DNA from: Calothrix sp. FI2-JRJ7
GTDB taxonomy: Bacteria; Cyanobacteriota; Cyanobacteriia; Cyanobacteriales; Nostocaceae
Length of the DNA: 64,000 bases
Direction: 5' to 3'
NCBI GenBank assembly: GCA_019359675.1
Contig: JAHHGX010000012.1
Location: 1-64,000 of the forward strand
The first letter of the stretch is position 1. Each line of letters starts with the position of its first letter. The translations under genes were made by a program, and so were the position numbers. Under the pieces are notes generated by a model. It saw only the letters and a list, made by a program, of their open reading frames with translations, searched no databases and was not told where the DNA came from. This document shows positions 1-64,000 of the stretch, piece after piece.

Positions 1-195
1 CCAAGACTGATTGTCATAAAGCAATACTATTCAGGCGCCTAGCATTATATAACTTGTACCGCTTTGGGTATTGATGGCGCGGCGAAGCCGTGCCGAGACT
101 GATTGTGCCAGTTGCGTAAGTCCTGGTTTTTTGTAAAGGTAAGCGTCGTTATATAAAACTTTAATTCCAGCTAGTGGCAATACTTCAATTTTGTA

Positions 196-660
196 TTGTT
201 CATATTTAAAAGTTTGATATCCCCCTTTGCCTTCATCAAGGGTGCCTTCAAGTTTTACGCAGATAAAAATTGGCGTCCAGACCAATTTTCTTACGGGAAT
301 AAAGACTTCCGTAATTTCTTGAGATTTAGCTTTGGAAGGCTTAAGCTTTTAGATTTTAACTTTGACGAGCGATGGCAAGAGCTAGAAAAGTCTGATAACC
401 TTTTTGCCAGTGTTATTATGGCACATTTAAAAGCCCTCGAAACAAAACAGGCGCCTCAACAGCGAAAAATTTGGAAAACCAAGTTAACTCATCGACTTTA
501 TGAAAAAGGACTAGAGGAGCAAGATATCCGTAACCTGTATAAATTTATTGACAAAGCCTTAATACTACCAGAACCTTTAGAAAAGGAGTTTTGGGAGGAA
601 TTGAAGCAATTTGAATCAGAGTGTAATGTTACTTATATTACAAAGGAAATGCTTGATTAA
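196..660 (+). pseudogene. Remnant of a cyanobacterial Rpn/PD-(D/E)XK-type nuclease or transposase-family protein, C-terminal part
   Basis: The reading frame is open from a stop at 172-174. It has only a TTG start at 196 and no plausible N-terminal nuclease domain. The visible part contains NWRPDQFSYG, KLLDF, W-ALE-like WQELEKSDNLFASVIMAHLK and the tail FWEELKQFE. This matches, from memory, the C-terminal half of a cyanobacterial family of about 300 residues often annotated as a hypothetical protein or putative transposase. The N-terminal PD-(D/E)XK half is missing and the C-terminus stops soon after the conserved block. I infer a decayed mobile or conflict gene. A GCGTAAGTCCTGG motif at 114-126, like the end of the palindromic element at 34658-34758, lies close to the breakpoint. 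No function is expected. Confidence 0.55.
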
Positions 661-801
661 AATGCTAAAAATAATAATATAAAGTGATTAAACGCTTACT
701 ACGTATCCGTTACAGGCTATTTTAGGTTATAGCGTTAAATTTTTTATTGCTTATGATAGTTGTTACTGTTTATTTACAACTGCTTACTCTATTAATTCTA
801 T

Positions 802-2163
802 ATGACTACCAGTCCGGATACAGTGCGGGCACTGCGTGAGGCGCTAAAATTCTCTCCTGATAACCTTCCACTCAGGCAACATTTAGCAGAAGTATTGCTG
901 AGTATGCAGCAGTATTCAGAAGCCGAGCAAGAATACCGTCAGGCGTTAACGCTCAAACCAGCAGACAGTATATTAAAACTTGGTTTGGCGACGGTTTTTT
1001 ATCAGCAGGGTAAGCATTCGCAATCGTTGGTTGTTGTCGAAGATTTACTCAAGAGCGCTGACTGCCCTGCGCTTGCGTATTTACTCCACGCGCGTTTGTT
1101 ACTACATGCTGGCGCCGTACAGCAAGCAGTTAGCCAATATCGCTATGCTACAGCAATTGATGCATCTATTACCGACCAAGATTTTGCTGACCGTTTAGGT
1201 GTATCAAATGAAGTAGGAGCATTACAGGACGAAGTAAACGAAATCGTTGACGGTAAGCTACGAGTAAGCAGTGGTGAAGATACACAAATTCTGAATGATA
1301 GTAATATTGAACGTTCCCAAATTTCGTTTCAAGATGTTGGGGGAATGGATACAGTTAAAGATGAAATTCGTCTCAAGATTATTTACCCCCTTAAACAACC
1401 AGAATTATATCGAGCTTACGGTAAAACTATAGGTGGTGGCATTTTACTTTATGGCCCTCCAGGATGTGGCAAAACATACCTCGCACGTGCTACAGCTGGC
1501 GAAATTAATTCCAGCTTTATTAGTGTTGGTATAAACGATATCCTCGATATGTGGCTGGGCAATAGCGAACGTAATCTCCACTCTATCTTTGAAAATGCTC
1601 GTAGCCACAAACCAAGTGTATTATTTTTCGACGAGGTAGATGCTCTTGCTGCTAACCGTACTGATATGCGGCAAAGTGCTAGTCGTATGGTTATTAATCA
1701 GTTTCTCTCCGAACTCGATGGTGTGAATACCTCGAACGAAGGGGTATTGATTTTAGCTGCGACTAATGCTCCGTGGCATTTAGATTCAGCGTTTCGTCGT
1801 CCTGGTCGGTTCGATAGAATATTATTTGTTCCACCACCAGATGCAAAAGCCAGAACTGAGATTTTACTATTGTTATGTAGTGGTAAACCTGTTGCTAATA
1901 TTGATTATGAGCTTATTAGTAAAAAAACAGAACATTTCTCAGGCGCCGATTTAAAAGCAGTTGTTGATATAGCAGTCGAGCGTAAATTGCAAGAAGCGAT
2001 AAAAATAGGCATTCCAAAACCGTTGACGACAAAAGATTTACTTGCTGCTGTCAGCAGTGTTAAACCATCTACAAAAGAATGGTTTGCTAGCGCTCGTAAT
2101 TATGCTTTGTATGCCAACGAAGGTGGGTTATATGATGATATTTTAAAGTGTTTAAAGATGTAA
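802..2163 (+). CDS. TPR-repeat AAA+ ATPase
   Basis: 453 residues. The N-terminal 130 residues carry TPR-like helix pairs (EAEQEYRQALTLKPAD and following). A linker leads to one AAA+ module with Walker A GPPGCGKT (about 218-225), Walker B LFFDEVD (about 274-280) and the second region of homology with RRPGRFDR (about 332-339). The GDVGG-like opening (FQDVGGMD) and the RPGRFDR arginine finger place it near the Cdc48/FtsH/spastin-type classical AAA clade. TPRs probably recruit the client and the AAA ring remodels it. This is family knowledge, and no specific client is visible. ATG start. It is followed after 28 bp by a second TPR protein on the same strand, so the two are probably cotranscribed and may work together. 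Confidence 0.85.
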   Translation: MTTSPDTVRALREALKFSPDNLPLRQHLAEVLLSMQQYSEAEQEYRQALTLKPADSILKLGLATVFYQQGKHSQSLVVVEDLLKSADCPALAYLLHARLLLHAGAVQQAVSQYRYATAIDASITDQDFADRLGVSNEVGALQDEVNEIVDGKLRVSSGEDTQILNDSNIERSQISFQDVGGMDTVKDEIRLKIIYPLKQPELYRAYGKTIGGGILLYGPPGCGKTYLARATAGEINSSFISVGINDILDMWLGNSERNLHSIFENARSHKPSVLFFDEVDALAANRTDMRQSASRMVINQFLSELDGVNTSNEGVLILAATNAPWHLDSAFRRPGRFDRILFVPPPDAKARTEILLLLCSGKPVANIDYELISKKTEHFSGADLKAVVDIAVERKLQEAIKIGIPKPLTTKDLLAAVSSVKPSTKEWFASARNYALYANEGGLYDDILKCLKM

Positions 2164-2191
2164 GTAAAATATAAATTAAAAATGTAATTTT

Positions 2192-3442
2192 GTGAGTATT
2201 GAACGAGCAACACTATTAATTGAGCAATCGCGTTATGAAATGGCTGAACGCGAGTTAAGACAGGCTTTAGCACAGGCGCCAAGTGATGCTTATACCACTG
2301 CTTTACTAGCTCTATGTTTAAATTGTCAACAGCGATTTCAAGAAGCGACGGCTGCCGCAGAAACAGCTATATCTTTGGCGCCTGATGACGCTTTTTGTCA
2401 CTATATATTAAGTTATATTTTGTGCGACCGTCAGGAACTTGAATTAGCAGAAAAATCTGTACGCGAAGCAATTCGGCTTAATTGTTATCAAGCTTCTTAT
2501 TTTGCTTTACTCTCTAGATGTAAGTATAACCAAAAACTATGGCTTGATGCCCTTGGTGCCTCACTTCAAGGACTTGCGATTGACCCTGAAAATGTTGAAT
2601 GTTTAAATTACCGTGCGCTATCCCTATCAGAACTAGGTAAAGGAGAGCAAGCAGTCGAAGCAGTAGAAAGTGCTATTGCAGTGGCGCCTCTAGATGCTTC
2701 TTGTTACGCTTCGAGTGGTTGGATTTTGTTGTCCCACGGTAAATGTCATCAAAAAGCTTTGGATTATTTCCGCGAAGCATTACGTTTAAATCCAAATCTT
2801 GAATGGGCGCGTTCTGGAATTATCGAAGCGCTAAAAGCGAAGAATCCTATTTATCGATTGATGTTACGCTACTTTTTATGGTCATCACGCCTTAATAATA
2901 TAACCCGTTGGGCATTTACAATCGGTTTATATTTTGCTGTGCGTTTGCTGCTAATAGGATTAAATGAGATAGGTTTAAAACAACTGGTTATTGTCGTCGC
3001 TATTGCATATCTAATATTTGTAATTTTAACATGGATTATTGACCCTTTATTTACCCTTTTATTACGTTTTGATAAATTCGGACGTTTAGCACTAACAGAA
3101 ACCGAAATTCAACAGTCTAATTACTGGGGCGCCTGTTTTAGTATTACTATTTTATCTTTCTGTGTATATTTATTTACTTATCATCACACCGCATTAATTA
3201 GTACTGCTGTTTTTGGTTTACTTTTAATTCCAACAGCAGCAAGTTTCCATTGCGAAGTTGGAACCCCACGCAAAACAATGATAATTTATACACTTAGTCT
3301 TGCTGTGTTAGGCGCCTTTGGCATTATTTTATCGCTGAATAGCATAACATTATCAATTATACCAATCGCGCTGTTTCTGCTTGGCGCCATTGCTTCAAGT
3401 TGGGTTGCTACACTTTTAAGTGGTATAAAAGTGAAGAAGTAA
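2192..3442 (+). CDS. TPR-repeat integral membrane protein
   Basis: 416 residues from a GTG start. About 220 N-terminal residues are TPR-like repeats (AERELRQALAQAPSD, AVEAVESAIAVAPLD, ALDYFREALRLNPN). The C-terminal half holds several hydrophobic segments (starting near FTIGLYFAVRLLLIG, then VIVVAIAYLIFVILTW and three or more further ones). This suggests a membrane anchor with a cytosolic TPR scaffold. It follows the TPR-AAA+ gene closely, so an assembly or remodelling partner is a reasonable inference. The last codons (AAG TAA) coincide with the first bases of a 99-bp tandem duplication, so the C-terminus may have been set by that repeat. The exact function is unknown. Confidence 0.75.
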   Translation: MSIERATLLIEQSRYEMAERELRQALAQAPSDAYTTALLALCLNCQQRFQEATAAAETAISLAPDDAFCHYILSYILCDRQELELAEKSVREAIRLNCYQASYFALLSRCKYNQKLWLDALGASLQGLAIDPENVECLNYRALSLSELGKGEQAVEAVESAIAVAPLDASCYASSGWILLSHGKCHQKALDYFREALRLNPNLEWARSGIIEALKAKNPIYRLMLRYFLWSSRLNNITRWAFTIGLYFAVRLLLIGLNEIGLKQLVIVVAIAYLIFVILTWIIDPLFTLLLRFDKFGRLALTETEIQQSNYWGACFSITILSFCVYLFTYHHTALISTAVFGLLLIPTAASFHCEVGTPRKTMIIYTLSLAVLGAFGIILSLNSITLSIIPIALFLLGAIASSWVATLLSGIKVKK

Positions 3443-3638
3443 TTCGGCACTTTGTAAGGTGCGTGACGCTTTTAGACTCACGCTTCGTTTTAAAATTGTT
3501 TATGGCGTCATTCACCCTACCATCACCGCACGTACAAGTAATTCGGCACTTTGTAAGGTGCGTGACGCTTTTAGACTCACGCTTCGTTTTAAAATTGTTT
3601 ATGGCGTCATTCACCCTACCATCACCGCACGTACAAGT
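3437..3638. repeat. 99-bp tandem duplication with internal inverted repeat
   Basis: Two identical 99-bp units lie at 3437-3535 and 3536-3634, followed by four bases of a third. Inside each unit GGTGCGTGACGC faces GCGTCATTCACCC, an imperfect inverted repeat. The same GGTGCGTGATGC motif forms a perfect inverted repeat at 15508-15565, so this is a dispersed family. The duplication contains the stop codon of the upstream TPR gene and, on the other strand, the stop codon of the glycosyltransferase. Confidence 0.95.
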
Positions 3639-4789
3639 TTCGCAATTTTTGACCAGTCGAAGTTGGCAGTTGCATATTCGCGACATTGATGACGTGATGG
3701 AACTGCAATTTTTTTCAATAATGCTTGTTCTAAAGTTTCTGCTATGGCATTACTAGTTGTAGAGGCACAAATTAAGTTAGGTGAGAATGATTCTAATATT
3801 TCTGGCATTCCACCAACTGGTGTGCAAACAACCGGAGTTCCACAAGCTAATGATTCAATTAATGATAATCCGAAACCTTCAAATGATTGACTGGGCATTA
3901 CACTCAGGTCTGCGGCTTGATATGCTACTGGTAATAATTCATCTTTTAAAAATCCAATAAATTTAACGTGGTTATCAAGCCCAAGTTCGCTTGCTTGAGA
4001 AACTAAACTTTCTAGTAAAGGACCTCTCCCCCCCACTGCTAGCCAAATATCAGGATTTTTAGGTTTTATTGCAGCTACCGCATCTAATAATTTATCTATA
4101 CCAACACGATGCACCAAACGACGTGATGTAAAAAGAATTTGACGGTCTTGAGGCCAACCTAGTACTTCACGGGCGCCTACCTGGGATAAATTCGGCTGAA
4201 ATTTTTCAGTGTTGACTCCGCCAGGAATTATATGAATTTTATCCCAAGGAATTTGATATTTCTGGTGTAATATATTACCAAAGGCTTTCGAGAGAACAAT
4301 AAATCGGTCGCATCGATTATATGTTCTCTGCTCAATTAACCATTTCTTTAGTAAAACGCTAATTTTGTTCTCGAAAGCTTCCTGCACGCTTTCCGATACC
4401 CAAGGCCCGTGAAAGTTAAACGTAATTGGAACTTGTTTTGGGAGTAAGTCTAATATTGGAAAGCTGTACAAAGCAAAATGTAAATTGATCGCATCGGGTG
4501 TAAAAGTGCGTGATGCTCGGAAATTTGAGCGACAAGTCCACATACGGTTCCAAATTGGTGTATCTGGAGAAGCTAAGTTTGTTAACTTTATCGGTAGATT
4601 ATTGTCGTTCGAGGGCAACCCAACACCGCAAAGTTCAATAGTGTCTTTTTCTGCCAACTTGTGCGTTAGCTCATAGACATACCTCTCCAACCCTCCTGGT
4701 GATTTTGGAAACCAACCTGCACCTACACACAAGATTGACGCAGGCTTAAAAACATTATTATCGCTACCGTTCACCGATTTTACTCGCAT
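3611..4789 (-). CDS. Glycosyltransferase family 4 (GT-B fold)
   Basis: The protein transfers a sugar from a nucleotide donor to an acceptor, by family knowledge. The N-terminal domain opens with ILCVGAGWFPKSPGGLERYV. The C-terminal donor-binding domain carries ILFTSRRLVHRVGIDKLL and the E-x7-E motif EGFGLSLIE near residues 298-306. The ORF can start at TTG 4828. I prefer ATG 4789 (MRVKSV, 392 residues) because TTG has no ribosome site and the family fold begins later. The C-terminal residues VMVG and the stop are encoded inside the second 99-bp repeat unit, so the natural end may have been altered. It probably belongs with the PIG-L and GT4 genes at 5960-7917 in surface polysaccharide or glycolipid synthesis. 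Confidence 0.85.
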   Translation of the reverse strand: MRVKSVNGSDNNVFKPASILCVGAGWFPKSPGGLERYVYELTHKLAEKDTIELCGVGLPSNDNNLPIKLTNLASPDTPIWNRMWTCRSNFRASRTFTPDAINLHFALYSFPILDLLPKQVPITFNFHGPWVSESVQEAFENKISVLLKKWLIEQRTYNRCDRFIVLSKAFGNILHQKYQIPWDKIHIIPGGVNTEKFQPNLSQVGAREVLGWPQDRQILFTSRRLVHRVGIDKLLDAVAAIKPKNPDIWLAVGGRGPLLESLVSQASELGLDNHVKFIGFLKDELLPVAYQAADLSVMPSQSFEGFGLSLIESLACGTPVVCTPVGGMPEILESFSPNLICASTTSNAIAETLEQALLKKIAVPSRHQCREYATANFDWSKIAKLVRAVMVG

Positions 4790-4828
4790 TTTTTCAAATT
4801 GCGCCTCTAAATAAAGCTTGGTTATCAA

Positions 4829-5240
4829 TCAAAATATATTGCTAAAATTACTGCAATTGTAATTTATTATACGCTCTACTCTGGGAATATACGTATTAAA
4901 CTTCATATAAGTAGACTCGTACCACATAAGGAATAGATTTGACGATTAGTGTGGAATATTGTAGAAAATTGTAGCACCTGAATTCGAGTAACTTATTTGA
5001 AGCTTTGCCTAAATCATAACTGCTTTTAGTAATGATATCTAAAACTTTGGACTTTGGACAAAAGTATTTGTTAGCGTAAGTTACACGCGAACAAATTAAA
5101 GCTATAGCTTTTTACCTCAGTTATGTATACAACTGAGCAAAACAACCGTATTTCAAGAAAAACTATGCAGATTGCGGCTGTGAAATGTTTGATTTTTTGC
5201 TTTTTTATTAACAGGATACTTAATCGGTTTAGTCTGAGTC
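4829..5240. other. Intergenic stretch without a recognised gene
   Basis: A+T-rich sequence between the glycosyltransferase start and a transposase remnant. The short frames here have no ribosome site or recognisable motif. It probably contains the glycosyltransferase promoter, but I could not place one with confidence. Confidence 0.5.
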
Positions 5241-5696
5241 TTACCCCTCACCCGTCCAGTCGAATTTCCTCGCTTGTTTTGGTGAATTTCCAGGTTTACC
5301 AGTCTCCGAAATAATTCTTTGAAAGTCACGTTGTACGGTACTGGGAGATACAATTTTATCACTGTTTTGCTGTAAATATCGCTCCCAAGGTCTTGGTAAA
5401 TGAATAGATAAATCCTTCGCAGTCCATAACTGTACGTAAGCAAGCATAACTAGACGTATCCAATTTTCCTCATGCTCAACTTTAGGAGTTTGAAAATTAG
5501 TCATCAACAAACGTTGTTTACTAAACCTAAACATATGTTCTATATCAAACCGTTGGCGATAACATAAGTAGGCATCTACAAGTGTAATATGCTCGCGCTG
5601 CTCACCCGTAACTATCAACCACATTGGTTTCCACACCTGTTTATCTGTATTATCGGTAACACTAACCTGAATCAGATTGAACTCAAGGTGATTTAT
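5241..5696 (-). pseudogene. Transposase remnant, C-terminal half
   Basis: The frame is open from just after a stop near 5697 but has no convincing start; GTG 5636 is internal. The translation includes LEFNLIQVSVTDNTDKQVW, WLIVTGEQREH, RQRFDIEHMFRFSKQRLLM and SPSTVQRDFQRIISETG. These match, from memory, the C-terminal half of a cyanobacterial DDE transposase family. The RFDIEHMFRFSKQ block holds the region around the last catalytic acid. The N-terminal half with the first two acids is absent and no terminal inverted repeats were found. I read it as the dead remains of an insertion sequence. Confidence 0.65.
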
Positions 5697-5959
5697 TTAT
5701 ACCCACAGACCAGTTGCTAAATACAATAGAACGTGAGCGAGAAAGAAATTAAGCAGATTCAAGTAGATTACGAGTGTAGTCCCACCTAGGTGTTGGATAA
5801 TACGCTACGCGCGCATTCATGTTCGAAACATATATACTGGTATTATAAACTACAGGCTTGTAAAGCAATATCCCCTATAAAGATAAAAAAAAGTTCACGC
5901 TTATACAAACATCTTGGTAAAGCTGGTAGTATTATTACGTATATCAAAAACTGTCAATT
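5697..5959. other. Intergenic stretch upstream of the PIG-L gene
   Basis: No coding frame, hairpin or RNA gene could be supported here. The CACCTAGGTG palindrome near 5792-5801 is the only short symmetric site noticed. Confidence 0.4.
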
Positions 5960-6745
5960 ATGACAATAAAGAAAATTCTGCAAAAAATACAAAAGTTCAT
6001 ACCTAGCAACTTGCTCCAACGAATTCAAAATCTTAACTCAGCTTTATTGTCTCTTTTGATTTTGCGCTTTCATAGTCAACCATTGGAGTTGAGTTCAAAG
6101 TCAGCGATGGTATTTTCTCCTCACCAAGACGACGAAACTTTTGGTTGTGGTGGAATGATTGCACTCAAACGCGAGCAACTCATACCAGTTACGGTTGTAT
6201 TCCTGACTGACGGACAAGGTAATGGTGGTTCAAAGTCAAATATTAAAGAAGAGATTATTCAAATTCGCAAACAAGAAGCTGAATCGGCATTAAAGATTTT
6301 AGGTGTTCAGCGAAGTGATATTCACTTTCTCGACAAACCCGATGGAAAATTACTCGATTTAGAATCAGATTTGAGGCAGGAAACAATTGAGCAAATTATG
6401 GAGCTTTTAAAACAGTACAATCCTCAAGAAGTTTATGTTCCGCACTACAAAGATTGTCATTGCGACCACGAAGCAAGCTACATACTGGTAAAAGAAGCAA
6501 TCGCGCAACTTCAAGCCGAAGTTGAGTTACTTCAGTATCCAATTTGGATGTTTTGGCGGGCGCCATTATTTATTATGCTTAAGCTTAAGGACATTGCGGC
6601 GGCAAGAAGGTTATTAATTACAAAAGTTCAAATGCAAAAAAAAGAAGCAATTGCATCGTATAATTCGCAGATAGAATCTCTACCTGTAGGCTTTGTGAAT
6701 CGGTTTTTAGGTTCGTATGAAATCTTTTTCAAAGTCGAACTATAA
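5960..6745 (+). CDS. PIG-L family N-acetylglucosaminyl deacetylase-like protein
   Basis: 261 residues. The metal-binding signature of the PIG-L/LmbE family is present: HQDDE near residues 55-59 (family pattern A/PHxDDE) and a downstream HCDHEAS near 167-173. These supply the zinc ligands and catalytic Asp. Members deacetylate N-acetylglucosamine-type sugars in glycolipids, thiols or polysaccharides. About 50 N-terminal residues with a hydrophobic stretch (LNSALLSLLILRF) precede the catalytic domain and may be a membrane-associating helix. A GT4 gene follows on the same strand after 92 bp. The pairing of glycosyltransferase and deacetylase resembles bacillithiol/mycothiol-type two-step chemistry, but is also common in exopolysaccharide clusters. 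The substrate is not deducible. Confidence 0.85.
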   Translation: MTIKKILQKIQKFIPSNLLQRIQNLNSALLSLLILRFHSQPLELSSKSAMVFSPHQDDETFGCGGMIALKREQLIPVTVVFLTDGQGNGGSKSNIKEEIIQIRKQEAESALKILGVQRSDIHFLDKPDGKLLDLESDLRQETIEQIMELLKQYNPQEVYVPHYKDCHCDHEASYILVKEAIAQLQAEVELLQYPIWMFWRAPLFIMLKLKDIAAARRLLITKVQMQKKEAIASYNSQIESLPVGFVNRFLGSYEIFFKVEL

Positions 6746-6837
6746 AGTTGACCTGTTCACCAAATATTTAACCTTTGTATATCTATATCTTAATTTAGAT
6801 ATTTTAATCATTAGTAGGCACCGTAGAGAACAGTTAA

Positions 6838-7917
6838 ATGCGTATATTACATATTGCGAACCATATAGAAGAAATCGGTAACGGTATTGTAAATGTGGCA
6901 GTAGACCTAGCTTGTATGCAGTCGGAGCTTGGTCATCAAGTTGCTGTTGCATCAGCAGGTGGAAAATATGAGACGTTACTTACTCAATATGGTGTTAAGC
7001 ACTTTCATCTAGACCAGTCGCGAAAACCAATCAACCTTGTGAATGCTGCTCGATGTTTTCGACTAATCACGGGGCAATTTCACCCAGATATCGTTCATGG
7101 TCATATGATGACGGGTATTTTGCTTGCGTGGTTTTTACGTTCGGGGAGCAAGTACGGTTTAGTTTCCACCGTTCATAATGAGTTTCAGACTAGTTCTATA
7201 CTAATGGGACTTGCTGATCGCGTTATTGCTGTGAGTCATGCGGTTGCCGATTCAATGATACGTCGTCGTATCCCCAAGCATAAAATTCGCGTAGTAGGCA
7301 ACGCGACTCTCAACAGTCCACGCAATCCTAAAATTAAAGATTGTTTACCAGTACCATTAAAACGTCCAGCAATTACTACTGTAGCTGGAATGTACAAACG
7401 TAAAGGGATTGGTGAGTTAATCGATGCTTTTATTCAAGTTGCTTCTCAGACTGACGCACATCTATATTTAGTAGGCAATGGACCAGACCGAGAAGAATTT
7501 GAAACTCATGCAAGAATGAGTAAGTATCCCGACCGCATTCACTTTGAAGGGTTTCAACCTCATCCCCAGCGGTACATGCTTTCAACCGATATATTTGTTT
7601 TAGCATCACATCATGAGTCATTCGGTTTAGTTCTGATAGAAGCAAGAGAAGCGGGTTGTGCAATTGTTGCTTCAGATGTGGATGGAATTCCTGAAACATT
7701 AGACAATCGACAAGCAGGTATATTAGTACCACCATTAAATAGTAATGCTTTAGCAGCAGCTTTATCTGAATTACTGAGTCAACCATCTACTCTAAATAAA
7801 TGGAAGTATCAAGCGCAGCAGAATTTAGAACGTTTTCACGTCACGCACGCTTCCGTTGCAACGCTTAGTGTTTATCGTGAGTTAGTACAAGATTATGGCC
7901 ACATCAAAGCAAGTTAG
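6838..7917 (+). CDS. Glycosyltransferase family 4
   Basis: 359 residues. GT-B fold with N-terminal MRILHIANHIEEIGNGI, acceptor-domain DIVHGHMMTG, and donor-domain ITTVAGMYKRKGIGELI. The retaining-GT signature ESFGLVLIE lies near 260-268, where the two Glu contact the nucleotide sugar. It sits downstream of the PIG-L deacetylase and probably acts in the same glycan pathway. The last codons overlap the 3' end of an antisense ammonium-transporter remnant (7904-8204). The C-terminus (YGHIKAS) may therefore have been extended or truncated by the rearrangement that left that fragment. Confidence 0.85.
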   Translation: MRILHIANHIEEIGNGIVNVAVDLACMQSELGHQVAVASAGGKYETLLTQYGVKHFHLDQSRKPINLVNAARCFRLITGQFHPDIVHGHMMTGILLAWFLRSGSKYGLVSTVHNEFQTSSILMGLADRVIAVSHAVADSMIRRRIPKHKIRVVGNATLNSPRNPKIKDCLPVPLKRPAITTVAGMYKRKGIGELIDAFIQVASQTDAHLYLVGNGPDREEFETHARMSKYPDRIHFEGFQPHPQRYMLSTDIFVLASHHESFGLVLIEAREAGCAIVASDVDGIPETLDNRQAGILVPPLNSNALAAALSELLSQPSTLNKWKYQAQQNLERFHVTHASVATLSVYRELVQDYGHIKAS

Positions 7918-8204
7918 CAGGTTTGTTAGTCAGCGATGCGAGTCCAAAGAAGCCAATAGAAACAGTACCCATCATGCCGTTGATACCGTGAACAGCAAAG
8001 ACGCCTACAGGGTTATCAATATGAAGTGACTCAATTAAATCAACACCCAGAACAACTAAAATACCACCAGTTAAACCAATCAGAACTGCTGCCCAAGTTG
8101 GTACATAAGCGCAAGGAGCAGTAATAGCAACAAGTCCAGCTAATGAACCATTTAGACAGTAGACCAAATCCCACTTGTTAGTTCTGAAGTATGGGCGCCT
8201 AATG
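7904..8204 (-). pseudogene. Ammonium transporter (Amt) internal fragment
   Basis: The translated frame reads FRTNKWDLVYCLNGSLAG, ITAPCAYVPTWAAVLIG and NPVGVFAVHGINGMMGT, diagnostic of the middle of Amt/MEP ammonium channels. NPVGVFAVHGINGMMGT includes the second pore histidine of the twin-His pair by family knowledge. Only about 95 residues remain of a usual 400 or more. A TAG stop lies just upstream at about 8203, and the frame ends at 7904 inside the neighbouring glycosyltransferase. In another frame at about 8190-8268 a second coding-like scrap (NNTFFLSQLPGADGSYPLG) abuts it, which I could not identify. Non-functional remnant. Confidence 0.8.
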
Positions 8205-8268
8205 GATAACTACCATCGGCGCCAGGTAACTGACTCAGAAAGAAAGTATTGTTACGATAAAATGCAGT

Positions 8269-8625
8269 AGTTCAAAATCAAACTAAGCTAACTACTCTTG
8301 ACACTTTTTTTACCGTTGTGAAAGCTTCAGGAGAATATAATAAATTTGTTATAGATTGTGTATTTTCAGACAGATGGATTCTGTAACACTTAATACAATT
8401 TGCAAGAACTTTGCAAGGTTGGATACAGTTTTCCACCCTGATATAAATGCTTGTATTCTTTTATGTGTGAGAGTTTATTAGCTTTTTAGTAGTTTTTTAT
8501 TTTGTTTATTAATTTTTATTTAGCATAGAAAGATACTAGCCCATTTTACTAAACTGAGGGGACTATCTATAGGTATCGTTAAAGTTAAAATAAGGCAAGC
8601 ATAAATCAGGTATAAATAATTCCTA
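8269..8625. other. Intergenic stretch without a recognised gene
   Basis: A+T-rich, without a supported frame or RNA. It lies between the Amt remnant and the 3' end of purE. TTGACACTTTTTTTACC at about 8298 resembles a -35 region, but no start is linked to it. Confidence 0.4.
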
Positions 8626-9144
8626 TTATTTCATGTTGTCTAAGTAATCTTGATAGCCTACCTGTTCTAATTTTGACTGTTTAGTTATTACTGAGTCTCT
8701 CAAATCATTTCTGTACTGTTGAACTTTTACGAGTAATTCAGGTTGAGAAGTAGCAATAATTTGTACAGCTAACAAACCAGCATTTTTCGCGTTACCAATA
8801 GCGACAGTAGCAACAGGAATACCAGCTGGCATTTGAACTATTGAGTATAAAGAATCAACACCTTGTAAATGACGACTAGAAACCGGAACACCAATTACAG
8901 GTAGCGGTGTTAGCGATGCTACCATTCCGGGTAAATGCGCGGCGCCACCAGCACCAGCAATAATAACTTTAATACCGCGTTCATGTGCCGAGTTAGCATA
9001 TTCAAACATACGTTCGGGAGTGCGATGTGCGCTAACAATAGCGACCTCATAACCGACCCCAAACTCTTCACAGATAGTAATAGCGTCTTTCATAGTAGGC
9101 AAGTCAGAGTCGCTACCCATAATAATTCCAATAACAGGTGACAT
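8626..9144 (-). CDS. purE: N5-carboxyaminoimidazole ribonucleotide mutase
   Basis: 172 residues, the usual class I PurE length. It converts N5-CAIR to 4-carboxy-AIR in purine synthesis. GSDSD (10-14), the SAHRTP loop (about 40-45) and [12 protein letters not shown] are the active-site motifs, including the histidine of SAHR that shuttles the carboxylate. ATG start. It is transcribed divergently from nagA, with 73 bp between the starts, which must hold both promoters. From memory this pairing recurs in cyanobacteria. Cytosolic. The sequence is intact. Confidence 0.95.
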
Positions 9145-9217
9145 ATTCTTGCTTAATCCCTAGGTATAGTATTTAAATCAAGGCAGTAATAGTTAAACCT
9201 ATATTTCCATATAAGTT

Positions 9218-10402
9218 ATGTTTACACCTATAGATATTATCAACGCGCGCGTACCTGGTTACAGTGATTTACAGATGTTATTGATAAACGAAGGTACAGT
9301 TCAAAGGATTTTACCAATGGGTACAATCTTCAAACGGGTACCACCAGATAATTTGCAAGTCGTGGACGTTAAAGGAGATTGGATTTCTCTGGGTGGTGTA
9401 GATTTACAAATTAACGGTGGTCTATGTTTAGCGTTTCCTGATTTAAGTGCCGATAATGTTCATGTACTGCCAAAAATATCTCAATTCTTATGGAATAACG
9501 GTGTAGATGGCTTTCTACCTACTTTAGTAACGACTTCGGTAGAAAATATCCAGCGTGCGTTAGCAGTAATTGCTGATTATATGAGTTGTAACAACGCCTT
9601 ACAACAAGCCCAAATTCTGGGTGTACATTTAGAAGGACCCTTTCTAAACTACCAAAAACGCGGCGCCCATCCTGCTGAATACTTGCTGCCTTTAACTATC
9701 GATGAAGTTAAACGAGTTTTAGGTGATTATGCTCACGTAGTAAAAGTTATCACGATAGCACCCGAACTAGACCCAACAGGCAAAGTAATTAAATATTTAC
9801 GTTCACAAAATATTACCGTTAGTCTTGGACACTCCCAAGCAACTTACGATAAAGCGCAACAAGCATTTGAATACGGCGCCACGATGGTAACACACGCATT
9901 TAACGCCATGCCACCCTTACATCACCGCGAACCTGGTTTATTAGGTGCAGCTATTACCAATAAAAATGTCATGTGTGGATTTATTGCTGATGGTCAGCAT
10001 GTCTCACCCATTATGCTAGATATACTTTTACGCGCAAGTAATTATGACAAGGGCCTATTTTTAGTTAGCGATGCATTGGCGCCTTTAGGATTTCCCGATG
10101 GTACTTACCCGTGGGATAGCCGCGAAATAGAAGTCAAAAATGGTACAGCTTTTTTAAAAGACGGTACTTTATCAGGAACAACACTCCCTTTACTAGTAGG
10201 AGTACAAAACTTAGTCAACTGGGGTATTTGTGATGTTGAGAAAGCAATTAATCTTGCAACAAAGGCGCCGCGCCAAGCAATAGGCTTAGAAAATACGATA
10301 TCTGGCACTGCTGTTACTAACCTTTTACGCTGGCATGTGGATGAAAAAAATGGTGAGGTAAGTTGGCAAAGGTTTGTTGATCCCCCGAATTTCGGGGGGT
10401 AG
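9218..10402 (+). CDS. nagA: N-acetylglucosamine-6-phosphate deacetylase
   Basis: 394 residues, amidohydrolase superfamily. It removes acetate from GlcNAc-6-phosphate, feeding amino-sugar recycling. Visible motifs in order are LQINGG (about 67-72), LEGPF (about 138-142, metal-binding Glu), GHSQATY (about 203), THAFNAM (about 224), GFIADGQH and the catalytic-Asp motif VSDALAP (about 282). The protein ends in DPPNFGG, encoded by a GC-rich hairpin that overlaps the stop codon. The very end may thus have been rewritten by insertion of a terminator-like palindrome. Divergent from purE and convergent with the HlyD gene, 6 bp away. Confidence 0.92.
   Translation: MFTPIDIINARVPGYSDLQMLLINEGTVQRILPMGTIFKRVPPDNLQVVDVKGDWISLGGVDLQINGGLCLAFPDLSADNVHVLPKISQFLWNNGVDGFLPTLVTTSVENIQRALAVIADYMSCNNALQQAQILGVHLEGPFLNYQKRGAHPAEYLLPLTIDEVKRVLGDYAHVVKVITIAPELDPTGKVIKYLRSQNITVSLGHSQATYDKAQQAFEYGATMVTHAFNAMPPLHHREPGLLGAAITNKNVMCGFIADGQHVSPIMLDILLRASNYDKGLFLVSDALAPLGFPDGTYPWDSREIEVKNGTAFLKDGTLSGTTLPLLVGVQNLVNWGICDVEKAINLATKAPRQAIGLENTISGTAVTNLLRWHVDEKNGEVSWQRFVDPPNFGG
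10382..10399. terminator. GC-rich hairpin at the nagA/HlyD convergent junction
   Basis: CCCCCGAA and TTCGGGGG form an 8-bp inverted repeat just before the nagA stop, with only six bases between the two convergent stop codons. It probably acts on both transcripts, though no clear U-tract follows. Confidence 0.55.
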
Positions 10403-10408
10403 GGGGGA

Positions 10409-11518
10409 TTATTTGCGTGTGCTAATTATGACATCAGCCGACATTCCAGGAGCAATTCGTGATTCAAAGCCTTTAATGCTATCGGGTTCAAACACGACTT
10501 TAACGGGAATGCGACGAGGGTTATTAGATTGGATATTGCCCAAACTATTATTCGTACTGTCAGGAGAAGGAGACGCGACAACAGTTGTTGGTGTAGAAGA
10601 CACACTTTCTACGGTTCCTTTAAATTTACGACTTGGAAAAGCAGCTATTTTAATTTCAGCTTTTTGTCCAGGCTGTATTCTTTCTAACTGGTTTTCTTTA
10701 AAGTTAGCAACCACCCAACGATTAGGCTGTACTATCTCGACAAGAGTTTGTCCGGGTTGTACTTGTTGACCAACACGGATATTAGTGTTTCCAATTGCAC
10801 CAGGAACCAGCGCGCTGACAGTGGCATAAGATAGCTTTAGTTCAGCTTGTTTAACTTCTGCTTGTCTTTGTGTGACTGTTGCCAATGCAGCTTTGTATTG
10901 CTGACGGTTGACTTCAACTTGTCTATTAAAAGTTTCTGCTGGTTTAGGAAGAACTAGCTTTGGCTGATTAGGGCTGGTGGGAGCGGAGTTAAGCGGTTCG
11001 GGTATAATCGTTGGTGGAACGTTATTGATGTTTTCTCGCGCGACTTCGGCTTGTTGCTTTGCCACATCGAGTGCAGCTCTTGCTTGTGCTAAACCTACTT
11101 GATACTCACGTGGGTCAAGTTTAACTAAAGTAGTTCCTGCTCCCACAGCTTGATTTTGTTTTACCGAGACTTCAGTTACTATCCCACCCACGCGAGATGT
11201 AACTGGGTAAATATCTGCACTTGTGTAAGCAACATCGGTTGTAAGGTGGAATCTGTTGAACTGTGTCCACCGATAGTAATAAACGCTTGATGCTGCTACT
11301 CCTGCTCCCAGCAATACACCAACAATTACTTTAGGCAATAGTCGGCGCCTTTTTGACCTGCGTCTTTCTCTTTGTTCTCTTTCTTCGATTGATTCTTCGA
11401 TGGGAGTAATAGCGGTAATATTACCCATATTATCCATTTCATGCTCATCATTCAGATTGACCGAATCATTGATTGGTTCTATCTGCTGGGTTTGCTGTGA
11501 AGTATTTACACTTTCCAT
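10409..11518 (-). CDS. HlyD/EmrA-type membrane-fusion (periplasmic adaptor) protein
   Basis: 369 residues. A charged cytosolic N-terminus rich in Glu and Arg (residues 1-60) precedes one transmembrane helix (VIVGVLLGAGVAASSVYYY). A biotinyl/lipoyl-like half-motif (ADIYPVTSRVGGIVTEVSV, KLDPREYQ), a helical hairpin with a Pro-rich insert (PPTIIPEPLNSAP), the second lipoyl half (VSALVPGAIG) and a beta-barrel region (VVANFKENQLERIQPGQ) follow. Adaptors of this type bridge an inner-membrane exporter and an outer-membrane channel. No MFS, ABC or TolC partner is next to it in this window, so the substrate is unknown. It is divergent from chlM across about 320 bp. Confidence 0.88.
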   Translation of the reverse strand: MESVNTSQQTQQIEPINDSVNLNDEHEMDNMGNITAITPIEESIEEREQRERRRSKRRRLLPKVIVGVLLGAGVAASSVYYYRWTQFNRFHLTTDVAYTSADIYPVTSRVGGIVTEVSVKQNQAVGAGTTLVKLDPREYQVGLAQARAALDVAKQQAEVARENINNVPPTIIPEPLNSAPTSPNQPKLVLPKPAETFNRQVEVNRQQYKAALATVTQRQAEVKQAELKLSYATVSALVPGAIGNTNIRVGQQVQPGQTLVEIVQPNRWVVANFKENQLERIQPGQKAEIKIAAFPSRKFKGTVESVSSTPTTVVASPSPDSTNNSLGNIQSNNPRRIPVKVVFEPDSIKGFESRIAPGMSADVIISTRK

Positions 11519-11842
11519 ATCGACCTACGCCTTGGTATCAATTTATATATCTATTTAAATAAGGATAGTAAACTCTTTAAGATAAAAGCTAGTCAAAAGT
11601 TTACCGAATCGAGTTTTGCCAAAATTGTTAAAGACCCCTTAACTACTAGTTTCAGTTGCTTAATACATCCTTCCGAAACAAATTAAAACAAATATAGACA
11701 TACTTATTCAACCACAAATGACCTAATATTGTTCCCCAGTTGCTGCGAAAGGTTTTTAGGCATACATTAGTTCTATCTCTTCCTCTGCTAGCCCTTCTCC
11801 TGCTACTCTAAACGATTGAGAAGGGTTGATTTATTTACTTAT
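11519..11842. other. Divergent intergenic region between the HlyD gene and chlM
   Basis: No gene recognised. It must carry the promoters of both divergent genes. The sequence is A+T-rich and I cannot assign specific boxes. Confidence 0.4.
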
Positions 11843-12526
11843 ATGAACGTAGCTGACGATAAAACGATTGTTAAAGATTATTTCAATTCCACAGGTTTTG
11901 ACCGCTGGAAGCGTATTTACGGTGATGGTGAAGTCAATAAAGTCCAGCTTGATATTCGCAACGGACACCAGCAAACAGTCGATAAAGTCATCAACTGGCT
12001 TCAAGCTGATGGTAATTTGGCTCAACTTTCCATCTGCGATGCTGGGTGCGGTGTTGGTAGTCTCAGTATCCCACTTGCCGAATCTGGAGCTAAAGTTTAT
12101 GCCAGCGATATTTCTGAGATGATGGTAGGGGAAGCATCTGAACGCGCCCAAAGCATTTTTGGCAATAATGATAATCCGAGTTTCGATGTGCAAGATTTAG
12201 CTGCTTTGAGCGGCAAATACCACACTGTAATTTGTCTTGATGTTCTTATTCACTACCCCGTAAATGAAGCATCAACAATGATATCGCATTTGTGTTCGCT
12301 TGCTGAGTCACGAATTATACTAAGTTTTGCTCCAAAAACTTTTGCATTAAGTTTGTTGAAGAAAATAGGTAGTTTTTTTCCAGGCGCCAGCAAAGCAACA
12401 AGAGCCTACCTTCACAGGGAAGCGGATGTAGTCAAGGTTTTGCAAGCGAACGGTTTTACAGTTAAGCGTTCATCTATGACAAAGACTCGATTTTACTTTT
12501 CACGGCTACTGGAAGCTACGCGATAA
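11843..12526 (+). CDS. chlM: Magnesium-protoporphyrin IX methyltransferase
   Basis: 227 residues from ATG 11843. The frame extends to TTG 11816, but family members start at this Met and continue with DDKTIVKDYFNSTGFDRW, which is highly conserved. The protein methylates the C13 propionate of Mg-protoporphyrin IX with S-adenosylmethionine in chlorophyll synthesis. The SAM motif I reads ICDAGCGVGSLSIPLAE (about 63-79), followed by VYASDIS as the acidic motif. CLDVLIHYP and SFAPKT are also typical. It is strong evidence for an oxygenic phototroph. It is transcribed apart from the HlyD gene and upstream of two unknown membrane proteins. Confidence 0.95.
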   Translation: MNVADDKTIVKDYFNSTGFDRWKRIYGDGEVNKVQLDIRNGHQQTVDKVINWLQADGNLAQLSICDAGCGVGSLSIPLAESGAKVYASDISEMMVGEASERAQSIFGNNDNPSFDVQDLAALSGKYHTVICLDVLIHYPVNEASTMISHLCSLAESRIILSFAPKTFALSLLKKIGSFFPGASKATRAYLHREADVVKVLQANGFTVKRSSMTKTRFYFSRLLEATR

Positions 12527-12572
12527 CTGAAGTTAAAATCGCGGCAAGATACACACATAATCTTCGCTGCGT

Positions 12573-12995
12573 ATGAAACTCCTCACAAAGTTTGCTGCTG
12601 GTTCGATGCTCTCGCTTGGATTTGTATTTCTCATGCTTTCTGTATCAGCTTTAGCTTCATTGCAAGATAAAGATAATAATTCTTTACAAAACCGTGACGC
12701 AAAAGATTCTGCAATTGGGTGTATTGCTTTAGGTGTTCCATTGGTTGCAGGTGGAGGATGGTTAATTTTGGGGTCACGGCGCCAAAATCGTAAACTGTTA
12801 TCTCAGCACCTCCAGTCAACTTTTTATAATTTGGTAGAGCTTGGAGAAGGGCGCATTTCCGTACTTAAGTTTGCCAAAGAAGCAAATATTACTGGCACAG
12901 AAGCAAAGCAGTACCTTGATAAGCAAGCAAAAGAGTTCAATGCGACCTTCGACCACGGGAAACAAGGCGGTATATACTATCACTTCCATATTTAG
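12573..12995 (+). CDS. Two-helix membrane protein of unknown function, paralogue 1
   Basis: 140 residues. There are two hydrophobic segments, about 9-30 (SMLSLGFVFLMLSVSALAS) and about 47-68 (AIGCIALGVPLVAGGGWLI). A soluble C-terminal domain of about 70 residues (LQSTFYNLVELGEGRISVL, then FAKEANITGTEAKQYLDKQ) resembles a small winged-helix-like unit and ends in IYYHFHI. The next gene, 13133-13627, is a clear paralogue with the same architecture and the same KEFNA(T/N)F motif. I know no characterised homologue. The membrane-anchored helix-turn-helix-like tail could sense or bind something, but that is inference. Confidence 0.7.
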   Translation: MKLLTKFAAGSMLSLGFVFLMLSVSALASLQDKDNNSLQNRDAKDSAIGCIALGVPLVAGGGWLILGSRRQNRKLLSQHLQSTFYNLVELGEGRISVLKFAKEANITGTEAKQYLDKQAKEFNATFDHGKQGGIYYHFHI

Positions 12996-13132
12996 CAAAT
13001 AAGGAAAAAGGGGAAAGGGTTCCACGTGTTCCTCTTTTCTCCTTCCCCCTTACCTTATTGATAAGAATTAGTGGAACATTAATGAAAGTGAAGTTAGAAT
13101 CGCACATGATGCTTCACATCTGAAACATAATT

Positions 13133-13627
13133 ATGAAGACTGCTGAAAAATTGGCTTCATTTTGGCTACTCACGCTTGGACTTATGTTCCTATCGATATC
13201 GGCTACAGCGATACTAGAAAAAAAAAGTACGGAGCAACCAGTATTTGCGCCCATCAATGATAATAATCCTGTTTATGAACTTCCCAATTCTAGTAGCTAC
13301 GCGCTAGTAGACAGTAGTTCCGCAGTTGCCGGAATTGTATTTGGGGTTCCTAGCTCAGTATTGGGTGGATGGTTAGCGCTTTCTTTATACCGACGTAACA
13401 AAGACGAGAAAAAAGCGCTTCAGCAGCAAACGACCGAGCGTTTACAGTCTATTTTTTACCGTATGGTGCAAGAAAACGACGGTAGAGTTACACTTTTAGG
13501 GTTTGCTATGCAGTCACAACTACCTCCAGCGACTGCAAAAGATTATTTAGACAATAGAGCCAAAGAATTTAACGCCAATTTTAAGATTAGTGAAGAAGGT
13601 TCTGTGTCTTACCTTTTTGATATTTAA
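13133..13627 (+). CDS. Two-helix membrane protein of unknown function, paralogue 2
   Basis: 164 residues, paralogue of the preceding gene. The first hydrophobic segment is about 8-28 (FWLLTLGLMFLSISATAIL) and the second about 62-83 (AVAGIVFGVPSSVLGGWLAL). Between them lies a longer polar loop rich in Asn and Ser. The C-terminal domain (LQSIFYRMVQENDGRVTLLG, PATAKDYLDNRAKEFNANF) aligns with that of paralogue 1 and ends in a similar aromatic strand, VSYLFDI. A tandem duplication is the simplest origin. The two copies have diverged mainly in the loop, which suggests different partners. Function unknown. Confidence 0.7.
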   Translation: MKTAEKLASFWLLTLGLMFLSISATAILEKKSTEQPVFAPINDNNPVYELPNSSSYALVDSSSAVAGIVFGVPSSVLGGWLALSLYRRNKDEKKALQQQTTERLQSIFYRMVQENDGRVTLLGFAMQSQLPPATAKDYLDNRAKEFNANFKISEEGSVSYLFDI

Positions 13628-13679
13628 GGGTGGGGTAAGCGAAAGCTTACCTTACATCTAGTGCGGGCAATATACATTT

Positions 13680-14081
13680 ATGAAACAAATATTTTTAACT
13701 ATCGCAGCATTACTAGGCGCCTCTGGAGTTGCAGCAGGCGCCTTTGGTACACATTCACTGCGAGGACAACTAAGTGAGCGCGCGTTAGAAATCTTTGAAG
13801 TTGGTACTCGTTACCAAATGTATCATGCGTTGGCACTGCTAGGCGTTGCCATATTATTGAACAATAATCTTCAACCCAATAAAGCCCTGATTGTGAGTGG
13901 CTGGCTATTTATTACAGGAATATTATTATTTTCAGGAAGTTTATATGCTCTTAGTTTAACAAATGCAGTAAGCCTAGGGATGATAACACCCCTAGGCGGC
14001 GCCGCTTTAATTGCGGGCTGGATAACTTTAGCTTTTTATAATGTAGAAAGTAAAGCGGAGTCCAAAGAGAAAAGCCAATAA
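13680..14081 (+). CDS. DUF423 family small membrane protein (YgdD-like)
   Basis: 133 residues with four predicted membrane helices. The opening AALLGASGVAAGAFGTHSL followed by GTRYQMYHALALLG is the DUF423 signature. Typical members are of about this length. The biochemical role of the family is not established to my knowledge. It is convergent with recA, 69 bp away. Confidence 0.88.
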   Translation: MKQIFLTIAALLGASGVAAGAFGTHSLRGQLSERALEIFEVGTRYQMYHALALLGVAILLNNNLQPNKALIVSGWLFITGILLFSGSLYALSLTNAVSLGMITPLGGAALIAGWITLAFYNVESKAESKEKSQ

Positions 14082-14087
14082 GTGTCA

Positions 14088-14121
14088 GATTCCGAATTTT
14101 AAAATAAAAATCAGGAATCTT
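14088..14121. terminator. Inverted repeat between DUF423 gene and recA
   Basis: AGATTCC and GGAATCT flank an A+T-rich centre; with the flanking T and A runs the arms extend to about 13 imperfect pairs. Its position between convergent genes suits a bidirectional terminator. Confidence 0.45.
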
Positions 14122-14150
14122 ACACGAGCGCACTCAGCACTCAGCACTTT

Positions 14151-15248
14151 TTACTCTTCTGGCTCTTCCATCTCTTCTTCATCTTCTTCTAACTCGTCTT
14201 CGGCAGTTTTGCGAACTGAGTTAGCAGAGACAACAGCGCCTTTTTCGAGTTTTTCTTTGACTAATTTCTTGAGTTGTTCGCTGACTTCGGGTTTCTCTTC
14301 CATGTACTTAATCGCATTATCGCGACCTTGGGAGATGTTTTCACCGTTGTAGCTGTACCAGGCACCTTTACGAGTCAAGATACCAGTTTCTTCAGCCAAG
14401 TCTACCAAACAACCAATAGTTGAAATACCTTTACCAAAGATAATGTCAAACTCGGCAATTCTAAAAGGAGGCGCCACTTTGTTTTTGGCAACTTTGACTT
14501 TAACTCTGTTACCAAACTCTTCAGCACCTTTCTTCAAGGTTTGAATCCGACGAATATCTAAACGTACCGATGCATAATACTTCAACGCATTACCACCAGT
14601 GGTAGTTTCAGGGTTGCCGTAACTAACACCAATTTTTTGACGCAACTGGTTGATGAAAATTACAGTACAACCAGATTTACCAATATTACCAGTGATTTTA
14701 CGTAGAGCTTGGCTCATCAAGCGTGCTTGTAAACCAACGTGAGCATCACCCATTTCACCTTCGATTTCTGCGCGGGGTACGAGTGCTGCTACCGAGTCAA
14801 TAACAACAATGTCTACCGCTGCCGAACGAACTAACTGGTCAACGATTTCTAACGCTGCTTCACCAGTATCAGGCTGAGAAATCAACAGATTTTCGATATC
14901 TACACCTAATGCTGCTGAGTAAGCAGGGTCAAGTGCGTGTTCAGCATCGACGTAAGCAGCAATGCCACCTTCTTTTTGCACTTCTGCAACCGCGTGTAGA
15001 GCTACTGTTGTTTTACCCGAACTTTCTGGTCCATAGATTTCGATAACCCGACCCTTGGGTAAACCACCACCCAACGCCAAATCCAAAGTTAAGGCGCCGC
15101 TAGAAATCGTTTCAACCTTCATTCGGTTGGCATCACCCAGACGCATTATTGTGCCTTTTCCAAAGGTCTTCTCAATCTGGCTAAGAACCATATTGAGAGC
15201 CTTTTGCTTGCCTGTGCTGTTGTCTTTTTCTTTATCTGCTGCTGCCAT
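14151..15248 (-). CDS. recA: DNA recombination/repair protein RecA
   Basis: 365 residues. RecA forms filaments on single-stranded DNA and drives strand exchange and the SOS response. The Walker A motif GPESSGKT is at 73-80. The Walker B block [12 protein letters not shown], loop L1 ([11 protein letters not shown]) and the L2/Gln switch region (INQLRQKIG) are intact. The C-terminus is strongly acidic, as in other RecA proteins, where it modulates DNA access. ATG start with an AGAGG ribosome site. No clear SOS box was recognised in the upstream 200 bp, but cyanobacterial LexA sites are divergent. Confidence 0.97.
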
Positions 15249-15507
15249 TAGAGCCTCTATCTTACTAAAAAACTATTGCTTAGATTTTGTGCTAATTTAA
15301 CTTGTTATTCTGGCGACCGTTTCTCTATGCGGAACATTTATACTATCTTACGCCAGAAAAATGCAAAATGGAATATGCTTTACAAAATTGTGACAATATC
15401 CTAACGCGATTTTATTCAGATGTAGGTAGTGCTTACTCACCATCACAAACAAAAAGATAAAAATTACATATTTTATCCGCAATATCACGTAAAAAAATTG
15501 AAAGTAG

Positions 15508-15565
15508 GGTGCGTGATGCCTAGAAAAATGAAAAATAGAATTACAATCAAGTAGCATCACGCACC
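15508..15565. repeat. GGTGCGTGATGC inverted repeat
   Basis: GGTGCGTGATGC and its exact complement GCATCACGCACC enclose an A+T-rich loop. The motif is the same as in the duplicated unit at 3437-3634, pointing to a dispersed palindromic repeat family. Confidence 0.85.
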
Positions 15566-15669
15566 ATTGATAATTTTTAACAAAACAACACATTAAAACA
15601 ACAACGTATTCTGGCGCCCAGACCAACCATATAAGAGCGTGCGTGTAGTAAAATCACCAATAGCCAGCA

Positions 15670-15694
15670 TTTTGACAACCACTGGTTGTCAAAA
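15670..15694. promoter_or_regulatory. 25-bp perfect palindrome upstream of xseA
   Basis: Arms TTTTGACAACCA and TGGTTGTCAAAA are separated by a single C. It ends 21 bp before the xseA ATG and is followed by AAATCTG. A near copy with arms TTGATAACCA and TGGTTAACAA, also followed by AAATCTG, lies at 18500-18526. It could be a repressor operator. A transcriptional role is inference. Confidence 0.5.
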
Positions 15695-15715
15695 AATCTG
15701 AAACGTAGAGGTTTC

Positions 15716-16951
15716 ATGACTTACAATCAAAACACCTTTGCCCCTGAAACAGCAGTATCAGTAGCAGGTCTAACCGAATATATCCAGCTACTTCTCGAAG
15801 AAAACGAAATTCTTCGTCAAATTTGGGTAGTTGGCGAAGTTTCCAGCGCAAATAATCACCGTGTTGGGTTATTTTTTACGCTAACTGACCCAGGTGGCGG
15901 CGCCTCAATAAAATGCGTAACATGGAAGACTCAAGTCGTAAAACTAGCACAAATACCCACACCTGGACAACAAGTAATAATTTTAGGCAGCATTCGTTTA
16001 TATCCAACACGCGGAGAATACCAACTCCAAGTGTGGCAAGTAATACCTGCTGGTGAAGGGTTACAAGCGATTCGATACAAACAGTTAAAAAATCGTTTAG
16101 CAGCAGAAGGATTATTCGACTCTGACCGCAAGCGCAATATTCCATCACATCCAAAAACAATTGCCGTAGTCTCCTCCCCCACAGCAGCAGCATGGGGAGA
16201 CATTCAAAAAACCTTGCGAAGTCGTTACCCTGGTTTACACGTTTTATTTTCCCCTGCAATTGTACAAGGGGATGAGGCGCCTGCTTCTATAGTTAACGCA
16301 ATTCGTCGAGTCGAAAAAGACGGACGTGCAGAAGTACTAATATTAGCACGTGGTGGTGGCGCCGTTGAGGAACTAGCTTGTTTTGATGACGAGCGGGTAG
16401 TAATGGCGGTAGCAAATTGTACAATCCCAGTAATTACAGGTATTGGACACCAACGAGATGAATCATTAGCTGATTTAGCAGCAGATTTGCGCGTCCACAC
16501 TCCCACCGCAGCAGCAGAACGTGTAGTACCATCTTTAGAAGACTTATATAATCAACATCAAGACCGCATTGAAGAATTAACAGCAGTAGTTAACTATGTA
16601 TATGAAACAGCAGCGAATAAACTGCAAAAAATGCGAAACCGTTTACAGCGGTTAAGTTTAGATAAACAAGTTAAACAAAGAATTGAAGCATTAAATTGGC
16701 GGAAAGAAAAATTATTACAAACTACATCACAAAAATTAATTTCCGAAAAGCAGCATGTCGAAATGTTACGGCAAAAACTGCAAACTTTAGACCCAAAGAA
16801 AGTATTACAGCGTGGTTATGCAGTGGTAAGAAAAGAAAATGGAGAAATCGCGCGCACAGCAAGCGACTTAAATATAGGAGACAAGTTACTTGTGTTATTG
16901 GGTGAAGGTCAGATAAAAGTAAAAGTAATACAAGTCAAAGAAGAATCTTAA
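15716..16951 (+). CDS. xseA: Exodeoxyribonuclease VII large subunit
   Basis: 411 residues from ATG 15716, which has a GAGG ribosome site at 15707-15710; the TTG start at 15686 lies inside the palindrome and is less likely. The N-terminal OB-fold (LTEYIQLLLEENEILRQIWVVGEVS) binds DNA. The catalytic domain carries the conserved stretches IAVVSSPTAAAWGDI, LILARGGGAVEELACFDDE and ITGIGHQRDESLADLAADLR. A coiled coil leads to the C-terminal strand RGYAVVR. With XseB it degrades single-stranded DNA from both ends. xseB follows after about 190 bp. Confidence 0.95.
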   Translation: MTYNQNTFAPETAVSVAGLTEYIQLLLEENEILRQIWVVGEVSSANNHRVGLFFTLTDPGGGASIKCVTWKTQVVKLAQIPTPGQQVIILGSIRLYPTRGEYQLQVWQVIPAGEGLQAIRYKQLKNRLAAEGLFDSDRKRNIPSHPKTIAVVSSPTAAAWGDIQKTLRSRYPGLHVLFSPAIVQGDEAPASIVNAIRRVEKDGRAEVLILARGGGAVEELACFDDERVVMAVANCTIPVITGIGHQRDESLADLAADLRVHTPTAAAERVVPSLEDLYNQHQDRIEELTAVVNYVYETAANKLQKMRNRLQRLSLDKQVKQRIEALNWRKEKLLQTTSQKLISEKQHVEMLRQKLQTLDPKKVLQRGYAVVRKENGEIARTASDLNIGDKLLVLLGEGQIKVKVIQVKEES

Positions 16952-17144
16952 CTTATTATGTCATGAGTCGTGAACGTTAACGCAGTTTTCCTGCTTTCTT
17001 AGCATCTCTAACCATGTCATGCTGAGGTACGAAGCATCTCTAATATTCATGTTTATTCAAAAGTCAGATTATAATTAAAATATTTTATATTGTATTTTAA
17101 GAAGATTATTTAACCACAAAGACACAAAGGACACAAAGAATAAA
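16952..17144. repeat. GTCATG(C)TGAG...AGCATCT dispersed repeats between xseA and xseB
   Basis: Two partial units (from about 16958 and 17012) share GTCATG, GAACGTTAACGCAGTTTTCC and AGCATCTCTAA with copies at 28238-28310 and 47378-47475. An A-rich ACCACAAAGACACAAAGG stretch follows at about 17112. This is a typical cyanobacterial intergenic repeat. It separates xseA from xseB. Confidence 0.7.
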
Positions 17145-17375
17145 ATGATTAAGGGTAAGAAGACAACAAGTGATGAGTTTAGCTATGAAGCGAAAGTAGT
17201 CGAAATTGATAGTATTATTGCCAGAATTGAAGCGGGAGAACTTGATTTAGCAGAAGTTTTTGAAAAGTTTGCTACTGCGGTACAATATCTAAAGGAGTGC
17301 GATAGTTTTTTACAAGCAAAACAGGAACAAGTAGATATACTTATAGAAACACTACAAGATGAGTCATCTGAATAA
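17145..17375 (+). CDS. xseB: Exodeoxyribonuclease VII small subunit
   Basis: 76 residues, the normal XseB size. The signature [20 protein letters not shown], followed by [21 protein letters not shown] and a C-terminal helix, is that of the small helical subunit that clamps the coiled coil of XseA. ATG start. It lies downstream of xseA on the same strand, separated by repeats, so cotranscription is likely but not certain. Confidence 0.93.
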
Positions 17376-17412
17376 CCCAACTAACCAATAAAACTTTAAG
17401 GAGTCATATTTT

Positions 17413-17982
17413 ATGACACTATCTATTGAATCAACCTCTATACTAACCCTGGAAGAATTCTTAAAGCTGCCAGAAACAGAACCTGCAAGCGAATATATTG
17501 ATGGGATAATCTACCAAAAACCTATGCCACAAGGAAAACATAGTCGAGTCCAAACACGTTTATCATCTGCCATTAACGAAGTTGGAGAAGCTAAAAAACT
17601 AGCTGTAGCGTTTACTGAACTGCGCTGTAATTTTGGCGGTAAATCTATAGTGCCAGATATTGCTGTATTTGAGTGGCAAAGAGTACCTCTTGATGCGAAT
17701 GGACAAATTGCTAATAGATTTGATATTCACCCTGACTGGATAATTGAAATTCTCTCTCCTGAACAATCCCCGAATAAAGTCATTCGTAAAATCACATTTG
17801 CAATACGAAACGGAGCAAAACTTGGTTGGTTGATGGACTGTGACGATGAATCAATAATGGTGTTTCAGCCAAATCAATTTCCTGACATCAAAGAAAAACA
17901 AGATATTTTACCCGTATTAGATGTTTTGGGTAATTGGCAGTTTACAGTAGCGGATGTGTTTAGTTGTCTGAGTTTGACTTAA
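17413..17982 (+). CDS. Uma2 family (DUF820) restriction-endonuclease-fold protein
   Basis: 189 residues. The Uma2 pattern is present: LTLEEFLKLPETEPASEYIDG, then IVPDIAVFEW and DWIIEILSPEQS. PDIAVF and EILSP hold the PD-(D/E)XK-type acidic residues, though the usual lysine of the ExK half is not evident by eye. AAGGAG ribosome site 9 bases before ATG. These proteins are greatly expanded in cyanobacteria and their role is unknown; nuclease activity is inferred from the fold. A second member is at 47498-48070. Confidence 0.88.
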   Translation: MTLSIESTSILTLEEFLKLPETEPASEYIDGIIYQKPMPQGKHSRVQTRLSSAINEVGEAKKLAVAFTELRCNFGGKSIVPDIAVFEWQRVPLDANGQIANRFDIHPDWIIEILSPEQSPNKVIRKITFAIRNGAKLGWLMDCDDESIMVFQPNQFPDIKEKQDILPVLDVLGNWQFTVADVFSCLSLT

Positions 17983-18053
17983 GCAACGTCCCAAACCCTT
18001 ATAAAATCGTTTGACTTTTTGCTAACTTGATTTTAAATGGACAAACGTAAGAA

Positions 18054-18170
18054 ATGAAATGTCAAGTTGAATCACAAAAATTTATTACGAGTAAAGATAT
18101 GCGAGTAAGCTGGTATTCTCAAGCCGAAGTTGTTACAACTGAACCTGAAATAGTCGAAGAGTTAATTTAA
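18054..18170 (+). CDS. Small hypothetical ORF, 38 residues
   Basis: ATG at 18054, stop TAA 18168-18170. The peptide starts MKCQVESQKF and ends EPEIVEELI. There is no strong ribosome site and no recognised homologue. It sits just before another small ORF at 18196 on the same strand. It could be a real small gene, the start of a decayed gene, or chance. Confidence 0.25.
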   Translation: MKCQVESQKFITSKDMRVSWYSQAEVVTTEPEIVEELI

Positions 18171-18195
18171 TTATCTAGAGAATAAGAAAGAAGTT

Positions 18196-18456
18196 ATGCC
18201 AAATCTTTATGCTGCTTATCTTAAAGCTAAAGCAGATGGATTTGATGATTGGCCAATTTCTTGGAATGATAAAGAGAAAGTAATTACTTATGAAGTTGCC
18301 CAAACAATTGGAGAAATATATAGTGATAATCAAGATGATGTAGTTGAAGAGTGTTTAGAAAATATGCGTTTATTCAATTCTTATCCGATAGATGCTAATA
18401 GGGATTTTGAGTTTGAACTTCCTGAAAATTTTCCGAATTTATCAATTCTACAATAA
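18196..18456 (+). CDS. Small acidic hypothetical protein, 86 residues
   Basis: The ATG is preceded by AAGAAAG. The product (MPNLYAAYLKAKADGFDDWP, later DDVVEECLENMRLFNSYPID) is acidic, soluble and without cysteine pairs or hydrophobic helices. I do not recognise the family. The 38-residue ORF at 18054 is 25 bp upstream. A two-gene small-protein unit such as an antitoxin pair is possible, but no toxin fold is evident. Confidence 0.5.
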   Translation: MPNLYAAYLKAKADGFDDWPISWNDKEKVITYEVAQTIGEIYSDNQDDVVEECLENMRLFNSYPIDANRDFEFELPENFPNLSILQ

Positions 18457-18902
18457 ATACCCGTAACGCAGTCACAAAAATTACAAGTATACTTAGATTT
18501 TGATAACCATTGGTTAACAAATCTGGAGGCGCCATCACATTGAAAGCACTACTATTAATAGTACTTGATTAGACTTTTTATGCATAATTAATTCTATCCC
18601 TTGTAGTATTGCAACATCATCAATATGTTGGGTTCCGTTCCTCCACCCAACCTACAATTTGAAAAATATTTCATTAAGCCTATTTACAAGGGTACAACAA
18701 TGTGTTGCACCCTTTTGTTATACGTATCATATTTTTATTGTTACAAAATTGTTACCAAAATCGTATAGCATTGCCTATAGACTTTTTTCGCAAAGCAAGT
18801 TACTAATAATACTCAACTCTTGTTGGGGCGAGTTTTATCTATTAACTATTGAGTCAATCAAATATTTACTAGTAATCCCAAAATCTTTTACCCCTTACTC
18901 CC
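18457..18902. other. Intergenic region with palindromic repeats
   Basis: About 450 bp without a supported gene. It holds the near-palindrome at 18500-18520, then GGAGG and a TTG-initiated frame of only ten codons, and a GTTGGGT...ACCCAAC inverted repeat at 18627-18651. The latter is another common cyanobacterial intergenic element. The remainder is A+T-rich leader before the sucrose-phosphate phosphatase. Confidence 0.6.
18500..18520. promoter_or_regulatory. Near-palindrome related to the one before xseA
   Basis: Arms TTGATAACCA and TGGTTAACAA around one T, with one mismatch, followed by AAATCTGGAGG. The layout (palindrome, AAATCTG, then a ribosome-site-like GAGG) repeats that at 15670-15713, so both may be sites for one regulator or copies of one duplicated leader. 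Confidence 0.4.
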
Positions 18903-19667
18903 ATGAAACCGTTTTTGTTTGTCACTGACCTAGATAACACTCTCGTTAATCACACTGTCGTTGGCGCCGATGACCAGTTAGTACTATTGAACCAAATGTT
19001 AACCGAGCATAGACAAAATTATGGTAGTAAAATTGTTTATGCAACTGGTCGTTCACCTGTACTATATAGAGAACTAAAAGAAGAGAAAAACTTGATAGAC
19101 CCTGATGCATTGGTTGTATCTGTAGGAACAGAAATCTATTTTGATGATAGCGAAACCCCTGATGCGTCTTGGTCACAGAAGCTTTCACATGGGTGGAATA
19201 AAGAAGCTGTTATCGAAGTGACATCGCAATTTCCGGAGTTAGTTCCACAACCGGAGACAGAACAGCGTCCATTTAAGGTAAGTTTCTTTTTGAAAGAGGA
19301 GCTATCAGAAAAAATTTTGCCGCAACTTGAGTCAAAGTTACAAAAATGTGCTTTAAATATAAAGTTAATCTATAGTAGTGGGATTGACCTTGACATTGTG
19401 CCCCGCGACAGCGATAAAGGTCAGGCAGTGCAATTTCTACGTCAAAAGTGGAATTTTGTAGCTGAACAAACGGTTGTTTGTGGAGATTCAGGTAACGATA
19501 TATCATTATTTGCTACTGGAGAGGAACGGGGAATTCTTGTCGGGAATGCACGTCCTGAATTACTACAGTGGTACAGTACTAATCGCGCGGATTATCGTTA
19601 TTTGGCTTCAAATGATTGTGCTGGCGGAATTATTGAAGGTTTGAAACATTTTGGTTTCGTAGAATGA
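18903..19667 (+). CDS. Sucrose-phosphate phosphatase-like HAD hydrolase
   Basis: 254 residues, HAD-IIB subfamily. Motif I DLDNTL has the nucleophile and acid/base Asp at 9 and 11. Motif II region YATGRS supplies the Thr/Ser, and motif [13 protein letters not shown] (near 194-204) the Mg ligands. The overall pattern, including FKVSFFL in the cap, fits sucrose-6-phosphate phosphatase, the last step of sucrose synthesis; a related sugar phosphatase cannot be excluded. Its stop overlaps the ruvA start (ATGA at 19664-19667), indicating translational coupling. Confidence 0.85.
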
Positions 19668-20293
19668 TTAGTTATCTTAAAGGTCTCGTTGCGAATATTC
19701 AAAGCAGTGGTAATCGCCATATTCTCACTTTGGAAGTGAATTATATGGGGTACGACTTGCAAATTCCCGGAAAGCTGGCGAAACAATTGCCAGGTTCGGG
19801 TGAGAGTGTTCAGATTTTTACCCATTACCAAGTCCGTGAAGAAGTTCCTTTGCTTTACGGTTTTGGTTCACCAGCAGAACGCGATTTATTTCGCCATTTG
19901 TTAGGTGTGAGTGGTATTGGCGCCGCATTAGCTATTGCATTACTCGATACTCTCGAAGTACCGGAATTAGTGCAAGCAATTGTTACAGCGAATGTACAAT
20001 TAATTATTCAGGCGCCTGGTGTTGGGAAGAAAACGGCTGAACGGATTTGTTTAGAGCTAAAAAGCAAGCTGATTGAGTGGCGTAAAACCGCTGGTTTTTT
20101 CGTTGCTACCGATGGTCCGGCGCCAAGTATTCTCGAAGAAGTGCAAAGTACATTACTAGCACTTGGTTATACAGCAGGTGAGGTGAGCCATGCTTTACAC
20201 TTCGTTAGTGAAGATATTGGACTTCCTAAAGATGCTTTTGTAGAAGATTGGATACGCCAAGCTATCGCGCATCTTAGTAGTACAGAAGTATAG
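19664..20293 (+). CDS. ruvA: Holliday junction branch migration protein RuvA
   Basis: 209 residues. Domain I (OB fold) begins [13 protein letters not shown]. Domain II has two helix-hairpin-helix motifs, [17 protein letters not shown] and [15 protein letters not shown]. Domain III is the C-terminal helical unit that touches RuvB ([17 protein letters not shown]). RuvA tetramers hold the junction while RuvB drives migration. It overlaps the upstream phosphatase by four bases. No ruvB is present in the window, as is usual in cyanobacteria where the genes are dispersed. Confidence 0.95.
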
Positions 20294-20381
20294 GTGTTTT
20301 CCTGCGGATATGAATGGATTTATTATGTATGGTTTTGGGTCATCTACTTTACCTCACTAATTAATTTTTATTCCAAATCTA

Positions 20382-21563
20382 ATGTCCGCATACGCTTGGA
20401 TAGAAGAATCGTTAGAAACAATTCAACGTGCAAACTGGTATCGTTCAACACAAACCATCCACGGTAGTCCCGGCGCCGTTGTTGTTTTAGAGGGTAAGGA
20501 AGTTATAAATTTTGCTAGTAATGATTATTTAGGTTTGGCAGGTGATGAGCGTTTAATCACCGCAGCAGTAAACGCAGTTAAAGAATTTGGCACAGGTTCT
20601 ACTGGTTCACGGTTACTTACTGGACAACGGTTATTACACCAAGAATTGGAACGAGCAATAGCATCTCTCAAACAAACTCAAGACGCTATTGTTTTTAGTT
20701 CCGGTTATCTTGCCAATATTGGCGCCATTGCAGCATTAGTTGGTAAACGTGATTTGGTATTATCTGACCAATATAATCATTCCAGTCTCAAAAATGGCGC
20801 AATTCTAAGTGGTGCAAGTATTACCGAGTATCCGCACTGTAATACTGAAGTTTTGAAAAAACAACTTATCGGACAACGCAAAAACTATCGTCGCTGTTTG
20901 ATTATTACCGATAGCGTTTTTAGTATGGACGGTGATTTATGTCCTTTACCCGAATTATTAGATTTAGCAGAAGAGTTTAATTGTATGCTGCTAGTCGATG
21001 AGGCGCATGGTACTGGAGTATTAGGGGAAAATGGCGCCGGATGCGTTGAACATTTTGGATGTACAGGTAGAGAGTTAATTCAAATGGGAACTCTTAGTAA
21101 AGCTTTGGGTAGTTTGGGAGGATATATTACAGGAAGTGCCACTTTAATAGATTATCTTCGGAATCGGGCGCCGAGCTGGATTTACACAACCGCACTTTCC
21201 CCTGCTGACACAGCATCCGCACTCACAGCAATAGAAATAGTGGGTAGTGAACCACAACGTAGGATGCAACTATGGCACAACGTAAAATACTTGAAGGAAT
21301 TGATACAAAAACATTTACCTGAGTTAAAGATATTACTTTCATCTTCACCTATACTATGTTTCCAATTAGCAAGTGCTGCTGATGCTTTAAAAGCAGGCAA
21401 ACGGTTAAAGGATGCTGGTATTTTTGCTCCTGCCATTCGTCCCCCCACAGTACCTACAAGTCGCATTCGCATTACATTGATGGCAACACATGAGAATGTT
21501 CACATTGAGAAATTAGTAGAAGTGATGTGCAGTATGGTTGCCAATGGCGACCTTACAGGTTAA
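20382..21563 (+). CDS. bioF: 8-amino-7-oxononanoate synthase
   Basis: 393 residues, PLP-dependent alpha-oxoamine synthase family. It condenses pimeloyl-ACP with alanine in biotin synthesis. The opening [10 protein letters not shown], glycine-rich [28 protein letters not shown] and the PLP lysine in [13 protein letters not shown] (Lys near 240) are all intact. [16 protein letters not shown] at the C-terminus is typical. Related enzymes are glycine C-acetyltransferase and ALA synthase; length and motifs favour BioF. Confidence 0.88.
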
Positions 21564-21653
21564 GAAGACATTATAAATAAATTAACTATTTAATAATCCC
21601 AAAATCAATCGAAGGTAATAGAATTTGGGTATATTTTGATAATCTACCACAGT

Positions 21654-23510
21654 ATGAAAATTCGTAAACATTTCCAGCATTTCATCTACCTTGCGCTTTG
21701 TGTTGTGACTATAACTATAGCTTGTACAAGACAGCCTCAACAAAGTAATCAACAAGTAGCTCAAAAAGCCAAGCAGCATAATGCAATTATTTTCGTTGCT
21801 GATGGTTTGCGTCCTGATTGGGTAAATTCTACCGATACTCCAAATTTAAATGAGATTCGTTCTGATGGCGTAACTTTTCTTAATAGTCATTCTTTATTCC
21901 CCACTTTTACAACTTCAAATGCTTCTGCAATTGCAACTGGGCATTTTCTTGGTGATACTGGTGACTTTAGCAATACAATAAAAGTTAATACTCCAGTTAA
22001 AAGCGCTAAAAATAGTCTTGTTCCGTACCTAGAGAATAATGTCGTTCTCAAAGAAGTTAACAAACAGTTCGGCGCCAATTTCTTGAATGAGCAAAGTTTA
22101 TTAGCAACCGCGCGTAAAGCCGATTTTAGTACAGCAGCAGTTGGAAAAATTGGACCGGTACTAATTCAAGACATTACTTTACAGCAAGGTGAACCAACGA
22201 TTATTTTTGATGATGATACAGGTCAAAAAGAAGGTGTTACTCTTAATCAAGATGTAATCAGCTTACTCGATAAGAACTCTTTACCGAAAGAAACACCAGA
22301 ACGGGGTGAGAACGGAAAAAGCGGTGATTATAAAACCCCAGGAACTACAAGTGCAAATGTAACTCAGCAACAATATTTTGCTGATGTAACAACTAAAGTG
22401 ATTTTACCGCTTTTTCAACAGCGCCAAAAGCCTTTTGTAATGGTGTATTGGTCGCGCGACCCCGACGGTACGCAGCACAATCATGGTGATAGTCTTAACA
22501 AGCTAGTACCAGGTATTAATGGTCCGACATCTCAAGCAGCACGTCAAAATGTAGATAAAAACTTGGCGCAAATTCGAGGCGCCCTCAAAGAGTTAGGATT
22601 AGAAGAGACTACAAATATATTTATTACTGCTGACCACGGGTTTTCGACGATTAGTAGAGAAAGTAAAACGAGTTATGCAGCAACTCTTGATTATCCTGAT
22701 GTACCAAAAGGCTTTTTACCATCAGGTTTTGTAGCAATTGATTTAGCGAAAGATTTGGGATTGCCTTTATTTGATCCAGATAAAAAAAATGCTCGTGTAG
22801 ACCCAACTAAAGGTCAAAATACCCGAAATCATATTCTTGGTAAAGACCCAAATAAACCTGATGTGATTGTAGCAGCAAACGGTGGTTCAGATTTGGTATA
22901 TCTACCGAATAAAGCAAATCAAAAAGATTTAGCGCAAAAAATAGTGACTTCACTGTTTAAACAGGATTATGTTAGCGGTGTTTTCGTCAATAATGATTTG
23001 GGCAAAATACCAGGTACATTATCACTAGAGAATATTGGACTTAGAGGCAACGCGCGTACACCCAAACCCTCAATGCTAATAAACTTCCGTTCGTTTGATA
23101 CAGGATGTGGGACACCTACAGCATGTGGTGCAGAAGTATCCGACACAAAACTGCAACAAGGGCAAGGAATGCACGGTAGTTTCAGCCGTGCGGACACTTA
23201 CAATATGATGGGCGCCATTGGTCCAGACTTTAAAAAAGGATTTAAAGACTTTGCACCTGTAAGTAATGCAGATGTACCACGTACTATTGCCAAAGTATTA
23301 AATTTACAGCTTAAACCTTTGGGAAGATTAACGGGAAGAGTGATAAATGAGGCATTGGTGGGTCAACCAGATACAGTGGGCGCCAAGTCTTTTACAATGG
23401 AGTCAAAACCTGCTGAGAATGGGTTGAAGACAGTTTTGAAGTATCAAACTGTTGGTAAAACTCGTTACTTTGATGTTGCGGGATTTCCTGGTAGAACATT
23501 AGGTCTTTAA
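21654..23510 (+). CDS. Alkaline phosphatase superfamily lipoprotein
   Basis: 618 residues from ATG 21654; the frame reaches TTG 21636. An N-terminal signal ends in a lipobox-like TITIAC (Cys near 25), suggesting export and lipidation. The metal site opens with VADGLRPDW (about 48-56). The nucleophile is probably a Thr in SLFPTFTTSNASAIATGH, and ADHGFST (about 326) supplies further ligands. This is the nucleotide pyrophosphatase/phosphodiesterase branch of the alkaline phosphatase superfamily. Probable role: hydrolysis of phosphoesters in the periplasm. The substrate is unknown. Confidence 0.85.
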   Translation: MKIRKHFQHFIYLALCVVTITIACTRQPQQSNQQVAQKAKQHNAIIFVADGLRPDWVNSTDTPNLNEIRSDGVTFLNSHSLFPTFTTSNASAIATGHFLGDTGDFSNTIKVNTPVKSAKNSLVPYLENNVVLKEVNKQFGANFLNEQSLLATARKADFSTAAVGKIGPVLIQDITLQQGEPTIIFDDDTGQKEGVTLNQDVISLLDKNSLPKETPERGENGKSGDYKTPGTTSANVTQQQYFADVTTKVILPLFQQRQKPFVMVYWSRDPDGTQHNHGDSLNKLVPGINGPTSQAARQNVDKNLAQIRGALKELGLEETTNIFITADHGFSTISRESKTSYAATLDYPDVPKGFLPSGFVAIDLAKDLGLPLFDPDKKNARVDPTKGQNTRNHILGKDPNKPDVIVAANGGSDLVYLPNKANQKDLAQKIVTSLFKQDYVSGVFVNNDLGKIPGTLSLENIGLRGNARTPKPSMLINFRSFDTGCGTPTACGAEVSDTKLQQGQGMHGSFSRADTYNMMGAIGPDFKKGFKDFAPVSNADVPRTIAKVLNLQLKPLGRLTGRVINEALVGQPDTVGAKSFTMESKPAENGLKTVLKYQTVGKTRYFDVAGFPGRTLGL

Positions 23511-23517
23511 ATTACGT

Positions 23518-23622
23518 TCGTTGTAAGCACTTCAGTGCTTCACAATATAAGCACTGAAGTGCTTACAACGAGTGCTTACAACGAGTGCTTACAACGAGTG
23601 CTTACAACGAGTGCTTACAACG
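23518..23622. repeat. 23-bp inverted repeat followed by five 13-bp tandem repeats
   Basis: Arms at 23518-23540 and 23549-23571 are perfect complements around CACAATAT. The right arm runs into five exact copies of AGTGCTTACAACG (23558-23622). The 13-mer equals the outer part of the arm, so the array looks like slippage from one hairpin end. It lies between convergent genes and could terminate transcription. Confidence 0.95.
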
Positions 23623-23627
23623 AGTTT

Positions 23628-24011
23628 TTACGTTTCATATATTTCTAATGGCAGACCGTCGGGGTCTTGGAAAAAGGTATATTTTTTATCTGTAATATCA
23701 TCAATTCTAATATTCTCAACTTCTACGCCTTGAGATTGTAAATACAAAACAGTCTCTTCTATGTTCTCAACCTCGAATGCTAAATGCCTTAAACCACACG
23801 CTTCAGGTTTATTAACTCGCTGTGGAGGATTGGGGAATGAGAATAACTCGATTTGATTTTCTCCAACTTGTAAATCTAATTTATAGGAATTTCGCGGCGC
23901 CCGGTATGTTTCTTGAATAATTTTGAAGCCTAGGGTTTCGACGTAGAATTTTTTGGATAGCTCGTAGTTTGAACAGATGATTGCGGCATGATGAATTTTA
24001 ATAGGTTTCAT
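23628..24011 (-). CDS. VOC superfamily (glyoxalase I-like) protein
   Basis: 127 residues, two beta-alpha-beta-beta-beta units. IKIHHAAIICSNYELSKKFY opens the fold with a metal-type His, GENQIELFSFP ends the first half with a Glu, GLRHLAFEVEN gives the second His and DPDGLPLEIYE the second Glu. This H/E/H/E quartet is that of metal-binding VOC enzymes, close to the GloA2/YaeR group. A true glyoxalase role is not assured. Confidence 0.85.
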   Translation of the reverse strand: MKPIKIHHAAIICSNYELSKKFYVETLGFKIIQETYRAPRNSYKLDLQVGENQIELFSFPNPPQRVNKPEACGLRHLAFEVENIEETVLYLQSQGVEVENIRIDDITDKKYTFFQDPDGLPLEIYET

Positions 24012-24043
24012 GATTAGGATTTACGCATTGAAATATAAATTAT

Positions 24044-24095
24044 GTAGAGACGCGTAAACCGGAGGTTTTCCCGCAGGGATAAATCGCGTCTCTAC
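24044..24095. repeat. GTAGAGACGCG inverted repeat
   Basis: GTAGAGACGCG (24044-24054) is complemented by CGCGTCTCTAC (24085-24095). Related palindromes lie at 52911-52940 (perfect) and about 58619-58646 (imperfect). It separates the VOC and VWA genes. Confidence 0.85.
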
Positions 24096-24101
24096 GTAAT
24101 A

Positions 24102-25349
24102 TTAAGAATCTTGTAATATGGTTTTTGATACAATCCTGGTTTTTTTGCGGTCAGCTTCTGATAGGTCTTGTCCTGCTTGTAGTTGGGTGGCAGAAGTTTG
24201 TAATACTGTTGCAGCACTCATATCGCCCATTTGCAGAGCAGTTTTTGCTGCGGTTTGTAACATTGTTGCGGCGCCTGCTCTATCACCCATTTGTAGTTTT
24301 GTTTCTGCAAGCTGGGTTTGTCGATATTTTGCTAGTGCCAGAACGTGCTGTTGTACATTGGCGTCAACTACTGATTGATATTGTCCTGTAACATTTGCCT
24401 CTACGAAGAATATTTCTGAAAGTATTCCTGTAACGTTTTGACCTGGGTCATCATAACGCACTTGTAGCTGGGCGATTGGTTGCCTACCAATTGGCAATTG
24501 CGAAATATACAAGTTTGCTAAAATGACTCGTTCAACATCACGCATCAAATCGCCTATGCGTACAGATATTCGCCCATCGGGGTCTTGCTGTACGGGTAAC
24601 TCGATTGTTTCCGGCGCCACTTGTGCGACAGGTTTAAGTTCGGCAAACCGTACTTTTGGAACTAGCGAAAACAGTAAGTAAGCATTTGTTAAACTCACCG
24701 TTTGAATGCGGGTAAGTAGCTGGTTAAATTTAGCTTCCGCTTGATCTGGCTGTTGAATGTGGGATAAAGAGCCACCACCAGCATCTGCAATCTGTTCGAG
24801 AACGTCTTGGTTCCAGTTATCGCCAAAACCGAGAGTATTCAACGTCAAATTGTAGCTAGCAGCTAATTTGGCAAATTCTAAACAGCGCTTATTACTACCG
24901 TGTTCGTTTTCACCGTCGGTTAACAAAAAGGCTTGCGATATCGAATCTTTGTTACCTTTGGTTAGTTCCTTGATACCTAATTGTAAACCTTCATCAATAG
25001 CAGTACCCCCGTCAGCAGAAAGTTTATTAATTTGTTGTTTGATGCGTTCTGGGTCTTCTACTGTCTGGTTGGATACCAAAACCTTGGCACGGTGGTCAAA
25101 AACAACAACGCTGAGGCGATCACCAGGATTTAATCTGTCAACAATACGGCAAGCCGCCTTTTTAACAGTTTCTAACGGGCGCCCACTCATCGAACCACTA
25201 TGGTCAAGAATTAGGCATAAATTCAACGGTACATTGCGGTTAAGACTATCCGCAACGGCTGAAATCGATATCGCCAACTGTCGTTGACTATTCGGCTGGC
25301 TCCCATCTAAGTTGCCATCATTTAGAGCAGGCTGCAAGCTAACCTTCAT
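24102..25349 (-). CDS. VWA-domain protein
   Basis: 415 residues, no signal peptide. The von Willebrand A domain has the metal-ion-dependent adhesion motif DHSGSMSG at 49-56. The other MIDAS Thr/Asp are probably in DGGTAIDEG and FLLTDGENEHGS. After about residue 210 comes a beta-rich region, then a helical C-terminus with repeated LQMGD and TMLQTAAKTALQMGD. Cyanobacterial homologues of this form are common and uncharacterised. It probably mediates cytosolic protein-protein contacts. Confidence 0.85.
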   Translation of the reverse strand: MKVSLQPALNDGNLDGSQPNSQRQLAISISAVADSLNRNVPLNLCLILDHSGSMSGRPLETVKKAACRIVDRLNPGDRLSVVVFDHRAKVLVSNQTVEDPERIKQQINKLSADGGTAIDEGLQLGIKELTKGNKDSISQAFLLTDGENEHGSNKRCLEFAKLAASYNLTLNTLGFGDNWNQDVLEQIADAGGGSLSHIQQPDQAEAKFNQLLTRIQTVSLTNAYLLFSLVPKVRFAELKPVAQVAPETIELPVQQDPDGRISVRIGDLMRDVERVILANLYISQLPIGRQPIAQLQVRYDDPGQNVTGILSEIFFVEANVTGQYQSVVDANVQQHVLALAKYRQTQLAETKLQMGDRAGAATMLQTAAKTALQMGDMSAATVLQTSATQLQAGQDLSEADRKKTRIVSKTILQDS

Positions 25350-25731
25350 AAATCCTTTTATCCCGGCGACACGTGTTTATAATTAACTTCAGTAGCCAGT
25401 GTAATTGCTACGGAAAAGTTAGAAACCGGGTTTCTTAATTGATAACTTGTATAAGAATAACAATTTGTTATGGAAACCCGGTTTCTTTTATAGCCAATGG
25501 TTGATAGTCAATAGTTAATGGTTAATACTTAGTAACTAGTAAATAATAGTAATTATTAGTACTAGAGTTCTGTTTTTTAAAAAACCAACAATAATTGATC
25601 AAATAACCAAGGACTATATATAGATTAACGAGAGATTAGCGAGATTATCGAGAAATCCACACCTCCAGTTGACCTGAGACGTGCGTTAGGATGTATTACA
25701 GTTAACGGCATTATCTCAGGCAACAGTTGCT
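25350..25731. other. Intergenic region with GAAACCGGGTTTC repeats
   Basis: About 380 bp. AGAAACCGGGTTTCT (25421-25435) and GAAACCCGGTTTC (25472-25484) are palindromes and copies of an element also seen at 34680 and 41158. Short TAGTTAATGGTTAATA-type direct repeats follow. The clpR promoter lies at its right end. Confidence 0.65.
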
Positions 25732-26394
25732 ATGGACTCTTACCCCATCAAGGCTGTGCAAGCCCCTTATTACGGCGATAACTCTTACCGCACACCGCCA
25801 CCAGATTTACCGTCTCTTTTGTTGAAGGAGCGAATTGTCTATCTCGGGATGCCGCTGGTACCTGCTGTGACGGAACTTATAGTTGCCGAACTGCTGTTCT
25901 TGCAATCAGACGACCCCGAAAAGCCAATTAAAATTTACATCAACTCGACTGGCACCTCTGGTTATAGTGGCGAACCAGTTGGCTTTGAAACAGAAGCCTT
26001 TGCCATATATGACACAATGAAGTACATAAAACCGCCTATCCATACCATTTGTATTGGTTCAGCAATGGGTATGTCGGCTATGCTCCTCAGTGCAGGTACA
26101 AAAGGCTGTCGTGCCTCGTTGCCCCACTCTACGATTATACTGCACCAGCCCAAGAGCTATGCTCAAGGTCAAGCCACAGATATTCAAATTCGTGCCAAAG
26201 AAGTGCTGGCAAACAAAGCCACTATGGTCGATATCCTCTCGACTACTACAGGGCAAACCAAGCAGAGAATCGTGAAGGACATGGATCGTCTTTTCTATAT
26301 GACACCTCACCAAGCTGTGGAGTATGGATTAATTGACCGAGTATTCGAGAAAGAAGAACTCGCTAATCCCCCAATCCCCGCAAGCGTCCTTTAA
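25732..26394 (+). CDS. clpR: ClpR, catalytically altered Clp protease subunit
   Basis: 220 residues. It aligns from memory with cyanobacterial ClpR (PPPDLPSLLLKERIVYLG, YINSTGTSGY, ALPHSTII-like block). The serine of the usual GLAASMG motif is replaced: GSAMGMSA places Gly 113 at that position. The His in ILHQP (138) is retained, whereas ClpR sequences I remember have Asn there. ClpR forms mixed rings with ClpP3 in cyanobacteria. clpP3 follows on the same strand after a repeat-filled gap of about 100 bp. Confidence 0.88.
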   Translation: MDSYPIKAVQAPYYGDNSYRTPPPDLPSLLLKERIVYLGMPLVPAVTELIVAELLFLQSDDPEKPIKIYINSTGTSGYSGEPVGFETEAFAIYDTMKYIKPPIHTICIGSAMGMSAMLLSAGTKGCRASLPHSTIILHQPKSYAQGQATDIQIRAKEVLANKATMVDILSTTTGQTKQRIVKDMDRLFYMTPHQAVEYGLIDRVFEKEELANPPIPASVL

Positions 26395-26481
26395 AAAGTT
26401 AGGAGTGAGGAGTTAAGAGTTAGGAGTAAAAGTCAACTCATAACTCATAACTCATAACTCGTAACTAATAACTATTCACAT
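26395..26481. repeat. Short tandem heptamers between clpR and clpP3
   Basis: The stretch has GGAGTTAAGAGTTAGGAGT facing repeated AACTCAT units (four in a row with small variation, 26434-26470). The sequence can fold on itself. A similar array is present at 44085-44230. These are like the short tandemly repeated heptamers known from heterocystous cyanobacteria. Confidence 0.8.
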
Positions 26482-26496
26482 TTGGAGTTACATAAA

Positions 26497-27090
26497 ATGC
26501 CTATAGGTGTTCCAAAAGTTCCTTACCGGATGCCGGGGGAACAATATACACAGTGGGTTGATATTTATAATCGTCTTTATCGTGAGCGCGTTATTTTCTT
26601 GCCCCGTGATATTGATGATGAAATTGCCAACCAAATCGTAGCAGTAATGCTTTATCTCGATTCGGAAGATCCTGGTAAAGATATTTCTTTATACATAAAT
26701 TCTCCAGGTGGGATGGTGACATCCGGATTGATGATTTATGACACAATGCAACATATTAAATCTGATGTTGTAACGATTTGTGTCGGTTTAGCTGCTTCAA
26801 TGGGTTCATTCTTGCTTGCAGGTGGCGCCAAAGGTAAGCGTTTAGCATTGCCGCACTCGCGTATCATGATTCACCAACCTTCGGGTGGCACACGCGGACA
26901 AGCAACCGATATTGAAATTGAAGCGCGCGAAATTCTCAGAATTCGCCATCAACTCAATGGTATCTACGCTACCAACACCGGACAACCATTAGAAAAAATT
27001 GAAAGAGACATGGATCGTGACTTCTTCATGTCCGCACAAGAAGCCAAAGACTACGGTCTAATCGACAAAGTAATCGAAGAACGTCCGTAG
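26497..27090 (+). CDS. clpP: ATP-dependent Clp protease proteolytic subunit (ClpP3-type)
   Basis: 197 residues from ATG 26497, with a GGAG site at 26484; the upstream TTG is less likely. The catalytic triad is intact: Ser 101 in GLAASMGSF, His 126 in RIMIHQP and Asp near 175 in DMDRDFF. It supplies the active sites for the mixed ClpP3/ClpR ring. Its place after clpR is the standard cyanobacterial order. A strong terminator follows at 27132. Confidence 0.95.
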
Positions 27091-27131
27091 ACTTTCCTTA
27101 GCATCAGGCTTTACCCTGATACTATATCTTA

Positions 27132-27153
27132 AAAGCCCGCAAATGCGGGCTTT
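27132..27153 (+). terminator. Intrinsic terminator of clpP3
   Basis: AAAGCCCGC and GCGGGCTTT form a 9-bp stem with an AAAT loop, 40 bases after the stop codon. The T-run is short. Confidence 0.8.
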
Positions 27154-27534
27154 ACTCATATAAAAGACTATTTTGGATGTCATAAATATTACATCTGACT
27201 ACTAGACTTTAGCGATTCCCCTTTCCAAAAAACGTATTCAAGCGATAGTATATGTAGCGTAATTTTGCTTTTATACGGTTGTTAAGGCCATTTATAGTTA
27301 ATATTTAATAGATAAGAGTGGGTGCAAAGTTTCCGGACAGGCATTTTACGTTTTTGTAGAAATTGTCAAGACTGAACTGATAAAAGTAAGCAAACAGTCT
27401 TTCGGAATATATGTTCTAGGTTCTAAGTTTAATGATGTGGGTGCCCTAAAGGTATTTACACAATATCCCTGAAATAGACATAAACTATTTTCAGGTTAAG
27501 TAAACTATTATTGATACTTGTGATTGGCTTAAAG
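27154..27534. other. Intergenic region without a recognised gene
   Basis: About 380 bp of A+T-rich sequence. No frame, hairpin or RNA gene could be supported. It includes the leader of the J-domain gene. Confidence 0.45.
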
Positions 27535-28164
27535 ATGGATGTAGTAGATTGCTACCGCGTATTGGGTTTAAGGTCGGGCGCCTCGTTCTCCGACATCAAA
27601 GCTTCGTATCGCAAACTCGCACAGCAGTATCACCCTGATATCAATCCAAATGACAATAAGGCGAAAGAAAAATTTATTGCGCTTACAGAAGCGTACAAAT
27701 TTCTTTTACAGGTAGTAGCACCACCAGTAACTCCAACTTCGTCAAGCCAAACACCAACTAAAACTCCTGTACCACAACCCACAACTCCAAAAACTAAAAC
27801 CCAACAGGCACCAGCAAAACAGCAGAACAAACAAGAAGCACAACCCCAACCACCAAATGTAGTTGAAATAGAAAGGCGCCTGAAGTGGAAAACATACGAA
27901 CAACTACAACGCTTCATCCGCGAACGCCGTTTTCCTCAAGCAATAGCTCTAGCAGAAGCATTAGCCGAACGCTTGCCCGAAGACCCCGAAGTTAAACAAT
28001 GGCAAGCAATTTCATACCAAGTATGGGGACGCGCCCTAATAGATGACAAACAGTGGCTAAAAGCAAGAATTTACCTCAAAAAAGCCCTAAAAACTGACCC
28101 CAACAACAAATCCCTATTCGACGAAGTACAACGCGACATCCAAAAACTAGAGCAAATCTTCTAA
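27535..28164 (+). CDS. J-domain (DnaJ-like) protein with TPR-like C-terminus
   Basis: 209 residues from ATG 27535; a TTG eight codons upstream is less likely. The J domain spans about 1-65 (YRVLGLRSGASFSDIKASY, with His-Pro-Asp at 33-35), which stimulates the ATPase of DnaK/Hsp70. A low-complexity Pro/Thr/Gln linker (about 68-115) follows. The C-terminal part (FPQAIALAEALAERLPEDPE, then ARIYLKKALKTDPNNKSL) is TPR-like. No zinc-finger region, so it is a specialised type III J protein rather than DnaJ itself. Confidence 0.88.
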   Translation: MDVVDCYRVLGLRSGASFSDIKASYRKLAQQYHPDINPNDNKAKEKFIALTEAYKFLLQVVAPPVTPTSSSQTPTKTPVPQPTTPKTKTQQAPAKQQNKQEAQPQPPNVVEIERRLKWKTYEQLQRFIRERRFPQAIALAEALAERLPEDPEVKQWQAISYQVWGRALIDDKQWLKARIYLKKALKTDPNNKSLFDEVQRDIQKLEQIF

Positions 28165-28237
28165 CCAACCCACAAGAAAATTTTAAATATACTGCAAACT
28201 GGTAAAATCTCGACTTGTATCATGCTAAGGAACTTAT

Positions 28238-28310
28238 GTCATGAGTCGCGAACGTAAAGCGGAGCTTTTCGTCCTTCGGACAAACTTCGTTAACGATGTA
28301 GGGTAGCATC
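28238..28310. repeat. GTCATGAG...GTAGCATCTCC dispersed repeat
   Basis: Contains GTCATGAGTCGCGAACGTAA, an internal hairpin (GTCCTTCGGAC) and GGGTAGCATCTCCAAGA. It belongs with the copies at 16958-17045 and 47378-47475. Apart from it, the 300-bp gap 28165-28464 holds nothing I can name. Confidence 0.7.
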
Positions 28311-28464
28311 TCCAAGATTTTCACGCTTGTTACAAGTAAAGTTGTAATCCGTTTTCAGTATATTTTGTTATTTAGAAGCTACTAAAACTGAGTAATATAG
28401 TTTTTAGGTATTTCCTCGGAGAATATTATATCATCAGAGAAAATACTGAAAAAACAACTCGCTC

Positions 28465-28896
28465 ATGTTTCATCGTCTCTTACTAACCACAAGCTTGATA
28501 TTAACAGCCACATCTCAAGCTGCGCTAGCAGAAAGCATTGATGTAGAGTTCACCGGAACAGTCCCCGAACAAGTAACAGTCAGTACCCCCACCATCGACA
28601 CCACCTACAAAAACAACCCAAAAACACCAAACTCCACAATTCCCATAACCTTCACCGTCAACTCCAACATCTCCACCAACATCACCGTAACCACAACCTC
28701 AACACCATCAGGCGCCAACACCCTCACAGCCTCCACTAGTAAAAATAGTAGGTTAGGCGCAGCGAAGCGTAACCCAACATCAATATCACATAATTTCACC
28801 GCATCTGCTGGTACAACCAACCTAGAGGCGCCAGTACAGCAACAATCATCTCACCCTGAAAGTAACAACATTATTCTTATAACAATAACGCCCTAG
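28465..28896 (+). CDS. Exported pilin-like subunit 1 of the chaperone-usher-like cluster
   Basis: 143 residues. A signal peptide (LLLTTSLILTATSQAALA) is probably cleaved before ESIDVEF. The mature part is Thr/Ser/Asn-rich, beta-type, without cysteines, and ends NNIILITITP, like the final strand of the other two subunits. A copy of a dispersed repeat (28747-28779) has inserted in frame and encodes SRLGAAKRNPTS, unlike its surroundings. Located first in a same-strand group of two other exported proteins, a PapD-like chaperone and an usher-like protein. I infer a fibre subunit, possibly damaged by the insertion. Confidence 0.6.
   Translation: MFHRLLLTTSLILTATSQAALAESIDVEFTGTVPEQVTVSTPTIDTTYKNNPKTPNSTIPITFTVNSNISTNITVTTTSTPSGANTLTASTSKNSRLGAAKRNPTSISHNFTASAGTTNLEAPVQQQSSHPESNNIILITITP
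28747..28779. repeat. Dispersed GTAGGTTAGGCGCAGCG repeat inserted in a coding region
   Basis: The palindromic sequence running from GTAGGTTAGG to CGTAACCCAAC is a common cyanobacterial intergenic repeat (GTTGGGT/ACCCAAC type, compare 18627-18651). Here it lies within the reading frame of the first pilin-like gene without breaking it. Confidence 0.7.
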
Positions 28897-29370
28897 CATA
28901 TACACTGTACAAACCCTGTAATAGACCTTTATCTAACAGTATTAAACCAGATTAAAAAAGCAATACATCTCTAAAAACGCAGGTAACAGAAAGATTTCAG
29001 CCATTGCTAACTTTGTTCCCCAATCAGCAATATTTCTTGATATCCACATAACTAACCATCAAACAAGTATTTCAACGGAGTGCAAAACGCATTTCGTTTT
29101 TTACGTATAAACTCTGTGGATATTGTGCTTTTTGATAGTTACATTCGTTATACAGATGCAGGTAACGAAACAGGGTGTATTGAGTCGATTAGCTTAAATA
29201 ACTAGTACTTTCAACAAATTTCTTCTGCGCGGTATCGTTCACGTACTGACTCAAATATTACAAACACCCGTTAAATCCTGTATTTAATTCAGCTAGGTTT
29301 CCACACTGCTGTTGTAACTTTCATTTTGACATTCAATTTCACAAACACTTTGAGAAGGATAGGATTTTCT
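28897..29370. other. Leader region before the second pilin-like gene
   Basis: About 470 bp with no supported gene. A+T-rich. The right end has AGAAGGATAGG upstream of the ATG at 29371. Confidence 0.45.
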
Positions 29371-29886
29371 ATGTTACGTCGTGTTTTATTTGTTTCTACT
29401 TTGATATTGGCTAGCACCATTGGTTTTGCAGGTAGTGCAAAAGCAGAACCGGTTAGCGATGAAGCTATTTTCAATGGTGAAATCCTAGCTTCTTGCTCTA
29501 TTCAGGCAACAGCAGAGGGCGTACTGGAAAGTGAAGACGGTTTGTCTCTTACTAGCGAAACAGATGCTGCAAATGCTGCTACAGTTGCTATCACCTGTCC
29601 TGGTGGAGAAGTAAGTGTGGTTGCACCTGTCGCAAATGCAGCATCGACGCTAACTGATAACAAAGCAGAAGATATTACTCCAACCGTAAGTGAAGCGACC
29701 GTTGCTCTGGATAGTATAACCGGAGAAGCTGATAGCAGTGGCGCAAAATTACAGATTCCTGACACCACTACTACTGCAGTAACTGGAAAAGTTAACATGA
29801 CCGTAACAAATGCGACTCCATTACCTGCTGGCGAATATTCTTACGCAGTAACGGTAACAGTAACACCTGAAGTGGCGCCTTTGTAA
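29371..29886 (+). CDS. Exported pilin-like subunit 2
   Basis: 171 residues from ATG 29371 (AAGGATAGG upstream). The frame extends to a TTG at 29326, but the signal peptide starts at MLRRVLFVSTLILAST and ends GSAKA before EPVSDEA. The mature protein is acidic and beta-rich with two cysteines, in LASCSIQ and VAITCPGG, placed to form the disulfide typical of chaperone-usher subunits. It ends with PLPAGEYSYAVTVTVTP, a strand pattern common in spore-coat-U/sigma-type fimbrial subunits. Likely fibre subunit; function inferred from neighbours. Confidence 0.72.
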   Translation: MLRRVLFVSTLILASTIGFAGSAKAEPVSDEAIFNGEILASCSIQATAEGVLESEDGLSLTSETDAANAATVAITCPGGEVSVVAPVANAASTLTDNKAEDITPTVSEATVALDSITGEADSSGAKLQIPDTTTTAVTGKVNMTVTNATPLPAGEYSYAVTVTVTPEVAPL

Positions 29887-29937
29887 TAAAAATTGGCTGT
29901 CATAGTCCAACAATAATTGCAATACAAGTGAACCATC

Positions 29938-29958
29938 GGGGCACGATAGTATCGTGCC
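29938..29958. terminator. Palindromic hairpin after pilin-like gene 2
   Basis: Arms GGGCACGATA and TATCGTGCCC around one G. No T-run follows, so it may be a dispersed palindrome or attenuator rather than a full terminator. Confidence 0.5.
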
Positions 29959-30072
29959 CTGTAGCCGTTGTAGTTATTAATTTACTAAACGTTTAAATTT
30001 TTGTTTCATAAGTGGGAACTATAAGAATAACCACTTTTGTATAAGTGTTATGCAAATTCATAGAAGAAATCA

Positions 30073-30561
30073 ATGAAATCTCGTTTAGGCTTAATTACAG
30101 CTTTAACTCTCACTCAAAGCTTTATATTGCTTCCGCAGGTACGGGCTGAAGGTGAAGATATTTGTCCGAATAATGTATGTTGCGTTACTTCATCTGAACC
30201 AGGTACTTTGGCTGTTAGTGGAAATCAACCATACAAATTTAGTAGTAATTCAGGATCTGATTCATTACCTGCAACAATCTCCGTTTATTGTGAAAAAACA
30301 GCAAAGTTAACTATAGGAGAACCAAGCCCAAAGAAAGTACCACCCTTTAATCCAGAAGCGAGATTAGAAGCAAGTACGAAAAAAACGGATGATGAAACAT
30401 TTGCCAATTTCAGTGACGGTTCTTCTATAGTATTACCAGCCAAGAGGACGACAGTGCTGAAGGTTAACATGTCTGTTTCTCAAAATACTCCATTCAGGGC
30501 TGGGCATTATCAATACTCCGTTAAACTTAATTTTGAAGAAGATGTTAACCCTTCACCCTAA
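30073..30561 (+). CDS. Exported pilin-like subunit 3
   Basis: 162 residues. A signal peptide (LITALTLTQSFILLPQVRA) precedes EGEDICPNNVCCV. Four cysteines are present (DICPNNVCC and VYCEK). The C-terminal block PFRAGHYQYSVKLNFEEDV resembles PLPAGEYSYAVTVTVTP of subunit 2, so the two are probably homologous. It lies 27 bp upstream of the chaperone gene. A fibre subunit or tip adaptor is inferred. Confidence 0.7.
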   Translation: MKSRLGLITALTLTQSFILLPQVRAEGEDICPNNVCCVTSSEPGTLAVSGNQPYKFSSNSGSDSLPATISVYCEKTAKLTIGEPSPKKVPPFNPEARLEASTKKTDDETFANFSDGSSIVLPAKRTTVLKVNMSVSQNTPFRAGHYQYSVKLNFEEDVNPSP

Positions 30562-30588
30562 TAACCTATTTATTGGAACTAAGCTAAA

Positions 30589-31482
30589 ATGAATAAACCA
30601 AATAATTTGATACCAAAAAATATGTATTTAAAAGCTTTATTTAATCACAAAATTAAGAATATTTTATTATTAGCAAAACTACTTTCTTGTCTATTACTAT
30701 TTAATCTTGTTTTATTTCCTAGTGCTAGTAAAGCACAAATGAAAGTTTCGCCTACGATAATAGATGCAAAGGCTCAACGTGGACAAGCTCAATCTGTCAT
30801 ATCGATTACAAATGTAACTGACAAACCTTCTCGCGTCCGTCTATATGCTGAACCTTTTACTTACGACCGAGATAAAGGTTTCAAAACATTACCTGCTAAT
30901 AGTCCCAATAACTTAACTCCATTTCTACAATTCTCACCACGAGAATTGGTAATTCAACCGGGTCAAACTCGAAGGGTACGTATAACAACTCTTTTAGCGC
31001 CTAATTTACCAGAAGGTGAATACCGTGCAGTCGTTTTTAATGAAACTCTAACTGAGTCCAAAGATGCTAAAGGTAAAAATGTTAACCTTATTACCAGAGT
31101 TGGTGTACCTGTTTACATTGCCAAAGGGAAAGTAACTTCTAATTTAGCAGTAGATAGCGCCAGCTTTGATAGTAAAAAAAATCAGATTCAATTGCTAGTT
31201 CGCAATAACGGTAAAGCTTCAACACAAACAGAGGTAAAATGGACTCTACGCCGTCAAGGTAATGTTGTAAAAACAGGGAAAAAGGATTCGTCTGCTATAA
31301 TTGCACAATCTGACCGCAATATATCACTTAACTTTACTGACAAGAAAAATGAACCTGCACTTACTTCCGGCACCTATCAGTTAAGCGGCGAATTGATATG
31401 GGGTGAAAATAAGCAAAATAAGTTGCCTTTTAATCTAAATCTAACTATTCCTGCTTCATCTGCAACTTCACCAAAAAAATAA
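30589..31482 (+). CDS. PapD-like periplasmic pilus chaperone
   Basis: 297 residues. A long N-terminus with a hydrophobic signal (LLAKLLSCLLLFNLVLFP) ends around ASKAQ. The first Ig-like domain reads MKVSPTIIDAKAQRGQAQSV, then FLQFSPRELVIQPGQTRRVRI and EGEYRAVVFNE, which are the conserved strands of PapD-type chaperones. A second Ig-like domain runs to residue about 285. Chaperones of this type hold subunits by donor-strand complementation and hand them to the usher. It follows the third exported subunit and precedes the usher-like gene. Confidence 0.85.
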   Translation: MNKPNNLIPKNMYLKALFNHKIKNILLLAKLLSCLLLFNLVLFPSASKAQMKVSPTIIDAKAQRGQAQSVISITNVTDKPSRVRLYAEPFTYDRDKGFKTLPANSPNNLTPFLQFSPRELVIQPGQTRRVRITTLLAPNLPEGEYRAVVFNETLTESKDAKGKNVNLITRVGVPVYIAKGKVTSNLAVDSASFDSKKNQIQLLVRNNGKASTQTEVKWTLRRQGNVVKTGKKDSSAIIAQSDRNISLNFTDKKNEPALTSGTYQLSGELIWGENKQNKLPFNLNLTIPASSATSPKK

Positions 31483-31510
31483 AATAACATAGACCTAAAA
31501 AATATACGTA

Positions 31511-31540
31511 GGATAGGCTGGAAAGCCTGTCCTTATTTTT
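31511..31540 (+). terminator. Intrinsic terminator after the chaperone gene
   Basis: GGATAGGCT and AGCCTGTCC pair (one G-U) around GGAA and are followed by TTATTTTTT. It sits 28 bases after the chaperone stop, upstream of the usher-like gene, which may therefore have its own promoter or depend on read-through. Confidence 0.8.
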
Positions 31541-31670
31541 TGGTGTTAATTATTACTTTTACTTTGATAGTTTCCGCGCCCTTTTTGGGAAATATATTAG
31601 CAAGGCTGTATAAAGATTAATTATAGCGGCTGAAATACCTAAGAATATTTACTGAAAATATAAAGTCATC

Positions 31671-34634
31671 GTGATACATAAGTCTTATTTAAAAAAGAGT
31701 TTTTTAGTAGCTGTTATCGCATTTATTTATCAATTTTTGCCTAACGCTGCGAAAGCTGACACTCCTGGTTCTAATCTCAGGGAACTGCTTATGGGGAGTA
31801 AGGAGGAATTAGCATCAACGAAAAGTACAACAGAATCACAATTCCCTCCTCAACCTGTTGACTGGCGCCAGCGATTGAGCAAGAAAAGTATAATGACTTT
31901 GCAAGAACGTTTGCGTCAAGGTCGAACTTCTCTACAGGAGTTACAACCCGTTGAGTTGCAAAGCGTGAATAAAAACCGTGAGCAAATATCCCAAGCAGAA
32001 AATCGAAGTAATTCTTCTGTTAGTTGGATAGAACGGTTAACAAAGACTCCTTTCAGCACAAATCAAGTTAATACAGCAGTTGAAAGCCAGATTAATTTAC
32101 CCTCGCTAACTCCTAGCAGTTTAACAAATCCGGCATTAGCAACTTTAGCCAATCAAAGTGACTTCACTGTTTTTCCTGTTGGTGTAATGGTGGGTAAACG
32201 AAATGTTCTTCGTAGTGTTTTAATACGGGGAAAAGAAAACGGTTCGGAAGCAGTTAATTTTGAAGATTGGCTGGTTCCTTTCGATACAGTGATTGATGCT
32301 CTAAAGCTAGATGTGAAAAGTTTACCCGATGGTCAACTTGAAGCACGTTCACCTGGTCTGGTAACGCGGATTAATCCTAAAACGCTGCAAACAGATTCAG
32401 AGTTGGGGTTGGTTTTTTCAATTCGCGATATTCAAAGGTTGTTTGGTGTAACAGCAAAATTTGATATCGAAGAGTATGCTATTGCACTTGATTTACCTTG
32501 GTTAAACAGAGGTGGTAGCACTATTGGACAAAATGAAGCTCCGATTATTTTTGATGGTTTACCTCTTCTTAGACCTGGAAGTTTTAATATTGCTGCTGTT
32601 GAACAGAGGGTAAACGCTATTGGTGGAAGTCTAAATGAAACTAACTACCGAGGTGATTTGCAAGCGGTTGGTACAGCATTTGGTGGTTCGTGGTTTCTTC
32701 GTACTGACCAACCGACTTTAGGTGACAATCAAACTTGGAGAATATCAGAAGCGCAGTTTTTACGCCAAACGAATCAAAACGATTATTTCTTAGGTTCGCA
32801 TCCGACTTTTTGGCAAAGTCAAAATAGTGGTAATTTTTGGGGTTTTACATTAATTCAACGTCAAGGATTTGCACCTCCCCAACGCTTTAATGCAGGTTTT
32901 TCTGACCCGCGTCAGCGCTTACAGTCTGCTCAAATTGGACGGACGGTTACTGGTCGCGCGGAACCAGGTACTTTGGTGCGGTTAGTTGAAGGATTTGATG
33001 AACGGATTATTGGTGAGGTATTTGTTGACTCTTCTGGAACTTACCGCTTTGAAAATATCAAGAACCAAAATCAAAGCTTTGATAGTACTTATCGAGTCCT
33101 GCTTTACCCTGAAGGGCGCCTAACTGCACAACCAGAAATTCGTGAGGCAACATTTTCCACTGTCCCAGGACAAATACCAGCAGGCGCCTCAGCGTGGGTT
33201 GCTTCTGGTGGATGGCGCCGACGCTTCGACCAAAATCAAGGTTTATTTGGTAATTTCGATGATTTTGGTGGTGGTATTGCTGCACGCTTTGGTTTATCAG
33301 AAAGCATAACGCTTGGTTTTGGTGGAGTTTACGATGGTTCTTTACGTGGATTAACGGAATTATTCTACCGTCCCGAAAACTTTCCTCTTGAAGTGGCTGT
33401 TTCTGCCCTGACGGGAGAAAAATCAGATGTCATTGCTGATGTTCGCTTTGAACCATCTCGAACATTCACTGCAACATTTACTAGTGATTTTCTTTCTCGT
33501 CGTTTTAATCTTAATTGGAATTTATTCCGAGGTTTCAGTCTTTTTGGTACTGCTGACAGTCGTAACGCGACATCAGGAGGAATGCAGTTTAATTTTAGTG
33601 GCAGAGACTACTCAACTTTTGCGCGCGTTAGTTTAGATACAGAAAATCGCTTGCGTTGGAATTGGTTGCAAAGACTAGGAAAAATGGAACTCAACCAACG
33701 CGGTAACGAAATTGGTACTTTCTCGGAACTTACTTACAACTTCTCACGCAGCAGCATCACTGGACACGCACTACTCCTCAACTACGAAACCCGCAGCCAA
33801 AACCGTAATAACAACTTACTTACCCTTGGTTGGCGTTACCGTTCTGACCAACGAGCAAATGATGGAAACTACCAATGGGAAGCCCAATTAGGTTACGGTA
33901 TTGGGTCTCAAGGTAATGGTCTTGTCGCTTCGCTTGGAACTACAGTACTACCAGGAATTATGCTACGCGCGCGCTATCAAGGTATCTCACTAACATCCGA
34001 TGATGCTAGCTTTAGCGTAGATTTGGTATCAAGTTTGAATCTACAGCGAGGCATTACCCCTGGTGACAGACGTACCAACTACTTACGTACTCAAGGTGGA
34101 ATCATGATTCAGCCTTTTTACGATAGTAATAACAACGGTAAACGCGATGCAAACGAAAAATTTTATACTGAAAACTCAGAGACAATGCTCATCGTTAATA
34201 ACCGACCAGTCAAAGCACTAAGACCGGAAGCAGGAAACGACCGCATCAATATTCGTCTTAACCCTGGAACTTATCGTCTTGACCTTGACCCGGCTGGTTA
34301 TCCTCCCGACTGGCAAGCGTCAAATGATGCTTTTGCTGTTAATGTAGTGGCAGGAAGTTATACCCCAATTATGGTACCGCTCGTTCGCGCCTACAGTCGT
34401 ACCGGAGTACTTACCGACGCACAAGGAAATGCAATGGCAGGCGCCAGAGTTGAAGCAGTTGAACCAAAATCAGGCAAACGTCGCTTTTCAGTAACTAACA
34501 GCGCAGGTGTGTATTATCTAGAAGGGTTGCAACAAGGTGAATACGAATTGCAAATTAACGGTAAATCAGTTGGTGACTTGAAATTAGAAGGCGCCTCTGA
34601 AGCTTTTCAAGAGTTGAATTTGAAACAACCATAG
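31671..34634 (+). CDS. Usher-like outer-membrane protein
   Basis: 987 residues from a GTG start. A signal peptide (LVAVIAFIYQFLPNAAKA) is followed by about 150 low-complexity residues. The middle has usher-like features: an N-terminal periplasmic part, then TVTGRAEPGTLVRLVEG with FVDSSGTYRFENI, and a region of alternating strands (about 500-800) typical of a beta-barrel (WRRRFDQNQGLFGNFDDFGG onward). A FYDSNNNGKRDANEK calcium-type loop follows. The end is a carboxypeptidase-regulatory-like fold (GVLTDAQGNAMAGARVEAV). The position after a PapD-like chaperone supports an export pore role. It is diverged from classical ushers. Confidence 0.75.
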   Translation: MIHKSYLKKSFLVAVIAFIYQFLPNAAKADTPGSNLRELLMGSKEELASTKSTTESQFPPQPVDWRQRLSKKSIMTLQERLRQGRTSLQELQPVELQSVNKNREQISQAENRSNSSVSWIERLTKTPFSTNQVNTAVESQINLPSLTPSSLTNPALATLANQSDFTVFPVGVMVGKRNVLRSVLIRGKENGSEAVNFEDWLVPFDTVIDALKLDVKSLPDGQLEARSPGLVTRINPKTLQTDSELGLVFSIRDIQRLFGVTAKFDIEEYAIALDLPWLNRGGSTIGQNEAPIIFDGLPLLRPGSFNIAAVEQRVNAIGGSLNETNYRGDLQAVGTAFGGSWFLRTDQPTLGDNQTWRISEAQFLRQTNQNDYFLGSHPTFWQSQNSGNFWGFTLIQRQGFAPPQRFNAGFSDPRQRLQSAQIGRTVTGRAEPGTLVRLVEGFDERIIGEVFVDSSGTYRFENIKNQNQSFDSTYRVLLYPEGRLTAQPEIREATFSTVPGQIPAGASAWVASGGWRRRFDQNQGLFGNFDDFGGGIAARFGLSESITLGFGGVYDGSLRGLTELFYRPENFPLEVAVSALTGEKSDVIADVRFEPSRTFTATFTSDFLSRRFNLNWNLFRGFSLFGTADSRNATSGGMQFNFSGRDYSTFARVSLDTENRLRWNWLQRLGKMELNQRGNEIGTFSELTYNFSRSSITGHALLLNYETRSQNRNNNLLTLGWRYRSDQRANDGNYQWEAQLGYGIGSQGNGLVASLGTTVLPGIMLRARYQGISLTSDDASFSVDLVSSLNLQRGITPGDRRTNYLRTQGGIMIQPFYDSNNNGKRDANEKFYTENSETMLIVNNRPVKALRPEAGNDRINIRLNPGTYRLDLDPAGYPPDWQASNDAFAVNVVAGSYTPIMVPLVRAYSRTGVLTDAQGNAMAGARVEAVEPKSGKRRFSVTNSAGVYYLEGLQQGEYELQINGKSVGDLKLEGASEAFQELNLKQP

Positions 34635-34657
34635 AAGAAATCAAAAATATTTTTACC

Positions 34658-34758
34658 AGGACTTACGCATGAAAACCTAGAAACCTGGTTTCTTCGTTGA
34701 TAGCATGTAATAAAAATGACGATTTTCCGTAGAAACCAGGTTTCTTTGCGTAAGTCCT
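34658..34758. mobile_element. MITE-like palindromic element, 101 bp
   Basis: The ends AGGACTTACGCA (34658-34669) and TGCGTAAGTCCT (34747-34758) are exact inverted repeats. Two inner palindromes, AGAAACCTGGTTTCT and AGAAACCAGGTTTCT, lie near either side. It has no coding capacity. A half copy of the end is at 114-126. No clear target duplication was seen. Confidence 0.7.
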
Positions 34759-35375
34759 ATTTACTTAAGCTGTGTCAGCAAAAGCAGAAACACGTAACAT
34801 TGAAATAGAACTTTAGGCGTGTCATACAATGGATTCTAAAACTGAGATTAACGCTATTGACAAACAATTAGAAACCTTGACTTGAAAGCAGTTACTAGAT
34901 GTAAAAATGATTTTATTTTTCAGTATGATTTTATTCTATTGTTAAGTATTTATATATTAATAAACATGAGAAATAAATGTTTATTTTATACTTCGACTTG
35001 ATTGTTATGTTTTTAATGCGGGTTGTAGGCGCCGAGGAACAGTGTAATCTTTTGTGATACTTGGTGATATTTTGTTGGGTTTCCCTACCCTACCCTTCGG
35101 GAAAACTACCCTGCGGGAAAACTACGTTTACGTTAACGGGATATCCTACCAGTAAAGGGAAAACTCCGTTTACGGATAACCGGACACTACGTGAATGTAA
35201 AGCCTCCACCCAACCCACATAGTATCCAGTTAAAAAAGTTGCACATTGAGGGGCAACTTTTATGATGCTACAACTATGCTGGAATCATGTGCTACAGTCT
35301 CAGCTTGGTTGTAATAGATTCACAGTGGACATTAGCATTTATTCAGATTAAGGTCATAAAAAATACTAGTAATTT
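34759..35375. other. Gene-poor region with a small broken frame and repeats
   Basis: A frame at 34829-34945 (MDSKTEINAIDKQLETLT, stop at 34883, then KQLLDVK) looks like a small gene interrupted by one TGA; confidence is low. Around 35064-35220 are GGGAAAACTACC repeats flanked by GTTGGGT and ACCCAAC. The right end is the leader of the desaturase operon. Confidence 0.5.
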
Positions 35376-36326
35376 ATGGAATCTACTGTGACTCAGTGGG
35401 AGAAACCGCGCGTAAATCCGGAGTTACTTAAGGATTTACACGTTACTGCTCATCATCAAAACTGGCGCCTTCTTACATTCATAGTTTTATATGTCACAAC
35501 TGCTTATAGTGCTTTTGCGGTAGCTCAAACAATTTTAAATCCTTGGGGATACTTGATTTGCTTGCCGTTTTATCTAGTTGCGGCAGCTTCACTACATGGA
35601 ATTAGTTTATTCACCCATGAGGGAGTGCATGGAATTCTTCATGGTAATTCAGTATGGAATCGTATACTAAGTATTATTTGTGCTTTACCTGTTGGACAAA
35701 ATTACTCAGCATATAAAGTCTTACATCTTAAACATCATAAACATTTGGGCTTAAAAGGCGACCCTGACCATTATAGTAATTACACGTCTTGGACTTGGTT
35801 ACAATTTTTGATGTACTGGGGGCGCCTAATTATTGGTTATCCAGTGTATTTAGTCGCAATTCCAGTTTTAGGGTTTCGTCAAGGTGATATTCAAGATAAG
35901 GTTTGGATTGTTATTGAAGTTGCTTTATTAGGAATCATTACTACAGCATTAATTATGGCGCCAATCAACACCAACTTGATAATACATAGTTGGTTGATAC
36001 CAATGGTGTTTATTAATACGATGGTGAATATTCGCGGAATGAGTCAGCACACGCTATTAGAGCATGAGTTTGATACGATTCACGGTACACGGACTATTCT
36101 TACAAACAGAGTCACACGCTTCTTCATGTGTAACGAAAATTACCATCTCGAACACCATTTGTATCCTGGTGTGCCTTGGTACAATTTACCACGTTTACAT
36201 CATGAACTCAAAGATGAACTAATATCCAAAGGCGCCCCGTTTATTCCTTCGTATTTTGCATTTGTACGTGATTTTGCTGTTGCTAGCTTAGAAAAATCAC
36301 CTGCTGGTACCGTTGCTATTAAATAA
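35376..36326 (+). CDS. Membrane fatty-acid desaturase / hydroxylase family protein
   Basis: 316 residues with four or more membrane helices. The three histidine boxes that bind the diiron centre are present: HEGVHG (near 80-85), HLKHHKH (near 117-123) and NYHLEHHLYP (near 256-265), plus a further SQHTLLEHEF. The form is that of the DesA/CrtR superfamily and could act on an acyl chain or on another hydrophobic substrate. It is the first gene of a tight operon. The next gene begins 15 bp after its stop. Substrate unknown. Confidence 0.85.
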   Translation: MESTVTQWEKPRVNPELLKDLHVTAHHQNWRLLTFIVLYVTTAYSAFAVAQTILNPWGYLICLPFYLVAAASLHGISLFTHEGVHGILHGNSVWNRILSIICALPVGQNYSAYKVLHLKHHKHLGLKGDPDHYSNYTSWTWLQFLMYWGRLIIGYPVYLVAIPVLGFRQGDIQDKVWIVIEVALLGIITTALIMAPINTNLIIHSWLIPMVFINTMVNIRGMSQHTLLEHEFDTIHGTRTILTNRVTRFFMCNENYHLEHHLYPGVPWYNLPRLHHELKDELISKGAPFIPSYFAFVRDFAVASLEKSPAGTVAIK

Positions 36327-36341
36327 TTATTATCTAAATAT

Positions 36342-37082
36342 ATGCAGGCATTTATATCAAAGCCAGTATTTGCAATTACCAAAACACCAGAATTATCCTG
36401 GGAAGAGCTAATTGAATTACCAACATTAGAAGCTGCCATAACGCAAGTTGCTTTCGTATACGATTTTAGTAAGCATCCTTACTTTATTTGGATGAATGAG
36501 GAAGCTACAACACGCGATACTTTTCTTGAGAGTCAACTACCTTTTCGTTTTGCAGTTGAGTCATTTTCCCAAGCATTAGCAGCAGTTCTTGCACGTGTAC
36601 AGTTTCTGGAAGCGCGACTGCCTCTTTTCGCAAATATTGCTGAGGAACATGGTTATGGCAATCTTTTACGTTCCCATAAATTTACTTTTCGTGAATATTT
36701 ACAAGCTTTGGGAGCTTCTGAAGTTGAATTAAATACACCTTGCACTACTCCTGTATTAGCTTTTAATCAATCGATTTTAACTTATTGCCTGACTCAAAGT
36801 CCTGAAGCAGGCGCCGCGATGCTGTGTATAATCGAATATTTATATGTAGGTATTAGCACTTCGATTGCTAGTACTCTACAACAACGGCTCTGGACAATCC
36901 CTGGTAGTCAGTCGCATTACACTACTCACGAAAAACTTGATACCGAACACGCTAGAGATTTAATGAATATGGCAACCCCAGCTTGGAACACAATGGTATC
37001 GCGTTCTCAAGTTGCCCAAGCCCTTGTCCTCGGCGCCTACTATTTTTGGAGTTTGTATAATGATTTGCGCCCCACCCTCTGA
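36342..37082 (+). CDS. Heme-oxygenase-like diiron oxidase (HDO) / iron-containing redox enzyme
   Basis: 246 residues, all-alpha TenA/PqqC-like fold. Metal-ligand motifs are visible: EEHGYGNLLRSH, a mid-protein CIIEYLYVG giving the bridging Glu, and HEKLDTEH, which matches the H-x3-D-x2-H ligand spacing of HDO enzymes. HDO enzymes include UndA (alkene formation), CADD and BesC, which cleave or oxidise amino or fatty acids. Fifteen bp follow the desaturase gene, and the next gene overlaps its end by 23 bp. The reaction cannot be named from sequence. It is probably the key oxidative step of this operon. Confidence 0.82.
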   Translation: MQAFISKPVFAITKTPELSWEELIELPTLEAAITQVAFVYDFSKHPYFIWMNEEATTRDTFLESQLPFRFAVESFSQALAAVLARVQFLEARLPLFANIAEEHGYGNLLRSHKFTFREYLQALGASEVELNTPCTTPVLAFNQSILTYCLTQSPEAGAAMLCIIEYLYVGISTSIASTLQQRLWTIPGSQSHYTTHEKLDTEHARDLMNMATPAWNTMVSRSQVAQALVLGAYYFWSLYNDLRPTL

Positions 37083-38139
37083 TATTTCATTTTCCCAAGT
37101 TCGTGAAGACCTTACAATTGAACTACAGGTTATCAACCAATTAACCCAAACGCAAAATCATCCATTGCGAGTACTAATAATTGCGTCAGGAGGATGTACA
37201 GTACTAAGTTTATTGTCATGTCCAGATGTAGAACATATTGATGCCGTTGATTTAAATCCTGCACAGCTTCATTTAGTTGAATTACGACGACAAGCATTAT
37301 TACATTTACAACTCGAAGAACAACTAGATTTAATCGGCGCCACTAAAATAACTCAAGCCGAACGAGTTAATCTGTATTATCAAATCGCATCTCAACTGCC
37401 AATCTCAACTCGAAATCACTGGGATGCACGAATTGAACAAATTGCTTTTGGTGTAAACCAAGTGGGCAAATTCGAGCAACTGTTTCGCGAATTATCTGCG
37501 AGCTTTACTGCATCAGGTCTTAACCCATTACGCAATCCAGATACCGTAACTTCTCATCCACTATGGCAGCAAATTTTTGAAACTGTCTTTGAACGTAATA
37601 AGCTAGCGCGCATTTTTGGTGATGCTGCCGTTAATTACTCTATGGATAGAAGTTTTGGCACACATTTTGCCGATGTTTTTGCCAAAGCTTTACATAAATA
37701 CACAATGGCAAATTACTTTCTAACTCAAGTTTGGAGTGGTTCTTATTCCTATGGAGTTAATGGTGTACCACTTTACTTGCAACCAGATACCCAAATTTCA
37801 ATTCGAGAACTTGGAACCTCAAGATTACACCTACATCAAGGCGCCTTTGCTGAAAAAATGCTCGAACTAGTAACAAGCCAACCTTACGATTTGATTCAAT
37901 TTTCTAATATTTCTGACTGGATGCCCCCTAATGATTTAGATGAAATGCTTCAAAATGCCGTACATTGCTTAAAACCTGGTGGTGCATTAATTGGACGGCG
38001 CCTTAATGGCGACCATCATCTTGCTTCAGTCATGGCTAAACATATTTATATAGATAAACAACTTAATCACAAACTTTTAGAGTCTGACCGTTCGTTCTTC
38101 TATCGTGAAGTAGTTGTAGGGTGGGTACAAAAAATATGA
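37060..38139 (+). CDS. DUF3419/BtaA-like S-adenosylmethionine 3-amino-3-carboxypropyltransferase
   Basis: 359 residues from ATG 37060, overlapping the HDO gene by 23 bp; an upstream start at 37012 would overlap more. The SAM-binding part reads VLIIASGGCTVLSLLSC, then IDAVDLNPAQLHLVELRRQAL, matching the DUF3419 signature of BtaA, which moves the aminocarboxypropyl group from SAM to diacylglycerol in betaine-lipid synthesis. The C-terminal QFSNISDWMPPNDL and LKPGGALIGRRLN are also typical. No BtaB-like methyltransferase is nearby, so DGTS itself is not the obvious product. Its stop overlaps the next start (ATGA). Confidence 0.8.
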   Translation: MICAPPSDISFSQVREDLTIELQVINQLTQTQNHPLRVLIIASGGCTVLSLLSCPDVEHIDAVDLNPAQLHLVELRRQALLHLQLEEQLDLIGATKITQAERVNLYYQIASQLPISTRNHWDARIEQIAFGVNQVGKFEQLFRELSASFTASGLNPLRNPDTVTSHPLWQQIFETVFERNKLARIFGDAAVNYSMDRSFGTHFADVFAKALHKYTMANYFLTQVWSGSYSYGVNGVPLYLQPDTQISIRELGTSRLHLHQGAFAEKMLELVTSQPYDLIQFSNISDWMPPNDLDEMLQNAVHCLKPGGALIGRRLNGDHHLASVMAKHIYIDKQLNHKLLESDRSFFYREVVVGWVQKI

Positions 38140-38939
38140 AATTCCACCGTATTGCTACCGCAGAGCGCGAGATGTTTCAAGAAGGAATTGTTAGCATTGA
38201 AACAATTGCCAAATATCCTCTAGGAAAAGATTTCTTTCAAATAGACCACGGTCTAGATTACTTTGCTTTTTTTGACCGTCTTGGCAAAGTTAATTACTAC
38301 GTAATGCACGAGGATAATATAGTTGGGGCTGTTGGTGCTGGTATACTACGTAAAATTCCATACCAGCAAGGAGAGGCGCCGATGAGTGCATGGTACCTTT
38401 GTGATTTAAAAGTTCACCCTAATTACCAGCGTCGTAATTTATCTTTACGAATTCTAAGTCATGCCGTAGTTGATGGGATTCGTGAATGCAGCTGTGGTTA
38501 TGCGATTTCAATGAATCCTGGAGATGGTAGTCCTAACCGTTGGGTAAAAGTTATTGAAAAATACTCCAGAATTAAATTTACCACATCTACCCAATTAGGT
38601 ATTTATAGTTTGGATGCAGCAACAATGAGTTATATTGCTCCATTGATTATCAAACACAGGGGCGATATTTCTTATATGAGTCTAAAAGGCATTAAAGACT
38701 TACGTTTGCAAAGCACAGGAAATATTTTGCCACTCGTTCACGTCCAGTGGGGAGCAAATGTTGAGAAAGGCACAGCAGAAGTTATACCAGGGTATACTCA
38801 TATGTTTTGTGTACCTAGTGATGATGAACTTGCACAGGCATTAGGATGTTTTGATATATATCCAGGCGCCAGTGCAAGTGTTGTGAGTCATGGAATGAAT
38901 AATAGTGATTGGCGTTTTATTGTAACTAGTGACATATAG
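38136..38939 (+). CDS. GNAT family N-acyltransferase
   Basis: 267 residues from ATG 38136, overlapping the BtaA-like gene by four bases (ATGA), so translation is coupled. The acetyl-CoA site is in YLCDLKVHPNYQRRNLSLRI (about 90-110), a GNAT motif A with QRRNLS in place of the common QxxGxG/A. The N-terminus carries GQ-like HRIATAEREMF. A long C-terminal half (about 150-267) is unusual and may bind a second substrate. Last gene of the operon. It probably acylates the amine made by the upstream enzymes, by inference. Confidence 0.78.
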   Translation: MKFHRIATAEREMFQEGIVSIETIAKYPLGKDFFQIDHGLDYFAFFDRLGKVNYYVMHEDNIVGAVGAGILRKIPYQQGEAPMSAWYLCDLKVHPNYQRRNLSLRILSHAVVDGIRECSCGYAISMNPGDGSPNRWVKVIEKYSRIKFTTSTQLGIYSLDAATMSYIAPLIIKHRGDISYMSLKGIKDLRLQSTGNILPLVHVQWGANVEKGTAEVIPGYTHMFCVPSDDELAQALGCFDIYPGASASVVSHGMNNSDWRFIVTSDI

Positions 38940-38946
38940 GCACTAA

Positions 38947-39561
38947 TTACTTGACAGATACTTCAGGATTCCGCTGAATGTAGCTTTGAACTGACTGTGC
39001 CGAAGGAAAACCACTAGTTGCAGTTTGTACAGATGGCTGAGTTGTTGTTATAACCTCATACTTCATAGAAGATATGGGGGTTATAAGCGGCTTTGTTGCA
39101 GGTCGTCGGACAGTTACGACAGGTTCTGGGGTTGGAACTGGTAAAGTTTCTATAGTTTGTTTGATTTTTGGTTTTGCTATCTCGGATGTTACATGCTCTC
39201 CTTCTAGAAACGATGAGAGCGAAGATAGCATTGGACTCGAAGGCGCCACTTTAAGTTCGCTGATTTGAGCATCTTTATTAGATATTTCCGTTTTAAGCTC
39301 AGATACTCGCTTCTCTAACTTAGATGACTCTTTCGCAAAGTGGCTCCAAGCTAACATTGATGCAGTTGTCACTGTTACCCCTATGGTTAGTAAAGCTCCT
39401 AGCTGGGGCGAAATAATATCTTTGAGTCTACCATCAAAGACTTGTCGGTTTTCAAGTTGAACTTGCACTGGTTTGGAACCTTGCGTAAATAATAGGGCAC
39501 CAAAACCAGTCAACAATGTACCTGAAATTACAACGGTTGGCAATAAAATTTTTTTGAGCAT
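38947..39561 (-). CDS. Membrane protein with coiled coil and Pro-rich tail, unknown function
   Basis: 204 residues. Hydrophobic segments at about 6-27 (LLPTVVISGTLLTGFGALLF) and about 52-71 (LGALLTIGVTVTTASMLAW), with a loop between. A coiled coil follows (KESSKLEKRVSELKTEISNK), then a long Ser/Pro/Thr-rich segment (about 105-190). I do not recognise the family. Convergent with the GNAT gene, 7 bp apart, so the operon ends here. Confidence 0.65.
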   Translation of the reverse strand: MLKKILLPTVVISGTLLTGFGALLFTQGSKPVQVQLENRQVFDGRLKDIISPQLGALLTIGVTVTTASMLAWSHFAKESSKLEKRVSELKTEISNKDAQISELKVAPSSPMLSSLSSFLEGEHVTSEIAKPKIKQTIETLPVPTPEPVVTVRRPATKPLITPISSMKYEVITTTQPSVQTATSGFPSAQSVQSYIQRNPEVSVK

Positions 39562-40110
39562 ATCGAAAATCTACTGGTATCGAGTTTACATGATTGAAAT
39601 TGTTATTTCTAAAACTGCACCCTAACTGAACAGCCATTCAACACCTCTGTAGTCACTATGTACTGAACTACGGAAGCTAGGGAAGTAAATTTTGCTAACT
39701 TACTCATTTCAAATTAATTTCTTATTAAACCATTGTTTGTATAAATTTGATGAATTTTATGAATCCTTTGTAAATTGTTTACATAGTTGCTGTTAGTGAT
39801 ACCAGTAAATACTTATTTCCGTTTGTAATAAGTTACCAATACATGACTCTATATACGCAAGTTTTCTAATCCAGGCATGGTATATAAAATAACTACCAAA
39901 TAGTAAGTAACCGACTTATACATACGCTTAAACATTGATATGGCAAACAAATCACGAATCCTATATCATATATGCCACTAATATTCCTGTATACAAAGGT
40001 ATATTTTTTATCAAGTTTTTATCACTGAACCGTGTTTGGCGCCGAAGTATATAAAAGTTATAAAAGTTATTAGCGCAAAAAATAATAATTATAGTAGTAA
40101 TTTTGTATGT
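39562..40110. other. Gene-free A+T-rich stretch
   Basis: About 550 bp without a credible frame. It includes ATAAAAGTTATAAAAGTTATT direct repeats near 40050-40070 and one GGCGCC. No RNA gene was recognised. Confidence 0.45.
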
Positions 40111-40140
40111 AAACCCAACTTCGTTTGAGAAGTTGGGTTT
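40111..40140 (-). terminator. Terminator of the ArsR-type regulator
   Basis: AAACCCAACTTC and GAAGTTGGGTTT pair as 12-bp arms around GTTTGA, 15 bases beyond the stop codon of the gene on the minus strand. Confidence 0.85.
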
Positions 40141-40154
40141 GCAGGGGTGGGGAA

Positions 40155-40748
40155 TCAGTTGTCTTTATCCAGACGACAATAAACTGCCTGTTCACGCATC
40201 AACAGTTGGTACCCCACTAATTCGCGCCGCAAAGTGGCAAAATCAGGATGATAACGCTTAATTATTTCATTAACATTACGTTCAGGATATTTTACTCCCA
40301 CTTCAAATTTTTCTACTAACCATTTGAGAACCACCAAGCGTTTTTTTCGACTTGCAGGAATTTCTTTCAGATGTTGTACAGCTTCAGGGTTTTGAAAATC
40401 TCCTTCTATATAAGTTTTTAGTACTTTGTTTTCCCATGCTTGTGTACTAACACCTTCAACCAAAGAAGCCATTTTCTCTGGTGTAAAAATTTCTTTACTC
40501 AAGTTTTGTAATGCCTCACTATCTAACTGATATAAATGAGCATTTCCTTCTGGGCGCATACTAACCAAATGTAACTCTTTTAATTTAGCTAAATGGTGAG
40601 ATACTGTTGGCTCTTTAAGTTGCAGTAGTGCTGCCAATTCCTCCACACTACATTCTTGCGAAGCCAAAATACCTACAATTTTTAATCTGCTTTCATCGGC
40701 TAACGCTTTAAAAAAGCGCAGCAAAATTTTAAATTGCTCATTTTTCAT
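40155..40748 (-). CDS. ArsR-family HTH regulator with DUF2087 domain
   Basis: 197 residues. The winged helix-turn-helix is at about 8-80 (ALADESRLKIVGILASQECS, then LKEPTVSHHLAKLKELHLVS). The C-terminal 70 residues (KRLVVLKWLVEKFEVGVKYP, NEIIKRYHPDFATLRRELVG) are DUF2087, found fused to regulators. Cys residues are C33 and C192 only, so the metal site of classic ArsR is not evident; the inducer is unknown. A palindrome just upstream at 40773-40790 may be its own operator. The divergent side has no gene, so autoregulation is the simplest inference. Confidence 0.87.
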   Translation of the reverse strand: MKNEQFKILLRFFKALADESRLKIVGILASQECSVEELAALLQLKEPTVSHHLAKLKELHLVSMRPEGNAHLYQLDSEALQNLSKEIFTPEKMASLVEGVSTQAWENKVLKTYIEGDFQNPEAVQHLKEIPASRKKRLVVLKWLVEKFEVGVKYPERNVNEIIKRYHPDFATLRRELVGYQLLMREQAVYCRLDKDN

Positions 40749-40772
40749 ACTTTGCTATAATTGATTCGATAC

Positions 40773-40790
40773 TCATCTAATTAGAGATGA
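40773..40790. promoter_or_regulatory. Palindrome upstream of the ArsR-DUF2087 gene
   Basis: TCATCT and AGATGA flank AATTAG, 25 bp before the start codon. Its position fits an autoregulatory operator. Not proven. Confidence 0.4.
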
Positions 40791-41171
40791 ATCTAACTAT
40801 TGTGCTGCCCTCCTTTCACACAGCATTCATTTGTGCCTGTTTGATTTTTTGCAGTCAATTTTTCATTCTCTAGTCTTTTGCCAAGGAAAATTTACTTTCT
40901 TAAGTAGTTCTTTACATTTGTATATGTAAAACTTGTCAAAAGCTACAAAATATGACGCTTCGGTAGAGGAGAATGTGAAGCTAAATATAAGTATTTTCTA
41001 ATTACACCATTAGAAAATTAAAACTAAACAAATAATTGAGTCGCCAAATCAATAGAAAAATCTATCTCAAGTTAGGTGTTAAGGCATCAGCCATGCAATG
41101 ATTAGAGAAACTATATTCATGTGCATCAAAATAGAATTTGTCATGAGGCGCCCATAAGAAACCCGGTTTCT
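40791..41171. other. Intergenic region without a recognised gene
   Basis: A+T-rich. An AGAAACCCGGTTTCT palindrome is at its right end (41157-41171), abutting the stop region of the UPF0182 gene. Nothing else found. Confidence 0.45.
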
Positions 41172-44081
41172 TTACTGTACGGGACGGACAATTGCAGGAG
41201 TTGTGGGTTTAGTGGGTTGGAAAGCTGCTGTGAGCGCATCATCTAAAGTTGGCGCCATCACAATGCGGTCTTGATAGGCAACAACAACTCTAACTAAAGT
41301 TGGAACGCTGTTTTGTTCGGCTTCGAGATAAATCGGTTCGACGTAAAGTAGAGATTGTTCTATAGGAATTATAAGTAAATTGCCTTGAATAACCCGTGAC
41401 CCCTCACGATTCCATAAAGTAATCTGCTGGGAAATAACGGGGTCTTGATTGATTAATGCGTCGATTTGTTCTTGTCCATAAACAAGCTGCTGTTTGGGAA
41501 ATTTATATAAAAGTAATTTGCCGTACTCGTTGCCATCCGAGCGTGCAGCTAACCAAGCGATTAAATTTGGACGTTGAGTAGGGGTAAATGGAAGCAATAA
41601 AATAAATTCTTCGCTTTGAGCAGTTGGTAGTTTGGTAATTAAATAGTAAGGTTCAACTTTGCGAGGTTTTGTACCATAAATCTCGTTAGGTATTTGCCAT
41701 AAGTCCTCGCGGTTATAGAAAACCTGCGGGTCGGTCATGTGGTAAGTCAGTAAACGTTCGGTTTGAACGTTGAATAAGTCTACTGGGTAGCGTAAATGGC
41801 TTGCAAGTTGTTTGGGAATAGCGTCAAGAGGTTTAAACAAGCTTGGAAAGATTTTAGTAAGTGTTGTAATAATTGGGTCGCTTTTATCAGCTACGTAGAA
41901 ATTTACACTTCCGTTGTAGGTATCAACTATAACTTTGACAGAGTTACGGATATAGTTAAATTGATGTTTACCTGGGTCAGAGTATGGATAGCTGTTGCTT
42001 GTAGTGTAAGCATCGATAATCCAGTAAAGATGAATTTTCTCGTTCGTAACAGTAGTGGCGCCACCATCAGCTGCAACTAGGTAGGAATCGCTATCGTAGT
42101 GTAAGAATGGGGCAATTTCCTGTACCCGCTGCATAATATTGCGGCGAAATAGTAATTTTGTTTGCGGTGTGAAATTACGAGTAAGGAGCATTTGCCAATC
42201 TTTAAGATACTGGGCAAATATTAGTCGGCGCCAAAGTTGATTAAGAAGTATTCCTCCACGTCCATTGTAGGCATTATAAATATTATCGTTACCACTTGAA
42301 TAATCCAACTCTTTGGTCTTAGTGCCCGTCATCACATAATTATTAGTGATTTCACCGTAATAAATACGTGGTTTCCCAATCGGTATACTAACTCGAATGT
42401 TTTCATCTGATAACTGTAAAGAACCTTGTCGGTTTCCTGACTCAACACCAATATCTTTAACATAGTACTCTGGTAAACCACCAGGACCCACGGTATTTAC
42501 AGGACTAAGAGTAAAACCATAGCCATGTGTATAAATTAGATGTTGATTTATCCAAGTTTTTGCTTGTTCGGGTAGTGCATTTGAATCTAATTCGCGTCCA
42601 GCAATAATTGTTTGTTGCTTTTCACCTTTTAATTTTTCTTCTGCTCTTAGCGTGTAACGGTCAATATCGGCGCTATAAAATTTGTAGTAAGGTCGTATTT
42701 GCTGTAATTGACGATTTGCTTCTAATAAAGGATTACTATCCCACAGTCTAATATTACGAATTGTTAAGTAATTTTCTTTTAAGTCAGCAGCACTTAACTT
42801 ACCTTGTGGATCAAAAGTTTGTTCTTCAATATCATCTAAGTTAAATGCTTGTCGCGTTAAGGCAATGGTTCGTTCGATGTAAGGACGTTCTTTCACTAAC
42901 TCATTTGGTTGAACTAACAAGCGTTGTGCAATTATTGGTATAAATTCCCCACTTAAGATTGCAATTACAGCAAATACACTGACCGTATAAACTATATGAG
43001 GTGGGATTGGCGTAATTATTTTATTCGTGAAAGACAGATGTATGAAGTGGTTTTGTCTTTTGAGTCTTTGTAAAACTTGGTACAACAGCAAAGCAATTAT
43101 AAATAAATATACTCCAATCAAAAAAGCTGACCAAGTCAATATAGTGTAGGTTGGTAGTTTAATATTAACGTCTGTGTAGCTGGCGCCGAAGTTGACTTGA
43201 TGTTTCTCAAAAAGCAGCGAGTAGCGCAATAACCAGTACCGTAACGCGACTCCAAACATAAGTAAAGAGGCTAAAACATTAAGATGCAAGCGTTGTGGTA
43301 AAGAAAAACCAGGAAAACGACCCTCACTTAAACTCGATGCCGAACGTAGGTAAATAAGTGATACTGCGCTAATATTATATAAAAATATTCCTAATAAGTA
43401 GGATTCTAAAAGTTGCCAAATAGGCAATGAAAAAATATAAGTACTAATATCTTTAAGAAAAAGTGGTTCGTTTGAATTAAAACGGGTTAAGTGAAAAAAC
43501 TCTAAAAACCTATCCCAGTTCGCCAGGAATAGAAAAGCTAAAAATAAGCTTTGAAGTAATCCTAAAACAGTCAATGAAGGATAGTGAAAAATTAGAACAA
43601 GTAGAGTTATTGCAGCAACTAAAGAGACTTGTAGGGAAGATACTGAAAGTTTTGCTAACTTAAAGGTAGGAAAAAATACTAGAATTTCCTTTGGTATTTC
43701 CCAGTTTGGCTGCCAAATTTTAAGGATTTGAATTCCAGTGAAAGTACATGTAATTGCAATACAAAGACTTAAACAAATTACTACAGGCAAAAGAAAGCGT
43801 AATTTAAGCGTTGACGTTTTTTGGTTATTAATTTGCTTTTCTTTATACCTGATGCGTTTGGCGATGATTAAATTAAAAATCAAAAAAGTTGCCGCAATAA
43901 AAAATCCAGCACACCACAATAATAATTGTGTGTTGAAGCGTAACCAAAAAACTTCTGAATATCCGACTTCGCGAAACCATAATATATCTGCTGACAAGTG
44001 TGATATCAAGTCAAAACATATCCAGACACTTGCCAGCAGTATTATATAGAGATAAGGACGCTTCCACAATCGGCGAAACAT
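41172..44081 (-). CDS. UPF0182 family large membrane protein
   Basis: 969 residues. The N-terminal third has about seven to eight transmembrane helices (for example YLYIILLASVWICFDLI, LLLWCAGFFIAATFLIF and AVIAILSGEFIPIIAQR). The soluble remainder carries typical UPF0182 stretches such as IYTHGYGFTLSPVNTVGPGG, PEYYVKDIGV and PRIYYGEITNNYVMTGT. The family is widespread in actinobacteria and cyanobacteria. Its role is unknown. The C-terminal end at 41172 immediately borders a GAAACCCGGTTTC repeat. No operon partner visible. Confidence 0.9.
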   Translation of the reverse strand: MFRRLWKRPYLYIILLASVWICFDLISHLSADILWFREVGYSEVFWLRFNTQLLLWCAGFFIAATFLIFNLIIAKRIRYKEKQINNQKTSTLKLRFLLPVVICLSLCIAITCTFTGIQILKIWQPNWEIPKEILVFFPTFKLAKLSVSSLQVSLVAAITLLVLIFHYPSLTVLGLLQSLFLAFLFLANWDRFLEFFHLTRFNSNEPLFLKDISTYIFSLPIWQLLESYLLGIFLYNISAVSLIYLRSASSLSEGRFPGFSLPQRLHLNVLASLLMFGVALRYWLLRYSLLFEKHQVNFGASYTDVNIKLPTYTILTWSAFLIGVYLFIIALLLYQVLQRLKRQNHFIHLSFTNKIITPIPPHIVYTVSVFAVIAILSGEFIPIIAQRLLVQPNELVKERPYIERTIALTRQAFNLDDIEEQTFDPQGKLSAADLKENYLTIRNIRLWDSNPLLEANRQLQQIRPYYKFYSADIDRYTLRAEEKLKGEKQQTIIAGRELDSNALPEQAKTWINQHLIYTHGYGFTLSPVNTVGPGGLPEYYVKDIGVESGNRQGSLQLSDENIRVSIPIGKPRIYYGEITNNYVMTGTKTKELDYSSGNDNIYNAYNGRGGILLNQLWRRLIFAQYLKDWQMLLTRNFTPQTKLLFRRNIMQRVQEIAPFLHYDSDSYLVAADGGATTVTNEKIHLYWIIDAYTTSNSYPYSDPGKHQFNYIRNSVKVIVDTYNGSVNFYVADKSDPIITTLTKIFPSLFKPLDAIPKQLASHLRYPVDLFNVQTERLLTYHMTDPQVFYNREDLWQIPNEIYGTKPRKVEPYYLITKLPTAQSEEFILLLPFTPTQRPNLIAWLAARSDGNEYGKLLLYKFPKQQLVYGQEQIDALINQDPVISQQITLWNREGSRVIQGNLLIIPIEQSLLYVEPIYLEAEQNSVPTLVRVVVAYQDRIVMAPTLDDALTAAFQPTKPTTPAIVRPVQ

Positions 44082-44231
44082 GCTTTAAAAGTTAGGAGTT
44101 ATGAGTTATGAGTATAGGAACGCAACGAAATCAGGTCTATACAAGTTGTAAGCTAAAAGTAATAGCCTTATTTTATAACCAAACTCTTAACTTATTAACC
44201 TTATTAACTGCTAACTCCTAACTTCTAACTC
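44082..44231. repeat. Tandem GAGTTA/TAACTC heptamer-type repeats
   Basis: GTTAGGAGTTATGAGTTATG at the left and CTTAACTTATTAACC and CTAACTCCTAACTTCTAACTC at the right are complementary sets of heptamer repeats. They resemble the array at 26395-26481. Confidence 0.75.
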
Positions 44232-45518
44232 TTAACTAAATTGTTCTTCAACATCAAGGTTAAAAAGCATTTGCAGTGTTTGCATACATTTTCGGCGTGC
44301 TTCAACATCTTGTTGGGCGCGTAACTGTACCATTGGGTCATGTAAAATTTTGTTAACGATACCGCGTGTTAAAGCTTCAATAATTTCTTGGTGTTTATCG
44401 CCAAATTCTGAACCTAGACGTGATAGAGCTTTTTCTAGTTCTTGTTCACGGATAGATTCAATTTTTGAACGCAAGCAGCTAATTGTGCTAACTGTCTCTA
44501 AACTGCGCCACCAAATATCAAAAGCTTCAGATTCTTGTTCTAGTAAACCTTCGGCTTCTTGTGCCATTTTACGACGACTTTCTTGGTTTTGCGCCACGAC
44601 TGCTTTTAAATCATCAACGTTAAATGCTTGAACATATGTGAGTTCGTTAACATCGACATGGACGTTACGTGGAACTGATATATCAAATAGCATCAAACGA
44701 CGATTTGGTTCTAAGACCATTTCTAACTTGGCACGGTCGAGTATTGGTTCGGTAGCTGACGTGCTTGTAAATACCATATCGCTCTCTGCAATTACTGACA
44801 TCATATCGGCGAGTAGGTGAGTTTTAATAGGTTGTCCTGGGAACTGTTGTGCTAACTCAGTTGCCCGTGCCATCGAACGATTAACAATAGAAATTTCTGC
44901 AACACCTTTAGCTACTAAGTGTTGTACAAGTAACTTTGACATTTTTCCGGCGCCAAGAATAGCGACACGGCACATACTAAGGTCTTCGGCTTTGATATGG
45001 GCCAATTCGACTGCTGCCGAACTAATAGAAACGGCGCCAGTACCAATAGACGTTTCAGAGCGTACCCGTTTGCCGGCTGAAATTGAATGTTTAAATAATC
45101 GATTCAAAATTGTTTTTATACCATCATATTGCTGCCCAAGTTTATAACTATTTTTAACTTGTGCAAGAATTTGACCTTCACCAAGAACTAAGCTGTCTAA
45201 CCCACCAGCAACACGCATCAAGTGCATAACAGCATCTTCATGGAGCAGCATAAACAAGTGAGGACGTAAGACTGTCATGGGTAACTTGCTATGTTCGCTA
45301 AGAAACTGAACAACTTCGCGAATACCGAGTTCGGTTTCACTCGCTGTAATATAAATTTCCAGACGGTTACAGGTACTGAGAATAGCAACTTCTTCAACAT
45401 GAGGGTAATTAAGAAGTTGGGCGATAGCGCTTTCAACCTGTGGTTCTGGAATACTTAATTTTTCCCGGACTTCAACGGTCGCGGTTTTATGGCTTAAGCC
45501 TACTACTGCTATATTCAT
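44232..45518 (-). CDS. hemA: Glutamyl-tRNA reductase
   Basis: 428 residues. It reduces glutamyl-tRNA to glutamate-1-semialdehyde, the first committed step towards heme and chlorophyll. The catalytic Cys is at 50 in [11 protein letters not shown]. The NADPH-binding domain carries [13 protein letters not shown] and the S-A-T-E-P-I stretch [10 protein letters not shown]. The C-terminal dimerisation helix is present. Downstream of glpX in the same direction, an arrangement I recall from other cyanobacteria. A 15-bp inverted repeat between the two probably separates their transcripts. Confidence 0.96.
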
Positions 45519-45557
45519 CTGCTAAATCGTAATTTGTAACAATGTTTTGTAAGAGAG

Positions 45558-45601
45558 GTCAGGAGTCAGGAGTCCTGATTACGCTTCTCCTGACTCCTGA
45601 C
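45558..45601 (-). terminator. Inverted repeat downstream of glpX
   Basis: GTCAGGAGTCAGGAG (45558-45572) and its exact complement (45587-45601) flank a 14-base loop, three bases after the glpX stop. The 7-mer GTCAGGA-type content links it to the short repeats elsewhere. Confidence 0.65.
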
Positions 45602-45604
45602 GTT

Positions 45605-46642
45605 TTAGTGCAGTTGAATTGTCTGTGGGTTATCAAACATGTGGATGGTATCGACAAAGCGAGCCGTTTTCGACTGGCTGGAAATTACTAAGCTTTGAGT
45701 TCTAGCACCACCGTGGAAGAAGCGAACACCTTCCATTAAGACTCCAGGAGTAATACCGCAAGCGGCAAACAATACGTTTTGACCCGAAGCCAACTCGTTA
45801 GTATCGTAAACTCTGTCAGCATCAGTGATACCCATCTCATTGAGTCGGGCAAGGTTGCCTTCTCTGCTTTCGCCAATTAAACCAGTTTGAACAACTTCTG
45901 GGTCATAAATTAACTGTCCTTGGAAGTGTCCACCTAGGCAACGCATTGCAGCAGCGGAAATTACACCTTCAGGCGCCGCACCAATACCCATAAGCGCGTG
46001 GATGTTCGTTCCAGCGAAACCGCAGGAAATAGCAGCAGAAACGTCACCATCGCTGATGAGTCGAACTCTGGCGCCAGCTGTACGAATTTCCTGGATTAAT
46101 TCTTTGTGACGCGGACGGTCCATAACAACCACTACTAATTCCTCGACCGAACGGTTCAAACATTCAGATAGGATTTTAAGGTTTTGGGTGGCAGACTTAT
46201 TGATATCTACATGACCTTTTGCTTGAGGAGGTGCAGCCAACTTCTTCATATAAAAGTCAGGAGCAGCAAACAAACCGCCTTTTTCTGAGATTGCCAATAC
46301 AGCCATCGAGCCATTTTGACCATAGGCAACAAGGTTAGTACCTTCACATGGGTCAACGGCGATGTCAATCTCAACTAGTTCATCAGGGTTACAGAAATCT
46401 TTTGCATCTGCACGAGTACAAATACCGACTTCCTCACCGATATAAAGCATCGGCGCCTCGTCGCGTTCTCCTTCCCCAATTACAATGCGTCCACGCATGT
46501 AAATTTTGTTCATACGTTCACGCATTGCTTCTACTGCTACTTGGTCAGCAGTATTCTTTTCACCCTTACCCATCCAGCGTGAGGAAGCGATAGCCGCTTG
46601 CTCAACTACTTCGATAATCTCTAACCCAAGAGTATTTTCCAC
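45605..46642 (-). CDS. glpX: Class II fructose-1,6-/sedoheptulose-1,7-bisphosphatase
   Basis: 345 residues starting at GTG 46642. The frame reaches ATG 46684, but homologues begin at this residue with [20 protein letters not shown] and length favours the shorter form. [20 protein letters not shown] and [18 protein letters not shown] are the metal and substrate motifs. In cyanobacteria this bifunctional enzyme serves the Calvin cycle. It lies immediately upstream of hemA. The sequence is intact. Confidence 0.95.
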
Positions 46643-47043
46643 AGAGTCTGCCCTCTCAATTGCTTGAATTCGCGGTGTTTGCAACAGCCGTTTCCAAGTC
46701 TACCAAAGGGCGGATACTACAATAAACTAGTCTTTGCCCTGACTTGATTAATTTTTACTGCTTTTCTTCGCTTAACAAACAACGTTTACGTCAAAAAACA
46801 TTTGTTCTATCATTTATCATTGTAGTTATTTTTACCTTACACTTACAAGCTTTTTCCAAGTTTCCTTGTTTTTACATTATAGAAATCTCTATGATTAGAG
46901 AATCTAAGATAATTATTTTTTATTATTTTACAAGCATTAAAGCTTTATAAGCATTTTAACTTATAATTAAATGTAGGCGTTTCGGCACCATTAATTTCAA
47001 TTGTAATTTTTAAACTTAGGACGTAAGTGTTTATACTGTTGTT
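46643..47043. other. Intergenic region between glpX and glutaredoxin
   Basis: About 400 bp, A+T-rich, no credible gene. It must hold the divergent promoters of glpX and grx. Confidence 0.45.
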
Positions 47044-47364
47044 ATGCAAAATTTGATAAATTCACTTCTTGGGCGCCATCCTGAAAAAATAAAAGCAAAT
47101 GTTGAAATTTACACCTGGCAAACCTGTCCTTATTGTATACGCGCCAAAATGCTGCTGTGGTGGAAAGGAGTGGAATTTACGGAGTATAAAATAGACGGTT
47201 CGGAAGAAAAACGCGCATTAATGGCAGAACGAGCAAATGGGCGCCGGAGTGTCCCGCAAATTTTTGTAAACAATCAACACATCGGCGGATGTGATGATAT
47301 GTATAAGCTAGATACTCAAGGTCAACTCGACCAGCTATTAAGTCAAGAGGCAATAGCGGGATAA
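47044..47364 (+). CDS. grxC: Glutaredoxin (GrxC-type)
   Basis: 106 residues. Dithiol active site TCPYC at 27-31, GRRSVPQIFVNNQHIGGCDD supplies the cis-Pro (SVP) and glutathione-binding GG. Reduces disulfides with glutathione in the cytosol. The length is slightly above the usual 80-90 because of about 18 N-terminal residues before the fold. Repeats follow the stop codon. Confidence 0.93.
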   Translation: MQNLINSLLGRHPEKIKANVEIYTWQTCPYCIRAKMLLWWKGVEFTEYKIDGSEEKRALMAERANGRRSVPQIFVNNQHIGGCDDMYKLDTQGQLDQLLSQEAIAG

Positions 47365-47377
47365 TTTTTGGTTTGTC

Positions 47378-47475
47378 ATACTGAGGAACGTTAACGCAGT
47401 TTTCCCGCAGGGTAGCATCTTAATATGTCATGCTGAGGAACGTTAACGCAGTTTTCTCGCAGGGTAGCATCTTAA
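47378..47475. repeat. Two tandem GTCAT(A/G)CTGAGGAACG repeats
   Basis: Two copies of about 54 bp, starting at 47378 and 47429, read GTCAT(A/G)CTGAGGAACGTTAA through GGGTAGCATCTTAA. Related copies are at 16958 and 28238. Confidence 0.85.
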
Positions 47476-47497
47476 AAATTCTGACGTGATATCACAA

Positions 47498-48070
47498 TTA
47501 AGGAAAAATAGAAGATAAATCGAGAGAAGAAGACGCTAGTGGCAAGTCAACTGATTGGTTTGCCAGGAAAATGCGTTTAAAACGATAACCAAAATTACCT
47601 TGGGAATCTTGGTAAGGTTCGCTGTATGCTTCTAATTGATTTGCAACGACATTGAATATCCAATAATGAGGTATTCCAGCTTCAGCATACAAAGGCATTT
47701 TTACATCACGGTCATAATCCAAAGATGAATCAGCTATTTCAACCACTAGAAATACGTCTTCTGGTGTAGGGTGTGCGGATAAGTAATGATCTGGTGCTAA
47801 ACGGGCAATAGCAAAATCAGGTTCAGGCTCGCTAGAGTCAGGTAGAGTAATAGGGTCTTGGCATCGTAACTCAGCTTTACTAGCAACTAATGGCGCCAAT
47901 TCTCGAATTAAATTACTACAACAAACTGTATGTGGTTTTCCTTTTGCTGCCATCCGTACTAGTTCCCCACGAATAAGTTCGACACGTTCGTCTTCATGAA
48001 AAAAGCCAATTTCGATTAAATGATGATATTCATCCAGAGTAAAGCGCCGCGTTACTACATTACTTAACAT
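47498..48070 (-). CDS. Uma2 family (DUF820) restriction-endonuclease-fold protein
   Basis: 190 residues. Opens TRRFTLDEYHHLIEIGFFHE, then EDERVELIRGELVRMAAKG, PEPDFAIARL with the family Asp, and VFLVVEIADSSLDYDRDVKM, which contains the E of the PD-(D/E)XK-type site and a nearby Lys. YAEAGIPHYWIFNV is the other hallmark. Homologous to, but quite different from, the member at 17413-17982. Function unknown; nuclease fold by family knowledge. Confidence 0.9.
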   Translation of the reverse strand: MLSNVVTRRFTLDEYHHLIEIGFFHEDERVELIRGELVRMAAKGKPHTVCCSNLIRELAPLVASKAELRCQDPITLPDSSEPEPDFAIARLAPDHYLSAHPTPEDVFLVVEIADSSLDYDRDVKMPLYAEAGIPHYWIFNVVANQLEAYSEPYQDSQGNFGYRFKRIFLANQSVDLPLASSSLDLSSIFP

Positions 48071-48140
48071 AATTTTTTACAAAAATAAGGTTTATACTTA
48101 TATTCTATTCTGACAAACTATGAGAGCAAAAATCGCACTA

Positions 48141-48332
48141 TCATTTCCACTCAGCCTTATCCCAACTGGTAGTATCACAATCATCAAGTAAAATGTCATC
48201 TTTTTGATCAGCCATTTGAGTAAAAGCTTCATTCCAGCCAACGCGCGCTTCGGACACCGGATTAATACTTAAATGGTTGCCACGCGAACTAGACAATAGC
48301 GTTAATAATTCAGATTTTGATAAAATTGACAT
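48141..48332 (-). pseudogene. C-terminal remnant of a MazE/AbrB-like antitoxin
   Basis: 63-residue frame. The part from HLSINPVSEARVGWNEAFTQ to DDCDTTSWDKAEWK matches the C-terminal toxin-binding tail of cyanobacterial AbrB/MazE-type antitoxins (pattern PR-GW-EAF ... TSWD-EEW). The N-terminal DNA-binding strand domain is missing, and the frame begins within the end of the upstream gene. No partner toxin follows. Probably a remnant, although expression as a short protein cannot be excluded. Confidence 0.55.
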
Positions 48333-49081
48333 ATGGTGGAGCTAATACTCTTAAGTTTTTCCATTTGATTAATTACAAAAGTTTCTCTATTTTCTAAAAT
48401 ATCTATTGCATAAATAGAATTAGGAGGTAGTAAATACCAAGCTGCTGGAATAGCTTCGAGTAGCCACCAATCAAATAATTTACGTCTTCCTTGTGAGCCA
48501 GGAAACATTGCATAGCCTTCTAGACAATCATCTACAATTTCTATCAAAGCTTCTAATGACTCATTAAAATCAAGTGTTTTAATTGCATTACTATAAACAT
48601 CCAGAGCTTCCTGCCAAATTTGAAAGCTTGTTAATTTACTACCGTAAAAATTATAATTTTTTTTGATATCTCCGATTATACTATCACTTTCATCTTGATA
48701 ATTAAAGTTAATAGACTCAGTAGATTCTTGGTTTAAATTTAATATATTTTCAGAAATTTTTAATATCCATAAATTTATCCGCTTAATTGTCTTTTCATGA
48801 ATTGAACAACTTGGTTGATAATACTTGACAGTTGGCTCTACTACTAAAGCTAGTATTAATGCCATCCAGACATAACGAAGGTGAGTTAAGGTTTGATTAT
48901 TATCTTTATATATTTCCAGAATTTCATCTATGGCATGTGAGAGTGAAGTTATTTTCTCTGTTTCTGGTTCGTAAAGCTCTTCATAGTGTTGGCACCAGAC
49001 TTTTTTGATTACACGTTGGAAGGAGTCAGGCATATTGTATAAAAATTGTTTTTTTTCAAAACTGCTCAATTCCAAAGTCAT
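48302..49081 (-). CDS. Uncharacterised protein, candidate immunity protein
   Basis: 259 residues, soluble and mainly helical, with acidic patches and a few hydrophobic stretches (WMALILALVVEPTVKYY). I do not recognise a domain. It starts 25 bp downstream of a deaminase-toxin reading frame on the same strand. In polymorphic toxin loci the gene directly after a toxin domain usually encodes its immunity protein, so that role is the best inference. Its sequence is intact although the toxin frame is broken. Confidence 0.5.
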   Translation of the reverse strand: MTLELSSFEKKQFLYNMPDSFQRVIKKVWCQHYEELYEPETEKITSLSHAIDEILEIYKDNNQTLTHLRYVWMALILALVVEPTVKYYQPSCSIHEKTIKRINLWILKISENILNLNQESTESINFNYQDESDSIIGDIKKNYNFYGSKLTSFQIWQEALDVYSNAIKTLDFNESLEALIEIVDDCLEGYAMFPGSQGRRKLFDWWLLEAIPAAWYLLPPNSIYAIDILENRETFVINQMEKLKSISSTICQFYQNLNY

Positions 49082-49106
49082 AAGCTTAATTTGAACCTCT
49101 ATATCT

Positions 49107-49550
49107 TTAGAATTCAGGTGGGAATGGGTAGTCCCAAAAAACTTGTATAGTTATTTGCGGAAACTTATTCTCGAACTGCCGCAAAACGGTACTACAACTT
49201 TCACACGGTTGAAACTCTGTATAAAGGTAAAGTTTACCCTCTACTTGAAGATGGTAAAACATCTCTAAAGTATTAGCAATTTCTGATATCACCTTATACT
49301 CGGCATCGGTATCCATAACTCGTTGTGTTCGAGAGTCAATAGCGGGTTCAAACTGTCCTCCTGCTGATTTTGGCTTCGGTATTTTGGGAATAGGACTTTT
49401 GTTACCACCCTTGGATGTCGCACCAGCACAAAATGATACATCTCCCTCAATTTATAATTCAGCAATTGCAACGTTGCTTTTGCCAACTGGCTTTCCTGGG
49501 TATCGTTCCCGAATTAAGGCGGCGCCAGTTCTTAAATCATCTATCCTCAA
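49107..49550 (-). pseudogene. Nucleic-acid/nucleotide deaminase toxin domain, one in-frame stop
   Basis: Read from TTG 49550, the frame gives RIDDLRTGAALIRERYPGKP, then GKSNVAIAEL, a TAA at 49454-49452, and onward SAGGQFEPAIDSRTQRVMD, AEYKVISEIANTLEMF and EFQPCESCSTVLRQFENKFP, ending WDYPFPP. PCESC is the zinc-binding half-site of the deaminase superfamily and NVAIAE the typical start strand. It resembles the C-terminal deaminase module of bacterial polymorphic toxins. The single stop and missing N-terminus make it a pseudogene as it stands. The start is uncertain. Confidence 0.7.
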
Positions 49551-49716
49551 AATTCAGTCTCAAGAAGGATAACTTTCTTGGTTTAGTACAATATTCGCTT
49601 CAATGTAGCAAAATTTTGCTTTTAGCCTAATAAATTTAAATTCCTTAACATATTTGTGAGCCAGTACTGTTAGATGGAAAAACTAGATATGATAGAAAAG
49701 TCACAATTCTTAATGA

Positions 49717-51099
49717 ATGTTATCAATGCTGATTTCCCCCTCTGGTTTGTCCAAGGTCAAAGACTCAGTTAAGGAAAAGATTTTCTTCGGCAACGAACCA
49801 AGTGCTGAGTTAATCGCGATTTTAACTGTCTACTTTGTCCAAGGTATCTTGGGGTTGGCGCGCCTTGCCGTCAGCTTCTTTCTCAAAGATGAACTGCGGC
49901 TTAGTCCGGCGCAGGTTTCAGCACTTATGGGTATTGTTGCCTTACCTTGGATAATCAAACCTTTATTTGGCTTTCTTTCTGATGGTTTACCGATATTTGG
50001 CTATCGGCGCCGTCCATACCTAATACTTTCGGGGTTAGTAGGGGCAATGTCTTGGGTGTGGTTAGCAACAATTGTTCACACTCAAATAGCGGCTACTGCT
50101 GCCATAGCACTTGGTTCACTCTCGGTTGCTGTTAGTGATGTAATCGTTGACTCGCTAGTTGTAGAGCGTGCGCGCGGTGAGTCACAAGCAGATGCAGGTT
50201 CGTTACAATCTTTGTGTTGGGGCGCCTCAGCAGTGGGAGGATTAGTCACCGCTTACTTTAGTGGAATGCTTTTACAACATTTGACAACGCGCACGATTTT
50301 TTGGATTACCGCTTCATTCCCGCTTATTGTTTCTTGTGTAGCATGGTTAATTGCTGAATCTCCTGTTAGCAAAGAAAGCATAAAAAACCAGCCAGAGGAC
50401 GATATAATTGATGTCAAGCATCAATTTATACTATTGCGTAAGGCACTTACGCAGAAAAGAATCTGGCTACCTACAGTATTTATATTTCTTTGGCAAGGTA
50501 CACCATCAGCAGATTCTGCATTTTTCTTCTTTACTACTAACGAACTTCACTTTGAACCCGAATTTTTAGGGAGAGTGCGTTTAGTTACAAGTCTTGCATC
50601 GTTAGTAGGTGTATGGATATTTCAGCGCTACTTAAAAACCGTTCCTTTCCGCGTCATCTTTGGTTGGACTATTGTTTTATCAACGATGCTTGGGATGACA
50701 ATGTTACTGCTGGTAACTCATGCCAACCGTGCGTTGGGCATTGATGACCACTGGTTTAGTTTGGGTGATAGTTTAGTGCTAACAGTAATGGGGCAAATAG
50801 CTTACATGCCATTGTTGGTACTTGCAGCAAGGTTATGTCCTCCTGGTATAGAAGCTACTTTCTTTGCATTATTAATGTCTGTAAATAACTTAGCAGGATT
50901 ACTCTCTTATGAATTCGGTGCCGTGTTAATGCACGCGATGGGAATCACAGAAAGTAATTTTGATAACTTACCATTACTAGTATTGATTACTAATTTAAGT
51001 ACTCTGCTACCGTTACCCTTTTTAAATTGGCTACCTGCGGCAGAAAGTCAAAGCGTTGGGGTGGCGCCGTCTACACCTGAAGTAGTAAGAGCGGGTTAA
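49717..51099 (+). CDS. BT1-family folate/biopterin transporter (MFS)
   Basis: 460 residues with about 12 membrane helices. The stretch LSPAQVSALMGIVALPWIIK, then YRRRPYLILSG, and SVAVSDVIVDSLVVERARGE is the signature of the FBT/BT1 carriers; a cyanobacterial member is known to carry folate. ATG at 49717. Its last codons (GCG GGT TAA) coincide with the first unit of a 44-bp tandem duplication. Inner-membrane location, substrate folate or biopterin by homology. Confidence 0.9.
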   Translation: MLSMLISPSGLSKVKDSVKEKIFFGNEPSAELIAILTVYFVQGILGLARLAVSFFLKDELRLSPAQVSALMGIVALPWIIKPLFGFLSDGLPIFGYRRRPYLILSGLVGAMSWVWLATIVHTQIAATAAIALGSLSVAVSDVIVDSLVVERARGESQADAGSLQSLCWGASAVGGLVTAYFSGMLLQHLTTRTIFWITASFPLIVSCVAWLIAESPVSKESIKNQPEDDIIDVKHQFILLRKALTQKRIWLPTVFIFLWQGTPSADSAFFFFTTNELHFEPEFLGRVRLVTSLASLVGVWIFQRYLKTVPFRVIFGWTIVLSTMLGMTMLLLVTHANRALGIDDHWFSLGDSLVLTVMGQIAYMPLLVLAARLCPPGIEATFFALLMSVNNLAGLLSYEFGAVLMHAMGITESNFDNLPLLVLITNLSTLLPLPFLNWLPAAESQSVGVAPSTPEVVRAG

Positions 51100-51179
51100 C
51101 CAAGATATACAACACAACCCAAGGCTCTGTAAGGGCGGGTTAACCGAGATATACAATACAAACCCAAGGCTTTGTAAAC
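51091..51179. repeat. 44-bp tandem duplication at the transporter stop codon
   Basis: GCGGGTTAACC and GATATACAA, then CCCAAGGCT, recur with a 44-base period (51091-51134 and 51135-51179). The copies differ at a few bases. The second copy is followed by AAACCCGCC, complementary to its start, so it may form a hairpin. Confidence 0.9.
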
Positions 51180-51218
51180 CCGCCCCCACGAAATCTTATA
51201 AAAACTAAAATTACTCAC

Positions 51219-52712
51219 ATGCAAGGTTTTCAACTTTACGAACACGCAACAACAATACCAGAACCATCCTACCTCCGTGACGATTGGCAAGGAGGATATC
51301 AATCACTCAAAGAAGAGAATGATTACTGGATAGATAATATAGAAGGAGAAATTCCTCACTCACTACAGGGAACATTATTTAAAAACGGCCCCGGTTTATT
51401 TGAAGTCAACGGGCAAAGAATCCACCACCCCTTCGATGGTGATGGAATGATAAGTAGAATCACTTTCAAAGACGGACGCGCGCATTACAGTAACCGTTTT
51501 GTGCGTACCGAAGGATATGTAAAAGAACAAAAAGCGGGCAAGCTTCTTTATCGGGGAGTTTTTGGAACACAAAAACCCGGTGGATGGCTAGCAAATATAT
51601 TTGACTTCAAGCTAAAAAACATTGCCAACACAAATGTAATTTACTGGGGTGGTAAATTACTCGCACTATGGGAAGCAGCAGAACCACACCTTCTTGACCC
51701 AGCAACTTTAGAAACATTAGGAAGAGAATACTTCAACGGTGTTCTATCAGAAGGTGAAGCTTTTGCCGCACATCCACACTTTGACCCAAGTTGTGCAATG
51801 GACGGTGGCGCCCCATGTATGGTAAATTTCTCCATCAAACCGGGACTTTCCACCACAATTACAGTATTTGAGCTAGACACCACAGGCAAAATCATCAGAA
51901 AACACGCGCATAGCGTACCAGGCTTCTGCTTTATTCACGATTTTGCCATTACAGAAAACTATTGTATATTCTTTCAAAACCCCGTTGCATTTAATCCAAT
52001 ACCCTTTGCTTTAGGAATGCGGGGTGCAGGTGAATGCATTAAATTTGAACCAAATCAACCAACGCGCGCTATCATCATTTCTCGCGACCCCAAAAAAAGG
52101 GAGATGCAAACTTTAGAAATTCAATCGGGTTTTGTATTCCACCACTCAAATGCATTTGAACAAGGTGATGAAATCATAGTTGACTCAATATGCTATGAAT
52201 CATTACCTGAAGTAGAACCCGAAAGTGATTTTCGTCAAGTTGACTTTGATGCGCTCAAACCGGGTCAACTATGGCGTTTCCACCTCAACTTAAAAACCAA
52301 CACTGTAAACCGTGAAGTCATCGAACCTCGTTGCTGCGAATTTCCTAGCTTGCATCCAGACAAAATAGGGCGCCCATACAGATATGTATATATGGGCGCC
52401 GCACATGGACAAACAGGAAACGCACCACTACAAGCATTTGTCAAAGTTGACTTAGAAACAGGAGAAAAACAACTTTGGAGTGCGGCGCCACGCGGTTTTG
52501 CTGGTGAACCAGTATTTGTTCCACGTCCAAACGCTGAAAGTGAAGATGATGGTTGGGTATTAGGGTTAATATACGACTCAGAAAACCACCGTTCAGATAT
52601 AGTGATTTTAGACGCGAAAGACTTGAGTCTTGGCACCGTTGCCAAACTACATCTCAAACATCATGTTCCATATGGTTTACATGGCAACTTTGTAAACTCA
52701 GTCTTTATTTAA
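51219..52712 (+). CDS. Carotenoid oxygenase (RPE65 family)
   Basis: 497 residues, the usual size. The four Fe(II)-binding histidines are in AHPHFDPS (near 187), CFIHDFAIT (near 239), VFHHSNAF (near 308) and YGLHGNF (near 488). Family stretches LFKNGPGLFEVNG, FDGDGMI and RGFAGEPVFVPRP are intact. Members cleave carotenoids or apocarotenoids to aldehydes. Which bond is cut cannot be told from sequence. Separated from the transporter by repeats. Confidence 0.93.
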   Translation: MQGFQLYEHATTIPEPSYLRDDWQGGYQSLKEENDYWIDNIEGEIPHSLQGTLFKNGPGLFEVNGQRIHHPFDGDGMISRITFKDGRAHYSNRFVRTEGYVKEQKAGKLLYRGVFGTQKPGGWLANIFDFKLKNIANTNVIYWGGKLLALWEAAEPHLLDPATLETLGREYFNGVLSEGEAFAAHPHFDPSCAMDGGAPCMVNFSIKPGLSTTITVFELDTTGKIIRKHAHSVPGFCFIHDFAITENYCIFFQNPVAFNPIPFALGMRGAGECIKFEPNQPTRAIIISRDPKKREMQTLEIQSGFVFHHSNAFEQGDEIIVDSICYESLPEVEPESDFRQVDFDALKPGQLWRFHLNLKTNTVNREVIEPRCCEFPSLHPDKIGRPYRYVYMGAAHGQTGNAPLQAFVKVDLETGEKQLWSAAPRGFAGEPVFVPRPNAESEDDGWVLGLIYDSENHRSDIVILDAKDLSLGTVAKLHLKHHVPYGLHGNFVNSVFI

Positions 52713-52769
52713 TCTTGTGGAGCAGGCATCCCTGCCTGCCTCTATATAAATAAAGAAATAAATGCCTCT

Positions 52770-52901
52770 ATGATAAATAAAGAAGTTGATGTTATAAAGC
52801 AGCTATTGTCAGTCTGGAATATTACTAAAGTCGCAATCGGTGAATATGAAAAAGAAGATGAGGATTTAGCCATGCTGGTATCAGAAGAATATAAAAAATA
52901 G
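52770..52901 (+). CDS. Small acidic ORF of 43 residues
   Basis: ATG 52770, stop 52899-52901. The product (MINKEVDVIKQLLSVWNITK, then EKEDEDLAMLVSEEYKK) is helical and acidic. There is no clear ribosome site or homologue. It lies between a GCAGGC/GCCTGC palindrome (about 52722-52739) and the 30-bp GTAGAGACG palindrome, and might be a remnant. Confidence 0.25.
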   Translation: MINKEVDVIKQLLSVWNITKVAIGEYEKEDEDLAMLVSEEYKK

Positions 52902-52910
52902 GAAGAAGGA

Positions 52911-52940
52911 TGTAGAGACGTTACATGTAACGTCTCTACA
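52911..52940. repeat. Perfect 30-bp palindrome with TGTAGAGACG ends
   Basis: TGTAGAGACGTTACA and its exact complement meet with no spacer. It is a compact member of the GTAGAGACG family (see 24044-24095). Confidence 0.95.
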
Positions 52941-52977
52941 GGTACATTTTTAATACAAACTAATTTGTACATAATAT

Positions 52978-53259
52978 ATGGCAATTTACGCGGCAGATGC
53001 AATTACGTTTGACGGCGCCAATGGTCATCGTTACTGGTTTGACGACCCTTTTACTTTTACTGGTATTGCCGAATTTGATAAGAAATTAAGCGGGTTCCCG
53101 GTAGCGATGTTTTTACCTGAACACCGAGCAAGGGAAGAAACACCCTTAGTAATTGGGTTACAAGGAATGTCGGCGCCTTATGGATGAAATGCTTTTATTG
53201 TTCCAAGACTAACTTCTATGGGTATTGCAGTGGCTGACTGGCAACCTTATGTTAAATAA
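52978..53259 (+). pseudogene. Alpha/beta-hydrolase-like pseudogene with one in-frame TGA
   Basis: ATG 52978. The N-terminal 69 residues (AITFDGANGHRYWFDDPF, MFLPEHRAREETPLVIGLQG) match an alpha/beta-hydrolase family that I recall in cyanobacteria. TGA at 53185 stops translation after APYG. The same frame continues as NAFIVPRLTSMGIAVADWQP and ends at 53259, so the catalytic Ser and later parts of the fold are missing. A TGG-to-TGA change plus a downstream deletion would explain it. Confidence 0.7.
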
Positions 53260-53298
53260 CTATATATACAATAAATAAAATATAAAGAAATGAATAAA

Positions 53299-53334
53299 AA
53301 ACACAGATATGTTGTATCATTTGTATCTGTGTTT
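53299..53334. terminator. Hairpin after the hydrolase pseudogene
   Basis: AAACACAGATA and TATCTGTGTTT pair as 11-bp arms around TGTTGTATCATTTG. It could stop transcription into the leader of gdhA. Confidence 0.65.
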
Positions 53335-53507
53335 GCTCATATATGTATCTCTGGTTTTTTGATTGTATAGTTTCCTGGCTCGGCTTATCAAATCCAAAAT
53401 TTGAAAACTGTAACGAATTTTACACAAAATCAATATTTGCTCATAAAAGCGCGATAATAGAGAGATATATATAGACATTCGCCACAATAAAAGGGTTAGG
53501 GGAATAT

Positions 53508-54797
53508 ATGATATCAACGTCTCTGTTGCCCGTTGAAACGCCCACTCCGGCACACATTTGCCCGTTCGACCAAGCTTGTAGCTACCTCGATGCCGCAGCA
53601 AAAGAGTTAAAGCTTGACCAAGGTATTTTAGAAATACTCAGCAATCCGCGTAAAGTTATAACTGTATCGATTCCTATCAAACTAGATAATGGTGATATTA
53701 GAGTTTTTGCAGGACATCGTGTACAGCATTCGGATATTTTGGGACCTTACAAAGGTGGTATTCGTTATCATCCGGCAGTAACTTTACGGGAAGTTTCGGC
53801 TTTAGCAATGTTAATGACTTGGAAATGCGCTTTACTGGGAATACCTTATGGTGGCGCCAAGGGTGGTATTGCTATTGACCCGAAAAAATTTAGTGTCAAT
53901 GAACTCGAACGTATTACGCGACGTTTTATTAGTGAGTTAGTTAAAGATATTGGTCCTAGTGTAGATATACCTGCTCCTGATATGGGAACTTCCGCGCGGG
54001 AAATGGCGTGGATGATGGATACTTACTCGGTAAACGTTGGTCATGCTGTACCTGGTATTGTTACAGGGAAACCGCTTTCTATTGGTGGTTCGCTAGGTAG
54101 AGAAATGGCAACTGGACGCGGTGTAATGATTGTTGTTCGTGAAGCTTTAAAAGATTTGGGTAAATCTTTATTAGGCGCTAAAGTTGTAATTCAAGGTTTT
54201 GGCAATGTTGGTGGCGCCGCAGCAGAGTTGTTACATTTAGAAGGCGCCAAAGTTGTTGCGGTTTCTACAGGTGCAGGAGGAATATATTCAGAAATAGGTT
54301 TAGATATTCCTGCGGTCAAAGCTTATGCTAAGAATAATAAAAGAAGTTTAGTAGGTTATCCGCAAGCGGTATCTGTAAGCAATGCTGAATTATTGACTTT
54401 GCCATGCGATGTATTAATACCCGCAGCGTTAGAAAACCAAATTACTGAAGATAATGTTAACCAAGTTCAAGCGAAGATTATTGCCGAAGCAGCAAATGCA
54501 CCTGTGACGCTAGAAGCGAATAAATATGCCGAAGCGCGCGGTGTTACAGTACTTCCAGATATTTTAGCAAATGCTGGGGGAGTAGTTGTTAGCTATTTGG
54601 AATGGGTACAAGGTTTATCTTATTTATTTTGGGATGAAGAACGAGTTAATCGCGAAATGGAAGAGTTAATGGTGCGGGCATATCAGCAAGTTACACAACA
54701 AGCAAAAAGGCGCCAGATTCCTTTACGGTTAGCAGCGTATACTTTGGGTGTTGGTAGAGTTGCACGCGCGCTAAGTGATAGAGGTTTGTATCCGTAA
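53508..54797 (+). CDS. gdhA: Glutamate dehydrogenase (Glu/Leu/Phe/Val dehydrogenase family)
   Basis: 429 residues. The active-site lysine is in YKGGIRYHP and KCALLGIPYGGAKGGI. The Rossmann fold has VVIQGFGNVGGAAAELL. DILANAGGVVVSYLEWVQ is the family end motif. It links 2-oxoglutarate, ammonium and glutamate. ATG with a GGGGAA site. Specificity for Glu over other amino acids is inferred from family resemblance, not proven. Confidence 0.92.
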   Translation: MISTSLLPVETPTPAHICPFDQACSYLDAAAKELKLDQGILEILSNPRKVITVSIPIKLDNGDIRVFAGHRVQHSDILGPYKGGIRYHPAVTLREVSALAMLMTWKCALLGIPYGGAKGGIAIDPKKFSVNELERITRRFISELVKDIGPSVDIPAPDMGTSAREMAWMMDTYSVNVGHAVPGIVTGKPLSIGGSLGREMATGRGVMIVVREALKDLGKSLLGAKVVIQGFGNVGGAAAELLHLEGAKVVAVSTGAGGIYSEIGLDIPAVKAYAKNNKRSLVGYPQAVSVSNAELLTLPCDVLIPAALENQITEDNVNQVQAKIIAEAANAPVTLEANKYAEARGVTVLPDILANAGGVVVSYLEWVQGLSYLFWDEERVNREMEELMVRAYQQVTQQAKRRQIPLRLAAYTLGVGRVARALSDRGLYP

Positions 54798-54810
54798 CGT
54801 ACATTTGTAT

Positions 54811-54827
54811 GGTGGGCAATGCCCACC
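54811..54827. repeat. GGTGGGCAATGCCCACC palindrome between gdhA and kinase
   Basis: Exact palindrome in the 64-bp gap between convergent genes. A related GATGGGCACTGCCCACC lies at 59328-59344. It may function as a bidirectional terminator. Confidence 0.8.
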
Positions 54828-54861
54828 TTACCACAGAGTCACAGAGAGCGCAGAGGAGGGG

Positions 54862-56193
54862 TTAAAATTTTAACCAGTCTGCTATTTCATCTATTAGCCA
54901 GTGACGTTCTACTGTTGATAAAGGAGTGGTGGTAAATTTTTGACCTTTGATTAATTCAATAGTTATACCCATAGGCGCCAAGGCTGCTTTTGTCTGCTCT
55001 TTATAAAGTTTTTGAATTAATGCTGTTTTAGCACGCTTTCGCCAGTAGTATATTCCGAATAATTTCCATTTAATTTCAAAGTTTTCACGGTCAAAGTATA
55101 ATTCTGTATTACCAAAAGGTGGTAATATAATTATTGGTATTATTGTTATAATAAATGATGGAATAATAAATATGTAAAACCAAAATGCATAAGTATTACC
55201 ATTTATCATAAAATTAATAAATTGAATAATTTGCCATAGAAAAGGTATACATAAGCCAATTAAATAGAATGACCGTAATGATTTCGCTCCACGTTTTGGT
55301 AATTCTATTTCAAGTTGACTAGCTGATTTTTTAATTTTAATTTTACTACCTGTTGGTTTGTTAGTCGTAATGGGAGGGCTAAGAGTTTGTTTATTTTTGA
55401 ATGCAGCAATTGCTTCTTTTGCAGTACTAATTCTATCGGCAATATTAGGTTCGGTGAGTTTTCCAACCCAATTAATTAATCCCAAATTAACGCTCACAAA
55501 ATTGGCAAATTCTATCCGCGAGTTTCGAGAAGGCAAATTAGCAGGCGCCGTTCCTGTCAGTAGATGAATTAACGTGGCGCCTAATGCGTATAAATCTGAT
55601 GCAGGTTCTGCACGTCCGGCAAATTGCTCTATTGGTACGTAACCGTAAGTTCCCACTACAGTAAAAGTTACACCTTCTGTAACAGCTTTATCTTGTACGG
55701 CGCCGAAGTCAACTAGGTACACTCGGTCATCTTCTCCTAAAATTAAATTACTCGGTTTTATATCCCTATGTAAAACAGGTGGTGTCAGTTCGTGTAAGTA
55801 AACTAATATAGTTAATATTTCAATTGCAATTTTTTCTACTTGTGATTCGGAAAAATGCTTTCCTTGGTCGAGTAGCTCTTGTAAAGAGGCGCCGGGAATA
55901 TAACTTTGTACTAACACAAACCAAGAAAATTTAGAACCTGGTAAATTTTCAATAGTAAAATAATCTTTATATTTTGGAATACGCGGATGTTCCAGATTTT
56001 TTAAAACAGCAGCTTCCCGTTCAAATAATTTATGCTCATCCCAGTGCATTTGTGGACTGAGAGCTAAAAGTTTGAGTACAACTTGTTCTGTAGAATCTAA
56101 TAATGTTGCCAACCAAGTCTGACGACTAGTATCTTGTCCTAATTTTTTTTGTAACCTATAACGATTATCAATCACTTGTCCTGGTTCTAACAT
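54862..56193 (-). CDS. Serine/threonine kinase with C-terminal membrane region, copy 1
   Basis: 443 residues. Kinase domain at about 10-265 with VVLKLL (VAIK-type Lys), HRDIKPSNLIL (near 142-152), DFGAVQDKA and GTYGYVPIEQFAGRAEPASDL. The glycine loop is weak (LGQDTSRQTWLA). Two hydrophobic segments at about 315-370 anchor a C-terminal domain with ELYFDRENFEIKWKLFGI. Tandem with the paralogue at 56216, 22 bp away, the downstream member of the pair. Cyanobacterial Hanks-type kinase. Substrates unknown. Confidence 0.9.
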   Translation of the reverse strand: MLEPGQVIDNRYRLQKKLGQDTSRQTWLATLLDSTEQVVLKLLALSPQMHWDEHKLFEREAAVLKNLEHPRIPKYKDYFTIENLPGSKFSWFVLVQSYIPGASLQELLDQGKHFSESQVEKIAIEILTILVYLHELTPPVLHRDIKPSNLILGEDDRVYLVDFGAVQDKAVTEGVTFTVVGTYGYVPIEQFAGRAEPASDLYALGATLIHLLTGTAPANLPSRNSRIEFANFVSVNLGLINWVGKLTEPNIADRISTAKEAIAAFKNKQTLSPPITTNKPTGSKIKIKKSASQLEIELPKRGAKSLRSFYLIGLCIPFLWQIIQFINFMINGNTYAFWFYIFIIPSFIITIIPIIILPPFGNTELYFDRENFEIKWKLFGIYYWRKRAKTALIQKLYKEQTKAALAPMGITIELIKGQKFTTTPLSTVERHWLIDEIADWLKF

Positions 56194-56215
56194 TCTACCC
56201 CCTATACAACCCTTA

Positions 56216-57565
56216 TTAAATTCCTAACCAATCTCTAATTTCTGAAGCTAGGTAACGACTTTCCTCTTGACTTAAACCCTGTCTAAGCCTACCAATATAA
56301 TACTCATCTACCCCCAAAGATAAAATAACTTCATACATTTGCTTATGATTTTGATTTTTACTACTAATTTGAGAACTATATACTTTATTAATATCTAAAA
56401 CATTACCGCGCTGCTTTTTAACAGTGATGCCAAATAGTTTCCATTGAATTTCAAAGTTTTGATTATCAAAATAAATATTACTTTCAATCTCGTTAGGTAA
56501 TATCCACCAAGCTGCTAATAAAATACTCATTACTAGCCAGATAATAACCCAAAATAAGATAGAAATATTTTCAATACTGAAAGTAATATTAGATGTAACA
56601 TATTTCCAGAACAATACCCAAAGAGGTAGTCCAATTCCTCCAAGTATTAATCCAATAGCTTTTTCATCTATACTAGGGATATAAATTGCTAATTTATCTG
56701 ATGATTTCCTTACCGATATAGGACTATAAGGAACATCTTTGTACGCACTAGTTATTGCCGACTGGTTTATTTGGAGTGCTTCTAATGCTGCTGAGGCTGT
56801 TTGAAAACGGTTCTCTAAGTTAGGTTCGGTAAGAAGCTGTAACCACCTTACAAATCCTGGGTTGAGTTTGGTAAGATGAGCAAATTGCATTTTTGAGTCA
56901 AACTGTGGTAAATCGGCTGGTGAAATGCCTGTTGCTAAATGTATCAAAGTTGCTCCCAGTGCGTAGAGGTCGGATGCAGGTGTCGCGCGTCCACCAAACT
57001 GTTCTAACGGAGCATATCCATAAGTACCAACGACGGTAAAAGTGGCGCCTTCTGTGGCAGCACGGTCTTGAACGGCGCCAAAGTCAACTAAGTATATTTG
57101 ATTTTGAATTTTTGATTCATCGAACAATAAATTGCTAGGTTTGATATCGCGATGCAATACAGGGGGACTTAGTGTGTGAAGATAAATCAGGATTTTTAGG
57201 ACAGCAACGGCTATTTTCCTAACTTCAGTCTCGCTAAAAGTCTTACCCGAAGCAAGTAATTCCTTAAGAGACTTAGCTGCTATGTATTCCTGAACTAAAG
57301 CAAAAGAGACAATATCGCGCTCAAGCACAAAGTCATCGTAATATTGAGGAATACGAGGATGGTCTAATTGTCGTAGTACCTTTGCTTCGCGTTCAAACAG
57401 TCGCACATTCTCCCACTGCAACTGGTCACTAGTTATCAGCAGTTTAACAACAACTTGCTCATGATTCACCAAATCTTGTGCTAACCAAGCTTGACGACTC
57501 GCACTTTCACCTAGCACATGAAGAAGTTGATACCGCTCTACCAATATTTCTTGCGCTTTTAGCAT
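56216..57565 (-). CDS. Serine/threonine kinase with C-terminal membrane region, copy 2
   Basis: 449 residues, paralogous to the gene at 54862. Kinase motifs VVVKLL, HRDIKPSNLLF (near 139-149), DFGAVQDRA and GTYGYAPLEQFGGRATPASDL. Two membrane segments at about 304-365 precede a C-terminal domain with NIYFDNQNFEIQWKLFGI, shared with copy 1. Cotranscribed with copy 1 and upstream of it. The C-terminal cytosolic tail may be a regulatory or dimerisation unit peculiar to this family. Substrates unknown. Confidence 0.9.
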   Translation of the reverse strand: MLKAQEILVERYQLLHVLGESASRQAWLAQDLVNHEQVVVKLLITSDQLQWENVRLFEREAKVLRQLDHPRIPQYYDDFVLERDIVSFALVQEYIAAKSLKELLASGKTFSETEVRKIAVAVLKILIYLHTLSPPVLHRDIKPSNLLFDESKIQNQIYLVDFGAVQDRAATEGATFTVVGTYGYAPLEQFGGRATPASDLYALGATLIHLATGISPADLPQFDSKMQFAHLTKLNPGFVRWLQLLTEPNLENRFQTASAALEALQINQSAITSAYKDVPYSPISVRKSSDKLAIYIPSIDEKAIGLILGGIGLPLWVLFWKYVTSNITFSIENISILFWVIIWLVMSILLAAWWILPNEIESNIYFDNQNFEIQWKLFGITVKKQRGNVLDINKVYSSQISSKNQNHKQMYEVILSLGVDEYYIGRLRQGLSQEESRYLASEIRDWLGI

Positions 57566-57663
57566 TGCACTCCGTTAGCTAAGGTCTACATACCCTATAA
57601 TATTTTTTATTTCTTTAACTTCACTTTAGTTTATCCAAAATCCGGAAATTTACTTTTAAAATT

Positions 57664-58578
57664 ATGGTAAGAAAACAATTTCCAGGCTTAAAAACACAAG
57701 TTTACGAACATCCATCCGACCGTAAAGCACTTGTGTCATTAGAACGCACCCCTGTATTACCCACATTATTGAAAAAAGTAAACGAATTTGGTATTGACAA
57801 ATTACTGCATATGCAAGTCATGGGTGGTGACTTCAATGTCACACCTCGTAATTTCCCTGACCTTTATAATGCTTTTATAGAAACCTGTAATGTTTTGGAC
57901 GTTACACCAATACCAGAACTTTACGTCTTTCGTGGAACTGGACATATTCAAGCTTATGCCATAGGGGTAGAAAAGCCAGTAGTTGGCATTAACTTAGAAG
58001 GGATGGAATGGCTTAACCATGATGAGTTAATGTTTCTATTTGGACACGAATTAGCTCTGATTAAAGGAAAATATTTGGCATATCAGCAAATGGCTAAAGT
58101 TATGCCCGTAATTAAAAATATAATAGGCGCCACAACGCTTGGTATGGGTGGCATAGCAGCAAACGGTTTAGAAATTGCATTATATAATTGGATGATAATG
58201 TCAGAATTTACCGCCGACCGCGCGGGTTTATTGGCTTGTCAAGATAAAGACGTTGCTATTAAAACTTTAATGAAAATGGGTGGTTTACCATCTGACTATT
58301 TAAATGAAGATACAATCAATGATTTTGTGACACAAGCTCGTGCTTTTGAATTAGACAAACTAGATAATCTAAGCAAATTTGCCAAAACTTTTAGCTTTAT
58401 GGAATATACTTTTCCTTGGGCTGTAATGAGAGCATCTGAACTATTAAAATGGGTTGACTCAGGCGCCTATGAAAGTTTGCTTCAAGGAAAAGAGCCTGTT
58501 GCTACACCGCAAGTAGAAGTTTTGGTAAATGAAAATGATGAATGGGATTTTATGACAGACTGGGATGAAAGTAATTAA
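57664..58578 (+). CDS. M48-like peptidase fold protein with degenerate zinc site
   Basis: 304 residues. The fold resembles cyanobacterial M48 family proteins: LFGHELALIKGKYLAYQQM (from 126), ATLGMGGIAANGLEIALYNW and MSEFTADRAGLLAC. In active relatives the motif is HELGHIKSGH; here it reads H128-E129-L-A-L132, so the second zinc His and the following His are lost although the downstream Glu (SEFTADRAG) remains. It should not bind zinc as a peptidase. A regulatory or binding role is possible. The sequence is intact otherwise. Confidence 0.72.
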   Translation: MVRKQFPGLKTQVYEHPSDRKALVSLERTPVLPTLLKKVNEFGIDKLLHMQVMGGDFNVTPRNFPDLYNAFIETCNVLDVTPIPELYVFRGTGHIQAYAIGVEKPVVGINLEGMEWLNHDELMFLFGHELALIKGKYLAYQQMAKVMPVIKNIIGATTLGMGGIAANGLEIALYNWMIMSEFTADRAGLLACQDKDVAIKTLMKMGGLPSDYLNEDTINDFVTQARAFELDKLDNLSKFAKTFSFMEYTFPWAVMRASELLKWVDSGAYESLLQGKEPVATPQVEVLVNENDEWDFMTDWDESN

Positions 58579-58746
58579 TTTTATAGCAGTCTTAAATTAT
58601 TCGTAAAATTGCGTTCTCGTAGAGACTGTATTAACCCGATCTCTACACGGATATAATTTTTTACAAATTCTACACGGATTTGTATTTATATCTCACAAAT
58701 ACTAATGTAAAACTGATAGAATATAGAAAAATAAAGAAATATCATT

Positions 58747-58911
58747 ATGACATTGAAACATTTAGCAATTGTGAAAGACGGTAAAATAGAATTACTTGAG
58801 CCTGTATCTATTCCTGAAGGAACAAAAGTTTTTGTTATACCTATGTCTTTGGAAAGCGATATTGAAGAAAGAGAAAGTTGGGGAAATTGGCCACTTCAAA
58901 ATTTAAATTAA
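58747..58911 (+). pseudogene. MazE-like antitoxin with one in-frame stop
   Basis: ATG 58747, TAA at 58909-58911 (54 residues). The N-terminus MTLKHLAIVKDGKIELLEP resembles small cyanobacterial antitoxins. After the stop the same frame continues GKDETEYSLELIKEHNPDYE up to a TAA at 58981-58983, which fits the expected antitoxin tail. The frame then overlaps the toxin start at 58973. A nonsense mutation has probably cut off the toxin-binding tail. Confidence 0.55.
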
Positions 58912-58972
58912 TGCCATGGGAAAGATGAAACTGAATATAGTTTAGAGTTGATTAAAGAGCATAATCCTGATT

Positions 58973-59317
58973 ATGAAAGAAGGTAATATTATTTTAGCAT
59001 CTATTCCACAAGCGAACGGAGAAATCAGAAATCGTCCTGTACTTATTTTAAGACAAATGCCAAAATTTTAGGACTTTTTAGTATGTAGTATTAGCACACA
59101 ATTAAAACAGTATACCTCTAATTTTGATGAAATAATTTCACCTGGTGATGATGATTTCCAAGCCAGTGGGTTAGTTCGCGAGTCTGTTATTAGATTAACT
59201 TTTTTAACAGTTCTCTACCGGAACATGATAAGTAGGTCAATTGGCCCAATTGCATCAGAAAGGCACCAACGATTATTATATAATCTGAGTCAATATTTAG
59301 TTGAAGAGACAAAATAA
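58973..59317 (+). pseudogene. MazF/PemK-like toxin with one in-frame stop
   Basis: ATG 58973 gives MKEGNIILASIPQANGEIRN, RPVLILRQMPKF, then TAG at 59069. The frame continues DFLVCSISTQLKQY, DFQASGLVRESVIRLTFLTV, then RSIGPIASERHQRLLYNLSQ, ending at 59317. These are the strands of a MazF/PemK mRNA interferase (RPVLIL, STQL, SGL--S-IR). Only one base change (TAG for a Tyr codon, for example) would restore it. The start overlaps the antitoxin reading frame. Confidence 0.7.
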
Positions 59318-59327
59318 TATATGTAGG

Positions 59328-59344
59328 ATGGGCACTGCCCACCT
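59328..59344. repeat. GGGCA-TGCCC type palindrome
   Basis: GATGGGCACTGCCCACC, like the palindrome at 54811-54827. It lies between the toxin remnant and the end of the WD40 gene. Confidence 0.65.
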
Positions 59345-59360
59345 TACAAGTTATAAAAGT

Positions 59361-62300
59361 TTATTTACCTGAACAAACCTTTAATCTTTCCCTTATTTGA
59401 GGTTGAGTACTCAGATAATCTTTTAACCATTCGCACCCGCGCGTTAAAAGTCTATCTAACTCATCAAGGCGCCAAATTAACACGTCAGGAAATTGAGCGG
59501 AAATTTGGGCAAGAATATATTTACCATCAGGGCTAAAATTGACTAACGATACAAATTGAGAGAAATATTTATACTCTGCCAGTAGTCTACCTGATATATC
59601 CCAGATACGAATTTTATCGTTTGACACTGTGACAATGCGCTCACCGTCTGGGCTAAATTTGCCATAAGAAACTGTATCTGGATGCGGTATTTCAATTATT
59701 TGTTCACCTGAAGTATTCCAAATAATAATTTTATTATCTGGGGAAGCCGTAATAAATCGTGTTCCATCTAGGCTAAAACTAGCGTTATAAATCTTTTTAT
59801 TTGCTTTGAATTCTGATAATTTTTGACCAGAGGTGTTCCAAATGCTTGCTGTTTCTCCTTCTGTTGTAACTATACGCTCACCATCTGCACTAAAGCTGGC
59901 GCCGAAATAACTATTTTTACTTGCTTTAAATTCTATGATTTTTTTACCTGAAATATCCCACAAACTAGAATAGTTATTGCCGTTAGAATTATACATAGCC
60001 ATAATATATTTACTATTAGGACTCCAAGTAATACCTCTGCCTTGGAATGTAGCGATTAATTTACCCGACTCCGACCAAATTTTAGTTTGCATATTAACAT
60101 CGCTGCTTGTTGTGGTTAGAATATACTTGCCATCTGGACTAAAAGCAGCATGTAATAATCCATCGTCATTTCCAGAAAGCAATAATAACTGTTTTCCGGA
60201 AGTATCCCAAACGCGCGCGGTTTTATCATTTGATGCTGTGATGATACGTTTTCCATTTGGGCTAAAACTAGCGCTAGCAACAACATCGGAATGTCCTATA
60301 AATTTTGCTAACTGCTTACCATATCTATCCCAAATTAAAACAGACCTCGTAGTTGGAGTAGCGATATATTTACTATCTGGACTCCAACTTACCCCCGTCA
60401 TTATATCTTGTGACTTGAGGATTGCTGTTGCTGGCATTCTATCGGATAAATCCCAAAGACGAACGGTTCTATCTTCTCCAAAAGTAACGATATATTTTCC
60501 ATCTGGACTCCAACGAGGACTTCTCTGACTTCCGGATATTGTGGTAATTAAATCACCAGATAAGTGCCATGCTTTGAAAGCTTTATCTCTAATATCCCAC
60601 ACTTTTATAGCGTTATCGATTGTAAAAATTCGTTTACCATCAGGACTAAATTCTGCATCACTATTTAATTCTTTCTGATTTTCTATTTCTCTGATTAGCC
60701 TACCTGATAGATCCCAAACGAGAGTTTTCTTATTATTTGATACAAAAATACGTTTACTATCGGGACTAAAACCAGCATCTGCAAACGCCCATTCGCTATT
60801 TACTTGAAATTTTCTGATTTGCTTACCTGAAATATCCCAGAGGTATGCATTATCTGAGAGAGTTAAAATATATTTGCCGTCAGGACTCCAATGAGCGCTT
60901 CTCACACCTGTTTTGTGTCCAGGTAGTGTTACTAATAGTTTACCTGATGCATCCCAAACGCGCGCTGTTTTATCATTGGAAGCGGTGAGAATATATTTAC
61001 TATCCGGACTAAAAGTAGCACTATTAACTCTACTTTGATGTTGAAGTTGTAGTAATAAATTACCAGATAAATCCCAGACATGTACGGTTTTGTGATTAAT
61101 GGTACTGCCTATATAATTTTTACCATCAGTCGTGCTTTCTACAGATTCTTCATCAGTTGTAATTACACGTTTCCCATCCGGACTAAAACTGGCGCCTGTT
61201 ATGCTTCCTTGATGTTTAAATATGGCTAATTGTTTACCCCCACGATTCCAGAGACGAACTGTTCTGTCATTCCATGAAGTAGTGATAATATGCTTATCAT
61301 CCGGGCTAAACTTAGCATCATAAGCACCTCCTTGATGACCCTTTAGTTCAGTTATTAGCTTACCCGATAAATCCCAAATGCGAGCAGTATTATCCATAGA
61401 AGCGGTAATAATATACTTCCCATCATGGCTCCAGTTTAGACTTGTAAGATACTCTTGATGAGGCATAAATTGCTTGACTTCGCGAATATTATCAGTAATT
61501 GTTTGCAATGCTAAAAGTGGACTAGTTGCAGGGTATTTTTCTAGAGGTCTATCTTGTACAAGTCCTTTTAACCTTTGACCTGCATCTATAGCTGTGACTA
61601 AAGATTCAATTTGCTTTGTCTCAAACTGTCGTATAGCTGCCACTCCTGCTTGTTCTATTTTTGTGCCTTCTTGAGTTTCTTGTAGTTGTTTACTTGCTCC
61701 GGTAAAAGCAATAGTTGCTCCAATTATAGAGCAAATAAAAACTCCGGCGCCAATCCGGATTTGTCGTTTAGCTTGATGTTGTGCTGTTGTTAAAGTATTA
61801 TTAGCTTGTGCCAAAATGCGACTTTCTTCTTCTTGAAGTGCTAGTGCCGTACTTATTGCTTGCTTTTCTAATTCATGACTAGCAGCTAAAAATTGATAAT
61901 CTTGTTCAGTTAAGCTTTTATTAGCTGCCCAATTCTTTGCTTCTTCTAGTGCTAACCCTTGAAGTAGTCTAGAATTATCTTGACAGTTTGAAGCAAACCA
62001 AGCTGATAATGCTTCTGAATAAGGTCTTAAATTACCTAAAGCTTTTTCTACCCAATGTAAATCAAAGACTGTTGCATAAATACGGTTATAAACTCTTAAA
62101 TATCCTTCTTGCTCTACAACTAGTCCTGATAGACGTAACTCTATTTGCTCTGGACTATCTACAGCAGCAATTTGTCCTAATTTTAAAATATTTTGATATA
62201 AACCAAGCAAGGCGCCTGTATTTTGCTTGCTCATTAATATTCTATCTTTAATTGTCTTTAAATGGGGTGGTTCGTCTTGTGATTCCCAGTTTTCGACAAT

Positions 62301-63119
62301 TTTCTGCTTAACAATATTTTCTATATAAGTATAATTACTATTTTGGGAAGTAACTAACAAGTCACATAATTTCTGTGTCAGAAAGGGTTGTCCCCCAGTC
62401 CACGCTAAAACTTCGTGTAAAATATCTTGTGTATCTTCAACTTTTTCTGTTAAACCTTCCGCTAATGGTGAAATTTCATGTATTTTAAAGCCATCAAGTT
62501 GAATTGCCCGACCAATATTAAAAGGTGTTCTAACTTTATCTTCTATTAAATCGCTAGGTGTTGCGACTCCAATAATAACAAAAGTCAGGCGATTATATTC
62601 AGAATTTAAATTACGCTTCTCATAACAACTTCTAATCCAGGCAAAAAAGTCGTCTCTCTGAAAACTCAAGCTTAAAATACTATCAATCTCATCAATAAAA
62701 ATAACGATTTTACTTTTAAGAGCTTCTAACAATACTTCTTCGATAAATATATCCAAACGTTGCAGAGGAGATAGTTCACGGTATTCTTTCCACCAGGTTC
62801 TAATAAATTCGCTAGGGTTAGCTATTTTAAAATTAGCAACCAATGTATAGACAATACCTGCATACCACTGCTCTGGATTAATATCTTTACCACTACGTCC
62901 AGAAACATCTATTGTAGTACAAGCGATTCCTTCAGCTTGCAATCGTTTGATAGTACGAACTTGCAAGCTAGTTTTACCCATTTGTCGGGAATTAAAAATA
63001 TAACAAAAGTTCCCAACTACCAATTCATTATAAAGGTCAGAGTCTGCCTGTCTCACTACATAACTGGGAGCATCTTCTGTTAAACTCCCACCAACTTTAT
63101 ATGAAAAATTATTGCTCAT
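59361..63119 (-). CDS. AAA-like NTPase with WD40 repeats
   Basis: 1252 residues from ATG 63119; the frame runs 49 residues further but MSNNFSYKVGG is the usual family start. An AAA-like NTPase (PF14516-type, AAA_35) is at about 1-330 with NSRQMGKTSL (about 43-52) as P-loop and VIFIDEIDSIL (about 139-149) as Walker B. Its P-loop lacks the first Gly of the consensus. One membrane helix (GAGVFICSIIGATIAFTG) precedes about 16 WD40 repeats (pattern FSPDGKYILTAS...ARVWD), enough for two propellers. Likely a signal-transduction scaffold with a cytosolic NTPase; the exact target is unknown. Confidence 0.88.
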   Translation of the reverse strand: MSNNFSYKVGGSLTEDAPSYVVRQADSDLYNELVVGNFCYIFNSRQMGKTSLQVRTIKRLQAEGIACTTIDVSGRSGKDINPEQWYAGIVYTLVANFKIANPSEFIRTWWKEYRELSPLQRLDIFIEEVLLEALKSKIVIFIDEIDSILSLSFQRDDFFAWIRSCYEKRNLNSEYNRLTFVIIGVATPSDLIEDKVRTPFNIGRAIQLDGFKIHEISPLAEGLTEKVEDTQDILHEVLAWTGGQPFLTQKLCDLLVTSQNSNYTYIENIVKQKIVENWESQDEPPHLKTIKDRILMSKQNTGALLGLYQNILKLGQIAAVDSPEQIELRLSGLVVEQEGYLRVYNRIYATVFDLHWVEKALGNLRPYSEALSAWFASNCQDNSRLLQGLALEEAKNWAANKSLTEQDYQFLAASHELEKQAISTALALQEEESRILAQANNTLTTAQHQAKRQIRIGAGVFICSIIGATIAFTGASKQLQETQEGTKIEQAGVAAIRQFETKQIESLVTAIDAGQRLKGLVQDRPLEKYPATSPLLALQTITDNIREVKQFMPHQEYLTSLNWSHDGKYIITASMDNTARIWDLSGKLITELKGHQGGAYDAKFSPDDKHIITTSWNDRTVRLWNRGGKQLAIFKHQGSITGASFSPDGKRVITTDEESVESTTDGKNYIGSTINHKTVHVWDLSGNLLLQLQHQSRVNSATFSPDSKYILTASNDKTARVWDASGKLLVTLPGHKTGVRSAHWSPDGKYILTLSDNAYLWDISGKQIRKFQVNSEWAFADAGFSPDSKRIFVSNNKKTLVWDLSGRLIREIENQKELNSDAEFSPDGKRIFTIDNAIKVWDIRDKAFKAWHLSGDLITTISGSQRSPRWSPDGKYIVTFGEDRTVRLWDLSDRMPATAILKSQDIMTGVSWSPDSKYIATPTTRSVLIWDRYGKQLAKFIGHSDVVASASFSPNGKRIITASNDKTARVWDTSGKQLLLLSGNDDGLLHAAFSPDGKYILTTTSSDVNMQTKIWSESGKLIATFQGRGITWSPNSKYIMAMYNSNGNNYSSLWDISGKKIIEFKASKNSYFGASFSADGERIVTTEGETASIWNTSGQKLSEFKANKKIYNASFSLDGTRFITASPDNKIIIWNTSGEQIIEIPHPDTVSYGKFSPDGERIVTVSNDKIRIWDISGRLLAEYKYFSQFVSLVNFSPDGKYILAQISAQFPDVLIWRLDELDRLLTRGCEWLKDYLSTQPQIRERLKVCSGK

Positions 63120-63308
63120 TTCTACATAGTTTAGTAAATATGCTACTACGTTCATGCTCGCATGGGAATACTTGTAGCTCCGATAATTTAGATGATTATA
63201 CAAAACATGTGTACTATAAAGGCAGGCGCCACGAGTACTACTGGTTAGCGAAACCAGTAGTACCATTTTTTAATCACCCAAGCTTTTTAAGGGAAGGGTC
63301 GTTCATAT

Positions 63309-64000
63309 TTAGCTTTGTTCAGGAATACCAAGTTCTACTGAACGTCTTATACTATGCAACCTTTCTCGAACTTGTTGAACCTGTTTTTGACTCATGCTAC
63401 TTTCTAAGCGTTTCAAGAACTTTTCCTCAAATTCCAATGCCTTCGTACCAGTCCATATGTATTTACCATCTCCCATTAGCCAGGAATTAAAAGAACCATT
63501 AGTCATCTCTCGATTCGCAGCACCAAATTTCTTGAGTTCTTGATGGTAACGAGCATGTTCCGCACGAGCAAACTTTTCTTGTGCTGGCGCCATTTCTACA
63601 CCTTTAAACCAGTATTTGAATAATTCCTCCGTCATCTTGGCTTCCCAACGACGCATTTCTTCTAATTCCTGCGGTGATTGACTTTGCTGATCGCTTGAAT
63701 CTGAAGTAGGAGCATACTTATTATTATCAATCAATATTTTTAATTGATTTATTTGACTATCAATAAATATAATTGCTGGATTCTCTGGAGTAAACTGTTT
63801 TAAAAGTTGCGCGCGCTCTTTCTCTAAACCTTCCAATTTTTCATATGCAGCATTTGATACCAAGTTTTGTGCTGTTCCTTTATATGGTTGTGGTTGTGCG
63901 TTGGCTAGTCGCTTATATAAATCTTTAAGTTGAGCATCAAATTGCTCAATTATTGGATGTTGAGGTTTAAAACGCGCTGACTCTAGAGCTAACTCAACTT
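63309..64000 (-). CDS. Coiled-coil protein, partial at the window edge
   Basis: The frame is open to the right end of the window, so the true start is outside. The visible part ends at 63309-63311. It is highly helical (KPQHPIIEQFDAQLKDLYKR, EKLEGLEKERAQLLKQFTPE, IIFIDSQINQLKIL) and ends QVRERLHSIRRSVELGIPEQ. The PENPAI and QHPIIEQFDAQL patterns resemble the periplasmic coiled coils of GumC/Wzz-type or Wza-partner proteins, but that is weak. It lies about 190 bp upstream of the WD40 gene and on the same strand. Confidence 0.55.
   Translation of the reverse strand, partial: VELALESARFKPQHPIIEQFDAQLKDLYKRLANAQPQPYKGTAQNLVSNAAYEKLEGLEKERAQLLKQFTPENPAIIFIDSQINQLKILIDNNKYAPTSDSSDQQSQSPQELEEMRRWEAKMTEELFKYWFKGVEMAPAQEKFARAEHARYHQELKKFGAANREMTNGSFNSWLMGDGKYIWTGTKALEFEEKFLKRLESSMSQKQVQQVRERLHSIRRSVELGIPEQS

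Follow-up and report, generated by a model that had tools for sequence, protein, structure and literature searches.

A conserved gene cassette of two diiron oxidases, a DUF3419 protein and a GNAT-like protein in Calothrix sp. FI2-JRJ7

Four enzyme genes at positions 35376-38939 of the analysed window (the whole stretch of 64,000 nt, i.e., positions 1-64,000 of contig JAHHGX010000012.1 of the filamentous cyanobacterium Calothrix sp. FI2-JRJ7, assembly GCA_019359675.1) form one functional unit. Arranged in the order DES-HDO-DUF3419-GNAT-like, the genes are intact, stand under purifying selection and co-occur across genomes, with HDO-DUF3419-GNAT as the core and DES as an accessory. They might well, at a chance just short of even, make up a biosynthetic cassette that is self-contained and yields a SAM-derived small molecule not yet described.

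Gene arrangement and linkage

The block comprises the following features:

DES, 35376..36326, + strand: 316 aa; membrane diiron oxidase/hydroxylase of the FA_desaturase superfamily with three His boxes (PF00487, 148.4 bits, cut-off 29.7)
HDO, 36342..37082, + strand: 246 aa; heme-oxygenase-like diiron oxidase (Haem_oxygenas_2, PF14518, 59.5 bits, cut-off 28.9)
HDO/DUF3419 overlap, 37060..37082, + strand: 23 bp; gene pair contiguous in relatives
DUF3419, 37060..38139, + strand: 359 aa, start codon ATG 37060; SAM-binding transferase of the BtaA superfamily, probable 3-amino-3-carboxypropyl transferase (PF11899, 126.5 bits, cut-off 28.2)
DUF3419/GNAT start/stop overlap, 38136..38139, + strand: ATGA
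GNAT-like, 38136..38939, + strand: 267 aa, start codon ATG 38136; probable N-acyltransferase (Acetyltransf_1, 19.2 bits, below the cut-off of 20.7)

The first-pass annotation had joined these genes on account of their spacing, and the open reading frames bear this out, with a gap of 15 bp between DES and HDO followed by the 23-bp and the ATGA overlaps. Translational coupling via the longer overlap is probable. The DES-HDO gap is looser in L005, L007 and L090 (about 180-205 bp), and more than 100 bp lie between DUF3419 and GNAT in L011 and L099. A scan for promoters and terminators returned 8 promoter-like sites (14.8 expected) and 4 terminator-like sites (3.2 expected).

The search took in plasmid records and genomes of the window's phylum, along with a single pattern scan of genome contigs. 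Five loci (L006, L007, L008, L009, and L010) are apparently the same records as the genomes G429, G529, G500, G570, and G454, and each was counted once. The gene order was found in 18 loci, the window included, and relatives sharing it show about 55-76% protein identity. As this order is kept in relatives and dN/dS values of 0.10-0.31 were obtained across the four genes in comparison with three close relatives, the block is more than a product of chance. On genome contigs, all 11 loci with a close HDO feature the same order, one of them (L009) ending before GNAT. DUF3419 adjoins HDO in 16 of the 18 genomes with an HDO at at least 41% identity. Among 388 genomes, GNAT was present in 17, and all but one of these (16) also encode an HDO at this level (Fisher p 2.8e-25); the remaining GNAT-bearing genome, G552, carries a decayed operon. 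Likewise, GNAT lies beside DUF3419 in 16 of the 17 GNAT-bearing genomes, with the pieces on different contigs in G580. For the four proteins, pairwise distances are correlated, with Pearson coefficients of 0.93-0.97 and Spearman coefficients of 0.61-0.81, values in which shared ancestry is left in. The earlier view of a single unit is thus upheld by the 18 loci and the joint occurrence of GNAT and HDO. Scattered and unlinked homologues, which the annotation had named as the outcome that would speak against it, were looked for, and linkage is strong across genomes. In a neighbour tally over 14 loci, the four cassette families are the only ones to exceed 4 loci. The possibility that four unrelated genes became chance neighbours in one lineage is practically nil and was rejected, being refuted by this tally, by linkage across genera and by the co-occurrence of GNAT with HDO.

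Partial versions of the cassette delimit its core. One cyanobacterium (G506) features HDO-DUF3419-GNAT without DES, and a plasmid of Mycobacterium riyadhense carries a homologous DUF3419-HDO-GNAT core followed by an MMPL-family transporter, so that the core spans an actinobacterial representative besides the cyanobacteria. A plasmid of Deefgea piscis encodes a weakly FeeM-like protein, HDO, DUF3419, and SpeD. HDO also occurs alone, outside the cassette: G062, G489, and G563 (56%, 41%, and 32% identical, the genome of G563 being 78% complete) contain it without DUF3419 or GNAT, and six records of Streptomyces plasmids carry a solo HDO. In the two of these with annotation that were examined, an EF-hand gene adjoins and no DUF3419 is listed. 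G044 encodes a DUF3419 protein of 38% identity, with no HDO match on its 7-kb contig; this runs counter to the cassette reading, as do the solo HDOs and the missing DES of G506.

The two diiron oxidases and the GNAT-like protein

The Pfam score of HDO places it in the HDO superfamily. The metal-binding residues of CADD, which we take as the basis for the ligand assignment, correspond in the alignment to E102, H112, E165, H196, D200, and H203, all six of which are kept. Conservation extends over the HEKLDTEH motif and the remaining ligands of HDO, and the DUF3419 SAM motifs and the three His boxes of DES, which the first-pass annotation had described as intact, are confirmed. The nearest solved relatives are CADD and other p-aminobenzoate synthases, matched in the PDB at E 6e-11, which share the fold family and the six ligands with HDO. 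However, the sacrificial Tyr27 and the amine-donor Lys152 of CADD (PMC11965152) are replaced by F48 (F/L/I/M across the aligned rows) and I175, and p-aminobenzoate synthesis by HDO was rejected for want of both residues. One place from the Tyr27 equivalent, Y47 is invariant in the aligned rows. The score for TIGR04305 amounts to 23.2 of 200 bits. Some HDOs form azetidines (PMC13185094).

DES belongs to the FA_desaturase superfamily, and its His boxes HEGVH, HLKHHKH, and HLEHH are conserved, with invariant histidines in 8 aligned rows. Three such boxes are also a feature of the GntB-, CrtR-, and MocD-type oxidases, its nearest curated matches, whereas DES stays far under every equivalog cut-off (GntB 66/380, CrtR 50.7/475, CrtW 34.6/350, and DesA 14.5/500 bits). 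A 20-row tree built without acyl-lipid desaturases groups DES with one relative, which comes from G062 and adjoins a GH3-family gene there. The best matches are hydroxylase and ketolase models, below cut-off, and DesA is the sole desaturase model matched. Of the earlier label "desaturase", the domain and the three His boxes therefore stand, but its lipid sense is doubtful. A profile search of the PDB with DES gave no convincing relative.

The GNAT assignment is the least certain of the four labels, because its CoA-binding motif is degenerate. The M. riyadhense homologue reaches 21.5 bits and lies above the Acetyltransf_1 cut-off, which the window protein misses. A profile HMM of the operon proteins matched the M. 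riyadhense homologue at 46 bits; with the GNAT-like sequence alone as query, the plasmids gave no match, not even M. riyadhense. The structure model is poor (pLDDT 46), the profile search of the PDB with GNAT revealed no convincing relative, and profile comparison showed no similarity to the GNAT-like gene of other DUF3419 clusters.

The DUF3419 protein and the betaine-lipid question

To our knowledge, BtaA acting on diacylglycerol is the sole characterised function of the DUF3419 family. The SAM-binding start ASGG ... DLN, which we take to be the SAM site of this family, is intact in the cassette protein. In the tree, a split at 100/99 separates the DUF3419 proteins of the operon, L043, and M. 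riyadhense from the other rows. The next row outside is a single one from Sinorhizobium (87/84, branch 2.2), read as BtaA because of its size and the methyltransferase-like ORF after it. The structure model (pLDDT 59) yielded no Foldseek match reaching E 0.001; the best had E 0.0047, and the matches were mostly methyltransferase folds with low TM. The profile search of the PDB with DUF3419 gave no convincing relative.

Compared with BtaA and BtaB of DGTS synthesis, the cassette shares the DUF3419 domain and, presumably, SAM as the aminocarboxypropyl donor (BtaA being the betaine-lipid ACP transferase, PMC10491745), but it features two additional diiron oxidases, an N-acyltransferase-like gene instead of a BtaB-like partner, and its own DUF3419 clade together with M. 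riyadhense. The absence of BtaB, claimed by the first-pass annotation, agrees with the genome search: with one S. meliloti BtaB sequence as query, no orthologue was evident and no methyltransferase lies beside DUF3419 in the operon. The 14 matches, none beyond residues 22-189 of 235 and the best with 43% over 33-160 (50 bits), are partial and are regarded as generic methyltransferases, although a more distant BtaB may be encoded. A complete DGTS pathway was accordingly rejected, and ordinary betaine-lipid synthesis appears unlikely from sequence, given the lack of an outstanding BtaB-like partner and the distance of DES from lipid-desaturase models, but the cassette DUF3419 may still be kin to BtaA.

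A new membrane aminolipid is a somewhat unlikely alternative, in which DUF3419 would make diacylglyceryl-homoserine like BtaA, GNAT would N-acylate it, and DES and HDO would modify the chains or the head group. The known function of the family, the position of the Sinorhizobium row, the transporter after the M. riyadhense core, and the membrane enzyme family of DES are in line with it, whereas the partial BtaB matches, the scores of DES and the lack of a clear Pho-box-like repeat in 15 upstream regions argue against it. With the Pho-box consensus as the yardstick, L057 was the one region that just 5 of 100 shuffles equalled, and Pho-box control was rejected.

Distinctly unlikely is the reading of DUF3419 as a SAM cyclase (forming azetidine-2-carboxylate, homoserine lactone or similar) or as an ordinary methyltransferase, with HDO and GNAT acting on the small product. 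Methyltransferase-fold SAM cyclases do exist (PMC10491745), the azetidine-forming HDOs would fit, and DUF3419 shows weak Methyltransf_12/25 matches below cut-off; nevertheless, no known cyclase was recognisably similar in searches of Pfam, NCBIfam, and the PDB. Microcin C MccD/MccE offers a further comparison: SAM or decarboxylated SAM serves there for alkyl transfer, and the cassette is likewise presumed to be a non-methyl, small-metabolite pathway, to which the Deefgea piscis version adds a SpeD gene. However, peptide or nucleotide genes are absent from the cassette, and a review (PMC10491745) sees no apparent homology between BtaA and MccD. Two further readings were rejected: carriage of this DUF3419 by viruses, where 26 pattern matches contained no relative, and anti-phage defence, with one weak PADLOC match (mad2, 16.5 bits on DUF3419 residues 248-310).

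Proposed pathway and implications

For the cassette as a source of an undescribed SAM-derived small molecule, the following steps can be suggested. DUF3419 would probably move the 3-amino-3-carboxypropyl group from SAM onto a nucleophile. HDO could possibly act first and oxidise a common metabolite to the acceptor, an order proposed because HDO is found alone in genomes while GNAT keeps to DUF3419; this argument is undone if the solo HDOs have a different substrate, which may be the case. GNAT might perhaps acylate the new alpha-amine, in place of the BtaB methylation in betaine lipids, and DES might perhaps come last by hydroxylating or desaturating the product. The product may be amphiphilic, as the MMPL-family transporter adjoins the actinobacterial version; the aminolipid, alkene or modified amino acid suggested by the first-pass annotation would be candidates. 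Against this scheme stand the diacylglycerol function of BtaA and the place of the Sinorhizobium row next to the operon group, the sub-threshold GNAT match with its degenerate motif and fruitless plasmid search, the poor structure models, and the lack of profile similarity to the GNAT-like gene of other DUF3419 clusters.

The substrate of the rhizobitoxine desaturase is a homoserine ether. In that pathway, the desaturase (RtxC) is described as catalysing the final reaction, by which an amino acid becomes an enol ether (PMC6304460); the likeness of DES to RtxC is by analogy only, drawn from pathway descriptions. An improbable but more specific proposal is that the cassette leads to oxidised aminocarboxypropyl amino acids of a new class, for which HDO would make an N-O nucleophile from an amine, DUF3419 would alkylate it with the C4 unit of SAM to a homoserine ether, DES would generate an oxyvinylglycine-like or hydroxylated form, and GNAT would mask the amine.

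The first-pass annotation did not know this combination, and the literature searched likewise describes no such four-gene cassette. The consulted parts of PMC13108848 contain no DUF3419, BtaA or "cyanobacter-", and the clusters presented in PMC13185094 and PMC13061610 differ from the present one. The DUF3419 family thus gains a context outside betaine lipids, tied to HDO, a member of a superfamily whose O2 chemistry is unusual. Moreover, the whole pathway is reduced to four co-expressible genes. Step order and chemistry are open to direct tests, from which a new HDO reaction or SAM-alkylation product would be likely to emerge. If the more specific proposal were true, it would represent a ribosome- and NRPS-free four-enzyme pathway to an antimetabolite or signal, with a core common to cyanobacteria and actinobacteria.

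A conserved four-gene unit in cyanobacteria

The ORF calls matched the four open reading frames that the first-pass annotation had described at 35376-38939:

from 35376, + strand: DES, FA_desaturase-superfamily membrane diiron oxidase, 316 aa, first of four
second of four, + strand: HDO, heme-oxygenase-like diiron oxidase, 246 aa
ATG at 37060, + strand: DUF3419, BtaA-superfamily SAM-binding protein, 359 aa
ATG at 38136, block ending at 38939, + strand: GNAT-like, probable N-acyltransferase, 267 aa

The successive spacings between these window ORFs are +15, -23 and -4 bp, and Pfam supports the DES, HDO and DUF3419 labels strongly and the GNAT label weakly. Upstream of the operon (30589-34634), two proteins look by eye like a chaperone-usher pair: one of 297 aa has a Big_14 match below the cut-off, and the other, of 987 aa, has a carboxypeptidase-regulatory-like domain. 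Besides, GGCGCC occurs 117 times in the window (1-64000) against 5.3 expected (maximum in 100 shuffles, 11) and seems to stand in as a highly iterated palindrome, the usual cyanobacterial palindrome HIP1, GCGATCGC, being found 0 times against 0.3 expected.

A pattern scan with one genome per species matched 35 stretches, 11 of which encode an HDO relative. DES, HDO and DUF3419 occur in identical order in all 11 of these loci and GNAT is also present in 10, the remaining locus (L009) stopping inside DUF3419. In a neighbour comparison of these 11 loci together with those of genomes G091, G193 and G008, DES, HDO, DUF3419 and GNAT were the only families found in more than four of the 14 loci. Within the 388-genome set of the class, 61 genomes gave any HDO match and 18 a match of at least 41% identity, with DUF3419 adjoining HDO in 16 of the latter. 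Where the contigs of these 16 genomes extend far enough, DES adjoins in 14 of 15 (G506 being without DES) and GNAT in 14 of 14; in G628 the contig begins just before HDO, a different contig carrying a DES fragment of 63% identity at its end. GNAT itself was found in 17 of the 388 genomes, 16 of them belonging to the 18 with HDO of at least 41% identity (Fisher p 2.8e-25). In the seventeenth, G552, the operon is decaying: GNAT and the later part of DUF3419 are kept, whereas DES, HDO and the beginning of DUF3419 are gone. With each record counted once and the window included, three loci are cut by contig ends (L009, G580 and G628), one holds only the HDO-DUF3419-GNAT core (G506), and the four genes are in place in 18; five of the 11 pattern-scan loci appear to duplicate members of the 388-genome set. 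The check for co-occurrence suggested in the first-pass annotation thus found the four families linked, and they are a real, conserved unit.

The dN/dS ratios of the four genes are 0.10-0.31 (window versus its close relatives L002, L003 and L004). Moreover, pairwise protein distances correlate among the four families (18 rows; Pearson 0.93-0.97, Spearman 0.61-0.81, shared ancestry uncorrected). In the Dulcicalothrix operon (L004, 7043-10595), dS to the window is higher for DES (0.49) and HDO (0.39) than for DUF3419 (0.13) and GNAT (0.17), which makes a recombination point inside that operon possible.

Identity of the enzymes

In a profile search, the closest solved relatives of HDO were p-aminobenzoate synthases, with which its six metal ligands align. 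For one of these, CADD, the available part of PMC11965152 names the sacrificial residues Tyr27 and Lys152. The operon HDO has the metal ligands in common with CADD but no matching residues at these two positions, its invariant Tyr lying one place away from that of Tyr27. As the ligands align and Tyr27 and Lys152 do not, the site is predicted to be built for O2 activation and not for the p-aminobenzoate synthase reaction. Chemistries of HDOs listed in the available part of PMC13185094 are O-atom transfer, methine excision, desaturation, C-C scission and nitrile or azetidine formation, with MboA as an alkyne-forming HDO.

DES retains its three His boxes and scores far under the cut-off of every curated equivalog matched. 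In a 20-row tree without a canonical acyl-lipid desaturase, it pairs with a 40% identical relative from G062 (86/88) and stands apart from CrtR, CrtW and MocD-type oxidases. This relative (in L144, 2297-7735) adjoins a GH3-family gene and, by eye, two GNAT-like proteins, neither of which matched a Pfam family at E 0.01.

DUF3419 scores far above its Pfam family cut-off. In a tree of 32 rows, a branch (95/97) separates the 10 operon rows from the others, and these 10 group with the rows of Mycobacterium riyadhense and locus L043 (100/99). Next outside this group, on a long branch (87/84; midpoint root, join possibly false), stands a Sinorhizobium protein that is probably BtaA, to judge by its length and by a methyltransferase-like ORF that follows its gene. 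On this tree, the operon DUF3419 may or may not be kin to BtaA. In betaine lipids, the alpha-amine brought in by BtaA is methylated by BtaB, whereas in the operon an acyltransferase-like protein occupies the place of BtaB. A search of the window's genome with S. meliloti BtaB gave 14 matches, all partial and methyltransferase-type, and therefore ordinary DGTS synthesis is unlikely. Small-molecule aminocarboxypropyl transferases are named in a review (PMC10491745), the available part of which describes none together with an HDO.

A second DUF3419 ORF of the window's genome (contig C64; L054, 5897-6295) is truncated at 133 aa and belongs by eye to the other cyanobacterial clade. In another context, that of Roseinatronobacter (L118, 523-8507), DUF3419 follows UbiA-family and PEP/pyruvate-binding (PPDK_N) genes and precedes genes for an unnamed protein and a weakly GNAT-like protein and an AMP-binding gene, a setting that L052, L053 and L059 of Cyanobacteriota resemble by eye. 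The neighbours of DUF3419 on a Rhizobium plasmid (L119, 1-6155) are KAS III and CoF synthetase genes, and in G328 (L058, 1528-7318) it lies near a Rieske oxygenase gene and, by eye, acyl-AMP ligase-like and dehydrogenase-like genes.

Relatives outside cyanobacteria

In a plasmid search, HDO (31% identity) and DUF3419 (26%) matched one M. riyadhense plasmid with the gene order DUF3419-HDO-GNAT-RND transporter, the transporter being of the MMPL family. A single-sequence GNAT search of plasmids gave no match, but against the operon GNAT model the homologue from M. riyadhense scores 46 bits. DES was not seen in the 16.7-kb stretch. On a Deefgea piscis plasmid, HDO is flanked by DUF3419 and a protein with weak similarity to FeeM (17.4 bits, below the cut-off), the cluster (L117, 7598-12118) continuing after DUF3419 with SpeD, monooxygenase and serine hydrolase genes. 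Since this HDO lies outside the operon subfamily (no match to the operon HDO model), an acyltransferase, an HDO and a DUF3419 protein have perhaps come together repeatedly. The SpeD gene next to DUF3419 may point to the use of decarboxylated SAM in this cluster. On two Streptomyces plasmids (L014, 7232-8618; L164, 5292-6690), an HDO relative lies downstream of an EF-hand protein gene, and the annotation lists no DUF3419 nearby.

Proposed order of steps and novelty

HDO occurs without DUF3419 and GNAT in G062, G489 and G563, GNAT adjoins DUF3419 in 16 of 17 GNAT genomes (the pieces in G580 being on separate contigs), and DES is absent from both the M. riyadhense version and G506. On account of these solo HDOs, the neighbourhood of GNAT and DUF3419 and the two cases without DES, HDO would act first, followed by DUF3419 and then GNAT, with DES acting last. 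The weakest links of this proposal are the substrate assumed to be common with the solo HDOs and the GNAT assignment, given its score below the cut-off, degenerate CoA motif and structure model pLDDT of 46.

The first-pass annotation had not known this combination of four families, and likewise no such cassette was described among the matches listed in a literature search of titles and abstracts, outside which most subscription journals lay. The pathway is apparently undescribed and joins known kinds of enzymes in a new combination.
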